From positions 386,431 through 450,430 of the forward strand of contig NZ_LMNG01000031.1 of NCBI RefSeq assembly GCF_001423295.1: 64,000 nt of DNA. Reading direction: 5' to 3'. The translations under genes and the position numbers were made by a program. This stretch comes from Methylobacterium sp. Leaf112. Its GTDB lineage: Bacteria > Pseudomonadota > Alphaproteobacteria > Rhizobiales > Beijerinckiaceae. Each line of letters starts with the position of its first letter. The first letter of the stretch is position 1. The notes below the pieces were generated by a model. That model was not told where the DNA came from. It searched no databases and saw nothing but the letters and a program-made list of their open reading frames with translations. Shown here piece after piece: positions 1-64,000 of the stretch.

Positions 1-1
1 A

Positions 2-313
2 TGGATGACCGGCATGGGCCGCAAGTCGGCCTATGGCCGGATCGCCCACCTGTTCTGCGAGATGTACCTCAAGCTCGAAGCGGTGGGCCTCGCCGGCGAT
101 CACCGCTGCCCCCTGCCGATCACCCAGACCGAACTCGGCGATGCGCTCGGCCTCACCACCGTGCACGTGAACCGCACCCTGCAGGAGATGCGGGGCCAGG
201 GGCTGATCACCCTGCGCAGCAGCACCCTGGTGGTCAACGCCTGGAACGACCTGTGCCGCTCCGCGGAGTTCGATCCCACCTACCTCCATCTGAAGAAGCA
301 GGCTGACGGATGA
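2..313 (+). CDS. Crp/Fnr-family regulator, C-terminal part (5' end outside window)
   Basis: The frame is open from the first base, so the gene starts before the window and only about 103 C-terminal residues are seen. They contain the winged helix-turn-helix of Crp/Fnr regulators: a leading helix with RIAHLFCEMY, then ITQTELGDALGLTTVHVNRTL as the DNA-binding helices, then the wing (GLITLRSSTLVV). The missing N-terminus would be the cNMP-like sensor domain. An internal ATG at 5 would leave too short a protein and lacks upstream context. The stop overlaps the ATG of the next small gene (ATGA at 310-313), which suggests translational coupling. Family assignment is firm; the ligand cannot be inferred. 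Confidence 0.85.
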   Translation, partial: WMTGMGRKSAYGRIAHLFCEMYLKLEAVGLAGDHRCPLPITQTELGDALGLTTVHVNRTLQEMRGQGLITLRSSTLVVNAWNDLCRSAEFDPTYLHLKKQADG

Positions 314-667
314 GCCTCCACCTCCAGCCTGTGCAGGTCGCGACGGGCAGCAACGATACCGAGAGCCATCTCGTGTTCGACGATGGGTTCCTCGTGGCGA
401 TCCTGGTTCACCTGTGCGAGCAGCACGGCTGTGCAGGTCGCGACGGGCAGCAACGATACCGAGAGCCATCTCGTGTTCGACGATGGGTTCCTCGTGGCGA
501 TCCTGGTTCACCTGTGCGAGCAGCACGGCGACGACGCCGGCCGGTGGTTCCTCGAAGCCGGATTCGGCCGCGTCGACCATCCGAACCCGCCGACCTTCGC
601 CAGTCTCGGCGCCGCCCAGGACTGGATCACGCACCGCCTCGCCACCACCGACGATACGACCTCCTAA
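310..667 (+). pseudogene. Small hypothetical gene frameshifted by the tandem duplication
   Basis: The ATG at 310 overlaps the upstream stop. The frame reads MSLHLQPVQVATGSND... through the first repeat copy, then loses sense at 430. The second copy, read in the other frame, repeats VQVATGSND...LCEQHG and continues to a natural C-terminus (DDAGRWFLEAGF...TTDDTTS, stop 665-667). Deleting one copy restores a single frame of about 85 codons. The ancestral protein was therefore an acidic soluble protein of about 85 residues with no family I recognise. A GTG at 431 could start a shorter product from the second copy. Loss of a copy by recombination would repair the gene, so it may be reversible rather than dead. 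Confidence 0.8.
330..529. repeat. Perfect 100-bp tandem duplication (2 copies)
   Basis: Positions 330-429 and 430-529 are identical over 100 bases, each beginning TGTGCAGGTCG and ending CAGCACGGC. Because 100 is not a multiple of three, the second copy shifts the reading frame of the gene it lies in. Confidence 0.97.
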
Positions 668-786
668 CTCGGGAAAAACGAGCGTTGTTCGGCCCCTCGA
701 ACGCCCGGAAGACAACGGGTCATCGGGCGCTGAACGCAAGACCCACAAGGTGAAAGCCCTGGTTGGCCCCGAAGTGTCCGACGGTG

Positions 787-1461
787 TCATCCCGATAGGC
801 CGAGGGCGAGGGCGAGACGTTCGCGTGCCCGGCTCACCCGGCTCTTCACGGTACCGACCTGACACCCGAGCACCATCGCGGCCTCCGTGTGGAGCAGGCC
901 GTCGACCATCACGAGCAACAGGGTCTCGCGTTGCTCCGGCGGGAGGTCGTTCAAGGCGAACTGTAGCTCGGCGAGGGCAACGCGGTGTTCCTGCTCGGGC
1001 GGCGCGGAGACCGAACCGGCGATGACGCCGTCGACGTCCTCGACCTCCCGGCGGAAACGCTTGCGCTGGTTCAGATGGATGTTGCGCAGGATCGTGAACA
1101 GCCACGCGACGAGGTTGGTCCCAGTGCGGAACTGGGATCGGTGCTCCCAAGCCCGCATGAGGGTCGCCTGAACCATGTCGTCTGCCTCTGCCGAATTGCC
1201 GGTACGGAGAAGAGCGAAGCGTCGGAGACGTGGCACCACGGCGATGAGTTCGTCGCCGAACGCCTTCGTGATCTGACGTTCGGCCTCGGCGTCGAGCAGG
1301 GCGGCTCGCAGACGTAGCAGAACTCGGCCGAGCCTCGTATCGGCATCGACCGTGTCCACGCTGGGAATGAGTTCGTTCAGCCGTGCCCCGATCTGATCTT
1401 GGACATGACGGGGCAATCCTTCGCTCGGCGAAGGTTCGTCGGTGACGATGCTTGTCAGCAT
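787..1461 (-). CDS. EcfG-like sigma factor with NepR-like N-terminal extension
   Basis: A 224-residue protein. Residues about 68-224 are an ECF sigma factor of the EcfG (ECF15) type: region 2 with DELIAVVPRLRRFA, DDMVQATLMRAWE and LVAWLFTILRN, then region 4 with LNDLPPEQRETLLLV and GCQVGTVKSRVSRARERL. EcfG directs the alphaproteobacterial general stress response and is normally held inactive by the separate anti-sigma factor NepR. Here the first ~65 residues contain VQDQIGARLNEL followed by TRLGRVLLRLRAALLD, which resembles the two helices of NepR; that similarity is my inference. The ATG has GAGGAGT upstream (GGAGGAGTCC on the plus strand is mirrored near 1468). The gene is divergent from a PAS-LuxR regulator. 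It may be an EcfG paralogue rather than the main EcfG. Confidence 0.85.
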   Translation of the reverse strand: MLTSIVTDEPSPSEGLPRHVQDQIGARLNELIPSVDTVDADTRLGRVLLRLRAALLDAEAERQITKAFGDELIAVVPRLRRFALLRTGNSAEADDMVQATLMRAWEHRSQFRTGTNLVAWLFTILRNIHLNQRKRFRREVEDVDGVIAGSVSAPPEQEHRVALAELQFALNDLPPEQRETLLLVMVDGLLHTEAAMVLGCQVGTVKSRVSRARERLALALGLSG

Positions 1462-1513
1462 TGTGGGGAGGAGTCCTTGTTCGGGATATCAGCCCTGAGA
1501 GGCTGCCCCTCTA

Positions 1514-1528
1514 CGGTAGATTCTACCG
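1514..1528. promoter_or_regulatory. Perfect 15-bp palindrome in divergent intergenic region
   Basis: CGGTAGA-T-TCTACCG has 7-bp arms around one base. It lies in the 205-bp gap between the divergent sigma factor and PAS-LuxR genes, so it is placed to act as an operator for either. The binding protein is unknown. Confidence 0.4.
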
Positions 1529-1666
1529 GGCCGGTTCTGGATGATCGTTCACATTCACGTCAATGATCCAGATATACCGGTCTACGGACCTCCCGGCCCG
1601 GAACCGTCCGTCCACGAGCGCTGTTACGGCCTGGCTTGAATCGAGCGGTACGGAAGGCGGTGGGAC

Positions 1667-3127
1667 GTGGTGGTTGCCGTCGACAGGCATGAGCTTCGGC
1701 AGATCATCGCCGGCCTCAGCGAGGGCGTGATCCTGGTCGAGCCCGACCAGACCATTGCCTATGCCAACGAGGCGGCCCTCGCGATGCATGGCGCGGAAAC
1801 CATCGGCGAACTCGGCGAGACCGTGGACGATTATCGTGGGCGCTTCACACTGCGCTACCGCAACAACCACGCTCCGAACCAATACCCCATGGAGCGCGTC
1901 GTCTCGGGAGAACGTTTCCACGACGTCATCGTCGAGGTGACCCGAACGGACCGGCCAGAGGTCGATTTCGTGCACTCTCTACGCAGCCTCGTCGCCACCG
2001 ACCGGGAGGGTAATCCGAGCTGTCTGGCACTCATCCTCAAGGACGTCTCGGAGCAGTTCGAGGCAGAGGAGCGCTTTGAAGCCACCTTCAACGCCAATCC
2101 GGCACCTGCAGTGATCTGCCGGCTGTCGGACCTGCGTCACGTCAAGGTGAACCACGGTTTTCTGGAGATGACTGGTTATACCCGCGACGCCGTGATCGGC
2201 CGCAGCGTCTACGAGGTCGACGTGCTGGCAGGCGCCCGCAGCCGGGATCTGGCGATCGCCCGGCTCAATACCGGCGCCACCATCCCGCAAATGGAGGCTT
2301 GCCTCGATCTGCCCGATGGCAGTTCGCGCTTCGTCATCGTCGCCGGCCAGCCCATCGAGTTCGGCGACGAGCCCTGCATGCTCTTCACCTTCGCCGACCT
2401 GGAACTGCGCCGCAAGGCGGAGAAGGCCCTTCGTCAGAGCGAGGAGCGCTTCGCCAAGGCGTTCCACCTCACTCCCGTGCCGACCCTGCTGGCACGGGCC
2501 GAGGGATTCTCCATCACCGGCGTCAACGAGGCCTTCACCCGGGTGTTCGGTTACAGCGCCGACAAGGTCACGGGACGTACGCCCGCGGAACTTGGTCTCT
2601 GGGTGCACGACGCCGCACGAACCCGGTTCGAGACGGCGGTGGCGCGCACCGGCTATGTCCTCGGCCTGGAGGTCTGCCTCCGGCACGAAGACGGCACCAA
2701 CTTCGATTGCCTCGTCTCGGCCGAGCGCGTGGAGATCGGCGACCAGACCTTCGCCCTTCTGGTGCTGCAGGACATCACCGAGCGCAAGCGCACCGAGCGG
2801 GAGCTTTTCGAAGCCATCGAAACCGTCATGGCCGACACCTCCTGGTTCAGCCGCGGGCTCATCGAGAAGCTCACGACCCTTCGCCGGCCGGCGAGCGAGA
2901 CCCGTGACGCCGTCGTTCCGAACGTGACGGGTCGCGAGCGCCAGATCCTCGACCTCATCTGCCGAGGACTGGACGACGATGGCATTGCACAGAGATTGGG
3001 GCTTTCGCGCAACACAGTCCGGAACCACGCCGCATCGCTCTACCGGAAGCTCGCCGTCCACAAGCGCTCGGAAGCCATCGTATGGGGTCGCAACAACGGG
3101 TTCCCGATTTCGGAGGCTAGCAAATAA
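1667..3127 (+). CDS. PAS-domain (x3) LuxR-type transcriptional regulator
   Basis: A 486-residue soluble regulator. Residues ~5-125 form a first PAS domain (IIAGLSEGVILVEPDQTIAYAN; ends LILKDVSEQ), ~130-255 a second (FNANPAPAVICR, GFLEMTGYTRDAVIG) and ~265-385 a third (FHLTPVPTLLA, VFGYSADKVTG; ends LQDITERK). The C-terminal ~65 residues are a LuxR/GerE helix-turn-helix (LTGRERQILDLICRG-like start, then LGLSRNTVRNHAASLYRKL). There is no receiver or kinase domain, so sensing is presumably through the PAS domains. The start is GTG at 1667 with GGAAGG about 10 nt upstream; a second GTG follows directly. It is divergent from the sigma factor gene. The ligand and target genes are unknown. Confidence 0.85.
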   Translation: MVVAVDRHELRQIIAGLSEGVILVEPDQTIAYANEAALAMHGAETIGELGETVDDYRGRFTLRYRNNHAPNQYPMERVVSGERFHDVIVEVTRTDRPEVDFVHSLRSLVATDREGNPSCLALILKDVSEQFEAEERFEATFNANPAPAVICRLSDLRHVKVNHGFLEMTGYTRDAVIGRSVYEVDVLAGARSRDLAIARLNTGATIPQMEACLDLPDGSSRFVIVAGQPIEFGDEPCMLFTFADLELRRKAEKALRQSEERFAKAFHLTPVPTLLARAEGFSITGVNEAFTRVFGYSADKVTGRTPAELGLWVHDAARTRFETAVARTGYVLGLEVCLRHEDGTNFDCLVSAERVEIGDQTFALLVLQDITERKRTERELFEAIETVMADTSWFSRGLIEKLTTLRRPASETRDAVVPNVTGRERQILDLICRGLDDDGIAQRLGLSRNTVRNHAASLYRKLAVHKRSEAIVWGRNNGFPISEASK

Positions 3128-3341
3128 AAACTGCCTTACCAGTATATTTGCACCATTGCTCACGGGCCACGCCGGACCACTTGAGGGACGGGTTCGCACC
3201 GGACTTCGCGAAGCCAGTGCATGCGGAAGGCGATCTAGATTTCTTCGTAGCTGGAAGGCTCGGAGAACGAAGCCGTCGGAGCATCGGCGCTCATGTCCGA
3301 AGTCGTGGGCGAGAAACCTCTCAGTAGTCACTACCGAAGCT

Positions 3342-3366
3342 CGAACTGAAACCGAACGTGGCCGTT
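3342..3366 (+). promoter_or_regulatory. EcfG-type promoter candidate upstream of CsbD gene
   Basis: CGAAC-N16-CGTT (3342-3346 and 3363-3366) lies 66 nt before the 3433 start. The alphaproteobacterial general-stress consensus is GGAAC-N16/17-CGTT, so this has one -35 mismatch. The surrounding gap 3128-3432 holds no other gene I can support. Confidence 0.4.
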
Positions 3367-3432
3367 CAAACGTAGCTTCGCTCACACGTTACAGCCGACG
3401 AACATCATCGAAACGAGAACAGGAACACCATC

Positions 3433-3936
3433 ATGGTCGACACGAATCGGATCACCGGCGCCGCGAAGGAACTCGGCGGCAAGGTGCAGGGCGCGGTGGG
3501 CGACCTCACGGGCTCGAACCGGGACTCGGTCGAGGGCCGCGCCCGCGAGGCGCAGGGTGCCGCCGAGAACCTGTACGGCCAAGCCAAGGACACCGCGCGC
3601 GATGCGGCCGACCACGTTGCCGAGACAGCCCGCGAGATCGGCGGCAAAGTTCGCGACACCGTCGGCAATCTGATCGGGTCCGGCGATGTCGAGGACCGCG
3701 CACGCCGGGCGCAGGGTGCCGCCAGCGATACCTACGAGCGCGCCGAGCGTTCCGTCCGCAGTGCAGGCCGCGAAGCGTACGACCGGGCGGAAGACGCCTA
3801 CGAGACCGGTGCCCGTTCCCTTCGTCGGAACGGCAACGATGCCGCCAGCCAGATCGCGGAGCACCCCGTTGCCGCCCTCCTGGTTGCCGGCCTCGTCGGC
3901 TACGGCCTCGGCCTCCTCATCCACGGCCGCGATTGA
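3433..3936 (+). CDS. CsbD-like stress protein with C-terminal membrane segment
   Basis: A 167-residue protein. Residues ~1-35 are CsbD-like (RITGAAKELGGKVQGAVGDLTG), and the same motif style recurs around 60-85 (AREIGGKVRDTVGNLIGSGD), so it looks like two CsbD-like units joined by amphipathic Ala/Arg/Glu-rich helix. The C-terminus has one membrane segment (VAALLVAGLVGYGLGLLI) ending in a short charged tail, like DUF883/ElaB-type proteins. CsbD proteins are general-stress proteins of unclear molecular role. The ATG has AGGAACA upstream. It heads a same-strand run of related small genes and follows an EcfG-type promoter candidate. Confidence 0.8.
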   Translation: MVDTNRITGAAKELGGKVQGAVGDLTGSNRDSVEGRAREAQGAAENLYGQAKDTARDAADHVAETAREIGGKVRDTVGNLIGSGDVEDRARRAQGAASDTYERAERSVRSAGREAYDRAEDAYETGARSLRRNGNDAASQIAEHPVAALLVAGLVGYGLGLLIHGRD

Positions 3937-4064
3937 TCCGCAGAGCCGGCATCGATCGGTCCGACCGCGCCGCGACGGCTCGGTCGGACCGTTGAGTTCC
4001 AACCCAGACTGCCCCCTCGAACGACCGAACTTTTCGGACGACCGACGACCCGGAGTACCTGTAC

Positions 4065-4985
4065 GTGTCCACTTCCCCCCTTCTCGCGACCTCGACCACC
4101 ACGGCCTCTGCCGACACTCGCACCGTTCTGCTGAACCAAGTTTCGTGGGGCGCCATCTTCGCCGGCGCCGTCACCGCCCTGGTGACCCAGGTCATCCTGA
4201 ACATGGTCGGCGTCGGCGTCGGCCTGTCGAGCGTCGGCCCCGTGGCCGCCGACAATCCCGCCGCTTCCACCCTGTCGATGAGTGCCGGCGTCTGGTTCGT
4301 CGGCTCGGGCATCGTCGCAGCGCTGGCCGGCGGCTTCATCGCCGGTCGCCTGTCGGGCAAGCCCGTCACGGGTGCCGCCGGCCTGCACGGCCTCGTCTCG
4401 TGGGCCGTGACCACCCTCGTGGTTCTGTACCTGCTGACCTCGGCGGCCGGCGGCCTCATCGGCGGCGCCTTCTCGGGCGTGACCAGCACGCTCGGCGGCG
4501 CCGGCTCCCTCGTCGGCGGCACGGTGCAGACAGCGACCCAGGCTGCCGCCCCGTCGCTGTCGAAGATCTCGAACCCCTTCGACGGGATCGAGCAGTCGGT
4601 TCGGAACCAGGCCGCCGGTCAGGACCCGCAGGCCGCCAAGGATGCAGCCGTCGCCGCGATCCGCGCCCTGTTCACCGGTGACCCGGCCCAGAAGGCCCAG
4701 GCCGAGAACCGTGCCGCCGACGCGCTGGCCAAGGCTCAGGGCATCCCGGTCGATCAGGCCAAGACGCAGATCCAAGACTACAAGAAGCAGTACGACGAGA
4801 CCATCGCCACCGCCAAGGTGAAGGCCGAAGCCGCGGCCGTCGCCGCCAAGTCGGCTGCCACCCAGGGCGCCTTCTACGGTGCGCTCGCCCTGATCCTCGG
4901 TGCGCTCGCCGGCTTCTTCGGTGGCCGCCTCGGCGCCCCGAAGCTCCACACCCTCGCCGACAGCTACGACGCCCGTCGCGTCTGA
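4065..4985 (+). CDS. Conserved polytopic membrane protein
   Basis: 306 residues, start GTG at 4065. Hydrophobic segments lie near residues 26-55 (SWGAIFAGAVTALVTQVIL), 78-100 (VWFVGSGIVAALAGGFIAG) and 108-135, with a fourth at the C-terminus (ALALILGALAGFFGG). Between them is a long Ala/Lys/Gln-rich cytoplasmic-looking helical region (~170-270). The 'VSWGAIFAGAVTALV' start is typical of a family of rhizobial membrane proteins; I believe some are annotated 'PhnA-like', but that name says nothing reliable about function. It sits inside the CsbD gene run, so a stress or envelope role is likely by context only. Confidence 0.75.
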   Translation: MSTSPLLATSTTTASADTRTVLLNQVSWGAIFAGAVTALVTQVILNMVGVGVGLSSVGPVAADNPAASTLSMSAGVWFVGSGIVAALAGGFIAGRLSGKPVTGAAGLHGLVSWAVTTLVVLYLLTSAAGGLIGGAFSGVTSTLGGAGSLVGGTVQTATQAAAPSLSKISNPFDGIEQSVRNQAAGQDPQAAKDAAVAAIRALFTGDPAQKAQAENRAADALAKAQGIPVDQAKTQIQDYKKQYDETIATAKVKAEAAAVAAKSAATQGAFYGALALILGALAGFFGGRLGAPKLHTLADSYDARRV

Positions 4986-5053
4986 GACGATCCCCGGTCG
5001 GTCACCGCGACCGGCCGGCCTCCCGTTCATCCTCGAATCGAAGGATCCATCCC

Positions 5054-5257
5054 ATGAGCAGCACCACGGACAAGCTGAAGGGCCTCGCCAACGAGGCGGC
5101 CGGCAACGTCAAGCAGGCCGCAGGCAAAGTCACGGGCAACGACAAGCTCGTCGTCGAAGGCAAGGCCCAGGAACTCAAGGGCGAGGCCCAGCGCACCGTC
5201 GGCGAGGCCAAGGACGGCGTCGCCTCGCTCGTCGACAAGGTCACCGGCAAGCACTGA
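5054..5257 (+). CDS. CsbD family stress protein
   Basis: A 67-residue, highly charged protein that is a full-length CsbD domain: DKLKGLANEAAGNVKQAAGK, VEGKAQELKGEAQ and a final helix ending VDKVTGKH. There is no signal peptide and no membrane segment, so it should be cytosolic. The ATG at 5054 is preceded by AAGGAT. It lies between two other small stress-type genes on the same strand (gaps of 68 and 67 nt). CsbD proteins are typically induced by general stress; no biochemical activity is established. Confidence 0.9.
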   Translation: MSSTTDKLKGLANEAAGNVKQAAGKVTGNDKLVVEGKAQELKGEAQRTVGEAKDGVASLVDKVTGKH

Positions 5258-5324
5258 TCCCATACGGGCGGCCGGTGCACCGACCGGGTCCCGCCGCCCC
5301 ACCATTCGAACCCAGGAGTATCCC

Positions 5325-5708
5325 ATGAACGGTGACCAGTTCCGCGGCGCGTCCCGCCACCTCAAGGGTCGCGCGCAGACCGCCGTCGGCGGCCTCACCG
5401 GTGATCCGGCCCGGCAGGTGCGTGGCGCCGTCAACCAGATGGCCGGCGGTGCGCAATACGCCTACGGCCGCGCCCGCGATCGGGCCGAAGATTACGTCCA
5501 CGACGGACGGGATCTCGCGCGTGAAGTCCGGAGCCGGGCCGCTCATCTCATCGAGGAGGGACGCGGCGTCGCTCGCGACGCCCGCGAGCGCGGTACGGCC
5601 TATGGCCGCCAAGCCGCCCGCTACACCGACGACCATCGCGCCTCCGCCCTGCTCGGCCTCGCCGCCATCGCGTTCGCGGTCGGTTGGCTGTCCCGTTCCA
5701 GGCACTGA
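5325..5708 (+). CDS. CsbD-like protein with C-terminal membrane helix
   Basis: 127 residues. The N-terminus (FRGASRHLKGRAQTAVGGLTG) is CsbD-like. The middle is a long amphipathic helix rich in Arg/Asp (YAYGRARDRAEDYVHDGRDL), and the C-terminus has one membrane segment (ASALLGLAAIAFAVGWL) followed by SRSRH. This layout matches the 3433 gene and YqjD/ElaB-type inner-membrane proteins. AGGAG lies 9 nt before the ATG. It probably belongs to the same stress-gene run. Confidence 0.8.
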   Translation: MNGDQFRGASRHLKGRAQTAVGGLTGDPARQVRGAVNQMAGGAQYAYGRARDRAEDYVHDGRDLAREVRSRAAHLIEEGRGVARDARERGTAYGRQAARYTDDHRASALLGLAAIAFAVGWLSRSRH

Positions 5709-5747
5709 ATTTCGCGCCGTGACGCACCCCAACCCCGGAGACCACCC

Positions 5748-5855
5748 ATGATCCGCAAGCTGCTGACCGCGTTCGTGCTTCCGAAGATCATCGCCTACGT
5801 CAGCCGCCGCTTTCGCGGTCGGACCTCCGCTCCGTCGAACCGCCGGGGCTACTGA
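5748..5855 (+). CDS. 35-residue basic small protein
   Basis: ATG at 5748 to TGA at 5853-5855 encodes MIRKLLTAFVLPKIIAY... and ends RRGY. The N-terminal half is an amphipathic or hydrophobic helix, the C-terminal half is strongly basic (Arg-rich). CCGGAG lies 8 nt upstream, a good ribosome binding site. It sits 39 nt after the CsbD-like gene on the same strand. I do not recognise a family; a membrane-associated micro-protein is a reasonable guess. Confidence 0.6.
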   Translation: MIRKLLTAFVLPKIIAYVSRRFRGRTSAPSNRRGY

Positions 5856-5902
5856 CGTCGATCGATAGGACCAATCCTCACTCGATAGGTAACGACGTTC
5901 AC

Positions 5903-6349
5903 ATGAGACTGATTCTCGCCTTCGCGACCACCGTCGTCGCCGCTCTGGTCGGGCTACCGGCCCAAGCTTCTCAGGCAACCGCCGCGCCGATCGCGGCGCT
6001 CGAGCGAGGCGATCTGCCGACCACGTACGCTCAGTACCGGCGGTTCGGTCCTCGCCACGGTTGGCGCGGTGGACGCGGGTATGGCCGAGGCTACGGCTAT
6101 CGGCGCGGCTACGGCCATCGGCGTGGTCCGGGCGTCGGCGCTGCGGTGGGGGCGGGCGTAGCCGGCTTGGCCGCGGGCGCCATCATCGGTGGCGCCATCG
6201 CCAACGCGCAGGCGCAAGCCGCTCCGGTGGTGGTGCAGGGAGGACCCAATCCCGAGGCCGTCGCAGCCTGCGCTCGCCGCTTTCGTTCCTACGATGCGGC
6301 CAGCGGGACCTATCTGGGCAACGACGGCGACCGTCACGCTTGCCCCTGA
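5903..6349 (+). CDS. BA14K family secreted protein
   Basis: 148 residues. A clear signal peptide (LILAFATTVVAALVGLPAQA) is followed by a Gly/Arg/Tyr-rich stretch at ~50-75 (WRGGRGYGRGYGYRRGYG), a Gly/Ala hydrophobic segment at ~77-105, and the BA14K C-terminal motif with CARRFRSYDAASGTYLGNDG ending HACP. The family is named after a Brucella immunoreactive protein; members are exported or membrane-associated lectin-like proteins of uncertain role. Two copies of TCGATAGG lie just upstream. It is likely monocistronic. Confidence 0.88.
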   Translation: MRLILAFATTVVAALVGLPAQASQATAAPIAALERGDLPTTYAQYRRFGPRHGWRGGRGYGRGYGYRRGYGHRRGPGVGAAVGAGVAGLAAGAIIGGAIANAQAQAAPVVVQGGPNPEAVAACARRFRSYDAASGTYLGNDGDRHACP

Positions 6350-6579
6350 CACGGTCGCGCCCGATCCCAGCCTACATCGGGCCCGCCTTGATGGCGGCCC
6401 CGGTCTCGCGACGGCGGGGTTTCCGGAGCCCGATGCTTTCGCGAACGCTGCGCACCGCGGACACGTGCCGGCCCCCAAGGCCTCGGTGTAGATCATCGCA
6501 TGCCCGAGCCGTGCAAGGCGGACCTCCACGTGGCTCCGCGTGGAACGCCCTCGGACTCAAGGCAAACAGAGAACCTGAA

Positions 6580-6858
6580 ATGAACCTTCGTAAAATGGCC
6601 CTGCAGGCACTGACGCTCGCGGGAGCACTCGCCTTGCCCCCATCAGCGGTCGTAGCGCAGGAAGGGCCTGAGATGGAGGCCATGCGCGCGAGTTGTGGCG
6701 GTGATTACCTCCGTCTGTGCGCGGGTATGAAACCGGGCGGCCCCGAGGTGAAAGCCTGCTTCAAGCGCAATCGTCCGAACCTGTCGGAGGGATGCTCCCG
6801 GGCCATCGCCGCTTATGAACGATCGCATGGCGGCCCGTCCGACGAAGCGGACGACTGA
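6580..6858 (+). CDS. Secreted cysteine-rich repeat protein
   Basis: A 92-residue protein with a signal peptide (residues 1-26, ending VVAQ). The mature part has four cysteines in the pattern SCGGDYLRLC...VKACF...LSEGC, matching the cysteine-rich (GLG1-like) repeat found in many small exported rhizobial proteins. The ATG at 6580 is preferred to longer in-frame starts because it begins the signal peptide directly. No enzymatic function is known. Confidence 0.75.
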   Translation: MNLRKMALQALTLAGALALPPSAVVAQEGPEMEAMRASCGGDYLRLCAGMKPGGPEVKACFKRNRPNLSEGCSRAIAAYERSHGGPSDEADD

Positions 6859-7020
6859 CTCCACAAGGAGCGATCCAGGGTCCGCACGGGCGCGCCATCA
6901 CGAACTCCGGCACCGACCAGCGCCGGAGCCTGAACTTACCCGACCCTGTCCGCGCGCCGCCGAACGAAGGCAAACCGCCGGGCGGGCGACCCAGGTCATA
7001 CGGCCGAAGAGACGGGAATC

Positions 7021-7125
7021 ATGACCAAGTTCACCAAGATCATCACCTATCTGGTCGCCACGGCGGCCTTCGCCACGCTGATCCTCGTGGTTCTTCAATC
7101 GACGCGGATGCTCGCAAGTTCTTAG
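7021..7125 (+). CDS. 34-residue single-pass membrane peptide
   Basis: ATG at 7021 to TAG at 7123-7125. It reads MTKFTKIITYLVATAAFATL followed by ILVVLQ and a short polar tail. One hydrophobic helix has a basic N-terminal flank. A weak purine-rich site (GAGACGGGA) lies upstream. Too short for family assignment; the composition suggests a real membrane micro-protein. Confidence 0.5.
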   Translation: MTKFTKIITYLVATAAFATLILVVLQSTRMLASS

Positions 7126-7240
7126 GGGCCGCCCCTTTACACGTATTCCGGAACCATTGGATCTTCCATGATCCGCTTTGCCGACATGGGAAACCACCGC
7201 TTACTCTATCTTTCTATCGTTCGACTGACATTTTGGTGAT

Positions 7241-7265
7241 GGAACGTCGTTTCTGCGTGCTTGTT
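7241..7265 (+). promoter_or_regulatory. EcfG-type promoter candidate
   Basis: GGAAC (7241-7245), a 16-nt spacer, then TGTT (7262-7265) lies 29 nt before the 7295 start. The -35 is perfect for the general-stress consensus and the -10 differs only in its least conserved first base. Confidence 0.5.
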
Positions 7266-7294
7266 TCCAGCGTCATCGTCACCTGGAGGCATAC

Positions 7295-7573
7295 ATGCGA
7301 ATCGTGGCATCGGCCTTCTTGGTGTTCCGGGAACGCCGCAGGTCCGATCGTTTTCCGGTCAGCGGATTGCTGTCCGCAACGCCACCGCCGGATCGGCCAG
7401 GAAATCAACCGAGCGCTTATCCGAGCGGGCAACGCTATCGATGGGGTGATCCGCCGACAGTATCCCACGGCTTTGCACCTGCGATCGGCTATGATGCTTA
7501 CCTCGGCGGTAGTGATCCTCCCCCGGTGGCTCTGCGATCCACGAAAGCCGTTAAGGGGCTGTGCAGCATATGA
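7295..7573 (+). CDS. Hypothetical small protein
   Basis: 92 residues. GGAGG lies 6 nt before the ATG, and a general-stress-type promoter candidate lies just upstream. The N-terminus is mildly hydrophobic, then basic. The rest is rich in Pro, Gly, Ser and Tyr (GQRYRWGDPPTVSHGF, IGYDAYLGGSDPPP). I do not recognise a family. The strong start signals are the main support; the short gap to the next gene (15 nt) suggests an operon. Confidence 0.5.
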   Translation: MRIVASAFLVFRERRRSDRFPVSGLLSATPPPDRPGNQPSAYPSGQRYRWGDPPTVSHGFAPAIGYDAYLGGSDPPPVALRSTKAVKGLCSI

Positions 7574-7588
7574 CCGTAAAAGCGGCGC

Positions 7589-7834
7589 ATGCGTTACGCC
7601 CTCGTTGTCCTCCTCGTCGCCTCCGCCTCCGCTGCTTCGGCGGGGCCATTCGAATTTCTTGGCGGCATTCCTGATGCGCCCGGGGTGGTGCATGGCGGAT
7701 CGTTCGGGCTGACCGGACACGACTATTACGGTTCTTCGCAGACGGCAGGCGCCGGTCGTACGGAACAGGCGACCCGGCACGCCAAGGCACGCTTGCGTCA
7801 TCCCGCCCCGGAGAAGCGGCTGCCCAAGTCGTGA
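7589..7834 (+). CDS. Small secreted protein
   Basis: 81 residues with a signal peptide (MRYALVVLLVASASAASAG) and a short mature part rich in Gly, His and Arg, ending PAPEKRLPKS. No cysteine and no known family. It follows the previous gene closely on the same strand, so the two may be co-transcribed from the promoter candidate at 7241. A weak hairpin (CCCGCC 7844-7849 / GGCGGG 7863-7868) without a T run follows. Confidence 0.6.
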   Translation: MRYALVVLLVASASAASAGPFEFLGGIPDAPGVVHGGSFGLTGHDYYGSSQTAGAGRTEQATRHAKARLRHPAPEKRLPKS

Positions 7835-7924
7835 CATGAAAAGCCCGCCGCGGATTGCTCCGGGCGGGTGAAGGTTGGGTCTCGTTGGGACTGGAGAACG
7901 GCCCAGCATCCGCGGGGTTCCACC

Positions 7925-8149
7925 CTACCCGGTTTTCATCCCGAAGCGCTGGACCAGCCCCCTCTCGCTCCAAAGGTCGGTGCAGACATCCGCGCCGGGC
8001 TCGGTCACGATCCGGATCGCCTCCTCGTCGCTGTCCGCCTGGATGTCTCGCACATGGATAATGCACCCGTCGTTGTGGCGGGTGATGGCACGGTAGGATC
8101 GCAGCGGGCGACGGTGATGTCCCGCGGCGAAAGACTTGGTTCTCGACAA
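7925..8149 (-). CDS. Probable small conserved protein, TTG start
   Basis: A 74-residue frame starting at TTG (8149). The core (YRAITRHNDG, then DIQADSDEEAIRIV, then DLWSERGLVQRFG) has the order seen in a family of tiny Methylobacterium-type proteins: a polar beta strand, an acidic DSDEEAI helix and a 'LW..xRLV.RF' end. The start codon is unusual and the ribosome binding site weak, so the 5' end may be degraded. The role is unknown. The remaining gap 8150-8522 shows no coding frame I would defend. Confidence 0.4.
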   Translation of the reverse strand: MSRTKSFAAGHHRRPLRSYRAITRHNDGCIIHVRDIQADSDEEAIRIVTEPGADVCTDLWSERGLVQRFGMKTG

Positions 8150-8522
8150 TACGGTCTCCCTGCCGCGCCATCGCGAGGTGATGGGAGGTACGAGCAGCAG
8201 GCCCCGGGAGTTTCACGCAACAACGAATGACCCACCGCCGAAGCCGGACGGTTCGAGGCCGGGCTCTGAATGGGAAGCGCGATTTCGGGCATTCGATCGG
8301 GGGTCGGCGATCGCATGGGTTGCTCTTGCCACACCATCGGCTCGACGTCCGGACCAGCAATCCCGCAAACCCCGCGCGTCGGACGCACCCGTACGTCGCA
8401 TCGCCCGTCTCGCGGTGCTCTCACCGTCGGTCTTCGGAGGGAGCTGCTCATCCACGATGACGGCACCCCAAGGAGGGGCGCTGGATCGTGGCGATCAGCG
8501 AGCCCGAAGCCCGGCGGGTGAT

Positions 8523-8744
8523 TCAACCTGCACCGTAGCCACCCTCCTCGTTCGTCGGGTGGCGGCTCGGTGAATGATCGTCGTATCCGCCCGTTTCCGG
8601 GCCCGGATCATCCGCCGGCGCGACGTGCCCTGGCGATGTCGGTCCGGCTTCCGCCGGGTCCTCGGTGATCCTGGGCTCGACCAGGGATTTTCCCTTGGCG
8701 GGTACGTCGAGGCCGGCTGGCGGTGTCTTGTCCTGAGAGACCAT
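8523..8744 (-). CDS. Hydrophilic disordered small protein
   Basis: 73 residues from ATG at 8744, with GGAAGAG upstream. The sequence is polar and Pro/Gly/Glu-rich (SLVEPRITEDPAEAG, GPETGGYDDHSPSR) and ends GGYGAG, with no hydrophobic segment. Codon choice looks natural. Longer upstream frames are antisense to better genes. The composition resembles stress-type intrinsically disordered proteins; no family assigned. Confidence 0.5.
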   Translation of the reverse strand: MVSQDKTPPAGLDVPAKGKSLVEPRITEDPAEAGPTSPGHVAPADDPGPETGGYDDHSPSRHPTNEEGGYGAG

Positions 8745-8902
8745 TGCGCTCTTCCCAAAATCCGTTCTCGGAAGTGAATCGTGGGCGGTGCGACCGGGTT
8801 CCGCGTCATGCCCCATGCGTCGGGGAAGCATCCTCGACGGCCTCCCGTGCCGGCCAGCAGGGTTCTCCTCGACAACGACCGGCTTGCGGCTATCCTGTGG
8901 GG

Positions 8903-9202
8903 ATGCGTTCCACCTCGGCCGCCTTCGCTCTGCTTCTTGTCGCCGGCAGCGCCTTCGGGCAGCCGATGCCGACGGTGCGTGACCTGCTCGCCGCCGAAAC
9001 CAAGGCGACGCAAGGCTGTGAAGGAAGCGGCGATCCTGCGGCGATCCGCGAGCAGTGCGTGCTGCGCGACCGTCTGAGTGGTCGCCTGGCCCAGGCCGGC
9101 TATTGCTGGGGCAGGAAGGGACAGACCGACGCGAAGAAGGCGTGGCACCCGTGCGGGCCGGATTCGATCTACATCGACGACGTCGAGGCGGTGCGCCGCT
9201 GA
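8903..9202 (+). CDS. Small secreted protein with conserved cysteines
   Basis: 99 residues: signal peptide ~1-19 (STSAAFALLLVAGSAFG), then a helical mature part with four cysteines (GCEG, QCVL, YCWG, PCGP), probably two disulfides in the periplasm. The end SIYIDDVEAVRR is compact. The start at 8903 begins the signal peptide; the Shine-Dalgarno (GTGGGG) is close and weak. The next gene starts two bases after its stop, so they are probably one transcript. Function unknown. Confidence 0.7.
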   Translation: MRSTSAAFALLLVAGSAFGQPMPTVRDLLAAETKATQGCEGSGDPAAIREQCVLRDRLSGRLAQAGYCWGRKGQTDAKKAWHPCGPDSIYIDDVEAVRR

Positions 9203-9203
9203 C

Positions 9204-10487
9204 ATGGAGAGCCCCACCACGACGAAGCCCACTTGGCGAACGGCTGTCGTCCGCCTGTTGGCCCTCGCGGCCCGTCCCGTACGCAAGGCGCAGGGCCGGG
9301 GCGGAACGGTCGTCGAGGCTTACCGCGGCTACGGAACGAGCCGGGAGATCTTCCTGATCGGCCGCGTGTTCCGGCAATCGCACCCCGATCGAACGGCGAA
9401 CGCCGACGATCTCCGGGCGAGCTTGCGTGACATCGCGCGCCGCATCCGCCGTCGAAAGATCGCCGGAGCTACCGTGACGGCACGCTTCGGCGGGGCGGAG
9501 GTTCGCGTCGCGACCGACCGGGACGGGTACTTTCGTGTCCACCTCCGCCCACGCGAGGCACTTCCCGGCGGGATCGCCTGGCATCCAGTCGCACTCACCC
9601 TCGAGGCCGATCCACCGGTGATCGCACAGGGGCAGGTCTACATCCCGCCGACGGGGTGCCGGTTCGTCGTCATCAGCGATATCGACGACACCATCATGCA
9701 CACGGGCGTCGCCAACAAGTTCAAGATGCTCTGGCGCCTCTTCGTGGCCGACGCCGAGAACCGCGTGGCGTTTCCGGGCGCCGCCGCCCTCTGTCGCGCG
9801 TTCCACGACGGCGCGAGCGGCCATGAGGCCAACCCGATGCTCTACGTGTCCCGGGCGCCATGGGGCATCTACGAAATGCTGGGCGAGTTCTTCCGCCAGC
9901 ATGCGATCCCCGTGGGACCGGTACTGTTCCTGCGGGAATGGGGGCTGTCCTGGCGGCATCCCCTGCCGCGGAAGGCCGAGCATCACAAGCGCGAGCTCAT
10001 CGGCCACATGCTGGCACTCTACCGCGACCTGCCCGTCGTCCTGCTCGGCGACAGCGGTCAGCACGACCCGGAGGTCTACGCGCAGGTCGTGGCGGATCAC
10101 CCGGGGCGTGTGCTCGCCGTCTACATCCGCAACGTCTCGCGCGGCGAGAGCCGCATCGTCGAGATCGAACGCCTCGCCGTCGCGGTCAGTGCCGCCGGAA
10201 GCAGCCTCGTCCTCGCAGCCGACAGTGCCGTCATGGCCGATCATGCGATCGGTCTCGGCCTGATTGCGCCCGAGAGCGGTGGAGCGGTGTCCTCCGAGCG
10301 TGAAACCGCGAGCGATACCGAAACCGGGACCCACCGCGTCGGCGGATCAGGACCCGCGAACATCACGCAAACGGTCGCCGATGGGCATCTGAGAAGCCTC
10401 CTCGGGTCCGGGTCCGACATCCCGCCGAACATCGTCGTCGAACCGGCGGATCGGAACGGCCGGAGCACGCGTCAGGATCCGGGCTGA
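9204..10487 (+). CDS. App1-like (DUF2183) phosphatase domain protein
   Basis: 427 residues. An N-terminal beta-rich region (~75-145: KIAGATVTARFGGAEVRVAT) precedes the App1 catalytic domain, with the HAD-type DxDxT motif in VISDIDDTI (near residue 158), then YVSRAPWGIYEMLGEFF and VLLGDSGQHDPEVY. Yeast App1 is a Mg-dependent phosphatidate phosphatase; bacterial members carry the same motifs, but their substrates are not established. There is no signal peptide, so it is presumably cytosolic or peripheral. The C-terminal ~90 residues are low complexity. It starts two bases after the secreted-protein gene. Confidence 0.88.
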   Translation: MESPTTTKPTWRTAVVRLLALAARPVRKAQGRGGTVVEAYRGYGTSREIFLIGRVFRQSHPDRTANADDLRASLRDIARRIRRRKIAGATVTARFGGAEVRVATDRDGYFRVHLRPREALPGGIAWHPVALTLEADPPVIAQGQVYIPPTGCRFVVISDIDDTIMHTGVANKFKMLWRLFVADAENRVAFPGAAALCRAFHDGASGHEANPMLYVSRAPWGIYEMLGEFFRQHAIPVGPVLFLREWGLSWRHPLPRKAEHHKRELIGHMLALYRDLPVVLLGDSGQHDPEVYAQVVADHPGRVLAVYIRNVSRGESRIVEIERLAVAVSAAGSSLVLAADSAVMADHAIGLGLIAPESGGAVSSERETASDTETGTHRVGGSGPANITQTVADGHLRSLLGSGSDIPPNIVVEPADRNGRSTRQDPG

Positions 10488-10742
10488 TCGCGCACGCAGC
10501 GTTCGACACGATCCAGGACCCGGCCGCGGCGGTTCCGATGCAGTGTCTTACGCACCTCCGAGGGCTAACGCTGAAGGTGGCGACCGAGAATGACCCGGCG
10601 AGATGTTTCCCGGGTTTGAACGGTAATGGCTCGCTCTACAGAGGGCGACCCCATCTTTCAGTGCGGAAAACCACGCCCTACCGTCGATAAACAAAGGCTC
10701 GATTGAGCTCTGCGGCAGCTGCCATGGGGTTTGATACTGTAT

Positions 10743-10817
10743 TGGCGCGCCTACGGGGAGTCGAACCCCGCTCTGATCCTTGAAAGGGACCTGTCCTAAC
10801 CGATAGACGATAGGCGC
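10743..10817 (-). tRNA. tRNA-Glu(TTC)
   Basis: Read on the minus strand it begins GCGCCTA and closes with TAGGCGC, a perfect 7-bp acceptor stem, followed by G and an encoded CCA. The D arm is GTCT...GGAC, the anticodon stem GGTCC/GGATC carries loop CTTTCAA (anticodon TTC), and the T arm is CGGGG-TTCGACT-CCCCG. Length is 75 nt including CCA. The anticodon stem has one weak pair. The flank 10488-10742 holds nothing I can support. Confidence 0.93.
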
Positions 10818-10968
10818 TTTGGTTCACCAATACCAGTTTTCTACGTTCGCACAGCCGGGCAGTCAACCGTCTGTACCGGCCGAGAAGCATCCTTCGTTGA
10901 CAGACCTCGGATGCCTACCATGCCTGACCCTCGCAACCACGTACTTGGTAGGATGGTAGGGGAATAGA

Positions 10969-10997
10969 GGCGTCCTGGACCGCTAGACGAAGGGCGC
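10969..10997 (-). other. Truncated tRNA-Glu-like fragment (5' acceptor and D arm)
   Basis: On the minus strand, GCGCCCTTCGTCTAGCGG followed by TCCAGGACGCC matches the acceptor strand and D arm of a tRNA-Glu, then the match stops at the anticodon stem and runs into CTCTATTCCCC. No T arm or 3' acceptor follows. It lies about 150 bp from the complete tRNA-Glu. An inverted repeat CCTACCAT (10914-10921) / ATGGTAGG (10953-10960) sits at the broken end. Confidence 0.6.
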
Positions 10998-11153
10998 TGG
11001 TCGGAGCGAGGCCTCTATAGGCGGGATCGGAGGCGGGGGCAACGGGCGTTTCCGGACAAGTTTGCCGCTTGACGAAAACGCCGGTGGCCGGTTTGTCGCG
11101 CAGGACAGCGGCGGGCGTTCCCCGGCCCCGCCCGGCACGAGCGGACAGCCCCC

Positions 11154-11951
11154 ATGACCACGCGACGCGACGGCCCGCCGAACCGGCAGGCGAGACGGCC
11201 CGGCCCCGGCGGCGATCGCTTCCGCCCCCGCCCGGCAGGGCCGGAGGGCGACCACGTGGTGCTCTACGGCTGGCATCCGGTTGCCCAGGCGCTGGCCAAC
11301 GAGGGCCGGCGCCTGCACCGGCTCCTCGCCACGGAGAACGCCATGCTGCGCCTCACCGAGGAGATCGGGCAGCTTCGCATCGATCCCGAGCTGGTGCGGC
11401 CGAGCGCCATCAATGCGCTTCTCGGGGCCGATGCCGTGCACCAGGGCCTCTATCTCGAAGCCGATCCGCTGCCGGGCCCGGACCTCGAAGACCTGCCCGA
11501 CGATGCCCTGCTGCTGGCGCTGGATCAGATCACCGATCCGCACAATGTCGGGGCCATCGTCCGTACGGCCGCCGCCTTCGGGGTCGCCGGCATCATCACC
11601 ACGGCCCGGCACTCGCCGACCGCCACCGGCGTCCTCGCCAAATCGGCGTCGGGTGGCCTCGAGCACGTGCCCCTGGTCATCGTCCGCAATTTGTCGGAGG
11701 CGCTCATCGATCTCGGCGAGCGCGGCTTCACCCGCATCGGCCTCGATTCCGAGGCCGGGACCGATCTCGACACCATCGCTGCCAAGCGTCCGGCGGTGAT
11801 CGTGCTGGGTGCCGAGGGCAAGGGCCTGCGCCAGCGGACCCGCGACAATTGCGACGTGCTCGCGCGGATCCCGTTCCGGGGCGAGATCCGCAGCATCAAC
11901 GTCTCGAACGCCGCGGCCATCACCCTCTACGCCCTCAGCGTCGGACGCTGA
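11154..11951 (+). CDS. rlmB: 23S rRNA (guanosine-2'-O-)-methyltransferase RlmB-like (SpoU family)
   Basis: 265 residues. After a basic, disordered ~30-residue head comes the substrate-binding domain (VVLYGWHPVAQALAN), then the trefoil-knot SPOUT domain with all three SpoU motifs: DQITDPHNVGAIVRTAAAFG, IVLGAEGKGLR and IRSINVSNAAAITLYAL. RlmB methylates G2251 in the 23S rRNA P-loop using SAM; TrmH-like relatives share the motifs, so exact specificity is inferred. It is convergent with the CYTH-CHAD gene, only 10 nt away. Confidence 0.9.
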   Translation: MTTRRDGPPNRQARRPGPGGDRFRPRPAGPEGDHVVLYGWHPVAQALANEGRRLHRLLATENAMLRLTEEIGQLRIDPELVRPSAINALLGADAVHQGLYLEADPLPGPDLEDLPDDALLLALDQITDPHNVGAIVRTAAAFGVAGIITTARHSPTATGVLAKSASGGLEHVPLVIVRNLSEALIDLGERGFTRIGLDSEAGTDLDTIAAKRPAVIVLGAEGKGLRQRTRDNCDVLARIPFRGEIRSINVSNAAAITLYALSVGR

Positions 11952-11961
11952 GGCGAGCCCT

Positions 11962-13515
11962 TCAGCGCCAGAACGGCTTGAGATCGACGAGATCGGCATG
12001 GGCGTCCGCCGCCTTGGCGAGCAGGGCTTTGGTCTCGGCCTCGTTGTCCCCCGCCGTGAGGCCGGCGGCGAACAGCGTCTCGGCCGGGACCCCGTCACCC
12101 GCGGTGGCGAGGCTCGACAACACCTCGTGGGCGGTCGCCATGTCGTTCAGGGCCCCGAGATGGTCCTGGAGATCCGACACCGCCGAAACGAAGGCCTTGT
12201 GGCGCTTGTGGGCTTTCTTGTCCGTGTACAGGCTGGCGAAGAACTCGGCGCCGTAGCGCAACTTCTTACCCTCGATGCGCACCCGATGGCGCGCCTCAGG
12301 GTCGAGACGTTCGAGGCGGCGGCCGCGCTTGCGGATGCGGCGGCGGATCCGGTCGAGGATGTCGGCGGCGAAATCCTCCGCCGGGGCATCGCGGGCGGGT
12401 GTCCCACCCTCCGCGGGTCCTTGCGTTCGCCACGCCCCCGTCTCGATCCAGGCGGCGACATCGAGGATCAGGCTGCGCCAGGCCGGCGATTCGAGGGTGG
12501 CGATCACGGCATCGTGCGCTCGATCGCGCTCGGCTTCGAGGCGGGTGCGCAGATCCTGGAGGCCGGCCTCTTCGGGGCGCTTCTGGAGTTCCGCCGGCAA
12601 GGTCGTTTCCAGGAAGACATCGAGGTTGCGAGCCCGGCCGAACGGCTCCGTCACGCGCTTGATCTCGTCCCGCAGGTGCGCGGCGGCGGGATCGCTCGTC
12701 AGGATCGGCTTGAACAGGGTCAGGGCCGATCGCAGACGCCGGAGCGCCACGCGGATCTGGTGCAAACCCTCCGGGTGGCGTCCGTGCAGGAACACGTCCT
12801 CGTTCAGGCGCAGGTGATGCAGGCAGGCCTGGGCGACGGCCCGGAATGCCCCGCCGGCCGTGGCGTCGGGTTCGAGGCGGACGGGACTGGCCTTGCTGGA
12901 CTTGCGCAACGTCCCGTCGATGAGGCGCCAGCCACGAGCGCTCTTGCTCAGGGCACCGAGGCGCAGAGGAATGGTCTCGGCCAAGGCCTGGGCGAGGCCG
13001 AACAGGTCGCCAGGGCTGCCCTCGTCGAGTTCGAGTTCGACTTCGCAGAGCGGTACGGCGCCCTCGGCCGTCTCGATGCGCCCCTGATCGAGGGTCACGG
13101 AGATGAGCGAGGCGCCGTGGACCACGAGACGGGTCGTACGATCCACCACGCTGGTGAAGACCGGCACGAGGGAGGGATCGGCCGCGTCGCCCAGGAGGGC
13201 CGGGACGGGCGTCTCGGCGAACGCCTCGGCGTCCGGCACCTCCCCGAAGATCTCGGCCTCCCATTCCGCCCGGTCGAACAGGCCCACGCTCGCGGAAGCG
13301 GCTTTGACGGTCTGGATGCGGCGGTCGCCCTCGCGGCGCACGCGAAGGGTCAGTCCGCCCTTGCGCAGGTCGCCCTTTGCCGTGTCGAAGTAGGTCGAGC
13401 TGAGAACCACCGCCTCCGGCGTCCCGTCCGCCCGCAACAGGGGGTGGTTCGCGAGCGCGGCGAGGTCGGCGACCCCGCATTCCAGCTTCAACTCGATCTC
13501 GCGCGGCGTGGCCAT
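11962..13515 (-). CDS. CYTH-CHAD domain protein (inorganic triphosphatase-like)
   Basis: 517 residues from ATG 13515. Residues ~1-200 are a CYTH domain with the signature ExExK (EIELK at 6-10), TYFDTAKGDLRKGGLTLRVR and GGLTLR-type tunnel strands. Residues ~215-510 are a CHAD domain, rich in conserved His and Arg (HQIRVALRRLRSAL, HRVRIEGKKLRYGAEFF). CYTH domains in this architecture (YgiF type) hydrolyse tripolyphosphate; CHAD domains bind polyphosphate granules. It is predicted to act on inorganic polyphosphate in the cytosol. It is divergent from tlyA across a 244-bp gap, which holds the promoters of both genes but no motif I can name. Confidence 0.9.
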   Translation of the reverse strand: MATPREIELKLECGVADLAALANHPLLRADGTPEAVVLSSTYFDTAKGDLRKGGLTLRVRREGDRRIQTVKAASASVGLFDRAEWEAEIFGEVPDAEAFAETPVPALLGDAADPSLVPVFTSVVDRTTRLVVHGASLISVTLDQGRIETAEGAVPLCEVELELDEGSPGDLFGLAQALAETIPLRLGALSKSARGWRLIDGTLRKSSKASPVRLEPDATAGGAFRAVAQACLHHLRLNEDVFLHGRHPEGLHQIRVALRRLRSALTLFKPILTSDPAAAHLRDEIKRVTEPFGRARNLDVFLETTLPAELQKRPEEAGLQDLRTRLEAERDRAHDAVIATLESPAWRSLILDVAAWIETGAWRTQGPAEGGTPARDAPAEDFAADILDRIRRRIRKRGRRLERLDPEARHRVRIEGKKLRYGAEFFASLYTDKKAHKRHKAFVSAVSDLQDHLGALNDMATAHEVLSSLATAGDGVPAETLFAAGLTAGDNEAETKALLAKAADAHADLVDLKPFWR

Positions 13516-13759
13516 GGTTCGTCCTGTTGTCGCGGTCGGGGCTGAGGGAACGGCCGACTTGCGCGATCTCAAAGCCGTCGCCCGGCATCCGTTCCCCCGG
13601 GGCAGAGCGGGCCTCGGGGTTCCTGTATGCGACAGGCGGCGCCGTCGACGCGAGCCGAACACGCACGATTTTTCGTTCGCGCGCGCCACTTTGTAGTGTA
13701 GCGGAGGGGAATTCGCGCCGGCCTGCGGGCAGCCGGGCGCCGAAGTTTTGAGTTTGGGA

Positions 13760-14506
13760 ATGACGCGGGACCGGATCAGGGCCGATCGCCTCCTGGTCGA
13801 GCGTGGCCATTTCGAGAGCCGGGCGCGGGCGCAGGGCGCCATCGCGGCCGGTCTGGTGCGGGCCGATGGCCGGGTGGTGGCGCGGCCTTCCGACCTGATC
13901 GCGCCGGGCGCGCGGATCGAGGCGCAGGCCCCGCATCCCTTCGTCTCCCGCGGCGGGCTCAAGCTCGTGGCGGCCCTCGACGCCTTCGGGTTCGATCCCG
14001 CCGGCCTGACCTGCCTCGATATCGGCGCCTCGACGGGCGGCTTCACCGATGCGCTCCTCGGGCGCGGGGCCGCCCATGTCTACGCCGTCGATGTCGGGCA
14101 CGATCAGTTGCATGCCTCGCTGCGCACGCATCCCCGGGTCACGAGCCTGGAGGGGCACGACGCGCGTGCCCTCGACCGGACGACGATCCCGGTGGCCCCG
14201 ATGTTCGTCGCCATCGACGTGAGCTTCATCTCCCTCAGACTGGTGGTGCCACCCATCGCGGCCCTCATGGGGGAGGGGGCGGCCCTGGCCGCCCTGGTCA
14301 AACCGCAATTCGAGGCGGGCCGAGACCGGATCGGACGCGGCGGCATCGTCCGCGACGCGGCCGTGCACGAAGCGGTCTGCGCCGAGATCCACACCTTCAT
14401 CGCGGGCGCGGGCTTCACCGGCCTCGACCTGATCCCGTCGCCCGTCACCGGCGGCGACGGCAATCGCGAGTTCCTCATCGGAGCGCGCCGGAAAGCAGTT
14501 CCATGA
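13760..14506 (+). CDS. tlyA: TlyA family rRNA methyltransferase / putative hemolysin
   Basis: 248 residues. An N-terminal S4 RNA-binding domain (IRADRLLVERGHFESRARAQ, ~4-60) precedes an FtsJ-like Rossmann methyltransferase with LTCLDIGASTGGFTDALL (SAM site), YAVDVGHDQL, and a KxD-type region FVAIDVSFISLR with LVKPQFEAG. TlyA 2'-O-methylates 16S and/or 23S rRNA cytidines. An upstream TTG is in frame, but the ATG at 13760 matches the family N-terminus. The stop overlaps the next start (ATGA at 14503). Confidence 0.9.
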   Translation: MTRDRIRADRLLVERGHFESRARAQGAIAAGLVRADGRVVARPSDLIAPGARIEAQAPHPFVSRGGLKLVAALDAFGFDPAGLTCLDIGASTGGFTDALLGRGAAHVYAVDVGHDQLHASLRTHPRVTSLEGHDARALDRTTIPVAPMFVAIDVSFISLRLVVPPIAALMGEGAALAALVKPQFEAGRDRIGRGGIVRDAAVHEAVCAEIHTFIAGAGFTGLDLIPSPVTGGDGNREFLIGARRKAVP

Positions 14507-15765
14507 CCGATTCCCCCGACATCGTTACCATCGCCAAACTCGGTGCGCGTGGCGACGGGATGGCGACCGACGGCGCGGCCGTCGCCTACGCCCTGCCGGG
14601 CGAGCGCGTCGCCATCCGGCGCGAAGGCGGTCGCGGCCAACTCGTCTCCGTCGAGACCGCCTCGCCGGACCGGATCGACCCGTTCTGCCCGTATTTCGGA
14701 ACCTGCGGCGGCTGCGCCGTCCAGCATTGGGCGCATGAGCCTTACGCTGCCTGGAAGCGGGCCCTCGTCGGCCAGGCCCTGTCGCAGGCCGGCCTCGATG
14801 CCGATCCGGCGGCGCTGCAGGACGCCCACGGCGAGGGCCGCCGACGCCTGACGCTGCATGTCCGGGCCGGGGAGGCGGGGGCCAGGGCGGGCCTGATGGC
14901 GGCTCGCAGCCACGACCTCGTGGCCATCGACCATTGCCCGATCACCGTGGAAGCGCTCCACCGGGCCCCCACGGTGGCGACAGCCCTCAGCGCGCCCCTC
15001 GGGCACGGGCGAAAACCCCTCGATGTCGCCTTCACCTCGACCGATGCCGGGCTCGACGTCGACATCCGGGGCCACGGCCCCGTGGCCGAAGGGGTAAGGG
15101 CCGTCCTCGTGCGCCTCGCGGACGACCTCGACCTCGCGCGCCTTTCCCTGCACGGCGAGATCCTCGTCGAGCGCCGCCTACCCGTGATCGAGACCGACGG
15201 CATTCGCCTCAGCCCGCCGCCGGGCGGCTTCCTCCAGGCGACGCAGGCCGGCGAGTCGGCCCTCACGGCCCTGGTGCTCGCCGCCCTCGACAAGAAGACG
15301 AAGCGCGTCGTCGATCTCTTCGCCGGCAGCGGACCGTTCAGCCTCGCGCTGGCCAAACGCTGCGATGTCCATGCCGTCGAGGGTGAAGCCGCGGCGCTGG
15401 CGAGCCTCGACCGGGCCGTGCGCGCGACGCCGTCCCTGCGCCGGGTGACGACGGAGCGGCGCGACCTGTTCCGGCGCCCCCTCCTGCCGATCGAGCTCGA
15501 CCTCTACGACGCCGTGGTGTTCGATCCGCCCCGGGCCGGCGCCCAGGCGCAGGCGGCGCGCATCGCCGAAAGCAAGGTCCCCCTGGTGGTAGGCGTCGCC
15601 TGCGATGCCGGAACCTTCGCGCGCGATGCCGCCACCCTGGTGGCGGGCGGCTACCGGCTGGAGAGCGTGACGCCCGTGGACCAGTTCAAGTATTCGAGCC
15701 ACGTCGAGGTGGTGGGTGTGTTCCGTCGAACGGTGGTGCGCCGCCGGCGGGCATCCCTCGCGTGA
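14503..15765 (+). CDS. TrmA/RumA-type RNA 5-methyluridine methyltransferase
   Basis: 420 residues. An N-terminal TRAM-like region (IVTIAKLGARGDGMAT) is followed by the iron-sulfur cysteines (CPYFGTCGGCAVQH, fourth Cys in DHCPIT). The SAM-binding fold has VVDLFAGSGPFSLALA, the catalytic region FDPPRAGAQAQA, and the nucleophile cysteine in VGVACDAGTFARD with the base near the C-terminus. The family methylates uridine C5 in tRNA or 23S rRNA; which one cannot be told. It is translationally coupled to tlyA, giving an RNA-modification pair. Confidence 0.88.
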   Translation: MTDSPDIVTIAKLGARGDGMATDGAAVAYALPGERVAIRREGGRGQLVSVETASPDRIDPFCPYFGTCGGCAVQHWAHEPYAAWKRALVGQALSQAGLDADPAALQDAHGEGRRRLTLHVRAGEAGARAGLMAARSHDLVAIDHCPITVEALHRAPTVATALSAPLGHGRKPLDVAFTSTDAGLDVDIRGHGPVAEGVRAVLVRLADDLDLARLSLHGEILVERRLPVIETDGIRLSPPPGGFLQATQAGESALTALVLAALDKKTKRVVDLFAGSGPFSLALAKRCDVHAVEGEAAALASLDRAVRATPSLRRVTTERRDLFRRPLLPIELDLYDAVVFDPPRAGAQAQAARIAESKVPLVVGVACDAGTFARDAATLVAGGYRLESVTPVDQFKYSSHVEVVGVFRRTVVRRRRASLA

Positions 15766-15806
15766 GCCCGCTCGACAAGTGCCGGCCTTCCCCTAGCTGA
15801 GAAGCC

Positions 15807-16253
15807 ATGCGCACCTCCCTGATGCTCCTCGGCCTATCCCTCGCCCTTGCGACACCGGCGCGGGCGGATCGCTGCGGCGATCTCATCGATCGCGTGACGG
15901 CGGCGACGCAGGCGACCCTCGTCCGGCGCACCGTCGATTTCGCGGAATTCTCGGCGGGGGAGGGCATCGGCCTGACCCTGGCCTGTGGCGACCTCTCGGC
16001 CGTAGGTGCCCAATTCAAGGGGGCGACCCTGCCGACGGGCTACTTCCCGCTGTTCGGACGGGCCGGGCAGGCGGTCAACGGCCTTCCCGCCGACACCCTC
16101 GCGGAGGCCGGGCGCACGGCGCGGACCAGTGCGGAAACCAAGCGACACAGCAAGGTCGACGCGGGCAGGGCCCTGGTCACGTGCTCGGTCGCGAATTCCG
16201 GCAGCGATCTGGTGACGATCTGCGCGGCCATCGACAAGGACGACCGGACCTGA
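15807..16253 (+). CDS. Small periplasmic protein
   Basis: 148 residues with a signal peptide (TSLMLLGLSLALATPARA). The mature part begins with DRCGDLIDRVTAATQA and has four cysteines (RCGD, LACGD, VTCSV, TICAA), so two disulfides are possible. No family recognised. It lies 41 nt after the RNA methyltransferase on the same strand; a functional link is not evident. Confidence 0.7.
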   Translation: MRTSLMLLGLSLALATPARADRCGDLIDRVTAATQATLVRRTVDFAEFSAGEGIGLTLACGDLSAVGAQFKGATLPTGYFPLFGRAGQAVNGLPADTLAEAGRTARTSAETKRHSKVDAGRALVTCSVANSGSDLVTICAAIDKDDRT

Positions 16254-16274
16254 GGCGGGCCGGTCCCGATGCGG

Positions 16275-16352
16275 TCATGACCGCATGGCAAAGACCATGT
16301 AACCGGAATAGGTAACGGCCGCAGCCATCCAGAGCCAGATTGTGGTGTCCAT
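16275..16352 (-). CDS. 25-residue membrane micro-protein
   Basis: ATG at 16352 to TGA at 16275-16277 gives MDTTIWLWMAAAVTYSGYMV followed by FAMRS. It is almost entirely one hydrophobic, aromatic-rich helix with a basic C-terminus, like known single-pass micro-proteins. The ribosome binding site is weak. It lies in an otherwise empty gap (16254-16489). Confidence 0.4.
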   Translation of the reverse strand: MDTTIWLWMAAAVTYSGYMVFAMRS

Positions 16353-16489
16353 GCCGCAACGTTAAGACCATGCTGCAGTGCAGTCGATCGGGCGGGTTGC
16401 CGCTGCGTCACCACCCAGCGCGTCGCGGTAGGTCCTTGTTAACCATAGGGTGGCGATCGTCCGCCCTCACAGCCGCCGACGGGGAGCCG

Positions 16490-16894
16490 ATGCGCCGTTC
16501 GATCCTCGCCCGCTTCACCCTCCTGGCGACCGGAAGCATCGGTCTCGTCGCGGCGATCCCGCCTGCGGCCGCGCAGGAAGCGCTCGACGCCCGGGAGCAG
16601 GCGCCGCTGCTTCTCCGGATCCGACCGCCCGGCGAGGCGCCGCGCCATCTCGGCGCGGGATCGGGACCGATGACGGACGAGGAGGTCCGACAGGCCCGGG
16701 CCCGCAACGAGGCGGTATGGGCGCGGGCCGATCAGCGCGCCCGTATCGCCATCGCGTCGGTCTGCACCGGCTGCCTCGCCCCGGTTCGCCCGCCCGCCGC
16801 ACCACCTTCTCCGACCCCCGTCGAGGCAACCCCGGCTCCCGTCGCGGCGGCCCCGGCCACGTCTTCCCCCTTCGCACAGACAGGTGCTCCATGA
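16490..16894 (+). CDS. Secreted or periplasmic hypothetical protein
   Basis: 134 residues with a basic start and signal peptide (ILARFTLLATGSIGLVAAIP, cleavage near AAAQ). The middle is a short charged region (TDEEVRQARARNEAVWARAD) with one CxxC (SVCTGCLAP), and the tail is Pro/Ala-rich. The ATG follows GGGGAG. Its stop overlaps the ATG of the next gene (ATGA at 16891-16894), so the two are translationally coupled. No family known. Confidence 0.65.
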   Translation: MRRSILARFTLLATGSIGLVAAIPPAAAQEALDAREQAPLLLRIRPPGEAPRHLGAGSGPMTDEEVRQARARNEAVWARADQRARIAIASVCTGCLAPVRPPAAPPSPTPVEATPAPVAAAPATSSPFAQTGAP

Positions 16895-17295
16895 CGCAAT
16901 CCCATCCCACCAGCGGTCCCGTCGCGGATCCGGCCTGCCCGGTCTCCCTCGACCTTCTCGGCGAGGTCTATCGGGCCGACGCCGACGATCTGCCCGAACT
17001 GCTCGCCACAATCGCCGAACCGACACGCTCCAAGCTCGCCGTCTACCTCTACGGCAAGAGCCACATGCACCAGCTCGGCCTGACCGTGGCCCGGGCCTGC
17101 GAGCGTGAGGATCTCGTGCGCGTCGCCGGCGAGATCGGCTCCGTGGTCTACGGCCAGTCACGCATGAAGCCGGCGCGTCCGGCCGTCCCAACGGAGGCCG
17201 CCCCCGCGCCCGCCCGCAAGATCAGCCTCGCCGGATCGCCCCCGAAGAAGATCAGCCTCGGCGGCTCCGCCGCGAAGGGCCGTTCGTTCGACTGA
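16891..17295 (+). CDS. Conserved hypothetical protein, coupled to upstream gene
   Basis: 134 residues, soluble. Residues ~17-90 form a compact helical domain (VSLDLLGEVYRADADDLPEL, LAVYLYGKSHMHQLGLTVA, LVRVAGEIGSVVYGQSR). The C-terminal ~45 residues are a basic linker with a repeated KISLxGS motif (KISLAGSPPKKISLGGSAAK). I do not recognise the family. The ATGA overlap with the secreted-protein gene argues for co-expression. Confidence 0.65.
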   Translation: MTQSHPTSGPVADPACPVSLDLLGEVYRADADDLPELLATIAEPTRSKLAVYLYGKSHMHQLGLTVARACEREDLVRVAGEIGSVVYGQSRMKPARPAVPTEAAPAPARKISLAGSPPKKISLGGSAAKGRSFD

Positions 17296-17342
17296 AACCC
17301 GGAGCGGCTCTCGCCGCCGAAGACTTGACTGGGGTGGGTGGC

Positions 17343-17603
17343 ATGTTCGGCGCTTGGTGGAAACTCGGTCTCGACGCGACCCTGCTGGCGATGGAATCCC
17401 AGCAGGTGATCGGCCTTCGGCTGGCCAAGCTCGCTGCGGGTGGGAATTCCGCTCAGGTGGAAGCGCATCGCATGGTCAGCGAGAAGATCACGGCCGCGAA
17501 CGAGGCGGCGCTGCTGCTGGCTCGCGGTGGTTCGACGGCCAAGGTGATGGCCGGGTATCGGCGGAAGGTCCGGGCCAATGCCCGGCGCTTGGCCAAGGGG
17601 TGA
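17343..17603 (+). CDS. Small helical hypothetical protein
   Basis: 86 residues from ATG 17343 (an upstream TTG at 17325 is in frame but less likely). The sequence is helical: FGAWWKLGLDATLLAMESQQVIG, then MVSEKITAANEAALLLARGG, then a basic end. The 'W..L..ESQ.VI..R..K.A.GG' pattern looks phasin-like, an impression only. GGGGTGGG precedes the start. Confidence 0.6.
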   Translation: MFGAWWKLGLDATLLAMESQQVIGLRLAKLAAGGNSAQVEAHRMVSEKITAANEAALLLARGGSTAKVMAGYRRKVRANARRLAKG

Positions 17604-17611
17604 GGCGCGCC

Positions 17612-17638
17612 GCACGGTTAACCCGGCGTTAACCGTGC
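17612..17638. promoter_or_regulatory. Perfect CtrA box within a 27-bp inverted repeat
   Basis: TTAACCCGGCGTTAAC (17618-17633) is an exact TTAA-N7-TTAAC match to the CtrA binding consensus. It is embedded in an inverted repeat with 11-bp arms (GCACGGTTAAC / GTTAACCGTGC) around CCGGC. It lies 38 nt upstream of the DUF2934 gene start and just after the previous stop. It could also fold as an RNA hairpin. Confidence 0.55.
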
Positions 17639-17676
17639 CCTTTCATCGTTCTCGTCGAATCCACGAGGAGAACGCG

Positions 17677-18156
17677 ATGCATCCTTTCGAGCAGCAGGTG
17701 CGCGAGCGCGCCTACTTCATCTGGGAGGGCGAGGGCCGGGTTTACGGCCACGCCACCGATCATTGGCTCCGGGCGGAGCGTGAACTCGTCGCCGACAGGC
17801 CCGTCCAGGTTCGTCCGGTTGCCGCCGAGATCAGCCTCGCTCCGAGCCCCGCCCGCGCCCTGAAGCCCAAGACCGGCACCCGCAGCGCCGCCGCCAAGGC
17901 AGTCGAGACGGCAAAGCCGGCGAAGGCCCCCGCCGCCAAGGTCGCCAAGGCACCCGGCAAGGAGACCGCTTCGACCAAACCGGCTTCCACCAAGACGGCA
18001 GCGACGAAGACGGCCTCCGCCAAGGTCGCGGCCGCTCGGACCGCCGCGCCGAAGACCACCGCCCCGAAGACCACCGCCCCGAAGACCACCACGTCCAAGG
18101 TGGCGGCGGCCCGCTCCAAGGCGTTCAGCGCCGAAACCAGCGTGGTCATGCACTAA
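17677..18156 (+). CDS. DUF2934 protein with Ala/Lys/Thr-rich tail
   Basis: 159 residues. The first ~35 residues are a DUF2934 domain (RERAYFIWEGEGRVYGHATD, then HWLRAEREL). The remainder (~60-150) is a low-complexity tail rich in Ala, Lys, Pro and Thr with repeated APKTT units, closely resembling histone H1-like or nucleoid-binding basic tails. GAGGAG precedes the ATG at 17677. A perfect CtrA box lies upstream, hinting at cell-cycle control. Function unproven; DNA or polyanion binding is an inference from composition. Confidence 0.75.
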   Translation: MHPFEQQVRERAYFIWEGEGRVYGHATDHWLRAERELVADRPVQVRPVAAEISLAPSPARALKPKTGTRSAAAKAVETAKPAKAPAAKVAKAPGKETASTKPASTKTAATKTASAKVAAARTAAPKTTAPKTTAPKTTTSKVAAARSKAFSAETSVVMH

Positions 18157-18218
18157 CGACGCGTCTTCATGTCGGCATCGGCCCGTGCCGAGAACCGGCC
18201 CCCATTCCCGACATCCTC

Positions 18219-18251
18219 GAAGCCCGCTGCCCGACCAGGGTGGCGGGCTTC
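18219..18251 (+). terminator. Hairpin terminator after DUF2934 gene
   Basis: GAAGCCCGC (18219-18227) pairs perfectly with GCGGGCTTC (18243-18251), followed by GCCGTTTC. The stem is 9 bp with a 15-nt loop, 63 nt after the stop. Confidence 0.55.
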
Positions 18252-18353
18252 GCCGTTTCACCGACTCGGGAACACCGGGATCAAGCGTGGCGTTGAGCCC
18301 TCGAACAATCCTTGGCCGGGCTCCAGGCCACGGCCCGGCATGCGAGGTCGATC

Positions 18354-18638
18354 ATGAAGGCTCTGCTGTCCACCCTCGTCGCCGCGGCGATCGTCGTCCC
18401 GGTGGCGGCGCAGGCGACGCCGTATGGCTACGGCACCGCCCCGATCCCCGGCGAGGTCGAAACCGTGGCGGGCGTCGGCGGTCGCGCGCCGTGGAGCCGG
18501 CCCTACGAATACGACTCGGGCAGCGACAACGACCGTCGTCCCGAGCTGCCCTACTATCAGCAGGGCCGTGGCCAGCAGACCGGGGGGCCGGCCCGCAACC
18601 TCCTGCCGGATGACGGCCTGCACATCGTCCCGCGCTGA
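18354..18638 (+). CDS. Small secreted protein
   Basis: 94 residues with a clear signal peptide (MKALLSTLVAAAIVVPVAAQ, cleavage near AQA). The mature part is Gly/Tyr/Pro-rich (YGYGTAPIPGEVETVAG, PYEYDSGSDNDRRPELPYY) and has no cysteine. Probably periplasmic or extracellular. No family recognised. Confidence 0.65.
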   Translation: MKALLSTLVAAAIVVPVAAQATPYGYGTAPIPGEVETVAGVGGRAPWSRPYEYDSGSDNDRRPELPYYQQGRGQQTGGPARNLLPDDGLHIVPR

Positions 18639-18760
18639 AACGGTCGATCTTCGCGTCGCGACGGAACGTCGGCCCACGCCAGCCGTTCGGCTGCATCGAC
18701 GGCTCGGCCGGCGCGTCCCGCTCGGATGCGCGCCCTGCCGATCGTTTGAGGGCAGAATAG

Positions 18761-19435
18761 ATGGCGTCGGCGGTCAAGGCGGTGATCTTCGATATCGACG
18801 GGACGCTTCTCGATAGCGTCGATCTCCACGCCCAGGCCTGGGTCGAGGCTTTCGCCCATTTCGGCATCGAGACGGAGCACGCGAAGGTCCGAGCCCAGAT
18901 CGGCAAGGGCGGCGATCAGCTTCTCCCGATGTTCGTCGATCGGAACCGGGTGAAGCGCGAGGGCGAAGCCATGGAGGCCTATCGGTCCGACCTGTTCAAG
19001 CGCGCGTTCCTCGACAAGGTCCGGCCGTTTCCGGGCGTCCGCCCATTGTTCGAGCGGATCAGGGCCGAAGGTCAGACCATCGCGCTGGCGTCGTCGGGAA
19101 AGGCGGACGAGGTGGCGCATTACAAGGATCTGCTCGGGATTGCCGATCTCGTTTCCGTAACCACCACCTCCGACGACGCCGAACGCTCGAAGCCGTTTCC
19201 GGACATCTTTGCGTCGGCGCTCGCCAAGCTCGCTCCCCTGAACGCCTGGCAGAGCATGGTGGTGGGCGACACGGCCTACGATGTTCAGGCCGCCGCAAAG
19301 GCCGGCCTGCCCACCATCGGCGTCCTGTGCGGTGGTGTCTCCGAGGCCGAGCTACGTGCGTCGGGCTGCATCGCCGTCGCATCCGATCCGCAGAACCTCT
19401 GCGATCGCTACGCCGAATCGCCCCTGGCGCGGTGA
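18761..19435 (+). CDS. HAD-superfamily phosphatase (phosphoglycolate phosphatase-like)
   Basis: 224 residues, cytosolic. Motif I is VIFDIDGTLLDS with nucleophile Asp11 and Asp13; the cap holds helices ~16-80; motif II is ALASSGK; the motif III lysine lies in AERSKPFPDIF; motif IV is VVGDTAYDVQAA. The architecture matches the Gph/PGMB group of HAD hydrolases. The substrate cannot be assigned. It is not an OtsB-type trehalose-6-phosphatase: size and cap differ. Confidence 0.85.
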   Translation: MASAVKAVIFDIDGTLLDSVDLHAQAWVEAFAHFGIETEHAKVRAQIGKGGDQLLPMFVDRNRVKREGEAMEAYRSDLFKRAFLDKVRPFPGVRPLFERIRAEGQTIALASSGKADEVAHYKDLLGIADLVSVTTTSDDAERSKPFPDIFASALAKLAPLNAWQSMVVGDTAYDVQAAAKAGLPTIGVLCGGVSEAELRASGCIAVASDPQNLCDRYAESPLAR

Positions 19436-19625
19436 GGCGGGCGGACGGGGTTCGCGTGCTTTCCCACACATGGATATCCACGGATTTCACGCGTGTACGG
19501 GTGTGCGCGCCCGAAATTCCATGCCGGCTATGGATAGGCGGCAAAAAGGGGGTGGCGCCGCACCGCATCATGGCGTAGCGAGCCGCGCGGGATTAGCCTG
19601 ATCACAGCGACGGATTCGTGGACCC

Positions 19626-19835
19626 ATGCTCCAGTCGGCCCTTTCGAGCGAGACCACCCAATTTCCCTGCGAGCAAACGCCGCTGCAGGACCTCATCGCT
19701 GCGGCGGTCGAGGATCGTTCGACGCCCATCAGCCGCCTCCTGCGTCTGATGTCCGCCCTCGACGCCGACGCGACGGCGAACCAGAATCTGCGTCATCAGC
19801 TCCGCGCCCGCATCGGTGCCCCCTTGAGCGCCTGA
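19626..19835 (+). CDS. Small hypothetical protein
   Basis: 69 residues, ATG at 19626. Soluble and helical, with LQDLIAAAVEDRSTPISRLL and a basic end (NLRHQLRARIG). No recognised domain and no strong ribosome binding site, so support rests on composition and lack of a better frame. Confidence 0.45.
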   Translation: MLQSALSSETTQFPCEQTPLQDLIAAAVEDRSTPISRLLRLMSALDADATANQNLRHQLRARIGAPLSA

Positions 19836-19899
19836 TCGATTCGATCCGGGTCCGCGCCATTCTGCGGCGCGGCCGAGCCGTCCCGGATACAGTCCACTC

Positions 19900-20178
19900 C
19901 TAGCGTCTGCGATCACGCACGCGCCGCGTGGCGGCGGGTTGCAGGCGCCGCATGCACGACATGTAGATCTGGCGGCCGATGGCGTAGAGACCGAGTCCCT
20001 TCGGGTCCGGCGTCACGAACACCTTCGCCCGGGCCTCGTTGCGACACGCCGCATCCTGCGGGCTCTGGATCGGCGTGGACGCCCCCTGGGCGAGGGCTGG
20101 ATGCCCCGATCCGGCAAATCCGCCGAGAATGGCCGCAGCCATCACGATCCCTGCAACACGCCCGCCGATCCTGATCAT
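19900..20178 (-). CDS. Small secreted protein
   Basis: 92 residues from ATG 20178. Signal peptide ~1-31 (VAGIVMAAAILGGFAGSG, ending ALAQ). The mature part has two cysteines (AACRNEA, MSCMRRL) and the segment GLGLYAIGRQIYMSCMRRL, ending in a strongly basic RRVRDRRR tail. Longer in-frame starts upstream lack the signal-peptide logic. Function unknown. Confidence 0.65.
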   Translation of the reverse strand: MIRIGGRVAGIVMAAAILGGFAGSGHPALAQGASTPIQSPQDAACRNEARAKVFVTPDPKGLGLYAIGRQIYMSCMRRLQPAATRRVRDRRR

Positions 20179-20257
20179 TGTGAGGGTCCCCCGTCGTTCG
20201 GAACGAGCGTAGCAGAACCTTGGCCGCAACCGAGTGCGGATCACTGACACCGCAGGA

Positions 20258-20560
20258 TCAGGGCATCACCCAGGCGCATCGACCCGCGTCCGAAAGTGTC
20301 AGGCATTCGAACGGCGCCCCACCGATCATCGCCCTCTGCTCGGCCGCCCCCACTTTGTCGCGCGCGACGAGGCGGCAGCCGGAATGCCGGGGGAGGCGCG
20401 TGACGGTCGCCGCATGGTCGGTGCCGCCATCGCCCATCAACAGACGGAGCCCGACCAGGGTCTCGCAGGCGACGACCGGCTGTGCGGGCTCGGGCGCGGC
20501 CCGTGCGCTTCCCGCGAGAACCAGCATCAGGCCGCCCATGGCTCCGAGGATTCGTCTCAT
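20258..20560 (-). CDS. Small secreted protein, paralogue of upstream gene
   Basis: 100 residues from ATG 20560, overlapping the stop of the upstream gene by ATGA. Signal peptide ~1-23 (LGAMGGLMLVLAGSARA), then VACETLVGLRLLMGD, GCRLVARDKVGA and FECLTL...RCAWVMP, with four cysteines. The order of Cys and hydrophobic motifs parallels the 20557-21018 protein, so the pair looks like a tandem duplication. No family known. Confidence 0.7.
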   Translation of the reverse strand: MRRILGAMGGLMLVLAGSARAAPEPAQPVVACETLVGLRLLMGDGGTDHAATVTRLPRHSGCRLVARDKVGAAEQRAMIGGAPFECLTLSDAGRCAWVMP

Positions 20561-21018
20561 CGCGGTGCCTTGTCCTGTGTTCCCTTGTCCGTCGCGGTCT
20601 TGTCCATCGTGGTCTTGTCCATCGTGGTCTTGCCGGATGCGGCCTTGCCGGTCTCGGATTGGGTCCGGCGGCCCGGACGCGTCGGCTCGGCCGGTGCGAC
20701 GGACCCGGCGATGGTCCATTGGCACACGCTCGTTCCGCGCACCGTGACGCAGTCGTAGGCGTGTCCGTTGAGGGCGGCATGATCCGCGAGGGCCACCACG
20801 GTCTCGCGCCCGAGGATCGCGCACCCGAGGTGATCGGCCTTGTCGTCGGAGAGATGGGCGGCCGCCTTCGCCGGATCGTTGGCGGTCTGCCGCAACAGAA
20901 TGCGCAAATTCGCGAGCGAGGCGCAGCCGATGACGGCCGGCGCCGCGGGGGCCGCGACGGGGGCGGGAGCCGCAACGGCGGCCGAGCACAGCAGGAGCAT
21001 CGAAAGGGCGAACCGCAT
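20557..21018 (-). CDS. Small secreted protein with degenerate C-terminal repeats
   Basis: 153 residues from ATG 21018. Signal peptide ~1-17 (MRFALSMLLLCSAAVAA), then GCASLANLRILLRQ, LGCAILGRETVVAL and YDCVTV...VCQWTIAG. The C-terminal ~30 residues carry a lysine-rich repeat (KTTMDKTTMDKTATDKGTQD). It precedes and overlaps its shorter paralogue. Probably periplasmic; function unknown. Confidence 0.7.
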   Translation of the reverse strand: MRFALSMLLLCSAAVAAPAPVAAPAAPAVIGCASLANLRILLRQTANDPAKAAAHLSDDKADHLGCAILGRETVVALADHAALNGHAYDCVTVRGTSVCQWTIAGSVAPAEPTRPGRRTQSETGKAASGKTTMDKTTMDKTATDKGTQDKAPR

Positions 21019-21062
21019 GGCCAACGGCGTATCATGGGCGCGGCGCGGGCGGAACATCGGGA

Positions 21063-21560
21063 TCAGGGCCGCCGAAGCTTGCCGAAGCGCTTCACCGCGC
21101 GCTCCCGGCGCAGGCGCGACAGACGGTCGATCCAGAAGATGCCGTCGAGCTGGTCGACCTCGTGCTGGAGGCAGGCGGCGCGGAACCCGGCCGCGCTCTC
21201 CTCCTGCTCGGCTCCGTCGAGGTCCCGGTAGCGAAGGCGGACCTGGGTCGCGCGATCGACCAGATCGGTGACGCCCGGCATCGAGACGCTGCCCTCCATC
21301 TGCGGCGCGCGCTCGGGCGAAGTCCAGACGATCTCGGGATTCACGTAGGTGGTCGCGGGATCACCGGGCTCCAGTCGAACCACCATCACCCGTTGCGCGC
21401 GTCCGAGATGGGGCAGCGTGAGACCGAGCGCCGACACGGCCTTCAGAGCTTCGAACAGATCGGCGGCGGCACTGCGCAGGGAATCGTCGAAGACGCGGAC
21501 CGGTTCGGCGGGCAGGCGCAGGCGTGGGTCCGGGTAGAACAGGAGGGATCGAGCGGGCAC
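21063..21560 (-). CDS. Peptide deformylase homologue with lost metal ligands
   Basis: 165 residues, the usual length for peptide deformylase, with the family fold recognisable end to end (LLFYPDPRLRLPAEP, TYVNPEIVWTSPE, QHEVDQLDGIFWIDRLS). The three catalytic motifs are degraded: motif I reads ALGLTLPHLG (Gln replaced by His51), motif II EGSVS (metal Cys replaced by Ser91), motif III HEVDQ (second metal His replaced by Gln137). Two of three metal ligands are missing, so it is probably not an active deformylase. It lies 44 nt upstream of two secreted-protein genes on the same strand. True deformylase must be elsewhere. Confidence 0.88.
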   Translation of the reverse strand: MPARSLLFYPDPRLRLPAEPVRVFDDSLRSAAADLFEALKAVSALGLTLPHLGRAQRVMVVRLEPGDPATTYVNPEIVWTSPERAPQMEGSVSMPGVTDLVDRATQVRLRYRDLDGAEQEESAAGFRAACLQHEVDQLDGIFWIDRLSRLRRERAVKRFGKLRRP

Positions 21561-21709
21561 GGCGCGACTCCGGTGCGAGAAGGGGTGCAGGCAGGGCTGA
21601 TCTCACCTGCCCTCGACGTAGGGATGAGCCGGTGTGATGGCGCGGCCCTTGCGGCGGTATCCGAACGTCACCGCTTCGGACGGTGACGGGGCAACGATGA
21701 GGATACCGA

Positions 21710-21898
21710 ATGGCGCGCACCCGGCACGATGCAAAAGCTCCGACGACGAACGGCGTCCGGCCCGGCGCCCACGAGTACGGCGAGGTGATCCTCCTCAGCC
21801 TGACCAGCGTGCTCGGGCTGCTCTGGGCCATCGTGCTGGTGACGCATTTCCACGCGCCCTTGAGCGGGTTCGGACAATCGCTCTGGCTGATGCGCTAG
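21710..21898 (+). CDS. Small single-pass membrane protein
   Basis: 62 residues. A polar N-terminus (~1-24) is followed by one membrane helix (VILLSLTSVLGLLWAIVLV) and a short tail ending LWLMR. GATGAGG lies upstream of the ATG. It ends 22 nt before the convergent tamB stop. No family recognised. Confidence 0.55.
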   Translation: MARTRHDAKAPTTNGVRPGAHEYGEVILLSLTSVLGLLWAIVLVTHFHAPLSGFGQSLWLMR

Positions 21899-21920
21899 CG
21901 CCGGCGAGCGACTCCGCCGG

Positions 21921-24900
21921 TCAGTACTCCCACTCGGCCCCAACGCCGACGGCGGTACGGCCGTCGCTGCCGGCCTCGCCCTGGATCTTGATGCGGCGCG
22001 TCACGTCGTAATCGACGGTGGCCGCCGTGTCGGCCGGCTTGGCACCGGCCTTCACGCCGACGCTGAGCCGGTCGCTGAGATAGCGAGAGGCACCGACGGC
22101 CGGCCCGCCGCTCGCCCCCGTCGAGATGTCCAGGCTGTCGAGGCCGAGCCCCTTGCGGGCCTGCTCGAACACATCGACGCCGCCGGCGCCCCCCGAGAAC
22201 TGGGCCACGGCCTGGGCGAGTTGCAGGGCCTGGAACGGCGACAGGCCGCCGGACGCCTTCTTGAACAGCAGGCGCGACAGCACCTCGTCCTGCGGCAGGG
22301 TCGGGTCCGAAGTGATGGCGAAGACCGGCTGACTCGCGGGGCCCGTCACGGCAATGCGGGCGGTGATCTCGGCGGCCTTGGTCTCGGCCAGGAAATCCAG
22401 ATCCGGCTGCGCGATCTCGCCGCCGAAGGTCAGGCGTCCCCGGGTGAAATCGAGGCGCTGGCCGACGACGCTGAGACGGCCGCGCCGCATCTCGAAATCG
22501 CCCGTCGCGACGGGGTCGCGGGAGGATCCGGTGAGGCGCAACGCCCCGCCGAGCTCGGCGTCGATGCCGCGTCCCCGCACGAAGATGCGGTTGGGCGCGT
22601 TCACCGCCACATCGAGGGTGGCGTCGAAGGGGGGGGCGGCCTTGCCCCGCCGGCGTCCGGCCGCAGCGACGGCGGCCTTGCGGTCGGCCCGGGCGGCGAG
22701 GCGGGCGCGGACGTCCGGCGGGGTGTTGACGTGGCGTACCCCCTCCAAGGGCTTCACGCTCGCGGGCAGGCGATCCGGCACCGTGACATCGACGGAGACG
22801 AGATCGACGCGGCCGGACACCTTCGGGGTCCTGGCGAGGGGACCGGTGAGGGCGAGGTTGAGGCTCGCCACCGCCGTCATCAGCGGGCTGGAGACAAGTT
22901 CGGCCCGTTCGGCATTGAGGCGCAGGCTGACGGGAAAGCCCGCCGCAGGCTGGAGGGCGACGCGTCCATCGGCCCGCAACGTGCCGCCGTTGCGGGTCAG
23001 GGCGGTCAGGCGCTCGACCACCAGGGTGTCGCCGCGTCCGGTGACGCGGCCCTCGATGTTGGTGAGCCGGATGCCCTGGAGCGGGTCGGTGAAGGACCCG
23101 CCCGTGAGCGTCGCGGTGCCGTCCGCGCGGGGGGCCGCGAGGGTGCCGGACACCCCGGCATCGAGGGCGACGCGACCCGTGACGCGCTGACCGCCGACGC
23201 TGAGCATCGAATTGGCGAGGGCGGCCTCCAGGGTGCCGCGGAGCTTCAGCGCGATGGCCTCGCCGGCCGCCACCGGGACAGACCCCGAGACGGTCATCTC
23301 GGCGCCGCGCCCGGCCGAGACGCGCCCCTCGATGCCGGCGCGCCCGTCCGAGAGGGTCCCGCTCGCCTTGGCGTCGATGGGAGGCAGGCCGGCCTTGCGG
23401 GTCTCGGGCGTCACGAGGCGGGACAGGGTCAGGGCGTAGTGTCCCTCCGGCCGCTGCGACGTGCCCCGGAGATCCGCTTCGCCGTCGAGGGTGCCGGTGA
23501 GGGCGAGGCTCGGGGCTGCGATGCGCGCCATGGCGAGCGGTACGGCGCGGAGGCCGAGCTTGAGGTCCAGGCGCGATCCGGCCTGGCCCGACAGGCTGAC
23601 CCGACCCGACCCGGCGGCGATCACGAGGTTGTCGATGAGCGCGCCGCCGTTCGCGAGGGTGATGGTTGCGGGCCCGGCGAGGGCGAGACGGTCGCCGCCG
23701 CGCGTGGCCGAGAAGCGGGCGAGTTCGATCCGGGTCCGATCGGCGGGGACGAGGCGCGCGGCGCCGTCGAGGTCGAAGCCGCGCGCCTTCGCCGTCAAGG
23801 TGATATCGCTGGCGCTCGGAGTTCCGACGGCCGCGAGGCGCACGGTGTCGAGGGTCTCGCCGGAGACCACCACCCGGTCGGCGTCGACCCGGCCGTCGAC
23901 GACGGGGCGGGCGCGAAGGTCACGGCCCGTGAGGTCGGCATCGAGGCGGGCGAGGCCGACGGTGCCCGCCCGGAGCGACGCGGCCTTGGCACGGATCGCG
24001 GCATCCTGGCGGCCACCGATGCGCGACAGGCTCACGGCGGCCTCGAGGCTTCCGCCGAGGGCGGTAAGGGCCAGGGGCGAGAGGTCGTCGAGGTTCGCCG
24101 CCGTCACGCTGAGGTTTCCTTCCGTGAGAAAGGAGCGTGCATCGACGGTGGCCTTCCCAGCGACGGAAACGGAGCCGAGGCTGAAGGCGAGGCGGTCGAG
24201 GGACCAGTCCTGGGGGAGACGGGCGAGGTGGGCGTCGCCGCGCAGGGCCTTTCCGGCGACGTCGCCGTTCAGCTTCACGGTTCCGTCCAGGGCGCCGGTG
24301 AGGTCGCGGAGCGTCGCCTCCAGGCGCAGGTCGCGGATGGGCCGCCCCTGTGCGCGCAAATCGTCCCCCGTGACCGTCGCGGTGAGGTCGGGCTTCTCCA
24401 GGGTGCCGGTCAGCCGGCCGTCGAGAAGCGCCCGGCCGGACAGGTTGGCATCGACGACGGAGAGGTCCTTGAGATCGACCAGGAGCTTGGCGTCGGCCAT
24501 CCGGGCGGTGGCGCGGCCGTCGAGGCGCGCGACCATCTCGGCGCCCTCCAGGCGTGCGCCGTCGAAGCTGTAGCCGTCGTAGACCTGGGCGAGGCGGCCG
24601 GTGAACCGTGGGGTGCGGCCGAGCAGGCCGTCGAGGGCCGGCACCGAGAGGGCGAGGCGATCGGCCCGGACATCGACATCGGCGGTCACGGCCTTGCGGG
24701 CGGGGTCGCCGCCGAGCTTGGCCTGCGCGGTCAGGCTCCCGGCGAGGGAGCGGCCGGCGACCTCGGAGAACGCGGCGAGATCGGAGAGCGTCGCATCGAC
24801 GGTCCCCGTCAGGGTGTTCTGGCCGACACTGCCCGCATACGTCGCGCGCGCGGTCGGCCCGTCGATCTCGAACCGGGCGACGTCGACGATCCCGCTGGGC

Positions 24901-26288
24901 TGGAGCGTGCCGCGGAACACGAGGGCGGCGCGCGCTCCGATGGCGCGGCGCAGGGCCGGGTCGGCGAGGGACAGGCCCTCGACCTTCGCGTCGGCGCTGA
25001 GGGCGAAGCGCGTCGCCGCGGCATCCGGCCCCGTCGGCGCCATGGCGACGGTTGCGTCGATCCGGTCGAGGGCGTTGCCATCGGCGCGCAGGCCGGCGGC
25101 CTTCAGCACGCCGTTGACGGCCGGACGGGCGATCGGCCCCTTCAGGCTGCCGTCGAACACGAGGGTGTCGAGTTCGGCATCCCCCGCCTTTGTAGTGCCC
25201 CCCTCCGTCGGCACGGCGCGCGCCGCGACGACGAAATCCGCGATGCGGTCGGGGGTCAGGGACCCGCGCGCTTCGAGGCGCGCCGTGCGCGAGGTGAGAT
25301 CGAGCCGGTCGATGCCGAAGGCGCCGCTGTCGGAGAAGCGCAGGCCCCCTTCGAGCTTCGTCGTGCCGGAGAACACGGCGGCGGCCGGGCCGGGCAGCAG
25401 CCCCTCGATGCGCGAGGCGAGGTCCAGGGCGAGGCGCCGGTCGGTGCCGATGCGCGAGATCCGGGCCGTACCCTTGGCGCCGAGGTCCGGTCCGGCATCG
25501 AAATCGAGGCGGGCGTTCCACGAATCGAGGGTCCCGCGCCCGTCGAGGTCGAGGTTGATCGCCGGATGGCCGGGGAGGTTGGCGCCCTTCGAGAGCAGAC
25601 CGCCCGCCGGCTCGATCAGGGTGGTCTTGAGTTCCAGGGTCTCGCCCTTGGGCACGAACAGCAACCGGGCCGTGAAATCGCCGGCCGCGTCGAGGCGGCG
25701 AACCTTCAAATCGAGATCGAGCCCCTCGGACGGGGCGCCGAGCTTGGCCCGTCCGTCGGCGGCGAGGCGCGCCGGCTGGCCGGCCAACGCCTCGCCGAGC
25801 ACGAGTTCGGCGAGCTTGAACGCCTTCACCTCGACCTTCACCGGCAGGTCGGGCAGCAGCGAGCCGTCCGGCTCCGGCTTGGCCGAGATGGGAGCGGGCA
25901 GGGGGCGGCGCAGAACCTCGAGGCGGCCGACCTCGAGGCTGTCGATCTCGAGGCGGCCCGAGAACAGGGCGAGGCGCCGCCAGACCAGGCGCGCCTTGTC
26001 GAGCTTCAGCCAGGCGCCGTTGGCGTCGCTGATGACGACATCGCGGATGGTGGCGTCGGAGGACAGGGCGCCGTCGACGGCACCGATCGCGACCTGCGAG
26101 CCGGGGGTGGAGAGCGCCTTCGAGAGCAGGCCGCCGAGGACGGATTTTTCGGCTTCGTCCGCGTGGGTCGGAACCGCGGGACCAAGAGTCACGACGGCCA
26201 CCACCACCAGGACGGCGCGGACCGGTGCTTTTCCGCCGCGCGCGGAACGGGCCGTCGGACGGCCGCGGACTCCCCCGAAAAATCCCAT
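21921..26288 (-). CDS. tamB: Translocation and assembly module subunit TamB
   Basis: 1455 residues. An N-terminal signal-anchor (~22-42) precedes a very long periplasmic region of repeated beta-strand segments (AsmA/VPS13-like lipid-transfer groove), and the C-terminal ~350 residues are the DUF490/TamB domain (FDATLDVAVNAPNRIFVRGRG, LPQDEVLSRLLFKK, LSPFQALQLAQ, ending VGVGAEWEY). TamB spans the periplasm, works with TamA, and also transports phospholipid to the outer membrane. Its ATG overlaps the tamA stop (TGATG), so translation is coupled. Very high GC creates long meaningless open frames on the other strand. Confidence 0.93.
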   Translation of the reverse strand: MGFFGGVRGRPTARSARGGKAPVRAVLVVVAVVTLGPAVPTHADEAEKSVLGGLLSKALSTPGSQVAIGAVDGALSSDATIRDVVISDANGAWLKLDKARLVWRRLALFSGRLEIDSLEVGRLEVLRRPLPAPISAKPEPDGSLLPDLPVKVEVKAFKLAELVLGEALAGQPARLAADGRAKLGAPSEGLDLDLKVRRLDAAGDFTARLLFVPKGETLELKTTLIEPAGGLLSKGANLPGHPAINLDLDGRGTLDSWNARLDFDAGPDLGAKGTARISRIGTDRRLALDLASRIEGLLPGPAAAVFSGTTKLEGGLRFSDSGAFGIDRLDLTSRTARLEARGSLTPDRIADFVVAARAVPTEGGTTKAGDAELDTLVFDGSLKGPIARPAVNGVLKAAGLRADGNALDRIDATVAMAPTGPDAAATRFALSADAKVEGLSLADPALRRAIGARAALVFRGTLQPSGIVDVARFEIDGPTARATYAGSVGQNTLTGTVDATLSDLAAFSEVAGRSLAGSLTAQAKLGGDPARKAVTADVDVRADRLALSVPALDGLLGRTPRFTGRLAQVYDGYSFDGARLEGAEMVARLDGRATARMADAKLLVDLKDLSVVDANLSGRALLDGRLTGTLEKPDLTATVTGDDLRAQGRPIRDLRLEATLRDLTGALDGTVKLNGDVAGKALRGDAHLARLPQDWSLDRLAFSLGSVSVAGKATVDARSFLTEGNLSVTAANLDDLSPLALTALGGSLEAAVSLSRIGGRQDAAIRAKAASLRAGTVGLARLDADLTGRDLRARPVVDGRVDADRVVVSGETLDTVRLAAVGTPSASDITLTAKARGFDLDGAARLVPADRTRIELARFSATRGGDRLALAGPATITLANGGALIDNLVIAAGSGRVSLSGQAGSRLDLKLGLRAVPLAMARIAAPSLALTGTLDGEADLRGTSQRPEGHYALTLSRLVTPETRKAGLPPIDAKASGTLSDGRAGIEGRVSAGRGAEMTVSGSVPVAAGEAIALKLRGTLEAALANSMLSVGGQRVTGRVALDAGVSGTLAAPRADGTATLTGGSFTDPLQGIRLTNIEGRVTGRGDTLVVERLTALTRNGGTLRADGRVALQPAAGFPVSLRLNAERAELVSSPLMTAVASLNLALTGPLARTPKVSGRVDLVSVDVTVPDRLPASVKPLEGVRHVNTPPDVRARLAARADRKAAVAAAGRRRGKAAPPFDATLDVAVNAPNRIFVRGRGIDAELGGALRLTGSSRDPVATGDFEMRRGRLSVVGQRLDFTRGRLTFGGEIAQPDLDFLAETKAAEITARIAVTGPASQPVFAITSDPTLPQDEVLSRLLFKKASGGLSPFQALQLAQAVAQFSGGAGGVDVFEQARKGLGLDSLDISTGASGGPAVGASRYLSDRLSVGVKAGAKPADTAATVDYDVTRRIKIQGEAGSDGRTAVGVGAEWEY

Positions 26289-28294
26289 CAGAACGATTGT
26301 CCCAGGCTGATGTAGAGGGCCACGGGGCGCTCGCGGTTGCCCTTGATGCGGTCCAGGGGGAAGGCGACGTCGACGCGGATCGGGCCGATGCCGGTGTAGT
26401 AGCGCAAGCCGAGCCCCGCCGCGTAGCGGATGCGCTCCTCGAAGTCGGGAACGCTCGACGCGAAGGCGGTGCCGGCATCGAAGAACGGCACCACGCCGAT
26501 GGTGTCGGTGACCTTGATCCGGGCCTCGAACGAGGCCTCCAACAGGCTGCGGCCGCCGATCGGCAGGTTGAACGGACCGCGCGGGCCGAGCGTCCGGTAG
26601 GGGAAGCCGCGCACGGAGCCGCCGCCGCCGGCGAAGAACCGGATGTTGGCGGGAATCTCGTCGAGGTTCGCGCCCGAGATCGAGCCGAAACCGATGCGGC
26701 CGGCGAGGATGTAGCGGGCCTCGTCGTCGAGCGCGTAGTAGGTCGAGCCCTGCGCCTTCGCCACGAAGATCGACGGGTCCGAGCCGAGGAAGCCCGCATA
26801 GGGCGTCGCCGACGCGATCACGCGAAACCCCTTCGTCGGGTCGAGGAGGTTGTCGGTGGAATCGTAGTTCACCGAGACCGGCACGCCGACGAGGCGGTAG
26901 TCGACCTTGCCGAGGGCGTCCTGCGAGCGGCCGGCCTGCCCGTCGATGCCGACCTGGGCGAAGAACGCGTCGGAGAAGCGGTGGCGGATGCCGACGGTGC
27001 CGCCGGCCGCGTCGCTGACGTACGATTGCTGCGCCTCGCGGCCGACGAACAGGTTGGCGACGAGGTCGTTGCGGGTGCCCCACAGGGCCGGCTTGACGAA
27101 GGTCGCCGAGAGGCGACCGCCGAGGCCGTTGGAATCAATGCCCGCGAGCTTGCGCTGCGTCGCGTAGAGGTCGTTGCCGAGGTAGTAGACGTCGGCGTCG
27201 AGCCGCAGGGTCTCGCCGCCACCGAAGAGGTTGCGGTTGGCGTAGTAGGCACGGATGCCCGGACCGTCGACGGTGGAGTAGCGGGCCGCCACACCGATGA
27301 GATTGTGGTCGCGCTCGGTCACGTCCACGAAGATCGGCAGGTTGCCGGCGGGATCGAGGGCCTCGCCCTCGCGCACCCGGATCGAGCCCAGGGCCTCGAC
27401 CTTGGCCACCGACCGGCGGATGTCGGCGATGGCCTTGGGCGAGTAGGGATCGCCCGGCTCGGCATAGATGAACGAGCGCACCACCGCCGGATCGAGGCCC
27501 GTGGTGCCCCGCACCGCGACCTCCCCGAGGCCCGCGATGGGACCCGGATCGATGGTGAACCCCACATCCATGACGTGGGCCGTGTCGTCGACCACGGGAT
27601 CGCGCGAGACCGCCTTGGCGAAGGGGTGACCCAGCGCCCGGAAGCGATCGACGATCTTCGCTTCGCGGGCGAGCACCGTCGCGGAACGCGCCGGTACGTC
27701 GCTGTCCACACGGGTGAAACGGGGCGGCAGCACCTCCTCAGGAAAAGACCTGCCGGAGGGATCGCGGGCGCCGACGGTGCGCAGGGTGTAGAGCGGACCG
27801 GCCGTGACGGAGATCCGAACCGGCACGAGGGCGCGGGCGCGGGAGCCCTCCGCGGCACCGGCCGCGGCGGCGACGCTCGACTCGCCCGTCAGCGTGACCC
27901 CATCGATGCGGATCTGCACCGTGCCCTGATAGTAGCCGTAGCCCGAGAGCACGTCGGCGAGGCGGCGCTGGTCGGCCTCGGCCCGGCGCACCATCCCCTC
28001 GCCGTCGGGCGGTGCGTCCTGGCGCAGGCGATAGAGGGTCGAGGTGTCCTGCAGTGCCCGCAGAACGTCGTCGTCGTCGATCCCCTGGAACTTGACCGTG
28101 TAGGGCAGGGCACCGGCGCTCGGAACCGGGAGCTCCTCTTCGGATCCGAACAGGCCGAACAGATCGAACGCGGCCGCCGGCCGCGCCGCGATCCCACCGC
28201 CGGCGAGTCCGAGCAGAACGGGCAAGGCAGCATACGCCAGCGCGCGCGCAACGGCGGGACGCGAACCGGACCAGACGATTCTCACGAACGGCAC
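26288..28294 (-). CDS. tamA: Outer-membrane assembly factor TamA (Omp85 family)
   Basis: 668 residues. Signal peptide ~1-42 (ending AAAF), then POTRA domains (~60-330: YTVKFQGIDDDDVLRAL, LYTLRTVGARDPSG, GLGEVAVRGTTGLDP), then a 16-strand barrel with RFFAGGGGSVRGFPYRTLGP (the L6 VRGF/Y motif of Omp85) and a C-terminal beta-signal ending in Phe (LYISLGQSF). TamA helps insert autotransporters and other outer-membrane proteins. It is followed at once by tamB. Confidence 0.93.
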   Translation of the reverse strand: MPFVRIVWSGSRPAVARALAYAALPVLLGLAGGGIAARPAAAFDLFGLFGSEEELPVPSAGALPYTVKFQGIDDDDVLRALQDTSTLYRLRQDAPPDGEGMVRRAEADQRRLADVLSGYGYYQGTVQIRIDGVTLTGESSVAAAAGAAEGSRARALVPVRISVTAGPLYTLRTVGARDPSGRSFPEEVLPPRFTRVDSDVPARSATVLAREAKIVDRFRALGHPFAKAVSRDPVVDDTAHVMDVGFTIDPGPIAGLGEVAVRGTTGLDPAVVRSFIYAEPGDPYSPKAIADIRRSVAKVEALGSIRVREGEALDPAGNLPIFVDVTERDHNLIGVAARYSTVDGPGIRAYYANRNLFGGGETLRLDADVYYLGNDLYATQRKLAGIDSNGLGGRLSATFVKPALWGTRNDLVANLFVGREAQQSYVSDAAGGTVGIRHRFSDAFFAQVGIDGQAGRSQDALGKVDYRLVGVPVSVNYDSTDNLLDPTKGFRVIASATPYAGFLGSDPSIFVAKAQGSTYYALDDEARYILAGRIGFGSISGANLDEIPANIRFFAGGGGSVRGFPYRTLGPRGPFNLPIGGRSLLEASFEARIKVTDTIGVVPFFDAGTAFASSVPDFEERIRYAAGLGLRYYTGIGPIRVDVAFPLDRIKGNRERPVALYISLGQSF

Positions 28295-29016
28295 ATCCCG
28301 TTCCGTCTTCCGGTTCGTCCTGCCATGTCGATCGTTTCCCGGACTGGTCTCGGACCGGTCCTGTTCGCTGCCGTCATCCCGCCCCCGCTTCGATGCCGGT
28401 CCATACTAACCGTGTCGATCCGTCTCCGCGCGGTTAAACAGGCGCGACATGGCCGTCTCCGCACGATCGTGAAGCATCCTGCTGTGAAGCATCCTGCCCG
28501 ATCGGTGACGTGCCGCCGATCGTCGTGGTTCCCCGGCAGATACGCCGTTCGGCGCGTCGTCGTGCAGAAGCCATCCAGCGTAGCCATCATGCCACACCGG
28601 GGCAACCGCAACGGGAGGCCTCAACTCTGGGGTGGATGGCCACCATCCTCGGGAAGTCATCCTTGGAAGTTCTGCGCGCAACGCCGAGAAACGACGACAC
28701 GCCATGCGGCCGAGACCAGCCCGAACAATTGTGCGGTCGTGCGGGAAGACCATGAGGCCTCCGTCGGTGGAGGCGAAAACCCGGATCGGTGGGGAACCCG
28801 ACAAGCCTTCGCGCCTTGTCTGTGCGTCGCAGGCTTCATACATCCGATCTGTCGATCCAAGGCCGTCCCAAAGGGTTCGTGCATTCCTTCGGTCCTTTTC
28901 GGACCGTGCGGGGATGCTGCCTCGATCCGCCACAATTCACCGAACCTGCGGTCCGGGTTCCGCGCGTCATCGTGCGGGAAGGGCAGATACGACTTCACTG
29001 GACGAAAGGATAAGCC
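28295..29016. other. 722-bp gap without a supportable gene
   Basis: It separates divergent tamA and the cold-shock gene. Several open frames exist on both strands but none has family features or good start signals. A 13-bp motif TGAAGCATCCTGC occurs twice in tandem (28470-28482, 28485-28497). The right end should hold the cold-shock promoter and 5' leader. Confidence 0.5.
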
Positions 29017-29226
29017 ATGAGCACGGGCACCGTGAAATGGTTCAACGAGACCAAAGGCTACGGCTTCATCCAGCCGGATGACGGCAGCAAGGATGTGTTC
29101 GTGCACATCTCCGCCGTCGAGCGGGCCGGAATGCGCAACCTGATCGAGGGGCAGAAGATTTCTTACGAGATCGAGAGCGACCGTCGCACCGGCAAGCAAT
29201 CAGCGGGCAACCTCCAGGCGGCCTGA
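29017..29226 (+). CDS. Cold-shock domain protein (CspA family)
   Basis: 69 residues, the standard single cold-shock domain. It shows [16 protein letters not shown] (RNP1) and [11 protein letters not shown] (RNP2), then [19 protein letters not shown]. These proteins bind single-stranded RNA/DNA and melt RNA structure in cold or stress. GAAAGGAT lies upstream of the ATG. Two hairpins follow the stop. Confidence 0.95.
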
Positions 29227-29235
29227 GGCTCCCGT

Positions 29236-29309
29236 CGATGCCTCCCGGTGAGGCATCGATTCAACATACCGACGGGAAGCCGCTCGTCACCGGGCGGCTT
29301 CTGTTGCTT
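29236..29309 (+). terminator. Double hairpin terminator after cold-shock gene
   Basis: First hairpin: CGATGCCTC/GAGGCATCG (29236-29258), a 9-bp stem with a CCGGT loop and no T run. Second hairpin: AAGCCGC/GCGGCTT (29277-29300), followed by the T-rich CTGTTGCTT. The second is the better terminator. Confidence 0.6.
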
Positions 29310-29431
29310 CCGCACCTGCGTTGGGGCATTGGCACCCCCGATCGACCCGAATTTTCAGCTGTTCTGTTTCACCCTACGGTCGCCCACCCCATGCGGTGCG
29401 TCCGGCCGCGACATGCCACGAGAAAGGTCAG

Positions 29432-29806
29432 ATGAGCGCCTTCGACTACAGGAATTTCGACGACCGCCGAAAGAACTCCGCCAGCGCCAAGCAGATGCTG
29501 CTGGAAAAATTCAAGGCCCGCACCCCGGCGGATGACCCGGACATGATTGCGAAGGCCGAGGCCCGAGCCGCCGTTGCACGTGCCCGCGAAGAGCGGGCCC
29601 GGGAACGCGAAGCCGCCCGGATCGCCGCCGAACGCCAGGCCGCGGAAGAGAAGCGGGCCCGCGAAGAGGCCGAACTCGCGGCGCAGATCGCTCGCGAAGA
29701 AGCGGAAGCACTCGCCGCCGCAGAGCGGAAGGCAGCGGAACTGGTCGAGAAGAAGGCCGCGCGCGACGCGCGTTACGCCGCCCGCAAAGCCAAGGCGCGC
29801 CGCTGA
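29432..29806 (+). CDS. DUF6481-type coiled-coil protein
   Basis: 124 residues. A short conserved head (FDYRNFDDRRKNSASAKQML) is followed by LLEKFKARTP and ~80 residues of continuous charged helix (Ala/Arg/Glu/Lys, heptad-like, e.g. REERAREREAARIAAERQ), ending KKAARDARYAARKAK. The head and tail match what I recall of the DUF6481 family in Rhizobiales. There is no membrane segment. AGAAAGG precedes the ATG. Function unknown. Confidence 0.75.
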   Translation: MSAFDYRNFDDRRKNSASAKQMLLEKFKARTPADDPDMIAKAEARAAVARAREERAREREAARIAAERQAAEEKRAREEAELAAQIAREEAEALAAAERKAAELVEKKAARDARYAARKAKARR

Positions 29807-29831
29807 ACGGGGTGCCTCGGACATCGAGAGG

Positions 29832-29862
29832 AAGGGGTCGATGATGTCATCGGCCCCTTTTT
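29832..29862. terminator. Strong intrinsic terminator between convergent genes
   Basis: AAGGGGTCGATG (29832-29843) pairs with CATCGGCCCCTT (29848-29859) with one G-U pair in RNA, loop ATGT, followed by a run of five T. It serves the DUF6481 gene and may also serve the opposing gene. Confidence 0.8.
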
Positions 29863-29882
29863 CGTGTCCGATCCGGCGTCGC

Positions 29883-30131
29883 TCAGGCTTCGGTTTCGGT
29901 CTCGGATTCGTTGGTCTCGACGGCTTCGTTCTGACCCTCGGCAACCTCGCCCTTCGGCTCGGTGTCGGCCTCGGGGCGCGGTCCGGCCTTGAACGAACGC
30001 CGGGGCGCGTTTCCGCGCTTCATCTGGGCGGGCTTCTCGATGGCGCCGAGCCGCTCCGAGAGGCGTTTCGCGCGCTCGTTGAAATCGTCGGTCGTGCGCG
30101 ACTGGGATGCACCGCTCTTGAACGCGTTCGC
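29883..30131 (-). CDS. Small hypothetical protein with acidic tail
   Basis: 82 residues from GTG 30131 (GAGG upstream); an ATG at 30206 is an in-frame alternative. The N-terminal half is basic and helical (SRTTDDFNERAKRLSERLG, MKRGNAPRRSFKAGP), and the C-terminal ~25 residues are very acidic (EPKGEVAEGQNEAVETNESE). No family recognised. The charge split suggests nucleic-acid or chaperone-like binding, but this is a guess. Confidence 0.55.
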   Translation of the reverse strand, partial: ANAFKSGASQSRTTDDFNERAKRLSERLGAIEKPAQMKRGNAPRRSFKAGPRPEADTEPKGEVAEGQNEAVETNESETETEA

Positions 30132-30309
30132 CACTGGGGCCTCATGGAGTTGCCCAGGGCACGGAGTCGTGCGGGGTTGGCCATTCCCTAGCACGCTTCG
30201 CCCCATCGGTGGGGACTATCTTCGCGACAGTGGCCGTGCGCGCCTTGCGGCCGGGCGTCCCGTTGGCGAAACTGTCCTCACTCCCCTCAGCGAACGAAGG
30301 ATTGTTCCC

Positions 30310-30483
30310 ATGGCCGATGCGACCGCCGAGATGGTTCCCTGTGCCTGCGCCGACTGCGTCTGCAAGGTGAAGACCGGCACCGGGATCGAGCGGGACGGAA
30401 AGACCTTCTGTTGCGAAGCCTGCGCCGACGGCCATGCGTCCCATGACGGCTGCGGACATTCGGGTTGCGCCTGCCACGGCTGA
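30310..30483 (+). CDS. Bacterial metallothionein (SmtA/BmtA type)
   Basis: 57 residues with nine cysteines and four histidines: CACADCVCKV near the start, FCCEACADGH in the middle, and GCGHSGCACHG at the end. This matches the zinc-finger-plus-cluster fold of cyanobacterial SmtA (PF02069), which binds Zn/Cd. The length is typical. No SmtB-type repressor gene is adjacent, so regulation is not evident. The nearby ends face a Kef-type antiporter gene on the other strand. Confidence 0.9.
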   Translation: MADATAEMVPCACADCVCKVKTGTGIERDGKTFCCEACADGHASHDGCGHSGCACHG

Positions 30484-30514
30484 ACGACCGGACGGCGTGG
30501 GGCGGGTCGCCGCC

Positions 30515-32392
30515 CTACGCGCTCCTGATCACGGGGTCGGCCGCCTCCTTCGGCAGGCCGGCCTCGCGGGCCGTCTCCGTTCCTTTCCCGCCCGCCGCGT
30601 TGCCGAGGGTTCCCTTGCCCACGGTGCGGCGTGCCCGGAAGGCCGGACGCACCTCCGTCTCCTTGCGCTTGAGCATGGCGCGATACTCGTCGCGTCGCTC
30701 GTGGATCGAGGCGATGACCAGGCCCATGGGAACGCCGACATCGACGAGGACGGCCTCCGACAGTTGCAGGGACGCCTCGATGGTCTCCGGCACCGCGTCG
30801 TCGACGCCCATCTCGTAGAGGGCGGTGGCGTGGCGCGCGTCGCGGGCGCGGGCCACGATGGTGATGTCGGCCCGCTCCGCCCGCGCCGCCTCGACCACGG
30901 CCTCCACCGCACGCGGGTTGTCGAGGGTGACCACGAGGGCGCGCGCATTGGCGATGTCGCAGCGGCGCAGGAGTTCGGCGTTGGCCGAATCGCCGAAATA
31001 GACCGGATTGCCGAGGCGGCGGTACTCCGAGACCCGGGCGGCGTCGGCATCGAGGGCCAGGTACGGGATCTTGTGGCGGGCCAGCATCTCGCCGACGAGG
31101 CGCCCGACCCGGCCGTAGCCCGCGATGATCACGCGGTTCTGCTGCTTGTCCGGCACCGGCTCGGCCCGCGCCCGCCCGAGTGGGCCGCGCGACATCCGCT
31201 TGCCGAGCCGGCGGGCAAGCACGGCGAGCGCCGGGATCGCGATCATCGTCACGGTGGTGACGATGAGGGCGGCCTGCCCGACCTCCTCGGGCACGAGGTT
31301 TCCGGCGAGCGCGCCCCCGATGAGCACGAAGGCGAATTCGCCGCCCGGGCCGAGCAGGAGCGCCGCCTCGAGGCCGACGGCGCGCGACAGCCTGAGGAAC
31401 CGGGCGGCCGCGACGATGATCGCCCCCTTGATCAGGATCAGCCCCAGGGCGAGGCCCAGGATGGCGCCCGGCGCCGACATCAGCTGGGCCGGATCGAGGT
31501 TCATGCCGACGGAGACGAAGAACACGCCCAGCAGCAGGCCCTTGAACGGATCGATGGTGGCCTCGATGGCCCGGCGGTACTCGGTCTCGGCGAGCAGCAG
31601 GCCGGCCACGAAGGCGCCGAGCGTCATGGACAGGCCGGCGGCGGCAGCGGTCAGGGCCGTCCCGATGATGACGAGGAGGCAGGCCGCCATGAACAGCTCG
31701 GGCGAACGCGTGCGCGCCACGAGCTGGAACAGGGGCCGCAGGGCGAGCCGCCCCGCCACCACGATGACCACGAGGGCCACCACCGCCTGACCGAGGGCGA
31801 AGGCCAGCGCGGCCCCGACATCGGCGCCGTCGCTGCGCCCGAGCACCGCGATGGCGAAGAGCACGGGGGCGACGGCGAGATCCTGGAACAGCAGGACCGC
31901 GAAGCTCGCCCGGCCGGCGGGCGTGTTGAGGCGCTTCTGCTCGGCCAGCACCGGCAGCACCACGGCGGTGGAGGACAGCGCGAGGGCAAGCCCGACGATG
32001 ATCGTGGCCGCGAGGGGCACGCCGAGGGCGAACAGGATCGCGCCGATCACCACCGCGGACGCCACCACCTGGATCGAGCCGAGACCGAAGACGAGGCGGC
32101 GCAGGGTGCGCAGGCGCTCCCACGACAGCTCGACGCCGATCATGAACATGAGGAAGATCACGCCGAACTCGGCCAGATGCGCGATCTCGGCGCGGTTGGC
32201 GATGGTGACGGCGGACAGCCACGGCATCGCTTCGGCGAAGCGGCCGAGACCGAACGGACCCAGAAGCGCGCCGGCGCCGATGAAGCCGAGTACGGGCGAG
32301 ATGCGCAGGCGATGGAACAGCGGCACCACCACGCCAGCGGTGACGAGGAACAGGATCGCTTCCTTGTAGGAACCGGCGTGCATGTCCGTCAT
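30515..32392 (-). CDS. Kef-type K+/H+ antiporter (CPA2 family)
   Basis: 625 residues from ATG 32392; an ATG at 32383 is an alternative. Residues ~8-385 are a 12-13-helix Na+/H+ exchanger domain (GFIGAGALLGPFGLG, LALSSTAVVLPVLAEQ, LLLGPGGEFAFVL). The RCK/TrkA-N domain (~415-535) has the Rossmann motif VIIAGYGRVGRLVGEML. KefB/KefC release K+ in exchange for H+, gated by glutathione adducts. I cannot tell KefB from KefC, and no ancillary KefF/KefG gene is adjacent. It is divergent from a hypothetical operon. Confidence 0.9.
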   Translation of the reverse strand: MTDMHAGSYKEAILFLVTAGVVVPLFHRLRISPVLGFIGAGALLGPFGLGRFAEAMPWLSAVTIANRAEIAHLAEFGVIFLMFMIGVELSWERLRTLRRLVFGLGSIQVVASAVVIGAILFALGVPLAATIIVGLALALSSTAVVLPVLAEQKRLNTPAGRASFAVLLFQDLAVAPVLFAIAVLGRSDGADVGAALAFALGQAVVALVVIVVAGRLALRPLFQLVARTRSPELFMAACLLVIIGTALTAAAAGLSMTLGAFVAGLLLAETEYRRAIEATIDPFKGLLLGVFFVSVGMNLDPAQLMSAPGAILGLALGLILIKGAIIVAAARFLRLSRAVGLEAALLLGPGGEFAFVLIGGALAGNLVPEEVGQAALIVTTVTMIAIPALAVLARRLGKRMSRGPLGRARAEPVPDKQQNRVIIAGYGRVGRLVGEMLARHKIPYLALDADAARVSEYRRLGNPVYFGDSANAELLRRCDIANARALVVTLDNPRAVEAVVEAARAERADITIVARARDARHATALYEMGVDDAVPETIEASLQLSEAVLVDVGVPMGLVIASIHERRDEYRAMLKRKETEVRPAFRARRTVGKGTLGNAAGGKGTETAREAGLPKEAADPVIRSA

Positions 32393-32587
32393 GGAGGCTG
32401 GGGATTTCCTTGAGCCGTGATGGGTGGCCGGAGGATCGTCGGCCCCGCAGATCATGCGGGGGGAGGGCGCGGACGCGCAATCGGATTGTCCTCCGAATTC
32501 GTCGAAACCGACGCCCGGCAGAGTTGCACCGAAGACGCACCCCACAGCGCGGCGCAAAATCGGCACAATGGCCGCTTAGCCGGGGGC

Positions 32588-32602
32588 GTAACGGAATGTT
32601 AA
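32588..32602 (+). promoter_or_regulatory. CtrA-like half-perfect site
   Basis: GTAA-N7-TTAA (GTAACGGAATGTTAA), one mismatch from the CtrA consensus TTAA-N7-TTAA, lies 38 nt before the start at 32640. This spacing is the same as for the perfect box at 17618. Confidence 0.3.
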
Positions 32603-32639
32603 GTCCCACGTTCGTCGCGTTTCGAGACACGAGTGCCCC

Positions 32640-33860
32640 ATGCGAAAGACGCCGCCCAGCCGGGATGTCCAGCGCGAGCGACGCGAATGGCGTCGGGAAT
32701 CCGACCGGTGGACCCACGAGCGCCACGTCGAGAAGGGCTACCGCATCAAGTGGGGCTACGTCGGCATCGCCTACCTGGTGGAGTTCATGGTCATCGGCGC
32801 ATCCCTGTGGGGTGCCTGGCTGTTCGCCGGGGTCTACAGCGACGGCGACTCGAAGGCGTTCTACTTCATGCTGCTCGCGCCGCTGGTCTACGCGGCGGTA
32901 GAGCTGTGCCGGGTTCCGCTCGGCATCCTGGCGCGGACGCAGCGCTCCTACGCCATCCGGATCATGGCCATCATCGGCATCGTCTTCGCCGCCGGCGTGA
33001 CCACGAAATCGGTCTCGCAGCTCGGCGAGATGATGTTCCACCCCCGCCTCATGGACGCGGCCAAGGCCAAGACCGCCCTCAAGGACGCGCAGGCCGACCG
33101 GGCGACCATCGACGGGCGGATCGCGGCGGCCGATGCCCGGGTGACGCAATACACCACGGAACTCGACCAGATCGAGAAGCGCGCGGCGGAGAACGCCAGC
33201 CAGCTCTCGGCCCTGCCGGCCCAGCGCTGCGAGCGGGTCTCCGGCACCAACAGCCGGGGCCAGCGCTACTCGAACCTCAAATGCGTCACCGACCCCCGCA
33301 CGGCGACCCTCAACGCCAGCGTCGCCAAGGCCGGCAGCGACCGCGCCGGCGTGACGAAGGCCCTGGAGGAGGCCCGGCAGGCCCGCAGCGCCCTCGACCG
33401 GGGTGTGGTCGACCGCAAGGTCGCGGATGCGGAGCAGGCCTACCGCAACTCGGTCAACCGCTCGCAGCTGCACTCGTTCACCGCCATGGTGTACGGGGTC
33501 GATCCCATCGATGTGACGGATGCGCAGGTTCACGCCTTCCTGCGCATCTTCGTGTTCGTGCCGGCCCTGTGCGCCGCCTTCGCGTCGACGATCCTCGCCC
33601 TCTGCGCCGTCTCGGTCCGCAAGACCTTCATGGACGAGGACGACCTCGGCGCCACCGTCGATCCGGCGGCGACGCCCTACATGCTGGACTCCATCACCGA
33701 CGCCCTGCGGCAGGAGATCGGGTTGGCCCAGCCCAAGCCCCCGCGCGAGGCACCTGAGCCCCAGCGTGAAGCGAACGCCGCCTCCGGCGAAGTCATTCCC
33801 ATCGACCGGCGTCCGCCGGCGCAGGTGGCCCTGCCGGCCAGCGCGGGAGCGGGCGCATGA
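32640..33860 (+). CDS. Membrane protein with central coiled coil, unknown
   Basis: 406 residues. Two membrane segments near 39-65 (YVGIAYLVEFMVIGASLWGAW) and 72-90, a third at ~105-120, then a long periplasmic-like coiled coil (~135-260, AKAKTALKDAQADRATIDG... with two Cys), a further segment at ~295-320 (FVFVPALCAAFASTILALC) and a polar tail with IPIDRR. The first 35 residues are very basic. The design (membrane pair, coiled coil, membrane) is like stator or scaffold proteins, but I know no family. The stop overlaps the next start (ATGA at 33857). Confidence 0.7.
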   Translation: MRKTPPSRDVQRERREWRRESDRWTHERHVEKGYRIKWGYVGIAYLVEFMVIGASLWGAWLFAGVYSDGDSKAFYFMLLAPLVYAAVELCRVPLGILARTQRSYAIRIMAIIGIVFAAGVTTKSVSQLGEMMFHPRLMDAAKAKTALKDAQADRATIDGRIAAADARVTQYTTELDQIEKRAAENASQLSALPAQRCERVSGTNSRGQRYSNLKCVTDPRTATLNASVAKAGSDRAGVTKALEEARQARSALDRGVVDRKVADAEQAYRNSVNRSQLHSFTAMVYGVDPIDVTDAQVHAFLRIFVFVPALCAAFASTILALCAVSVRKTFMDEDDLGATVDPAATPYMLDSITDALRQEIGLAQPKPPREAPEPQREANAASGEVIPIDRRPPAQVALPASAGAGA

Positions 33861-34507
33861 GCATCCACACCACCGGCACGCCGGAGAACGTCGTCCTGGC
33901 GCAGAACGTCAACGGGCGCCTGCGCGCGGAGACGAAGATCATCGCCGCCCGCGCCTTCCTGTTTCGGTCGCTGGGCTTCGGCGCCTTCTGCGCGCTCGCC
34001 GGCATCGGTCTGGGCGCGGCCTCCTACGGCTACGCCACGATGAACCAGTTCGACACGGCGGCGGAAAAGATCGCCGCCGCCATGCAGGCGGCCCTCTCCG
34101 ACGTGACCCTGAAGACCAAAGGCGAGGTCACCCTCACCGACAACGTCCTCAAGCTCGAAGGCGGGATGCCGAAGCCCGCCGCCACACCGACCCCGACGAA
34201 GGCCCAGCTCGGCAACGACGCGGCCCCCGCCTCGAAGGCCATCGTGAACACCACCTTCACGGTGTTCAAGCAGGTGCCCTACATGGACGGCCAGATCGTC
34301 ACCGGCTGGAACTTCCGGGCCAACGAAGACCAGCCGTTCCAGCAATATTGCTACTTCTCCCGCCGCACCAACGAGGCCAAGGGTCAGGTCGAGATCAAGA
34401 TCGATCTCGCCATGGACGGCAAGACCCTGCCGCAGCCGCAGAAGTCCGACGTGAACCTCGGCATCCTGGCCTCGAACTGCGTGTGGCACGACGGAAAGAC
34501 GCTATGA
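33857..34507 (+). CDS. Single-pass membrane protein, partner of preceding gene
   Basis: 216 residues. A polar N-terminus with ETKIIAARAFLFRS, one membrane helix (~38-58, FGAFCALAGIGLGAASYGYA), then a periplasmic beta-rich domain (~110-210: NTTFTVFKQVPYMDGQIVTG, QPFQQYCYFSRRTNEAKGQ, ILASNCVWHDGKTL) with two cysteines that could form a disulfide. The type II orientation with a folded outer domain suggests a secretion or conjugation-like subunit, but no homologue comes to mind. Translational coupling ties it to the preceding gene. Confidence 0.7.
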   Translation: MSIHTTGTPENVVLAQNVNGRLRAETKIIAARAFLFRSLGFGAFCALAGIGLGAASYGYATMNQFDTAAEKIAAAMQAALSDVTLKTKGEVTLTDNVLKLEGGMPKPAATPTPTKAQLGNDAAPASKAIVNTTFTVFKQVPYMDGQIVTGWNFRANEDQPFQQYCYFSRRTNEAKGQVEIKIDLAMDGKTLPQPQKSDVNLGILASNCVWHDGKTL

Positions 34508-34513
34508 GCGCGA

Positions 34514-34960
34514 TCAGTCGGATTTGTGGGCGTCATTGGCGCGTATCGGATTGAGGAAGGGGAGGTCGGCGAAGTCCCGTTCGTTGTCTGTCACGACAAG
34601 GCAGGCATGGACCTCCGCGATGGCGGCGACGATCATGTCGAGGGCGCTGCGGGGCCGGCCTCGACGCCGGCCCTCGGCCATCAGGGCCGCCCAGGCGAGA
34701 GCGGCCGCCCCGTCGAACGGCAGGACCCGGCCGGCGAACAAGGCCAGCGGCCCCTCAGGCCCCGCGAACCACGCCTCCAACCCGTCGCGCCGGCGTCCGA
34801 CCGGCAGTTCGAGGATGCCGCGCCGGATCTCCGCGACGGTCAGGGCGCTGATGAAGAGGGACGTGTCGGGCCGTTCGGCCATCCAGGCGATCAAGGATGT
34901 GGACGGGACCGGCTTGACGAGGTTGCTGAGGATGTTGGTATCGAGGAGGTAGCGCGTCAC
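34514..34960 (-). CDS. VapC-type PIN-domain toxin
   Basis: 148 residues from GTG 34960. It has the PIN active-site acidic residues: Asp in YLLDTNILSNL (residue 7), Glu in LTVAEIRRGI, and Asp residues in SALDMIVAAIAEVHA and VVTDNERDFADL. PIN toxins are Mg-dependent ribonucleases. The start overlaps the stop of the upstream antitoxin gene (GTGA), the usual arrangement. It ends 6 nt from the convergent hypothetical gene. Confidence 0.88.
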   Translation of the reverse strand: MTRYLLDTNILSNLVKPVPSTSLIAWMAERPDTSLFISALTVAEIRRGILELPVGRRRDGLEAWFAGPEGPLALFAGRVLPFDGAAALAWAALMAEGRRRGRPRSALDMIVAAIAEVHACLVVTDNERDFADLPFLNPIRANDAHKSD

Positions 34961-35259
34961 AGGTCGATCCTGCGCCCTTCCTCGTCGGAGCGCGTCAAGT
35001 CGAGGTCGAGCCCAACGAGGGGCGAGCGCCGCAGGGCGGCCAGAATCCCACCCGTCTTCGGCGCCGGTTCGTCCAGGACCGCGGACAGCGTGGCGCGCAG
35101 CCGGACAGCGGCAGGACCATCCTCCGTGAGGCGACGGGCGAGGGAGCGGATCAGGGCACGGTCGGCCTCGCGACCCATCACCTCGAAGCGGGCGATGCCG
35201 CGCTGGGTCAGGCGAGCCCGGTAGGCGCCGAGCGCCCGCTTCTGGGACGTGTTGTCCAT
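34957..35259 (-). CDS. Antitoxin partner of PIN toxin
   Basis: 100 residues from ATG 35259. The central RLTQRGIARFEVMGREADRALIRSLARRL fits a ribbon-helix-helix DNA-binding element, and the C-terminal part (SPLVGLDLDLTRSDEEGRRIDL) would wrap the toxin. Located directly before and overlapping vapC. The class of antitoxin is inferred from position and pattern, not a clear family match. AT-rich palindromes upstream are the likely operator. Confidence 0.75.
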   Translation of the reverse strand: MDNTSQKRALGAYRARLTQRGIARFEVMGREADRALIRSLARRLTEDGPAAVRLRATLSAVLDEPAPKTGGILAALRRSPLVGLDLDLTRSDEEGRRIDL

Positions 35260-35274
35260 GGCCGGTCTCCACTC

Positions 35275-35292
35275 TATATCCAGATATATATC
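35275..35292. promoter_or_regulatory. AT-rich overlapping palindromes upstream of antitoxin
   Basis: TATATC-CA-GATATA (35275-35288) overlaps GATATATATC (35283-35292). Such AT-rich symmetry is striking in this GC-rich window and lies 16 nt before the antitoxin start, the expected site of autoregulation. It also faces the moxR start at 35375. Confidence 0.45.
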
Positions 35293-35374
35293 CGGCACGC
35301 CCGAGCGAGACAAGAAGCGGACCCGGCGCCGTTTTCGCCTCCCTCGACCCGCACCATCGCCACGGACCGATCCC

Positions 35375-36226
<852 letters not shown>

Positions 36227-36306
36227 AGGCGCTCGTCTCCGATCGCGTTCGGGATTAAGCTGCCTCCAGCGGACCTATGGCCGTCACCGAGTGGGCGTGC
36301 ATCGCA

Positions 36307-36606
36307 ATGGCCGAGGGCGAGCGCGTGACGGTCTCGTTTCCCGAACCCCTCGCGACCCAGATTCGTTCGGCCGTGCAGGCTGGCGAGTACGCGTCGATGA
36401 GCGACGCCGTGCAGGATGCCGTGCGCCTTTGGTCCGACCGGCGCGTTCGCGGCGAACGGGACGTCGCGGATTTGCGGCGGGCCTGGAATACCGGCAAGGC
36501 CGGTGGGACGCACGGCAAGCTGGACTTCGAGGATCTTCGCCGCGAGGCCCGCGACCGGCTCGCGGCCACGCACGCGCAAGGCTTCCGGACGTCCGATGCC
36601 GGTTGA
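36307..36606 (+). CDS. ParD-type antitoxin
   Basis: 99 residues from ATG 36307; an ATG at 36277 is an alternative. The N-terminus RVTVSFPEPLATQIRSAV with AGEYASMSDAVQDAVRLW is a ribbon-helix-helix domain as in ParD/CC2985 antitoxins. The C-terminus (TRDL-like polar helices with RREARDRLAATHAQG) would bind the toxin. It overlaps the toxin gene by 11 bases. Confidence 0.8.
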   Translation: MAEGERVTVSFPEPLATQIRSAVQAGEYASMSDAVQDAVRLWSDRRVRGERDVADLRRAWNTGKAGGTHGKLDFEDLRREARDRLAATHAQGFRTSDAG

Positions 36607-36943
36607 GGTCGTTTGGTCGATCCTCGTGCGGCAGGATCTGCTCGACCATTACCTCGCGATCGGCGCCGAGAACCGGCTGGCCGCCGAACGGATCTACGAC
36701 CGCATCGAACTCCGGTCCCTGCAGTTCATGGACCATCCGCGCATGGGGCCACGCCGACCGGACATTCACCCGTCGACGCGGGTTCTCGTGGAAGCGCCGT
36801 TTCTCGTCCTGTACGAGACCTCGCCCGACCGCGACGAGGGACCGGTCGTCACGGGGGAAATCGTCCGCGTCGTGACGGGCGGCGCGATCTCGAACGTCTG
36901 TTCTGAGGCAGCCCTTCCGAACACGCCTTCGCGACCCAGATAG
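36596..36943 (+). CDS. ParE/RelE-superfamily toxin
   Basis: 115 residues from ATG 36596. The fold pattern is ParE: VVWSILVRQDLLDHYLAIGA (helical hairpin), ERIYDRIELRSLQFMDHPRMG, then RVLVEAPFLVLYETSP and VRVVTGGAISN strands. ParE toxins poison gyrase, RelE toxins cut mRNA; the missing RelE catalytic basic set favours the ParE side. The C-terminal tail is longer than usual. It lies downstream of, and overlaps, its antitoxin. Confidence 0.8.
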   Translation: MPVEVVWSILVRQDLLDHYLAIGAENRLAAERIYDRIELRSLQFMDHPRMGPRRPDIHPSTRVLVEAPFLVLYETSPDRDEGPVVTGEIVRVVTGGAISNVCSEAALPNTPSRPR

Positions 36944-36985
36944 CGCCCATCGCCGCGTTCCATCCCCAGCAGCGGACCCGCTTCC

Positions 36986-37966
36986 ATGAAGATGAAGAAA
37001 CTCGGCCGCACCGGCCTCGACGTCTCGCCGCTCTGCCTCGGCTGCATGACCTACGGCATTCCCGAGCGCGGCCCCCACCCGTGGACCCTGAACGAGGAGG
37101 CGAGCCGGCCGCTCCTGCGCAAGGCCGTCGAGATGGGGATCAACTTCTTCGACACGGCGAACTACTATTCGGACGGGACCAGCGAGGAGATCGTCGGCCG
37201 GGCGCTGAAGGAATTCGCGCGCCGCGACGACCTCGTCATCGCGACGAAGTGCTATTACGGCCTCAGCGACCGTCCCAATGCCGGCGGCCTGTCGCGCAAG
37301 GCGATCTTCGCCGCCGTCGATGCCAGCCTGACGCGCCTCGGCACGGATTACGTCGACCTCCTGCAGATCCACCGCTGGGATTACGCCACGCCCATCGAGG
37401 TGACCCTGGAGGCGCTCCACGACGTGGTGAAGGCCGGGAAAGCCCGGTATATCGGCGCCTCGTCGATGTATGCGTGGCAGTTCGCCAAGGCCCTGTTCCT
37501 CGCCGACCGCCACGGCTGGACGCGGTTCTCGACCATGCAGAACCACTACAACCTCCTCCACCGCGAGGAGGAGCGCGAGATGCTGCCGCTCTGCGCCGAT
37601 CAGGACATCGCCGTGCTGCCGTGGAGCCCCCTCGCACGCGGGCGTCTCACCCGCGACTGGGACGTGTCGAGCGCCCGCCAGGAGACGGATCTGGTCGGCA
37701 AGCGCCTCTACGACGCGACGGAAGCCGCCGACCGCGCCGTGGTCGAAGCGGTGGCGGCCATCGCCGAGGCGCGCGGCGTTCCCCGGGCGCAGGTGGCGCT
37801 GGCCTGGGTCGCCCAGAAATCGCCCGTGACGGTCCCCATCGTCGGCGCCTCGAAGCCCGGGCACCTCGACGATGCCGCGGCGGCCCTCGACCTCGCGCTG
37901 ACGCCCGAGGAGATGGCGACCCTGGAGCGTCCCTACGTTCCGCACGCCGTGGTGGGCTTCAACTGA
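36986..37966 (+). CDS. Aldo/keto reductase
   Basis: 326 residues, full AKR (beta/alpha)8 barrel. The catalytic tetrad appears as Asp and Tyr in NFFDTANYYSDG, Lys in LVIATKCYYG and His in LLQIHRWDYATP. NADPH-binding residues lie in GASKPGHLDDAAAAL. The start shows the family signature KLGRTGLDVSPLCLGCMTYG. It is closest to the AKR group that includes YajO and IolS-like enzymes; substrate unknown. It lies 10 nt before sixA. Confidence 0.92.
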   Translation: MKMKKLGRTGLDVSPLCLGCMTYGIPERGPHPWTLNEEASRPLLRKAVEMGINFFDTANYYSDGTSEEIVGRALKEFARRDDLVIATKCYYGLSDRPNAGGLSRKAIFAAVDASLTRLGTDYVDLLQIHRWDYATPIEVTLEALHDVVKAGKARYIGASSMYAWQFAKALFLADRHGWTRFSTMQNHYNLLHREEEREMLPLCADQDIAVLPWSPLARGRLTRDWDVSSARQETDLVGKRLYDATEAADRAVVEAVAAIAEARGVPRAQVALAWVAQKSPVTVPIVGASKPGHLDDAAAALDLALTPEEMATLERPYVPHAVVGFN

Positions 37967-37976
37967 GAGATCGACG

Positions 37977-38501
37977 ATGCTCCGTGTCCTGCTCCTGCGC
38001 CATGCCAAGTCCGATCGCCCGGCCGGGGTGATCGACCTCGACCGGCCCCTCAACCCCCGCGGCCGGCGGAACGCGCCGCTCATGGCCGGCTATCTCGTGA
38101 CCGAGAACCTGCGGCCCGACCACGTGGCCGTCTCGCCGGCCCGTCGGACGCGGGAGACCTGGGAACCGGTGCAGGCCGCCCTGGGTGCCCCGGACGCGAC
38201 CATCGTGCCGGACATCTACGAGGCGCCCGACTCGGCCCTCTTGAAGGTTGTCCGCGCGACGCCCGATTCGGCACGCTGCCTCCTCGTGGTCGGCCACCAT
38301 CCCGGCCTGCAGGACGTGGCGCTTCGCCTCGTCGGGTCCGGCCCGGCCGCGGCGCGCGACCGCCTCGCCGAGGGGTTCCCCACCGGGGCACTGGCCGTCC
38401 TGGATTTCGACGTCGAGACCTGGGCCAAGGTCCGCGCCGGCGCAGGCCGATTGGAGCGCTTCGTGACGCCCCGCGATCTCGATGCCGACGAGGCGGCCTG
38501 A
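37977..38501 (+). CDS. sixA: SixA-type phosphohistidine phosphatase
   Basis: 174 residues of the histidine phosphatase superfamily: LLLRHAKSDRP (catalytic His9 in the RHA motif), NPRGRRNAPLMAGYL, VSPARRTRETWEPV, and the second His in VVGHHPGLQD. SixA removes phosphate from histidine of HPt or PTS-type proteins. It follows the aldo/keto reductase by 10 nt and may be co-transcribed. SixA-like proteins vary in target; no nearby kinase suggests one. Confidence 0.88.
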   Translation: MLRVLLLRHAKSDRPAGVIDLDRPLNPRGRRNAPLMAGYLVTENLRPDHVAVSPARRTRETWEPVQAALGAPDATIVPDIYEAPDSALLKVVRATPDSARCLLVVGHHPGLQDVALRLVGSGPAAARDRLAEGFPTGALAVLDFDVETWAKVRAGAGRLERFVTPRDLDADEAA

Positions 38502-38579
38502 ACCCGAGCCTCCACCTCTCATTGAACCGTTGCGGCACCGGGCCGTTTCCCCGATCCCCGGTCAAGCTTTTCGCGTGTC

Positions 38580-39839
38580 GTGCTCCTCGCATCCTTCCTG
38601 ATCCTGACAAGCTTGGCGTCGTCCATCGCGGGCGGCCTCGAAACCGTGCGTCTAGGTCTGTCCGGACCGGCGCGGGATCGGGCGGCCGTCGCGGCGAAGC
38701 CCGTGGAAGCGCCGCGCTTCGTGCCCGAGAGCCGTGCCGTCTCGAACTGGCGGATCGAGGCGGGCGAGGCACTTCGCCCGGTCTCCCTCGCCCTGGCGGC
38801 ACGCTGGTCCACGACGGAGCCGGCCTTCGTCGCCCGCTGCGTCAAGCTCAACAACTACTGGTGCATCAAGTCGGCGCGCTGGTCCGGGGAGATCGGCGCC
38901 GATGCCGAAGGCCATACGGGCTTCGCCACCGCCGCCGACGGCGCGGATGCGGCGGCCGGCCTGCTTCGACGCTATTACCGCGATCTCAACCGGCGCACGG
39001 CCCTTTCCATCGTCAGGCGCTGGGCTCCCGCGGAATGCCGGGGCACGCCTGCCGCAAGCCCGCGGGTGTCGGGTCCGGTGGCGCCGCGCGGCCTCGGCGG
39101 AACCCTTCGGGCGCGCTTCCTCGCCCGCAACACCCGGGCGGGGATGCCGCGCCGGGCGCTGGCATCACGCGGCGGCCCCCTCAGGGTCCAGCCGTGGTCG
39201 CCCCTGGCGCGGATGGGCGGACGGGTGCCGCCGGCACCGGATCGCAAGGCTCAGCCCGCGAGAGGACCGGCTCCGAAAGCCCAGGCTAACGGAGGCCGAA
39301 GCTCCAGGGTCCAGGGCTCCATCGCGGCCGGACCGGCCCCCACGCCGCGGCACGGGCTACTGGTCCGCCCCTCCGAACTCCTGGTGAAACAGTCCGTCCT
39401 GATTGCCAAGCCGTCGGTGCTCCTCGTCGAACCGAGTGCGGTCCTGGGCAACGCGACCCGTGCGGTGGAGACTGCGACAGCTCAGTTGCAGAAGCGGTTC
39501 GTCACGGAATCCGCCGCGCTCCCGCCCATTGCCGCGGGCCTCGGCGCCCTGCGCCCCCTCGATCTCACCGTGCCGGCACCCCTGTGCAGCAACGACGAGA
39601 CCCGCATCCGCAACTACGCCGCGCGCATCGCCGGCAGTGTCGGCCTGAAGGTCGAGGACGATCTCAAGCTGTTCGGGCCGGACGGGCGCCCGTTGCCCGC
39701 CCTGCGCGCGGTGATGCTCGCCATGTCGAACGTCGAGCTCGGCACCCTGCGGGCCGGCCCGGCCCTCGTGGACGCGGCCGTCGCCCGCCTGGATGCCGGA
39801 ACCCTGGCGGCCATCGGCCCGCCGGCCCCGACGCCGTGA
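38580..39839 (+). CDS. Secreted protein with lysozyme-like N-terminal segment
   Basis: 419 residues from GTG 38580, with an N-terminal signal or anchor (LLASFLILTSLASSIAGG). Residues ~75-155 (FVARCVKLNNYWCIKSARWSG, GHTGFATAADGADAAAGLLRRYY, IVRRWAPAEC) resemble the substrate-cleft layout of phage structural/transglycosylase-like domains; an inference only. Residues ~160-270 are basic and Pro/Ala-rich, and the C-terminal ~150 contain LCSNDETRIRNYAARIAGSVG. The gene may act on peptidoglycan. It precedes ycjX by 100 nt. Confidence 0.55.
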   Translation: MLLASFLILTSLASSIAGGLETVRLGLSGPARDRAAVAAKPVEAPRFVPESRAVSNWRIEAGEALRPVSLALAARWSTTEPAFVARCVKLNNYWCIKSARWSGEIGADAEGHTGFATAADGADAAAGLLRRYYRDLNRRTALSIVRRWAPAECRGTPAASPRVSGPVAPRGLGGTLRARFLARNTRAGMPRRALASRGGPLRVQPWSPLARMGGRVPPAPDRKAQPARGPAPKAQANGGRSSRVQGSIAAGPAPTPRHGLLVRPSELLVKQSVLIAKPSVLLVEPSAVLGNATRAVETATAQLQKRFVTESAALPPIAAGLGALRPLDLTVPAPLCSNDETRIRNYAARIAGSVGLKVEDDLKLFGPDGRPLPALRAVMLAMSNVELGTLRAGPALVDAAVARLDAGTLAAIGPPAPTP

Positions 39840-39939
39840 GCCGTGACCTTGCGGGCCGGGTGCCCCGGCGCCACTTCAGCCCTGCCGGATCTTCTGTTGG
39901 ACTTCCCGCTGTTTCTCCCCGCCCACCATCGAGTCGTTC

Positions 39940-41379
39940 ATGAACAGCTTTGCCGCGCGTGCGGGTTCCGCGGTCAAGGCCTTCGCCGAGGCGTCGAGCG
40001 ACCTCCTGATCCAGCCGACGCTCCGGCTCGGCGTCACCGGCCTCGCCCGCTCGGGCAAGACCGTGTTCACCACGGCCCTGATCCACCACCTCGTGGAGGC
40101 CCATGCCCTGCCGGCCTTCGCCCCGGCCCACGAGGGCCGCCTGCGTCGCGCCCGCCTTGTGCCCCAGCCCGACGACGACCTGCCGCGCTTTCCCTTCGAG
40201 GAGCACGTCACGGCCCTGACGCGGGACCGCCTGTGGCCGCGCTCCACCGACCGGATCAGCCAGTTCCGCCTCGCCATCGAGTACGAGCGCAAGGGCGGCT
40301 GGCGCTCGGGGCCGGGCACCCTGATGCTCGACGTCGTCGACTATCCCGGCGAATGGCTCCTCGACCTCGCTCTCATCGACCAGAGCTACACGGCGTGGTC
40401 CCGCGCCACCATCTCAGGCACCCGCCGCAGCGGTCGCGCCGCCATGGCCGCCCCCTGGCTCGACACCCTGAAGGGCCTCGACCCAAAGGCGCCGCTCGAC
40501 GAGATGGTGGCCGAGCGCGCCAGCACGGCGTTCAAGGCCTACCTCTCCGCCCTCAGGGCCGGGCCGGAATCCGTGGCGACCACGCCGCCGGGTCGGTTCC
40601 TCATGCCGGGGGACCTCGCCGGCTCGCCGGCCCTGACCTTCGCGCCGCTGGACGACCTCACGGATCCCCTCGATCCCGGCAGTCTCGCGGGGCTGATGGA
40701 GCGGCGCTTCGAGGCCTACAAGGCCAAGGTGGTCGAGCCGTTCTTCCGCAACCACTTCCAGCGGGTCGATCGGCAGATCGTGCTGGTCGACGTGCTCGCC
40801 GCCGTCGATGCCGGCCCGGCCGCCCTGGCGGAGCTCGAGGAGGCGCTGGATTCCGTGCTCCTCAGCTTCCGCATCGGCCGCAACACCATCCTGTCGCGGC
40901 TGTTCGCGCCGCGCGCCGAGCGCATCCTGTTCGCCGCGACGAAGGCGGACCATCTCCACCAGACCAGTCACGACCGCCTCGACGCGCTCCTGCGCCTCCT
41001 CGTGTCGCGGGCCATGCGCCGGACGGAGGCCGCGGGCGCCCGCGTCGGCACCGTGGCCCTCGCCTCCGTGCGCGCCACCCGCGAGACCACGATCCACGAC
41101 GGGCCGGAAGTGCTCCGCGCCGTCTCGGGCACGCCGGAGGCCGGTGAATCCGTCGGCGACGAGACCTTCGACGGCTTGAGCGAGGCGGCGATCTTCCCCG
41201 GCGAACTCCCCGAGCGACCCGAGGCGGTGCTGGAGGGCGCGGTGCCGCCCGGCTCCCTACGTTTCCCGCGCTTTCGCCCACCCCTGGTGAAGCCCGACGC
41301 CCTCGGACGCCCCGGTCACCTGCCGCAGATCCGCCTCGACCGGGCGATGCAATTTCTCCTCGGCGACAAGCTCTCTTGA
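39940..41379 (+). CDS. YcjX family P-loop GTPase-like protein (DUF463)
   Basis: 479 residues. The P-loop GVTGLARSGKTVFTTAL lies near residues 32-48, with VDYPGEWLLDLALID in the Walker B area and KADHLHQTSHDRLDALL as the NKxD-like region. It is a full-length YcjX protein, a stress-linked family widespread in proteobacteria and usually paired with YcjF. Function is not established. It lies 7 nt upstream of the ycjF-like gene. Confidence 0.9.
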   Translation: MNSFAARAGSAVKAFAEASSDLLIQPTLRLGVTGLARSGKTVFTTALIHHLVEAHALPAFAPAHEGRLRRARLVPQPDDDLPRFPFEEHVTALTRDRLWPRSTDRISQFRLAIEYERKGGWRSGPGTLMLDVVDYPGEWLLDLALIDQSYTAWSRATISGTRRSGRAAMAAPWLDTLKGLDPKAPLDEMVAERASTAFKAYLSALRAGPESVATTPPGRFLMPGDLAGSPALTFAPLDDLTDPLDPGSLAGLMERRFEAYKAKVVEPFFRNHFQRVDRQIVLVDVLAAVDAGPAALAELEEALDSVLLSFRIGRNTILSRLFAPRAERILFAATKADHLHQTSHDRLDALLRLLVSRAMRRTEAAGARVGTVALASVRATRETTIHDGPEVLRAVSGTPEAGESVGDETFDGLSEAAIFPGELPERPEAVLEGAVPPGSLRFPRFRPPLVKPDALGRPGHLPQIRLDRAMQFLLGDKLS

Positions 41380-41386
41380 GGCCCGC

Positions 41387-42445
41387 ATGACCTCCACGCC
41401 CCCGCCGAACCGCCCCCGCGCCTTCCGCATCCCCGCCGCTGAACCGGCCGGGGTGGCCGAGGGCTTCGTGCCGCCCTCGGCTTCGCCTGCCCAAGTCCGC
41501 ATCGTCGAGGAGCCGTTCGAGATCGTCGAGGCCGCCGACGGCACGCCGGTTCCGGTGGCGCCGAAATCCCGCGCACCGTGGCTGTCGATGCTGCTCGTGG
41601 CGCTGGGCGGCCTCGTGTCCCTCGGCGTCGGCCTCTCCGTCGAGCGCCTCATCGCCGACCTGTTCAGCGCCGCCCCGTGGCTCGGCGCCGTCGCGCTGGT
41701 TCTCCTCGGAGTCGCCGCCCTCGGCCTTCTGGGACTCGTCGTGCGCGAACTGTCCGGGATCTGGCGCGAGCGGCAGATCGAGCGTCTGCGGGCCAGAGCC
41801 GTCGAGGCGCTCGCCGCCCGCGACCACAGCGCGGCTCAGGCGGTGGTGCGGGATCTCAGCGCCCTCTATGCTGGACGGGCGGCCCTGGCGGCCGGCCGGA
41901 CCCGCCTCGACACCCTGAGCGACGCCATCCTCGACGTCGACGACCGCCTCGGGCTCGCCGAACACGAACTTTTGGCCCCCCTCGACCGGCAGGCCCGCCA
42001 GGCCATCGCGACGGCGGCGAAGCAGGTCTCGGGCGTCACGGCGCTCAGCCCCCGCGCCATCGTCGACGTGGCGTTCGTGATCTTCGCCGCCGTGCGGCTG
42101 CTGCGCCGGATCGCCACCATCTACGGCGGGCGCCCCGGCTTCCTCGGCTTCCTGCGGCTCGCTCGCTCGGCGCTGGCCCACCTCACCGTCACGGGCGGCA
42201 TGGCGGTGGGCGAGAGCATGATCCAGCAGGCCCTCGGGCTGGGGTTGGCGGCGAAGGTTTCGGCCAAGCTCGGGGAGGGTGTGCTCAACGGCCTGATGAC
42301 CGCCCGGTTCGGCCTCGCGGCCCTCGCGGTCTGCCGGCCCCTGCCGTTCGTACGCGAGGCGGCGCCGCGCCTGTCCGACGTGGCGGGCTCCCTGTTCAAG
42401 TCCGCCGAGGCGGCGGAGGAGGGCGGCGTCAGAGGGTCTTCATGA
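41387..42445 (+). CDS. YcjF/DUF697 family membrane protein
   Basis: 352 residues. Basic Pro-rich N-terminus (~1-60), two membrane helices at ~65-87 (LSMLLVALGGLVSLGVGLSV) and ~100-120 (LGAVALVLLGVAALGLLGLV), a helical middle, and the DUF697 region at ~215-320 (ITAL-type segment VTALSPRAIVDVAFVIFAAVR, then GMAVGESMIQQALGLGLAAK). It matches the TIGR01620 family partnered with YcjX. It overlaps the convergent hydrolase gene by 17 bases. Confidence 0.88.
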   Translation: MTSTPPPNRPRAFRIPAAEPAGVAEGFVPPSASPAQVRIVEEPFEIVEAADGTPVPVAPKSRAPWLSMLLVALGGLVSLGVGLSVERLIADLFSAAPWLGAVALVLLGVAALGLLGLVVRELSGIWRERQIERLRARAVEALAARDHSAAQAVVRDLSALYAGRAALAAGRTRLDTLSDAILDVDDRLGLAEHELLAPLDRQARQAIATAAKQVSGVTALSPRAIVDVAFVIFAAVRLLRRIATIYGGRPGFLGFLRLARSALAHLTVTGGMAVGESMIQQALGLGLAAKVSAKLGEGVLNGLMTARFGLAALAVCRPLPFVREAAPRLSDVAGSLFKSAEAAEEGGVRGSS

Positions 42446-42986
42446 ACCCGGCGAAGCGCATCAGGCCCTCCGGCCAGGGGCCGTGGCCCGAGGCCACGTT
42501 GATGTGGCCGGATTCGCCCGCATCCACCACGACGGCGCCCCACGCATAGGCGAAATCCTCGGCCCGCTCGTAGGTGCAGTAGGGATCGTTGCGGCTCGCC
42601 ACCACCAGGGACGGGAAGGGCAGGGGATCGCGCGGCACCGGCGCGAAGGCGGTGACGCTCGCCGGCAGGTTCGGCGTGGTCTCGACATCGGGAAACGCCA
42701 CCAGGATCGCGCCCCGCACCACGCCGGGCGGGAAGTCCGGGGCCGCCTGAACGGCCGCCACCACGCCGAGGCTGTGGGCGATGATGAGGACCGGGCGCGT
42801 CGCCTCCGCCACGGCGGCGACGATGCGGGCGCGCCAGGCCGGGGCGTCGGGATGGTGCCAATCGTCCTGCTCGACGATGCGGCCGGTGGACAGGCGCTCG
42901 GCCCAGCGGGCCTGCCAGTGGCCGTCTTCGGAGCCGGCATAGCCCGGCAGGATGAGGATGTCGCAATCGCCGATCTTCATGGGCAT
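42429..42986 (-). CDS. RBBP9/YdeN-type serine hydrolase
   Basis: 185 residues from ATG 42986; ATG 42980 is an alternative. The start LILPGYAGSEDGHWQARW is the family signature. The catalytic serine is in IIAHSLGVVAAVQ, aspartate in VVASRNDPYCTYE and histidine in GHINVASGHGPWPEG. These small alpha/beta hydrolases are intracellular; substrates are unknown. The gene is convergent with the ycjF-like gene (17-bp overlap) and lies upstream of no obvious partner. Confidence 0.88.
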   Translation of the reverse strand: MPMKIGDCDILILPGYAGSEDGHWQARWAERLSTGRIVEQDDWHHPDAPAWRARIVAAVAEATRPVLIIAHSLGVVAAVQAAPDFPPGVVRGAILVAFPDVETTPNLPASVTAFAPVPRDPLPFPSLVVASRNDPYCTYERAEDFAYAWGAVVVDAGESGHINVASGHGPWPEGLMRFAGFMKTL

Positions 42987-43020
42987 CGCGATACCGCGTC
43001 GGTCCAGACCCGTCGAGCCT

Positions 43021-44070
43021 TCACGGCCCGTCGCACAGGGGATCGGCGAAGGCATCGACGGCCGCCCCAGCGAGGTTGGCCCCCGCGAGCCGATCCCCCG
43101 CCGAAGCCGCATGGGCCCGGACCGCCCCGGGGAGGGCGGCCGTGAGGGCGGCCCGCTCGCGCGCCAGGGCGAAGGCCTCCGCCAAGGGGATCGCCCGGAA
43201 CCGGATCGCTTCGCCCGGCCGGCGCTGGGCGACTCTTCGAAGATCGGCCGAGATCACCGTGGCGATCTTCGGGTAACCGCCGGTGGTCTGCCGATCGGCC
43301 ATGAGCACGATGGGCCGGCCTCTGCCCGGCACCTGCACGGAGCCCAGCACGGTGGCGTCCGAGACGATGTTGTAACCGTGCGGTCCGTGGGCGAGGGCGG
43401 GCCCATCGAGGTGGATGCCCATCCGGTCGGCCCGATGGGAGACGGCGAAGGCCGCATCGGTGAACAGCGCGACGGCTTCGGGGGTGAACCGGTCCGCCTG
43501 CGGACCGAGAACCACCCGCACGGGGGCATCCGTTTCGAGGGGCAGGGGATCCAAGGATCCCGGGATGCCGAACGACCCCAGTTCACCGCGGGACGCATTC
43601 TCGCCGTCGATGACGTCACCGGTGCGCAGGCCACGGCCATGGAGACCGCCGAGGCCGGCGCGCTGGTGGAGGGCGGCACTGCCGAGGATCGACGGCACGG
43701 CGAACCCGCCCGCGCAGGCGAGATAGGCGAACACGCCCCGGCGCGGCGCATCGATGGCGAGGGTCGATCCCTCGCTCAGGGGAAACGCCCGATGGTCGGG
43801 CACCGGCACGCCGTCGACCCGCAGGGCGCAGGGCGCGCCGGCGAGCGCCATCCAAAGGTCGCCGCCCTCCAGGCGGAAGCGCCCGCCGCCCAAGCCGAGT
43901 TCGAGGGCGACGATCCCCAACGCGTTGCCCACGAGGGCGTTGGCCGCTGCCAGCGCCAGCCTGTCCATGGGACCGGAGCCGGACAGGCCCTGGCGCTGGT
44001 AGCCGTGCCGGCCACCATCCTGGAAACTCGAGGCGCCCGTGCAGGCCTCGACGACCAGACGGGCGCTCAC
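43021..44070 (-). CDS. pxpC: 5-oxoprolinase subunit C (PxpC)
   Basis: 349 residues from GTG 44070. It has the KipA/PxpC architecture: SSFQDGGRHGYQRQGLSGSG, DRLALAAANALVGN, GYNIVSDATVLGSVQVPGRG, MADRQTTGGYPKIATVISAD. With PxpA and PxpB it hydrolyses 5-oxoproline to glutamate using ATP. It overlaps pxpB by GTGA (44067-44070). No pxpA is visible in the window. Confidence 0.9.
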   Translation of the reverse strand: MSARLVVEACTGASSFQDGGRHGYQRQGLSGSGPMDRLALAAANALVGNALGIVALELGLGGGRFRLEGGDLWMALAGAPCALRVDGVPVPDHRAFPLSEGSTLAIDAPRRGVFAYLACAGGFAVPSILGSAALHQRAGLGGLHGRGLRTGDVIDGENASRGELGSFGIPGSLDPLPLETDAPVRVVLGPQADRFTPEAVALFTDAAFAVSHRADRMGIHLDGPALAHGPHGYNIVSDATVLGSVQVPGRGRPIVLMADRQTTGGYPKIATVISADLRRVAQRRPGEAIRFRAIPLAEAFALARERAALTAALPGAVRAHAASAGDRLAGANLAGAAVDAFADPLCDGP

Positions 44071-44789
44071 CGCTCCACCTCGGCCACGGGTTCGCCGGCC
44101 GCCGCCGCACGGTCGAGTTCGTCCCAGCGGGTGGGGTCGGTTGGCACGAACCGGATGCCGTCGCCAGGCTCGAACAGGAACACCGGATCGCGCCCCGGCA
44201 GGAAGGCACGCACGGGCGTGCGACCGAGGAGGTGCCATCCGCTCGGCGCCGCGATGCTGGCGACGAGGGCCTGGGCGCCACCGATGGAGATGGTGCCCGC
44301 CGGCGTCGTCGGACGCGGGCTCGCTCGGCGCGACAGGGCGAGGCTCGGGTCGAGACCGTCGAGATAGGCGTAGCCCGGCAGGAACCCGATCATCACCACC
44401 CGGTACTCGGGCGCGGCATGCCGCTCGACCACGGCGGACGGGCACAAGCCGTGCTGCGCGGCCACGGCGTCGAGGTCGATCCCGAACGCCCCGCCATAGA
44501 CGACGGGCACGCGCCAGACCCGGGCGGGTGGTCGAATGGGCGCGGGACGTCCGGCCAGATCGAGCAGGGCCGTCTCCAGACTGGCAGGATCCACAGCGAG
44601 CGGGTCGAGGTGGATCGTCAGCGACCGGTAGGTCGGCACCGTCTCGACGATGCCGGGCAGGTCCGCGGCCTGTACTCGGGCGTCGAGGGCGAGCACCGCC
44701 GCGTTGAGGACTGGATCGATCCGGTCACCGAACTCGACGGTCAGGGCCGTATCGCCGCACCAGAGCAGGCGGATCGCCGGAGGAGTCAC
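44067..44789 (-). CDS. pxpB: 5-oxoprolinase subunit B (PxpB)
   Basis: 240 residues from GTG 44789. Family marks are ALTVEFGDRIDPVLNAAV, VETVPTYRSLTIHLDP, IGFLPGYAYLDGLD and GWHLLGRTPVRAFLPGRDP. It forms a complex with PxpC for the ATP-dependent oxoproline reaction. It is the first of a two-gene operon; the 100-bp gap upstream separates it from the stress-protein cluster. Confidence 0.9.
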   Translation of the reverse strand: MTPPAIRLLWCGDTALTVEFGDRIDPVLNAAVLALDARVQAADLPGIVETVPTYRSLTIHLDPLAVDPASLETALLDLAGRPAPIRPPARVWRVPVVYGGAFGIDLDAVAAQHGLCPSAVVERHAAPEYRVVMIGFLPGYAYLDGLDPSLALSRRASPRPTTPAGTISIGGAQALVASIAAPSGWHLLGRTPVRAFLPGRDPVFLFEPGDGIRFVPTDPTRWDELDRAAAAGEPVAEVER

Positions 44790-44889
44790 GGGTCCACAGC
44801 CTCACGCACCGGGGGATCGTCTCAAACGATAGCGGGGTGGCGCCCTTGCGGACACCACCCCGGCCATCGACCTTCGAGGCGAACGCGGG

Positions 44890-45588
44890 TCAGTGCGGAC
44901 GTGTTGCCGACCCTTCGCGGGAGGCGGAGGACTCGTTGGACGCCGTCGAACCCTCGGGAGCCGTGGCGCGCTGGGCAGCGGCCTGGAGATTCTCGGGGTC
45001 GAGGGCGCTGGCAACGAATTCACGGCCCCGATGGGTCACATCGCGGGCGTAACGCAAGCCCTGGTCGCGAACCTCGTCGGCCCACGGACCGACGGTCTCG
45101 TCCTCGCGGCGCGTGCGCGGCAGGAGCGCGCCGATGAGAAGGCCGGCGGCGAGGCCGACGACGCCGACGAGGAGCGGATTCTCCGTGACGAAATCCTCGA
45201 CCGCCGAACGGCCGTCGCGGAAACGCTCCGTCCCCCGGTCCGTGAGGTCGCCGATGCGGCGGCGGCCGGTGTCGCGGGCGTCCGAAGCCCAGTCCCGGGC
45301 ATCGCCGTAGGCTCCGGAGGCCCGGTCGCGCAGATCCTGAGCCGTGTCGCTGACCCGTGCGCGTACGTCCCCGGCGATCCCGGCGGCGCGGTTGGTCAGG
45401 TCGTCTGCGGTTTCCAGGGCGGCGTCGCGCAGGTCGCCGGCTCGGGACTGCAGGTCGCCGGAGCGAAGGTCGTCGACACCCGACGCGGACGGACGATCGT
45501 CGAAGTGGCCGCGGGGCATACCGGCCTTGAGAGCGATGTCGTCGGGCAGCGAGCGGGATTCGTCGCCGGGCTTGGGGGAATGGGTCAT
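44890..45588 (-). CDS. Stress-type membrane protein, DUF883-like C-terminus
   Basis: 232 residues from ATG 45588 (GAGGAAC upstream); a longer in-frame start at 45738 is less likely. Central ~60-140 is an amphipathic helix with repeated Ala/Asp/Arg units (DAALETADDLTNRAAG, GAYGDARDWASDARDTG). One membrane segment follows (NPLLVGVVGLAAGLLIGALL) with a charged tail. This resembles YqjD/ElaB and the CsbD-like proteins at 3433-5708. It is the last gene of a four-gene minus-strand cluster (46-nt gap from the DUF3618 gene). Confidence 0.75.
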   Translation of the reverse strand: MTHSPKPGDESRSLPDDIALKAGMPRGHFDDRPSASGVDDLRSGDLQSRAGDLRDAALETADDLTNRAAGIAGDVRARVSDTAQDLRDRASGAYGDARDWASDARDTGRRRIGDLTDRGTERFRDGRSAVEDFVTENPLLVGVVGLAAGLLIGALLPRTRREDETVGPWADEVRDQGLRYARDVTHRGREFVASALDPENLQAAAQRATAPEGSTASNESSASREGSATRPH

Positions 45589-45634
45589 GGCAGGTTCCTC
45601 GTAGGGTTGGCCGCGTCGGCGGCCCGGATCGGAT

Positions 45635-46030
45635 TCAGATCTGGGTTTCCTGGCCGAGATCCTTGACGGGATGGCGCGTCGGCAGGTCGGGATCGTAGAC
45701 CCGGTCGGCACCGGTCTGGACGACGGGGAGGCCGTCATCGGCCTGGCGCACCCGGCGTCGGGCCACCACGGCGGAGGCCGCGTCGGACGACATCCGGTGG
45801 AGTAGCCAACCCACGCCGGCAGCGATGAGAAGGACCGGCACGGGGTTGCGGCGCACGGCGTCGAGGGCGCCGTCGTAGACCCCGCTCAGGGGCGTGCGGC
45901 GCGCGTTGCCGAGCATCTCGTCGACGATGCTCGACACCGAGAGCCGTTCCTGGATCTGGTCGATGGTCTGGTCGAGGCGGGCGCGGCTCGCCTCGATGTC
46001 CTTCTCCAGTTCGTTCAACGATCCGCTCAT
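45635..46030 (-). CDS. DUF3618 family membrane protein
   Basis: 131 residues. The family start NELEKDIEASRARLDQTIDQ is followed by IQERLSVSSIVDEML, and a membrane segment (NPVPVLLIAAGVGWLLH) lies at ~62-80 with a polar tail. DUF3618 proteins are small stress-linked inner-membrane proteins. The start overlaps the holin-X-like stop (ATGA 46027-46030), so translation is coupled. Confidence 0.85.
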   Translation of the reverse strand: MSGSLNELEKDIEASRARLDQTIDQIQERLSVSSIVDEMLGNARRTPLSGVYDGALDAVRRNPVPVLLIAAGVGWLLHRMSSDAASAVVARRRVRQADDGLPVVQTGADRVYDPDLPTRHPVKDLGQETQI

Positions 46031-46422
46031 CCGGAGACCCTTTCAGACAACGCACGGGCATCCTGCCGGACCTGACGCGAGGTCCGCACGGGAGCGAGGG
46101 TCGAGAGCGACATGGCGTTTCGGCCGACGAGGGCGAGGACCACCGCGACGACGAGGAGCACACCGCCGACGATGAGCGCGGCCAGCGCTTCCGAATGCAC
46201 CACCGTGGCGAGCCATTTCACCAGGGCGTCCACGAGGACGAACAGGGCGACGACGCCGAACACGGCGGCACCGACGAGGAGCCCGAGCCCGACGAAGAGC
46301 GAGCGCACGTTGCTCGTCATCTCGTTGCGGAAGAGGGCGATTTCCTTGCGGGCGAGTTCATTGGTCTCGCGCAGGGCGTCGCCGATGAGGCCCTGGATGC
46401 TGGAATTGGGTCCGTTCGACAT
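46027..46422 (-). CDS. Phage holin-X superfamily membrane protein
   Basis: 131 residues from ATG 46422; a longer frame from 46548 is antisense to better-supported sequence. An amphipathic start (DALRETNELARKEIALFRNE) is followed by two membrane segments (~35-60 SLFVGLGLLVGAAVFGVVAL; ~75-100 ALIVGGVLLVVAVVLALVG). This matches the holin-X (PF07332) family, cellular membrane proteins not shown to be lysis holins. Coupled to the DUF3618 gene. Confidence 0.8.
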   Translation of the reverse strand: MSNGPNSSIQGLIGDALRETNELARKEIALFRNEMTSNVRSLFVGLGLLVGAAVFGVVALFVLVDALVKWLATVVHSEALAALIVGGVLLVVAVVLALVGRNAMSLSTLAPVRTSRQVRQDARALSERVSG

Positions 46423-46432
46423 GCGCGCCGCC

Positions 46433-47017
46433 TCAGACGCCGTGATCGCGCTGAAGCCCGGGGGCGGGCACGTCGCGGAGGGTTCCGCCACGAAGCGAGC
46501 CGTCCCGGATCGGCGCATCGCGCAAACCGAGGTCGCGATCGAGATCACGCACCGCCGACACGCTCGACGACTTGATGAAGCGCGCCACCACGAAGCCGGT
46601 CACGAAGGTGGCGACCGCGACGGCCACGGGCGCGCGGCGGGCCAGCGTCTCGGCGTCCTCGTAGAACTCCGAAAAGCTCTTATTCTCGATCTGCGTGCCG
46701 AGGTGCTCGAGGCCCTCGGCCGCGCTGTCGAAGAAGGCACGGATGTTGGGACGATCCTCGAACGTCTTGCTCGAATCCCGCACGGTGCGGGCGAGGTCGT
46801 TGACCGACTGGGCGGCGTCGCCCTTACGGCGCTCGACATACTCTTCCGCATGGCCGCGCGCGGCGGATACGAAGCCGCGGCCGCGCTCCACCGCCACGTC
46901 GGCGATCCCCTCGACATCGCCGCGCAGGGCCTTCCAATCCGCCGTCTCACGATTCGCGGCAGACTCGGCGCCGAGCGGTCCTGTGGCTGGCGATCCTGTG
47001 GGTTGATTGATGGTCAC
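46433..47017 (-). CDS. Stress membrane protein ('nutrient deprivation'-type)
   Basis: 194 residues. The polar helical part (~20-110) has DVEGIADVAVERGRGFVSAA, EEYVERRKGDAAQSVNDLAR and RAFFDSAAEGLEHLGTQIE. One membrane segment lies near 125-148 (RAPVAVAVATFVTGFVVARF), with a polar tail ending QRDHGV. Similar proteins head holin-X/DUF3618 clusters in rhizobia, where I recall annotation as nutrient-deprivation-induced. It is the first gene of the four and lies behind an EcfG-type promoter candidate. Confidence 0.75.
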   Translation of the reverse strand: MTINQPTGSPATGPLGAESAANRETADWKALRGDVEGIADVAVERGRGFVSAARGHAEEYVERRKGDAAQSVNDLARTVRDSSKTFEDRPNIRAFFDSAAEGLEHLGTQIENKSFSEFYEDAETLARRAPVAVAVATFVTGFVVARFIKSSSVSAVRDLDRDLGLRDAPIRDGSLRGGTLRDVPAPGLQRDHGV

Positions 47018-47061
47018 GGTGTTACTCCTCGGCGCTGATCGATGCGCTGTTGCCGCAGTTC

Positions 47062-47087
47062 AACAGCGTGCGCGGAGACAGGGTTCC
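47062..47087 (-). promoter_or_regulatory. EcfG-type promoter candidate for the stress membrane cluster
   Basis: On the minus strand: GGAAC (47087-47083), 17-nt spacer, TGTT (47065-47062), 45 nt before the start at 47017. It lies in the 376-bp gap shared with divergent otsA, for which I see no comparable site. Confidence 0.55.
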
Positions 47088-47393
47088 GAACGGGCGCGGC
47101 GGGCGTGTCAGTCTTCGTTCAGCTGCAATTCCCTAAGGGGGCAAAGCTTGACCGGAGAGCATGACAGTGGCGACCGTTCCAACCCCGAGCCCCTGTGGTC
47201 GACCCGTCCGGCAGGGCCCCGAAGCCGCGCCTATTTTGCCGTGAGGCGGGAGGGAGTGCCCCTTGACCGCACCGGTCTTAACGCGCTTGGCTGCAACCAA
47301 CGGATCGCGCTCGGCTTCCGCGCGTTCACCCACTGTATCAGGTTGAGCGTGCGCGATTCCCGCGCAGCGCCCTGAGGACCGGAGCCGGCTTAC

Positions 47394-48815
47394 GTGGCAC
47401 GTCTCGTCATCGTATCGAACCGCGTCGCAGTCCCCGAGGACGGGGGCAAGGCCGTGGCGGCCGGCGGTCTCGCCGTCGCCGTGAAGGAGGCCTTCACGGC
47501 CTATGAGGGGTTGTGGTTCGGCTGGAGCGGCAACGTCGTCGAGAATCCCTCGACGGAGCCGACGCTGATCGACCGGGGACGGGTACAATACGCCGTCGTC
47601 GATCTCTCGCCCCAGGATCACCGGGAATATTACAGCGGGTTCGCCAACCGCGCCCTGTGGCCGATCATGCATTATCGGCTCGGCCTCGGCGCCTTCTCCC
47701 GTTCGGACTATGCCGGGTACCAGCGCGTCAACCGGATCTTCGCCCGCGCGCTCGCCGACCTGATCCAGCCCGACGACATCATCTGGGTGCACGATTACCA
47801 CCTGTTGCCGCTCGCCTCCGAGCTGCGCGGCCTCGGCATCGCCAACCCCATCGGCTACTTCCACCACATTCCGTGGCCGGCGGCGGACGTGTTCAACACC
47901 CTGCCGGCGAGCAACGACCTCCTGCGCGGGATCGCCGACTACGATCTCATCGGCCTGCAGACCGACCCCGACGTCCACAACCTGACCCGCAATCTCATCG
48001 ACGAACTGCGGGCCATTCCGCTGGGCGGCGGCTCCCTGATGGTGGACGGACGCCGGACCCGCATCCGCAGCTTTCCCATCGGCATCGATGTGGCGGGCTT
48101 CAAGGAGGCGGCGGAGAATGCGGGCGCCAACCGCACCGTGCGCGAGACCATGGCGGGCCTGCGCACCCGCAAGCTCCTCATCGGCGTCGACCGTCTCGAT
48201 TACTCCAAGGGCGTGCCCGAGCGCATGGAGGCGGTGGAGCGCTTCTTCGCCTCGAACCCGGACCAGCGCGGCAACGTCGTCTACATCCAGATCACGCCGA
48301 AATCGCGCACGGAGGTCCCCGAATACGAGGATCTCAGCCGCGAGGTGAACGAGACCGTCGGCGAGATCAACGGGGCGCTCGGCGAGCCGAACTGGACCCC
48401 GATCCAGTACGTCACCAAGGCCTATCCGAGGCCGGTCCTGGCCGGTCTCTACCGCGCCGCCCGGGTTGGCCTCGTCACGCCCATGCGCGACGGCATGAAC
48501 CTCGTCGCCAAGGAATACGTGGTCGCCCAGTCCGACGAGGATCCCGGCGTCCTCGTCCTCTCGAAGTTCGCCGGCGCCGCGCGGCAGCTGCCGGAGGCGC
48601 TCCTCGTCAATCCCTACGACCGCTTCGAGGTGGCCGAGGCCATCCGCACGGCCCTCTACATGCCGCGCGGCGAACGCCTGGAGCGGTGGAAGCCGATGGT
48701 CGAGCGCATGACGCGCGAGGACGTCGACTGGTGGGCGCGCAACTTCATGACCGAGCTGGAGAATTTTCGCAGCGTCGAGCGTGAGCCGACCCGCACGGCG
48801 GCCGCTGCGGAATAA
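47394..48815 (+). CDS. otsA: Alpha,alpha-trehalose-6-phosphate synthase
   Basis: 473 residues from GTG 47394 (GGAGCCGG upstream). It is a GT20 enzyme: [89 protein letters not shown]. It joins UDP-glucose and glucose-6-phosphate to trehalose-6-phosphate. The partner phosphatase OtsB is not in the window. It heads the same-strand run of trehalose/glucan genes, 64 nt before glgX. Confidence 0.96.
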
Positions 48816-48879
48816 GCCTTGCAGGCCCCCATGACGAGCGGCCGCCGCTCGTCTGGCTCTCCCTATCCCGGACGTCTCT

Positions 48880-50988
48880 GTGACTGACAGCATGATCGGC
48901 CTCGACGACGGCGTTCCTGCGCCGCTCGGGGCGCATTTCGATGGCCGGGGCGTGAACTTCGCGCTGTTCTCGCAGAACGCCACCGCGGTGGACCTGTGCC
49001 TGTTCGAACCCGGCGAACGACTCGAGACGCGGCGTATCCGGCTCCCCTGCCGCACGGACGATGTCTGGCACGGACACCTGCGCGGGGTGTTTCCCGGCCA
49101 GCTCTACGGCTACCGCGTCCATGGCCCGTGGGACCCGGCGCGTGGGCACAGGTTCAACCCGGCCAAACTTCTCCTCGACCCCTACGCCCGCGAGATCCAG
49201 GGCCGGATTCGCTGGCACGACGCCCTCTACGGCCATCGGCGTGGCCTGCAGCGCGAGGACCAGATCGACCGGCGCGACAGCGCGGCCTACATGCCGCGCG
49301 GCGTCGTCACCGCGCCGGAGGTGCCCGACCTCGCCATCAACCCCATGCGCCGGCCCTTGTCGCAGACGGTGATCTACGAGGCCCACGTCAAGGCGCTGAC
49401 GCAGCTCCACCCCGACGTTCCCGAGGCCGCACGCGGCACCTACGCGGCGCTCGCCCATCCGGCGATCATCGAACACCTCCTGAAGCTCGGCGTCACCGCC
49501 CTCCAGCTCCTGCCGATCCAGGCCTTCGCCGACGACCGCTTCCTCATCGACAAGGGGCTGGTGAATTTCTGGGGCTACTCGCCGCTGAACTATTTCGCCC
49601 TCGATCCGCGCTACCGCGGGCCGGCCGGCATCGGCGGCCTCAAGGCGGCGATCCGCGAGTTGGCGGCCGCCGAGATCGAGGTGTTCCTCGACGTGGTCTA
49701 CAACCACACGGCCGAGGCCGACCATTCCGGCCCGACCCTGTCGTTCCGCGGCATCGACAACGCGAGCTATTACAAGCTCGACCCGTCCAACCCGCGCCGC
49801 GAGATCGACTGTACCGGCTGCGGCAACACCCTCGACCTCGACCATCCCCGGGTGATGCAGCTCACCCTCGATTCCCTGCGCCACTGGGTGACAGCCTACG
49901 GCGTCGCCGGCTTCCGCTTCGACCTCGCCACCAGTCTCGGCCGCACGCCCCACGATTTTTCGGCGAAGGCCGCGTTCTTCCAGGCCGTGGCCCAGGATCC
50001 GGTTCTCTCGCGGGTCAAGATGATCGCCGAACCCTGGGACATCGGCCAGGGCGGGTACCAGCTCGGGGCCTATCCGCGCGGTTGGAGCGAGTGGAACGAC
50101 CAGTTCCGTGACAGCGTGCGCGGGTTCTGGCGCGGTGACCCGGGCGTCTTGCCGAAGGTCACGCAGGGGTTGTCGGGCTCGCGCGAGATCTTCGCCGCCT
50201 CCGGGCGCACGCCGCTCGCGAGCATCAACTACGCCGCTTCCCACGACGGTTTCACCCTCGCCGACGTCGTCGCCTACGAGGACAAGCACAACCTCGCCAA
50301 CGGCGAGGACAACCGCGACGGCCACGGCCACAACCTCACGCGCAATTACGGTGTCGAGGGTCCGAGCGACGATCCCGCGATCCTGTCCGTACGCGCCCGC
50401 CAGAAGCGCAACATCCTCGCCACGATCTTCCTGGCGCAGGGCGTGCCGATGCTGCTGATGGGCGACGAGCGCTCGCGCAGCCAGAATGGGAACAACAACG
50501 CCTACAACCAGGACAACGCCACGAACTGGGTCGATTGGGAGAGCGACCCAGATCCGGCGCTCACGGCCTTCGTCGCGAACCTCACCCGCCTGCGCCGGGA
50601 GCAGCCGGCCCTGCGCCGACGCGACTTCCTGACCGGGGGTGCCGTGGGTGAGAGCCCGTTGCGCGACGTGCACTGGCTGTCGCCCTGCGGGGCGGAGATG
50701 GATGGCGCGGCCTGGGCCGACGACGGCCGCCAGACTTTCGGCATGCAGATCGGCAACGATCTGCCCGATGCCGACCGCCTCCTGCTCCTCGTCAATGCCG
50801 CCGAGTCCCCGTGCGATTTCACCCTCGCGCCGATCATCGACGGACCCTGGAGCCTGATGTTCGACACCACACGGGCGACCGGTGCCGTACCCGAAGGGCA
50901 GACCCTGTTTCCGGCCGGCGCGCGCGTGCATCTCGAGCCGCGTGCGCTCTATGTCCTGCGGACACGACCGGCGACGTACGGACGTTAG
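48880..50988 (+). CDS. glgX: Glycogen debranching enzyme GlgX
   Basis: 702 residues from GTG 48880. A CBM48 domain (~15-110, VNFALFSQNATAVDLCLFEPG) precedes the GH13 barrel, with nucleophile Asp in AGFRFDLATSLGR (~347), acid Glu in MIAEPWDIG (~383) and Asp in ASHDGFTLAD (~454). It hydrolyses alpha-1,6 branches of phosphorylase-limit or short side chains, giving linear maltooligosaccharides, the substrates of TreY. Cytosolic. Confidence 0.94.
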   Translation: MTDSMIGLDDGVPAPLGAHFDGRGVNFALFSQNATAVDLCLFEPGERLETRRIRLPCRTDDVWHGHLRGVFPGQLYGYRVHGPWDPARGHRFNPAKLLLDPYAREIQGRIRWHDALYGHRRGLQREDQIDRRDSAAYMPRGVVTAPEVPDLAINPMRRPLSQTVIYEAHVKALTQLHPDVPEAARGTYAALAHPAIIEHLLKLGVTALQLLPIQAFADDRFLIDKGLVNFWGYSPLNYFALDPRYRGPAGIGGLKAAIRELAAAEIEVFLDVVYNHTAEADHSGPTLSFRGIDNASYYKLDPSNPRREIDCTGCGNTLDLDHPRVMQLTLDSLRHWVTAYGVAGFRFDLATSLGRTPHDFSAKAAFFQAVAQDPVLSRVKMIAEPWDIGQGGYQLGAYPRGWSEWNDQFRDSVRGFWRGDPGVLPKVTQGLSGSREIFAASGRTPLASINYAASHDGFTLADVVAYEDKHNLANGEDNRDGHGHNLTRNYGVEGPSDDPAILSVRARQKRNILATIFLAQGVPMLLMGDERSRSQNGNNNAYNQDNATNWVDWESDPDPALTAFVANLTRLRREQPALRRRDFLTGGAVGESPLRDVHWLSPCGAEMDGAAWADDGRQTFGMQIGNDLPDADRLLLLVNAAESPCDFTLAPIIDGPWSLMFDTTRATGAVPEGQTLFPAGARVHLEPRALYVLRTRPATYGR

Positions 50989-51173
50989 CGCCACGTCCAC
51001 CCGGGCGAGGAACCGATCCCGCACCGCACAATTCTCTTGGGGTGGGCGGTTGCCGGAGCGCGGGTCCGCCTTACCTCGAAACGATGGAACCAGAGCGCGG
51101 CCCGTAGCCTTTTGAAGGGTCGGCGGCTGCGCCCGCCCGTCGTCCCTCACGTGATCACGAAAGACGAACCGCA

Positions 51174-52985
51174 ATGCGGCGAGCCCATGCGATGGCCTTC
51201 GGCGGCGAAGCGGGAAAAGATGGCGTGCGGTTCGCCCTCTGGGCCCCCACGGCACAAAGCGTCGCCCTGGTGGTCGATGGAACGGACCATGACATTCCGG
51301 ATGCCGGCGAGGGTTGGCGACGCGTCACCCTACCGGGCGTGAAAGCCGGGGCACGCTACGGCTACCGCATCGACAACGATCTCGTGGTGCCCGACCCGGC
51401 GTCGCGGTTTCAGCCCGACGACGTGTCCGGCCTGAGCGAGGTGATCGACCCGCGCAGCTTCGACTGGAGCGATTCCGACTGGACCGGACGCCCGTGGGAG
51501 GAAACCGTCCTCTACGAACTCCATGTCGGCACGGCGACGCGAGAGGGCACCTACGCGGCCCTCGAAGGCAAGCTCGAAGAGCTGCGCGACCTCGGCGTCA
51601 CCGCCATCGAGCTGCTGCCGCTGGCCGACTTCAAGGGCACCCGCAACTGGGGCTACGACGGCGTGCTGCCCTACGCGCCGGACGGTGCCTATGGCCGCCC
51701 CGACGATCTCAAGCGCCTCGTCGACAAGGCGCATTCGCTCGGCCTGATGGTCTTCCTCGACGCGGTCTACAACCACTTCGGGCCGGCCGGGAACTACCTC
51801 CACGCCTATGCCAAGACGTTCTTCACGGAGCGGCACCAGACGCCGTGGGGTGCGGGCATCAACTTCGACGGCGAGACCAGCGGCCGGACGGTGCGGGACT
51901 TCTTCATCGAGAATTCCCTGTACTGGCTCGAAGAGTACCACTTCGATGGCCTGCGCTTCGACGCGGTGCACGCCATCCTCGACGATTCCGAGAAACACTT
52001 CATCGGTGAGCTCGCCGAGACCATCCGGGCGCGTCTGCCCGGCCGCCACATCCATCTGGTCTTGGAGAACGAGGCCAATCAGGCCAAGTGGCTGGAGCGC
52101 AAGGACGACGGCCAGCCCGTCCAGCACACGGCGCAATGGGCCGACGACCTGCACCATTGCTGGCACGTGCTGCTGACGGGCGAAGAAGCCGGCTACTACG
52201 AGAGTTTCGCGGACAAACCCGTCGCGCATCTCGCCCGCTGCCTGTCGGAGGGCTTCGCCTACCAGGGCGAGCCGTTCCCGACCCTCGACAACCACCCGCG
52301 CGGCGAACCCTCGGCGCATCTGCCGCCGTCGGCCTTCGTCACCTTCCTGCAGAACCACGATCAGGTCGGCAACCGGGCCCTCGGCGAGCGCCTGAGCGCG
52401 CTCTCGGACCCGGCCAAGCTGGCCCTCGCCCGCGCCGGCCTGCTGCTCAGCCCGCAGATACCGATGCTGTGGATGGGCGAGGAGTGGTCGGCGACGGCGC
52501 CGTTCCTGTTCTTCGTCGATTTCGCGCCGGACGAGGAGTTGAACAAGTCCGTCCGCGAGGGCCGGCGGCGCGAGTTCAAGAGCTTCGCGGCGTTCGCGGA
52601 CGACACATCGGTGATTCCCGATCCGACGGAGGAGAAGACCTTCACGGATTCGCGGATCGACTGGTCGGAGATCGAGCGTGCGCCGCATCGCGGGGTCTGG
52701 GCCGACACCCGCAACCTCCTGCAGATCCGGCATCAGACCGTCGTGCCGCTCACCAAGACCGCCTATCGGGGAGCAACGGCTTCCCTGCCGCGTCCGGACG
52801 CCGCGGAGTGCACGTGGCGCTACGAAGGCGGCTGGCTTCGCTTCGTTGCCAACTTCGGCGACGCGCCGCTCCAGACGGCGCGCGGCGGCGGCCAGATCGT
52901 CTGGTGCAACGGCGCCGACGTCGTCACCGGGCAGACCATCGAACTCCCGTCCTGGACGGGCATCTTCCTGACGGGTGTGAACTGA
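51174..52985 (+). CDS. treZ: Maltooligosyltrehalose trehalohydrolase TreZ
   Basis: 603 residues. An N-terminal CBM48 domain (RFALWAPTAQSVALVVDG) precedes the GH13 barrel with Asp in FDGLRFDAVHAI (~262), Glu in LVLENEANQ (~298) and Asp in FLQNHDQVGNR (~395), plus YELHVGTATREGTY and GYDGVLPYAPDGAYG. It cuts the terminal trehalose from maltooligosyltrehalose made by TreY. ATG 51192 is an in-frame alternative start. The stop overlaps the next ATG (TGATG at 52983-52987), linking it tightly with the treY-bearing gene. The 185-bp gap before it has no motif I can name. Confidence 0.94.
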   Translation: MRRAHAMAFGGEAGKDGVRFALWAPTAQSVALVVDGTDHDIPDAGEGWRRVTLPGVKAGARYGYRIDNDLVVPDPASRFQPDDVSGLSEVIDPRSFDWSDSDWTGRPWEETVLYELHVGTATREGTYAALEGKLEELRDLGVTAIELLPLADFKGTRNWGYDGVLPYAPDGAYGRPDDLKRLVDKAHSLGLMVFLDAVYNHFGPAGNYLHAYAKTFFTERHQTPWGAGINFDGETSGRTVRDFFIENSLYWLEEYHFDGLRFDAVHAILDDSEKHFIGELAETIRARLPGRHIHLVLENEANQAKWLERKDDGQPVQHTAQWADDLHHCWHVLLTGEEAGYYESFADKPVAHLARCLSEGFAYQGEPFPTLDNHPRGEPSAHLPPSAFVTFLQNHDQVGNRALGERLSALSDPAKLALARAGLLLSPQIPMLWMGEEWSATAPFLFFVDFAPDEELNKSVREGRRREFKSFAAFADDTSVIPDPTEEKTFTDSRIDWSEIERAPHRGVWADTRNLLQIRHQTVVPLTKTAYRGATASLPRPDAAECTWRYEGGWLRFVANFGDAPLQTARGGGQIVWCNGADVVTGQTIELPSWTGIFLTGVN

Positions 52986-55900
52986 TGAGCCGCGACCTCG
53001 AACGCCTCGCCGATCTCCTCGGCGTCGCCCCCGGCTACACCGACGCCTTCGGGCAGCCCGTCGAGACGAGCCTGGAGACCCGGGCCGGCATGATCGCCGC
53101 CCTCGGCTTCCCGGTGGGCACCGATGCCGAGATCGCCGGGAGTCTCGCGGAAGTGACGGCGGTCCGCGAGGGCCTCGTTCCGTCGCTCCTGCCGGTCGAG
53201 GCCCGACGGGCCACGCGGGTACCCCTGCGGGCGTCGTCGGCCGGCACCCTGGCGTGGCGCCTCGTCGACGAGCGCGGCCATGTCCGCGAGGGCCGCGTCG
53301 CGGTTTCGGCCTCAGGTGACGCCGGCTTCGAGCTTCCGCCGCTCACGCCCGGCTACCACCGTCTGATCGCGACCCTCGGCGAGCACCGCGCCGAGTCCTG
53401 GGTCATCGCCGCGCCGCAGCGCTGCTGGCGTCCGCGCGCCTATGCGGACGAGGGTGCGCGCGATTGGGGGCTCGCGGCCCAGCTCTACGGCCTGCGCTCG
53501 CCGGACAACCTCGGCATCGGCTCCTACGCGGATGCCGGGCGGGCCGCCCGCGACGCCGGCCTGCGCGGCGCGTCGTTCCTCGGCCTCAGCCCGGTCCACG
53601 CCCTGTTCGCCACCGACCGCACCAAGATCTCGCCTTATTCGCCGTCCTCGCGCCTGTTCCTCGAGACCCTGTTCATCGAGCCCGGTGTCCTGCCGGGCTT
53701 CGTCGGCTCGAAGGCGTTCGCCCTCCTCGATTCCATGTCCGCGCGCGTCGAGGCCCTGCGCGAATCGAAGCTCGTCGACCACGCCGGTATCTGGGGCGTG
53801 CTCTCGCCGGTGCTCCGCGCCCTGTGGCAGGAATCCGCCGTCCGCGACGGCACCGATGCGCGCTTTGCCGCCTTCCGCACCGCCGGGGGGGCCGATCTCG
53901 AAGCCCACGGCACGTTCGAGGCGCTGGCCGAACATTTCCAGGGCCAGGGCGCCCAATGGCTCGGCGATTGGCCGGAAGAGTTCCAACGCAACGGCACCGA
54001 GGCCGTGCGGGCCTTCGCGGTCGAGCACGCCGAGGCCGTGACCTATCACGTGTGGCTCCAGTACCTCGCCGACCGGCAGCTCGAAGAGGCATCCGAGATC
54101 GCGCTGGGCACCGGCATGCGTCTCGGCCTCTACCGCGACCTCGCCGTGGGCGCCGATCGCGGCGGGTCCGAGATCTGGTCCCACCCCGAGCGCTTCGCCA
54201 ACGGCGTCTCCATCGGCGCCCCGCCCGACCTGCTCGCCCCGAAGGGCCAGGATTGGGGCCTCCCGGCCTTCCATCCGCTGGAACTGGAGCGGGACGGGCT
54301 CGCCGCCTTCCGGGCGCTGGTCCAGGCGAACATGCGCCACGCCGGTGCCATCCGCATCGACCACGCGTTCCAGCTCGCCCGCCTGTTCCTGATCCCGCTG
54401 GGCGCCACGGCCCAGGCCGGCGCCTACGTGGCGATGCCGTTCGAGCCGATGCTGGCCGTGCTGCGCCTCGAGAGCCACCGGGCGAAGTGCCTCGTCATCG
54501 CCGAGGATCTCGGCACGGCACCCGAGGGCTTCTCCGATGCCCTGATGCAGGCCGGAATCCTGAGCTACCGCATCCTCGCCTTCGAGCGCGAGCAGGGCGC
54601 CCGCTTCAAGCCGCCGGCCGCCTATCCGCGCGAGGCGCTGACGGCCATCACCACCCACGACCTGCCGACCTTCCTCGGCTGGTGGCGCGGCGTCGACACC
54701 GACACCCGCCAGGCGCTCGGCCTCTACGATTCCGAGCGCGCCGACGCCGAGCGGCGCGAGCGCGTTGACGAGCGCACCCGCCTCACCGAGGCGTTGGCCG
54801 CCGAGCAGTTGCTGCCGAGCTACGATCCGCCGGAAGCCGCGCCCTTGGAGGCCGCCGCGCGCTACCTCGCCCGCGCGCCGTCGATGCTGACCGCCGTGCA
54901 GTACGAGGACGTGGTCTCCGAACTGTCTCAGGCCAACGTGCCGGGCTCGACGGAGGGCTACCCGAACTGGCGGCGCAAGCTCGACCGGACCCTCGAGGCC
55001 ATCGCGGCCCCGGGCGGGCCGCTGGCCAAGCTCGCTGCCTCCCTGGCGGCCGAGGAACGCGGGCCGCGCTCGGGTGCCGCGCGCCTCGCCTCGGCCCCGC
55101 CGCGCGCCACCTATCGCCTGCAGTTCCACAAGGACTTCACCTTCGCGGACGCGGAAAAGATCGTTCCGTACCTGGCGAAACTCGGCATCAGCCACGTCTA
55201 CGCCTCGCCGATCCAGAAGGCGCGGCCGGGCTCGACCCACGGCTACGACATCGTCGATCACGCCACCATCAACCCGGAGCTCGGCGGGGAAGAGGGCTTC
55301 GTGCGCTTCTCCGAGACCCTGCACGCGGCCGGACTGAAGCTGCTCCTCGACATCGTTCCGAACCACATGGGCGTCGGCGGGGCCGACAATCCGTGGTGGC
55401 TCTCGGTGCTCGAATGGGGCGGCCTGTCGCCCCACGCGGACGCGTTCGACATCGACTGGTCGCGCCTCGGCGCGAACAACAAGCTCGTGGTGCCGTTCCT
55501 CGGCGACCGCTACGGCGAGGCCCTGGAGAAGGGTACGCTCGAACTCAAGTTCGACCCGCAGAAAGGCGCCTTCAGCGTCTGGCACTACGAGCACGAATTC
55601 CCGATCTGCCCGCAGCAATATCCGACCATCCTCAACCGCTCGCTGGCGGCGCTGGGCGACATCGAGGACGCTGCGGCCCTCGAAGTGCTGGGGATCTCCG
55701 AACGCCTGCGCCTCATGGGCGAGGAGACCAATGCGGAACGCCGCATGGCTTTCCCGGCCGAGGCCGAGGACCTGAAGGAGCGCCTCGTCGAAGCGGTTGC
55801 GGCGTCGCCCGCCATCGCGGAGGCCATCGGGCGGACCCTTCGCCTGTTGAACGGCGCCAAGGGCCATCCCGACAGCTTCGGGCCCCTGCACCGCCTGCTG

Positions 55901-57892
55901 GAACAGCAATCCTACCGGCTCGCCCATTGGCGGGTGGCGGCGAGCGACATCAACTATCGCCGGTTCTTCGACGTGAACGGGCTCGCGGGCCTGCGCGTCG
56001 AGAAGTCGGATGTGTTCCAGCGTTCGCACGAGACGGTGTTCCGCCACATCCGCGAGGGCCGCATCGACGGGCTGCGCATCGACCACATCGACGGTCTCGC
56101 CGATCCGCAGGGCTACGCCCGCGCCCTGCAGGCCGCCGTCGGCCCCGGCTTCTACGTCGTCGTGGAGAAGATTCTGGAGCCCGGCGAGCGCCTGCGGCCA
56201 TGGCCCGTCGCCGGCACCACCGGCTACGACGTGCTGAACCAGCTCGACGGCATCCTGGTCGACAAGGGCAAGCAAGCGGCGATCCGCGACCTCTACGAGG
56301 CGCGCACGCATTTCGACGAGCCCTACAAGTTCCAGCTTCGCGCGGCCAAGGCCGAGATCCTGGAGATCAGCTTCGCTTCGGAACTCGAGGTGATGACCTC
56401 CGACCTCAAGGCCGTGGCCGATGCCGACAGGCGCACCCGCGACTTTTCGGTGAACGCCATCCGTCGGGCGCTCATCGAGATCATCGCGCGTTTCCCCACC
56501 TATCGCAGCTATCTGCCGGGTGACCTCGACGAGAGCGACGTCGAGGACGAGGATGTCCGCCTCATCGAGAACGCGGTGAAGAAGGCCAAGCGCTGGAGCG
56601 CCCTGCCGGACCGCTCCGTGCACGACTTCGCCGCCGACGCCATGCTGGGCCGCATCGACGTCACCGGACCAGGCCGCCCCGATCCGGCGGTGATCCTGCG
56701 CTTCCGCCGCCGCTTCCAGCAGCTCACCGGCCCGGTCATGGCGAAGAGCCTGGAGGACACGCTGTTCTACCGCTTCTCCGAATTGCTGGCGCTGAACGAG
56801 GTCGGCGGCGATCCGGGCGAGTACGGCATCGACGCGGAGCATTTCCACGCCCTCCAGGCGGCCCGGGCCCGCGACTGGCCCAACGCCATGATCGCGACGG
56901 CGACGCACGACACCAAGCGGGGCGAGGACGCCCGCTCGCGCCTGCTCGCCCTCTCGGAGATGCCCGGGGACTGGGCCGAGGCCTGGACCACGTGGCGGGA
57001 ATTGGCCGGGCCGCACCTCACCACCATCGACGGCGAGGCGGTGCCGGATGCCAACGACCAATGGATGTTCTTCCAGGCGATCCTGGGCGCGTGGCCGCTG
57101 GAATTGCTTGACGACGACGAGCCCGCGGCCATTGAGGATTTCCGCACGCGCCTCGACGCCTATTCCGAAAAAGCCCTGCGCGAGGCGAAGCGCCGGTCGA
57201 GCTGGGTCAACGTCGACGAATCCTACGAGGGCGCCGTCCACGCCCTCTTCGCCAAGCTCGTGGTCCCGGGCTCGGAGTTCCTGGCGCGGATGCGGCCCTT
57301 CGCCAAGCGTCTGGCGCATCTCGGCATGATCGCGGGCCTCGGCCGCACGGTGCTGAAGGCGACCCTGCCGGGCCTGCCCGACACCTACCAGGGCACGGAG
57401 TTCTGGGACTTCTCGTTCGTCGATCCCGACAATCGTCGCCCGGTGGACTATCCGGCGCTGGCCCGGTCCCTCGAACAGGGCGGCGACGTCGCCGACCTCC
57501 TGGCGCATTGGAGCGACGGACGGGTGAAGCAGGCGACCCTCGCCCGATTGCTCGCCGACCGCACCGAGCGGCCGGCGTTCTACGCCGAGGCGGACTACCA
57601 GGCCGTGGTGCCGACCGGCGGGCGCGCCGCCCATGTCATCGCGTTCACACGTTCGGATGCGACGAGTGGCGCGGGCGACCTTCTGGTGGCCGTGCCGCGC
57701 CTCGTTTCCGACCTCGTCGGGGATGCGGTGTGGAGCGGGGCGGGGTTCGCTGGAACATACCTGCCGGTGATGGCTGAAAGTGCCTGGATCGACCTCGTCA
57801 CCGGGGAGACCGCCGAGGCGACGGACGGACGAATCGAACTCGACCGCCTGTTCGCGCGTCTGCCCTACGCGGTCCTGAAGCGGACGGCTTAA
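52985..57892 (+). CDS. treY: Fused 4-alpha-glucanotransferase (MalQ) - maltooligosyltrehalose synthase (TreY)
   Basis: 1635 residues joining two full enzymes. Residues ~1-690 are a GH77 MalQ (AAQLYGLRSPDNLGIGSYAD; Asp ~458 in IRIDHAFQLARL; Glu ~507 in VIAEDLGTAPEGF; Asp ~558 in TTHDLPTFLGW). Residues ~705-1635 are a GH13 TreY (ATYRLQFHKDFTFADAEKIV; Asp ~1032 in LRIDHIDGLAD; Glu ~1061 in VVVEKILEPGER; Asp ~1308 in TATHDTKRGEDARS). MalQ reshuffles short glucans into longer chains; TreY turns the reducing end into a trehalose unit for TreZ. All catalytic residues are present. MalQ and TreY are usually separate. Confidence 0.93.
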   Translation: MSRDLERLADLLGVAPGYTDAFGQPVETSLETRAGMIAALGFPVGTDAEIAGSLAEVTAVREGLVPSLLPVEARRATRVPLRASSAGTLAWRLVDERGHVREGRVAVSASGDAGFELPPLTPGYHRLIATLGEHRAESWVIAAPQRCWRPRAYADEGARDWGLAAQLYGLRSPDNLGIGSYADAGRAARDAGLRGASFLGLSPVHALFATDRTKISPYSPSSRLFLETLFIEPGVLPGFVGSKAFALLDSMSARVEALRESKLVDHAGIWGVLSPVLRALWQESAVRDGTDARFAAFRTAGGADLEAHGTFEALAEHFQGQGAQWLGDWPEEFQRNGTEAVRAFAVEHAEAVTYHVWLQYLADRQLEEASEIALGTGMRLGLYRDLAVGADRGGSEIWSHPERFANGVSIGAPPDLLAPKGQDWGLPAFHPLELERDGLAAFRALVQANMRHAGAIRIDHAFQLARLFLIPLGATAQAGAYVAMPFEPMLAVLRLESHRAKCLVIAEDLGTAPEGFSDALMQAGILSYRILAFEREQGARFKPPAAYPREALTAITTHDLPTFLGWWRGVDTDTRQALGLYDSERADAERRERVDERTRLTEALAAEQLLPSYDPPEAAPLEAAARYLARAPSMLTAVQYEDVVSELSQANVPGSTEGYPNWRRKLDRTLEAIAAPGGPLAKLAASLAAEERGPRSGAARLASAPPRATYRLQFHKDFTFADAEKIVPYLAKLGISHVYASPIQKARPGSTHGYDIVDHATINPELGGEEGFVRFSETLHAAGLKLLLDIVPNHMGVGGADNPWWLSVLEWGGLSPHADAFDIDWSRLGANNKLVVPFLGDRYGEALEKGTLELKFDPQKGAFSVWHYEHEFPICPQQYPTILNRSLAALGDIEDAAALEVLGISERLRLMGEETNAERRMAFPAEAEDLKERLVEAVAASPAIAEAIGRTLRLLNGAKGHPDSFGPLHRLLEQQSYRLAHWRVAASDINYRRFFDVNGLAGLRVEKSDVFQRSHETVFRHIREGRIDGLRIDHIDGLADPQGYARALQAAVGPGFYVVVEKILEPGERLRPWPVAGTTGYDVLNQLDGILVDKGKQAAIRDLYEARTHFDEPYKFQLRAAKAEILEISFASELEVMTSDLKAVADADRRTRDFSVNAIRRALIEIIARFPTYRSYLPGDLDESDVEDEDVRLIENAVKKAKRWSALPDRSVHDFAADAMLGRIDVTGPGRPDPAVILRFRRRFQQLTGPVMAKSLEDTLFYRFSELLALNEVGGDPGEYGIDAEHFHALQAARARDWPNAMIATATHDTKRGEDARSRLLALSEMPGDWAEAWTTWRELAGPHLTTIDGEAVPDANDQWMFFQAILGAWPLELLDDDEPAAIEDFRTRLDAYSEKALREAKRRSSWVNVDESYEGAVHALFAKLVVPGSEFLARMRPFAKRLAHLGMIAGLGRTVLKATLPGLPDTYQGTEFWDFSFVDPDNRRPVDYPALARSLEQGGDVADLLAHWSDGRVKQATLARLLADRTERPAFYAEADYQAVVPTGGRAAHVIAFTRSDATSGAGDLLVAVPRLVSDLVGDAVWSGAGFAGTYLPVMAESAWIDLVTGETAEATDGRIELDRLFARLPYAVLKRTA

Positions 57893-57903
57893 ACGCCTTT
57901 CAC

Positions 57904-58036
57904 AACCCTCCCCCCTGCGGGGGAGGGTTCCTGCGGAGCAGGCGGGAGAGGGGACGCCCCCTCCGGACACCGCGCTCCCCTCTCCCGACCCGCTTCGCGG
58001 GCCACCCTCTCCCGCAGAGGGGAGAGGGAAGGCGCC
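57904..58036. repeat. Palindromic intergenic repeat element
   Basis: A mosaic of inverted repeats fills the gap between the treY-bearing gene and glgE: AACCCTCCCCC/GGGGGAGGGTT (57904-57929, 11-bp perfect stem), CCCGC-TTC-GCGGG (57989-58001), and CCCTCTCCC/GGGAGAGGG (57978-58028). This looks like a REP-type dispersed element; copy number elsewhere cannot be checked. It could also attenuate or process the operon transcript. Confidence 0.75.
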
Positions 58037-58062
58037 AGACACCAAACCCCAATGGAGCACGC

Positions 58063-61000
58063 ATGAACGCACCGAGCCCCGCAACGCGTACCGCCCCGCG
58101 GACCGACGCCGGCGTGGTGACGCTCCCGCAGAGCCTCGCACCCCGCGCCGAGGGACCGCGCATCTACAACCTGTTCCCCCTCCTCGTCGGACAGGTCTCG
58201 GCCTGGACGGCCGAACTGCCGCGCATCGCCGGCCTCGGGTTCGACTGGGTGTACCTCAACCCATTCCACCAGACCGGCGGCTCGCGCAGCCTCTACGCGG
58301 TGGCCGACACCGACCGCCTCGACGAGCGCTTCCGCGACCAGGACGGCACCTCCGACGACGAGCAGATCCGCCGCTTCTGCGCCGCAGCCCGCGCTCAGGG
58401 CCTTTCGGTGATGACCGACCTGGTGGTCAACCACACCGCCCGCGACGGCGCGCTCGCCCGCGACCGGCCCGACCTGTTCCTGCGCGACGCCGACGGCGAG
58501 ATCGAGAGCCCCTACGCCGTCGATCCCGACGATCCGAGCAAGCGCACGGTCTGGGGCGACCTCGCCGAGCTCGATTATCACACGGACAAGAGCCGCACGG
58601 AGCTGACCGCCCTGTGGTCGGGCTACGTCAACCGCCTGCAGGATCTCGGCGTCGCCGGCTTCCGCTGCGACGCCGCCTACAAGGTGCCGGCCCCCGTGTG
58701 GCGCGACCTGATCGGGGCCGCCAAGGCGGTGGAGCCCGGGTGCCTGTTCGCCGCCGAGACCCTCGGCTGCACCTTCGAGGAGGCGCAGGCGACGGCGGGC
58801 GCCGGGTTCGACTACCTGTTCAACAGCTTCGCCTGGTGGGACCTCCGGGCTCCCTGGGCCCTGGAACAGTACGACCGCCTGCGCGTCGTCGCCCCTTCCA
58901 TCGCGTTCCCCGAGAACCACGACATGGCCCGCCTCGCGGCGGATCTCGACGGCGATGCCGAGGCCGTCGCCCGCCACCTCAAGGCCCGCTACGCCCTCGC
59001 GGCCTTCTTCTCGGCCGGCGTGCTCATGCCCATCGGGTACGAGTGGGGCTACGCCAAGAGCCTGCACGTGGTCGAGACCACCCCCGAGGCCCGTGAATCC
59101 AGCACCGGCATCGATATCTCCACCTATGTCACCGCCATCAACGCCCTGCGGGCCGAGCTCTCGGCCGCCAACGTCGAGGGGGCGCAGGCGCGGATCTCGG
59201 CTCCCGACGCGGATTTCGTCGCCCTCCTGCGCTTCGACACCGGCCACGGCGCCTCGGCCCGCAACGCCGTGCTGGTGCTGCACAATCCCGGCGCGACGCC
59301 CGTGACGCTGGACGCCGCCCCCCTCGTCGCCCGCACGGGCGGGATGCTCGGTGCCTTCACCGACCGCACGCCGGACGTCGCCCCCATCGCGTTCACGCCC
59401 GGCATCAGCATCGACCTGCAGCCCGGCGAAGTCCGCATCCTGAGCGCCACCCGCGACACGGTCGCGAAGGATCCGCCGCTCACCACGCCGACGGGCGAGG
59501 GCCGCGTCGTGATCGAGGCGGTGTCGCCCGAGATCGACGGCGGCCGCTCGGCGGTCAAGCGCGTGGTCGGCGAGAGCGTCCACGTCACCGCAGACATCTT
59601 CAGCGACGGCCACGAGATCATCGACGCCGAGATCCTGTCCCGCGTCGTCGGCGAGGAGATCTGGGCCTCCGACCCGATGGCGTTCATCGAGAACGACCGC
59701 TGGGGCGGGCACTTTCCCCTGGAGCGCAACGGCCGCTACGAGTTCACCATCCGGGCGTGGCGCGACGCCTTCTCGTCCTGGATGCGCGACACCCTGAAGA
59801 AGCGCGACGCCGGGGTCGACGTCCAGCTGGAGACCGTCGAGGGCATCGCCTTCGTGGTCGACGCCACCGACGAGGCCGACGGCGCCGATCGCGAACGCCT
59901 GAAGGCGCTGGCCACCGCCTTGGACGCCGAGACCACGGGCTCGGCGGCCCAGCTCGACCTCATGCTGGCGCCGGAGAACGCCCGCCTCGTCCGCCGCTAC
60001 GCACCGCGGGTGAACCTGTCGCGCTATCCCGTCAACGTGCCCGTCATCGCCGACCGCCTCGCAGCCCGGTTCTCGGCCTGGTACGAGATCTTCCCGCGCT
60101 CGCAGTCCATGGACGTCAGCCGCCACGGCACCTTCGACGACGTGATCGCTCGCCTGCCCGAGATCCGCGAACTCGGCTTCGACGTGCTGTACTTCACCCC
60201 GATCCACCCCATCGGCAAGACCAACCGCAAGGGCAAGAACAACACCCTCAAGGCGCTGGAAGGCGATGTCGGCTCGGTCTACGCCGTCGGCTCGGAGGCG
60301 GGCGGGCACGAGGCGGTGCATCCCGACCTCGGCACCCTCGAGGATTTCCGCCGGCTGGTGGCGGCGAGCCACGCCTACGGCATGGAGATCGCCCTCGACT
60401 TCGCCATCCAGTGCTCGCCCGATCACCCCTGGATCAAGGACCACCCCGAGTGGTTCGAGTGGCGCCCCGACGGCACGCTCAAGTTCGCCGAGAATCCGCC
60501 GAAGAAGTACGAGGACATCTCCAACGTCCACTTCTATGGCGGTGCCATGCCGTCCCTGTGGATCGAGCTGCGCGACATCGTGCTCGGCTGGGCCGCCCTG
60601 GGTGCCCGCATCTTCCGCGTTGACAATCCGCACACCAAGCCGATCCCGTTCTGGGAGTGGATGATCGGAGAGGTGAACGGCCGCTACCCGGACGTGATCT
60701 TCCTCGCCGAGGCCTTCACCCGGCCCAAGATGATGAAGAAGCTCGCCAAGGCCGGCTACCAGCAGAGCTACACCTACTTCACCTGGCGCGACACCAAGGC
60801 CGACCTCATCGCCTACTCCACCGAGCTCGCCGGCGAGATGGGCGAGTATTACCGGCCGAACTTCTTCGCCAACACGCCCGACATCAACCCGATCTACCTG
60901 CAGACCAGCGGGCGGGCCGGATTCGTGGTGCGCGCCACCCTCGCCGCGACGCTGTCGAGCGTCTGGGGCATCTACAACGGCTTCGAACTCTGCGAGGCCG

Positions 61001-61446
61001 CGCCCTATCCCGGTAAGGAAGAGTATCTCAACTCCGAAAAGTACGAGCTGAAGGCCTGGGACTACGACCGGCCCGGCAACATCCGTGAGCACATCGTCAA
61101 GCTCAACCGCATCCGCCAGGACAACCCGGCCCTGTGGGATTTCCGCAATGTGGTGTTCACGGGCGCCTACAACGACGAGATCATCGCCTACGCCAAGACG
61201 ACGCCCGAGGGCGACAACTGCATCTTCACCATGGTCAACCTCGACCCGAAGAACCGCCAGGAATGCACCTACGAGGTGCCGCTCTGGCTTCTCGGCCAAC
61301 CCGACGACGGCGCCGTCGAGGTCGAGGACCTGTTGCTGGGCTACACGTTCGAACTGCGGGGCAAATCCCACCGCATCGCCTTCGATCCGGCCGAGCGTTC
61401 GGCCATCGTCTGGCGCCTTCGGGCCCCGCGCCGGGTTGCGCCTTGA
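58063..61446 (+). CDS. glgE: GlgE maltosyltransferase with extra N-terminal GH13 domain
   Basis: 1127 residues; ordinary GlgE is about 650-700. The C-terminal ~650 residues are full GlgE, starting VVIEAVSPEIDGGRSAVKR, with Asp ~853 in IFRVDNPHTKP, Glu ~880 in IFLAEAFTRPKMM and the ANTPDINP loop near 940. GlgE adds maltose from maltose-1-phosphate to alpha-glucan. The N-terminal ~440 residues are a second GH13 barrel with its own triad: Asp ~202 in AGFRCDAAYKVP, Glu ~231 in FAAETLG, Asp ~286 in PENHDMARL. Its activity is unknown. The gene follows the palindromic repeat. Confidence 0.92.
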   Translation: MNAPSPATRTAPRTDAGVVTLPQSLAPRAEGPRIYNLFPLLVGQVSAWTAELPRIAGLGFDWVYLNPFHQTGGSRSLYAVADTDRLDERFRDQDGTSDDEQIRRFCAAARAQGLSVMTDLVVNHTARDGALARDRPDLFLRDADGEIESPYAVDPDDPSKRTVWGDLAELDYHTDKSRTELTALWSGYVNRLQDLGVAGFRCDAAYKVPAPVWRDLIGAAKAVEPGCLFAAETLGCTFEEAQATAGAGFDYLFNSFAWWDLRAPWALEQYDRLRVVAPSIAFPENHDMARLAADLDGDAEAVARHLKARYALAAFFSAGVLMPIGYEWGYAKSLHVVETTPEARESSTGIDISTYVTAINALRAELSAANVEGAQARISAPDADFVALLRFDTGHGASARNAVLVLHNPGATPVTLDAAPLVARTGGMLGAFTDRTPDVAPIAFTPGISIDLQPGEVRILSATRDTVAKDPPLTTPTGEGRVVIEAVSPEIDGGRSAVKRVVGESVHVTADIFSDGHEIIDAEILSRVVGEEIWASDPMAFIENDRWGGHFPLERNGRYEFTIRAWRDAFSSWMRDTLKKRDAGVDVQLETVEGIAFVVDATDEADGADRERLKALATALDAETTGSAAQLDLMLAPENARLVRRYAPRVNLSRYPVNVPVIADRLAARFSAWYEIFPRSQSMDVSRHGTFDDVIARLPEIRELGFDVLYFTPIHPIGKTNRKGKNNTLKALEGDVGSVYAVGSEAGGHEAVHPDLGTLEDFRRLVAASHAYGMEIALDFAIQCSPDHPWIKDHPEWFEWRPDGTLKFAENPPKKYEDISNVHFYGGAMPSLWIELRDIVLGWAALGARIFRVDNPHTKPIPFWEWMIGEVNGRYPDVIFLAEAFTRPKMMKKLAKAGYQQSYTYFTWRDTKADLIAYSTELAGEMGEYYRPNFFANTPDINPIYLQTSGRAGFVVRATLAATLSSVWGIYNGFELCEAAPYPGKEEYLNSEKYELKAWDYDRPGNIREHIVKLNRIRQDNPALWDFRNVVFTGAYNDEIIAYAKTTPEGDNCIFTMVNLDPKNRQECTYEVPLWLLGQPDDGAVEVEDLLLGYTFELRGKSHRIAFDPAERSAIVWRLRAPRRVAP

Positions 61447-61454
61447 ACGCACCC

Positions 61455-61615
61455 ATGTCAGCAGAAACCCCGGCGATCGGACCCGATCGTCGCGGTGTCG
61501 CCTCAGTGTCGGCGCCTATCCCTCCGACGGACGCCGCACCCGGCGATCCCCGTACGGGCCCCGGTGCGCACACTCCGACCACGCCCTTGAACTCGATGCA
61601 TGAGGCAACGACGCG

Positions 61616-61619
<4 letters not shown>
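61455..61619 (+). CDS. Possible 54-residue leader ORF overlapping treS start
   Basis: ATG 61455 to TGA 61617-61619 encodes a Pro/Thr/Ala-rich peptide (PIPPTDAAPGDPRTGPGAHT) whose stop overlaps the treS ATG (ATGA at 61616). The ribosome binding site is weak and the composition is low complexity. It could act by translational coupling or be a chance frame; the gap 61447-61615 otherwise holds nothing. Confidence 0.25.

Positions 61620-64000
<2,381 letters not shown>

Follow-up and report, generated by a model that had tools for sequence, protein, structure and literature searches.

A second GH13 domain with a conserved catalytic triad precedes GlgE in Methylobacterium sp. Leaf112

The GlgE protein encoded in the window (the whole stretch of 64,000 nucleotides of Methylobacterium sp. 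Leaf112 DNA that was analysed) carries at its N terminus a second, real GH13 unit, with a TIM barrel, conserved regions I-IV and the Asp-Glu-Asp triad. This domain, N-GH13, was predicted to be an active, exo-acting enzyme of maltose units, either a hydrolase or a glucan:glucan maltosyltransferase, that would not use maltose-1-phosphate, and we give this prediction about an even chance. GlgE has been studied as a drug target, and its pathway is among the principal ways in which bacteria make glycogen. A preliminary description of this DNA had presented the gene as a GlgE with a second GH13 domain of which no activity was known to be described. The open reading frame was found exactly at 58063-61446 on the plus strand with the three motifs quoted there (Asp203, Glu232 and Asp287), and no description of N-GH13 or its activity was found in the literature; in the available sections of the GlgE-pathway literature, no mention of an extra N-terminal domain was found. 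The features of the window were as follows.

48880..50988, plus strand: glgX, glycogen debranching enzyme (TIGR02100, above cut-off)
51174..52985, plus strand: treZ (TIGR02402, above cut-off)
52985..57892, plus strand: malQ-treY fusion (NF011077, 2501 bits, above cut-off)
58063..61446, plus strand: N-GH13-GlgE fusion gene (open reading frame of 1127 aa; one full-length match in the genome)
58144..59472, plus strand: N-terminal GH13 domain, aa 28-470, with barrel, short domain B and C-terminal part (AlphaFold2 model, partial Pfam/NCBIfam matches, alignment)
58558..58560, plus strand: Asp166, counterpart of Asp359 in GlgE and Asp135 in AmyB, for the non-reducing-end sugar (column table; 78/78)
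58669..58671, plus strand: Asp203, N-domain catalytic nucleophile, in CDAAYK (motif, column table, 78/78)
58756..58758, plus strand: Glu232, N-domain acid/base, in AAETLG (motif, column table, 78/78)
58834..58839, plus strand: Trp258-Trp259, Trp258 aligned with GlgE acceptor Trp448 (column table)
58921..58923, plus strand: Asp287, N-domain third catalytic Asp, in ENHDMA (motif, 78/78)
59500..60057, plus strand: GlgE domain N/S (GlgE_dom_N_S), aa 480-665 (PF11896, 174 bits, E 4.7e-51)
60088..61416, plus strand: catalytic and C-terminal domains of GlgE, with intact triad Asp854, Glu883 and Asp940 (PF00128, PF21702)
61616..64000, plus strand: treS-mak fusion, truncated where the window ends (TIGR02456, above cut-off; incomplete maltokinase part)

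As judged from its sequence, the C-terminal half is a complete GlgE (GH13_3). Its N/S domain is present, its triad was kept in 78/78 relatives, and in the window row the donor and phosphate residues were kept among the columns that lined up. In this half, the Pfam GH13 domain begins at aa 676, and GLGE_C covers aa 1034-1118. The separate N-terminal GH13 signal was PF14701 at aa 40-137 (67 bits, cut-off 27), a match of about 100 residues that spans profile positions 16-115 of 439, about a quarter. The AlphaFold2 model of the N-terminal domain had a pLDDT of 84.6, and GH13 structures were among its fold matches. The full-length model had a pLDDT of 69 and a pTM of 0.62, and the relative placement of the two halves was not taken from it. 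Between 57700 and 58200 nothing resembling a promoter or terminator was found, and the large antisense frame at 57889-61452 was regarded as an artefact of high GC content.

The N-domain triad was examined in close relatives, for which 80 loci were fetched and 78 were full-length in the alignment. The triad was kept in 78/78, as the preliminary description had said of the window domain, so its presence is beyond chance; Arg201, His124, His286 and Asp166 were kept in all 78 as well. The other two loci (L032 and L036), subjected to the motif check alone, showed these motifs too, within an open reading frame. The triad was also intact in all seven fused forms of the active group that are less closely related (L109-L114, L185), and purifying selection on the N-domain was seen in 8/8 codon comparisons between active forms (omega 0.12-0.33).

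However, in 26 other fused proteins, including those of Rhizobium and Burkholderia, the N-domain triad was partly or wholly lost while the fusion was retained. The earlier wording "apparently active" therefore fits this lineage and certain others whose triad is intact, but not the architecture as a whole. The degenerate domains were still under purifying selection (omega 0.15-0.34 in 5/5 pairs), and 22 of the 26 kept the Trp pair (Trp258-Trp259), which would agree with the window domain being merely a non-catalytic docking or structural glucan module like them. We consider this improbable, since Asp166, Asp203, Glu232 and Asp287 each survive in just 3/26 degenerate domains but are kept in 78/78 close relatives together with Arg201 and both His residues, and since free-standing forms with an intact triad exist (7 found, triad kept in 7/7). 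Six Methylobacteriaceae rows were thinned from three trees and retained in these active and degenerate residue counts.

The position of N-GH13 within GH13 was analyzed in a tree built without references for GH13_22, GH13_25 and GH13_38, with GH13_48 represented by four references only, assigned by similarity to 3dhu. N-GH13 came out as a separate clade (100/99); its sister was the catalytic domain of GlgE (97/93), and GH13_48, the maltogenic amylases, came next (95/91). Its identity to all references used was 18-30%, and over the barrel its identity to the GlgE, TreS and GlgX of the window was 25, 21 and 23%, which bears out the earlier statement that the unit differs from these three. The placement that had been proposed as a check put N-GH13 in no subfamily of established activity; in the best tree its clade lies in none of the GH13 subfamilies included, and it points to a GH13 lineage outside them. 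The alternative of N-GH13 and GH13_48 as a single clade was not rejected (p 0.36), although the best tree pairs N-GH13 with GlgE. Holding N-GH13, GH13_48 and GH13_49 together was not rejected in the tree used (p 0.106), which leaves out two GH13_48 rows, a misframed one from Gemmatirosa and one from Aerococcus that has lost the GH13 motifs; when both were included, p was 0.023.

In profile comparison, the nearest solved proteins included maltogenic AmyB, 3dhu, the T. maritima maltosyltransferase and GlgE. Judged by this kinship, N-GH13 is not functionally blank, its nearest kin being maltosyl-handling families. Fold comparison gave Z 33.6 for 3dhu, 33.1 for GlgE and 31.5 for AmyB. GH13_48 (T. 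neapolitana AmyB 4gkl, L. plantarum 3dhu) resembles N-GH13 in the Cys before the nucleophile, the Asp135 equivalent, the short domain B and the fold (Z 31.5-33.6), but barrel identity is 26-30% and N-GH13 has its own clade. The Cys mark (FRCD), which GH13_48 shares with GH13_49, was found in 78/78 relatives and in 25/26 of a wider active set. The end of CSR-V, where L-[DN] holds in 262/304 published GH13_48 members, was LD in the window and FD, LS, ID or LN in some relatives. The GQ mark that closes CSR-VII, with 85.5% conservation across GH13_48 and GH13_49 combined, was absent from 15 N-GH13 rows, which had GY or GF. Where CSR-II of GH13_49 ends in the mark [WY]-[GA], the same 15 rows had YK or YQ, and none had an Asp (mostly Ala) before the acid/base.

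GlgE (GH13_3; Mtb 4u33, S. coelicolor 3zss) was the sister clade, with a fold Z of about 33, and shares with N-GH13 the catalytic residues, the -2 pocket Asp and the acceptor Trp. The roles of the GlgE pocket residues were taken from the available parts of PMC4526890 and PMC5076824. The column table, which omits Asp480, Lys534 and Tyr535 as their columns failed to line up, showed that GlgE Asp359, Ser/Val279 and Trp448 are kept in N-GH13. However, barrel identity to GlgE is 24-30%, and the phosphate pocket (Asn352, Lys355, Tyr357, Asn395) was replaced at all four residues in the seven N-GH13 rows shown, by which test the N-domain would not belong to GH13_3; because this pocket is missing, N-GH13 is predicted not to use maltose-1-phosphate. 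That it is a duplicated GlgE likewise using this donor, as the sister position in the tree and the first rank of GlgE in Foldseek could suggest, is very improbable given these replacements, the lack of an accompanying N/S domain and the fact that 4/7 free-standing genes sit with TreZ-TreY, not GlgE.

The prediction of a maltose-unit enzyme draws further on GH13_48, whose members split off maltose at non-reducing ends according to the consulted part of PMC11239784, and on alpha-glucan context: N-GH13 is fused to GlgE or, in 6/7 free-standing cases, adjoins TreZ-TreY (4/7, in operons), GlgA-GH57 (1/7) or GlgE (1/7). Counting against the prediction are free-standing L173 and fused L178 and L185, which no recognised alpha-glucan gene adjoined, the GlgE -2 residues Lys264 and Asn268, for which the column table gave no counterpart, the absent GQ mark, and PF14701 as best Pfam match, which points towards chain transfer. 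A 4-alpha-glucanotransferase or endo-acting alpha-amylase that remodels inner chains is accordingly a possible alternative, if a somewhat unlikely one. PF14701 is the glucanotransferase domain of glycogen debranching enzyme (GH13_25), debranching enzymes were among the nearest solved proteins, the best NCBIfam match of free-standing L174 was TIGR01531 (debranching enzyme, 51 bits, far below cut-off), and chain remodelling would benefit TreZ-TreY neighbours. However, the match takes in only about a quarter of the profile, AmyB and GlgE scored above the solved debranching enzymes, and the non-reducing-end-pocket Asp was kept in 78/78. A PF14701 sweep over 299 genomes gave 8 with a match, of which 6 were N-GH13s and two (L211 and L212) presumably amylosucrase; in the control, the match was solely in Thermotoga maritima. 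MalQ, which also moves short glucan pieces, was present in 12/12 genomes checked; this too counts against the maltose-unit prediction, as it is doubtful why another transferase would be needed. GlgX was likewise present in 12/12 and GlgA in 11/12; the presence of MalQ and GlgX also speaks against the alternative of inner-chain remodelling, and N-GH13 as a stand-in for MalQ or GlgX in genomes with the free-standing gene was rejected.

As a maltose-unit enzyme, N-GH13 would most likely follow the usual retaining GH13 mechanism, with Asp203 as nucleophile, Glu232 as acid/base, and Asp287. In a division of labour with the GlgE joined to it, it may trim or redistribute maltosyl units on GlgE-extended chains, and free maltose could re-enter via the neighbouring TreS-Mak. 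Priming is the weaker half of the earlier suggestion that the domain primes or trims, because GlgE is able to initiate chains unprimed (PMC11046441, in the portion available). TreS-Mak and MalQ-TreY are also fused alpha-glucan enzymes, both within the fusion gene's own cluster; MalQ-TreY is covered by an NCBIfam model of its own, and the TreS-Mak fusion is described in the same portion of PMC11046441. The activities of their parts are known, whereas for N-GH13 no assigned activity was found. A more speculative proposal, rather unlikely to hold as a whole, is that this GlgE polymerase contains an exo-trimming site of its own, at which N-GH13 would remove or reshuffle maltosyl units at the non-reducing ends that GlgE extends by two glucoses, so that one protein would set alpha-glucan chain length. 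In many Alpha- and Betaproteobacteria the site would have decayed into a non-catalytic glucan clamp keeping the Trp pair, or been lost or separated from GlgE.

The family offers a natural series of free-standing active, fused active, fused and dead, and lost forms ("active" meaning triad intact). With it one can ask how an enzyme turns into a non-catalytic module that is nevertheless kept, and what sets the chain length of glycogen made by GlgE. The GlgE trees were built without L149, whose GlgE is split over two frames. In one class sample, 22 of 40 GlgE-bearing genomes had frames whose length would accommodate an additional N-terminal domain.

The open reading frame at 58063-61446 encodes a protein in which a complete GlgE follows an N-terminal GH13 domain (N-GH13, aa 28-470).

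58063-61446, + strand: fusion gene, open reading frame encoding 1127 aa
aa 40-137: separate GH13 signal in the N-terminal region (Pfam)
aa 480-665: GlgE N/S domain (Pfam)
from aa 676: GH13 domain of the GlgE part (Pfam)
aa 1034-1118: GLGE_C (Pfam)

The fusion protein had one full-length match in its own genome, and a second, weak match corresponds to the GH13 domain of the adjacent TreS. Its closest named relatives were from Methylobacterium (93% in the N-domain). The fusion gene is part of a cluster with the order glgX, treZ, malQ-treY, N-GH13-glgE, treS-mak, and a further GH13 gene, assigned to GlgB by position and size only, was found just past the window (G000:C31:452237). A second GlgX gene is located away from the cluster (G000:C23:60276-62357) and scored 1053 bits against TIGR02100, compared with 914 for the GlgX of the window. 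A spacer (57893-58062) with a GC-rich, palindromic repeat-like sequence separates treY from the fusion gene; the short core of this sequence (58005-58028) has no other copy within the window. An antisense open frame of 1187 codons (57889-61452, - strand) lies opposite the entire fusion gene and probably arises from the high GC content.

Conservation was examined in 80 related loci, which gave 78 full-length fused proteins. The N-GH13 triad, Asp203 (nucleophile), Glu232 (acid/base) and Asp287, was present in all 78, as were H124, D166, R201, C202, W258, W259 and H286, and the GlgE triad was intact in every one of them; the other two loci carried the N-domain motifs in an open frame. In all eight pairs of active forms (triad intact), omega of the N-domain was 0.12-0.33 by a simple codon comparison (NG86), whose dS values are rough estimates at such a GC content, and the ratio of N-domain dN to GlgE-part dN was 0.99-2.12. 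The preliminary description had proposed a second, apparently active GH13 domain on GlgE. This observation is borne out, and the domain is very probably active.

The relationship of N-GH13 to other GH13 proteins was analyzed by profile, structure and phylogeny. The nearest solved proteins in the profile search were Thermotoga neapolitana AmyB (4gkl), Lactobacillus plantarum 3dhu, T. maritima maltosyltransferase, mycobacterial GlgE and glycogen debranching enzyme. The predicted model (pLDDT 84.6) matched 3dhu (Z 33.6, rmsd 2.8, 382 aligned), GlgE (Z 33.1, rmsd 3.1, 404 aligned) and AmyB (Z 31.5, rmsd 3.0, 386 aligned); 3dhu and the next seven GlgE rows of the fold list are tied within one Z unit, and the top Foldseek match was GlgE (E 2.8e-28). 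A tree of 37 sequences in 12 groups, which did not include GH13_22, GH13_25 or GH13_38, placed the 15 N-GH13s in a single clade (support 100/99), which joined GlgE (97/93) and then GH13_48 (95/91). A topology constraining N-GH13 with GH13_48 was not rejected (p 0.36), and barrel identity to the references was 18-30% for the window's N-domain and L147, a free-standing relative. The marks of GH13_48 and GH13_49, as defined in PMC11239784, are mixed in N-GH13: the Cys before the nucleophile, common to both subfamilies, and the equivalent of AmyB Asp135 are present, and CSR-V ends in L-D in the window's domain, but the GQ of CSR-VII, a GH13_48 mark, is absent, as are both GH13_49 marks tested. Filing under GH13_48 was therefore set aside, and N-GH13 probably works like a member of that subfamily.

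The active site was compared with GlgE, whose residue roles were taken from PMC4526890 and PMC5076824. In the column table, which shows seven N-GH13 rows, the catalytic Arg, Asp and Glu were retained. In the -2 pocket Asp359 and Ser/Val279 were retained but Lys264 and Asn268 were not, and in the acceptor region Trp448 was retained but Arg449 was not. All four phosphate residues (Asn352, Lys355, Tyr357 and Asn395) were replaced in these rows. Judged by these residues, the site appears to be of the maltosyl type without a phosphate site. D166 and kinship suggest maltose as the unit and attack at the chain end, and exo-hydrolysis or transfer of maltose units, to which we give an even chance, would be the likeliest activity.

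The preliminary description knew of no reported activity for the domain, and we likewise found none assigned to its clade. The open literature searched, which mostly leaves out subscription journals, yielded no report of a GlgE that carries a second GH13 domain. The accessible text of a 2024 review (PMC11046441) mentions TreS-Mak fusions but not this one, and that of PMC11206854 describes GH13s beside GlgE genes in a Pontibacter locus with no mention of such a fusion. Two aspects are new beyond the original observation: a free-standing family, and recurrent decay into a domain that is kept but no longer catalytic.

GlgE was found in 27 of 150 genomes of the order sample (E up to 1e-30), with open frames of at least 1081 aa in nine and of 682-751 aa in 18. 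The class sample gave matches in 40/385 genomes (E up to 1e-80), 22 of them with frames of at least 1010 aa, and the phylum sample gave strong N-domain matches in 10/398 (E up to 1e-25), two outside the class. Among plasmids, 173 records had some match (139 Rhizobium, five Azospirillum, four Burkholderia), the weaker of which may be other GH13s. Not every fused gene has recognised glg genes next to it; Azospirillum L185 and L178 of G494 are examples that do not.

Three free-standing N-GH13 genes were found in the class sample (G296, G473 and G490) and such genes occurred in 6/17 genomes of the order of G296, giving seven in total, all with the triad intact. Four are followed by TreZ and then TreY (L147, L148, L175, L176), L174 comes after GlgA and a GH57 gene, and the genes adjoining L173 include no recognised alpha-glucan enzyme. 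L149 precedes a GlgE gene split into two overlapping frames (8186-10199), which could stem from a frameshift, gene decay or an error in the assembly. Simple replacement of MalQ or GlgX by N-GH13 was ruled out, because both were found in all 12 genomes checked (seven with the free-standing gene, four carrying an active fusion, and that of the window). Upstream of two of the four N-GH13-TreZ-TreY operons lies a KaiC-type double ATPase gene (L147:6851-8416; L148:12226-13926), with a PAS histidine kinase in between at L148; this gene may have a regulatory connection with trehalose synthesis.

The GlgE tree was rooted on two actinobacterial sequences. Every fused row, and all unfused proteobacterial rows except three, fell in one group (SH-aLRT 93); active fusions diverged at several deep points within it, and degenerate (part or all of the triad lost) and unfused rows were nested inside. 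The tree required five changes for fused/unfused and nine for three states. The simplest reading is that an active domain was fused once, early on, that catalysis was lost separately at least twice and probably more often, that the domain disappeared several times and that in family f67 it occurs apart from GlgE. The order of these events is uncertain, since long branches meet at the root according to the tool's warning.

Decay was analyzed in 52 N-domains, 26 active by motifs (19 fused, seven free-standing) and 26 degenerate. The degenerate domains are all true homologues: the active-set profile scored 37-381 bits against them, whereas none of 520 shuffles exceeded 1.7 bits. Those of Rhizobium leguminosarum (L187) and Burkholderia multivorans (L186) are among them, and the Tistrella domain (L203) is likewise of this type. 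Nineteen keep none of the three catalytic residues, five keep one and two keep two. Among 98 positions that hardly vary across the active set, D166, D203, E232 and D287 were each retained in 3/26 and H124 in none, whereas the Trp pair W258-W259 was retained in 22/26. Most of the other well-conserved positions are Gly, Pro or Phe, so this pair may have a structural role and not just bind sugar. In five of five degenerate pairs omega of the N-domain was 0.15-0.34 and the ratio of its dN to GlgE-part dN was 2.35-4.16; these domains evolve faster, yet not freely. L116 (G163) has Asn at the nucleophile position and a shortened region I, whereas the triad is intact in L113 (G295) of the same genus. 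This mixed pair (omega 0.22, dN 1.92 times that of the GlgE part) is a natural one for testing recent loss of activity.
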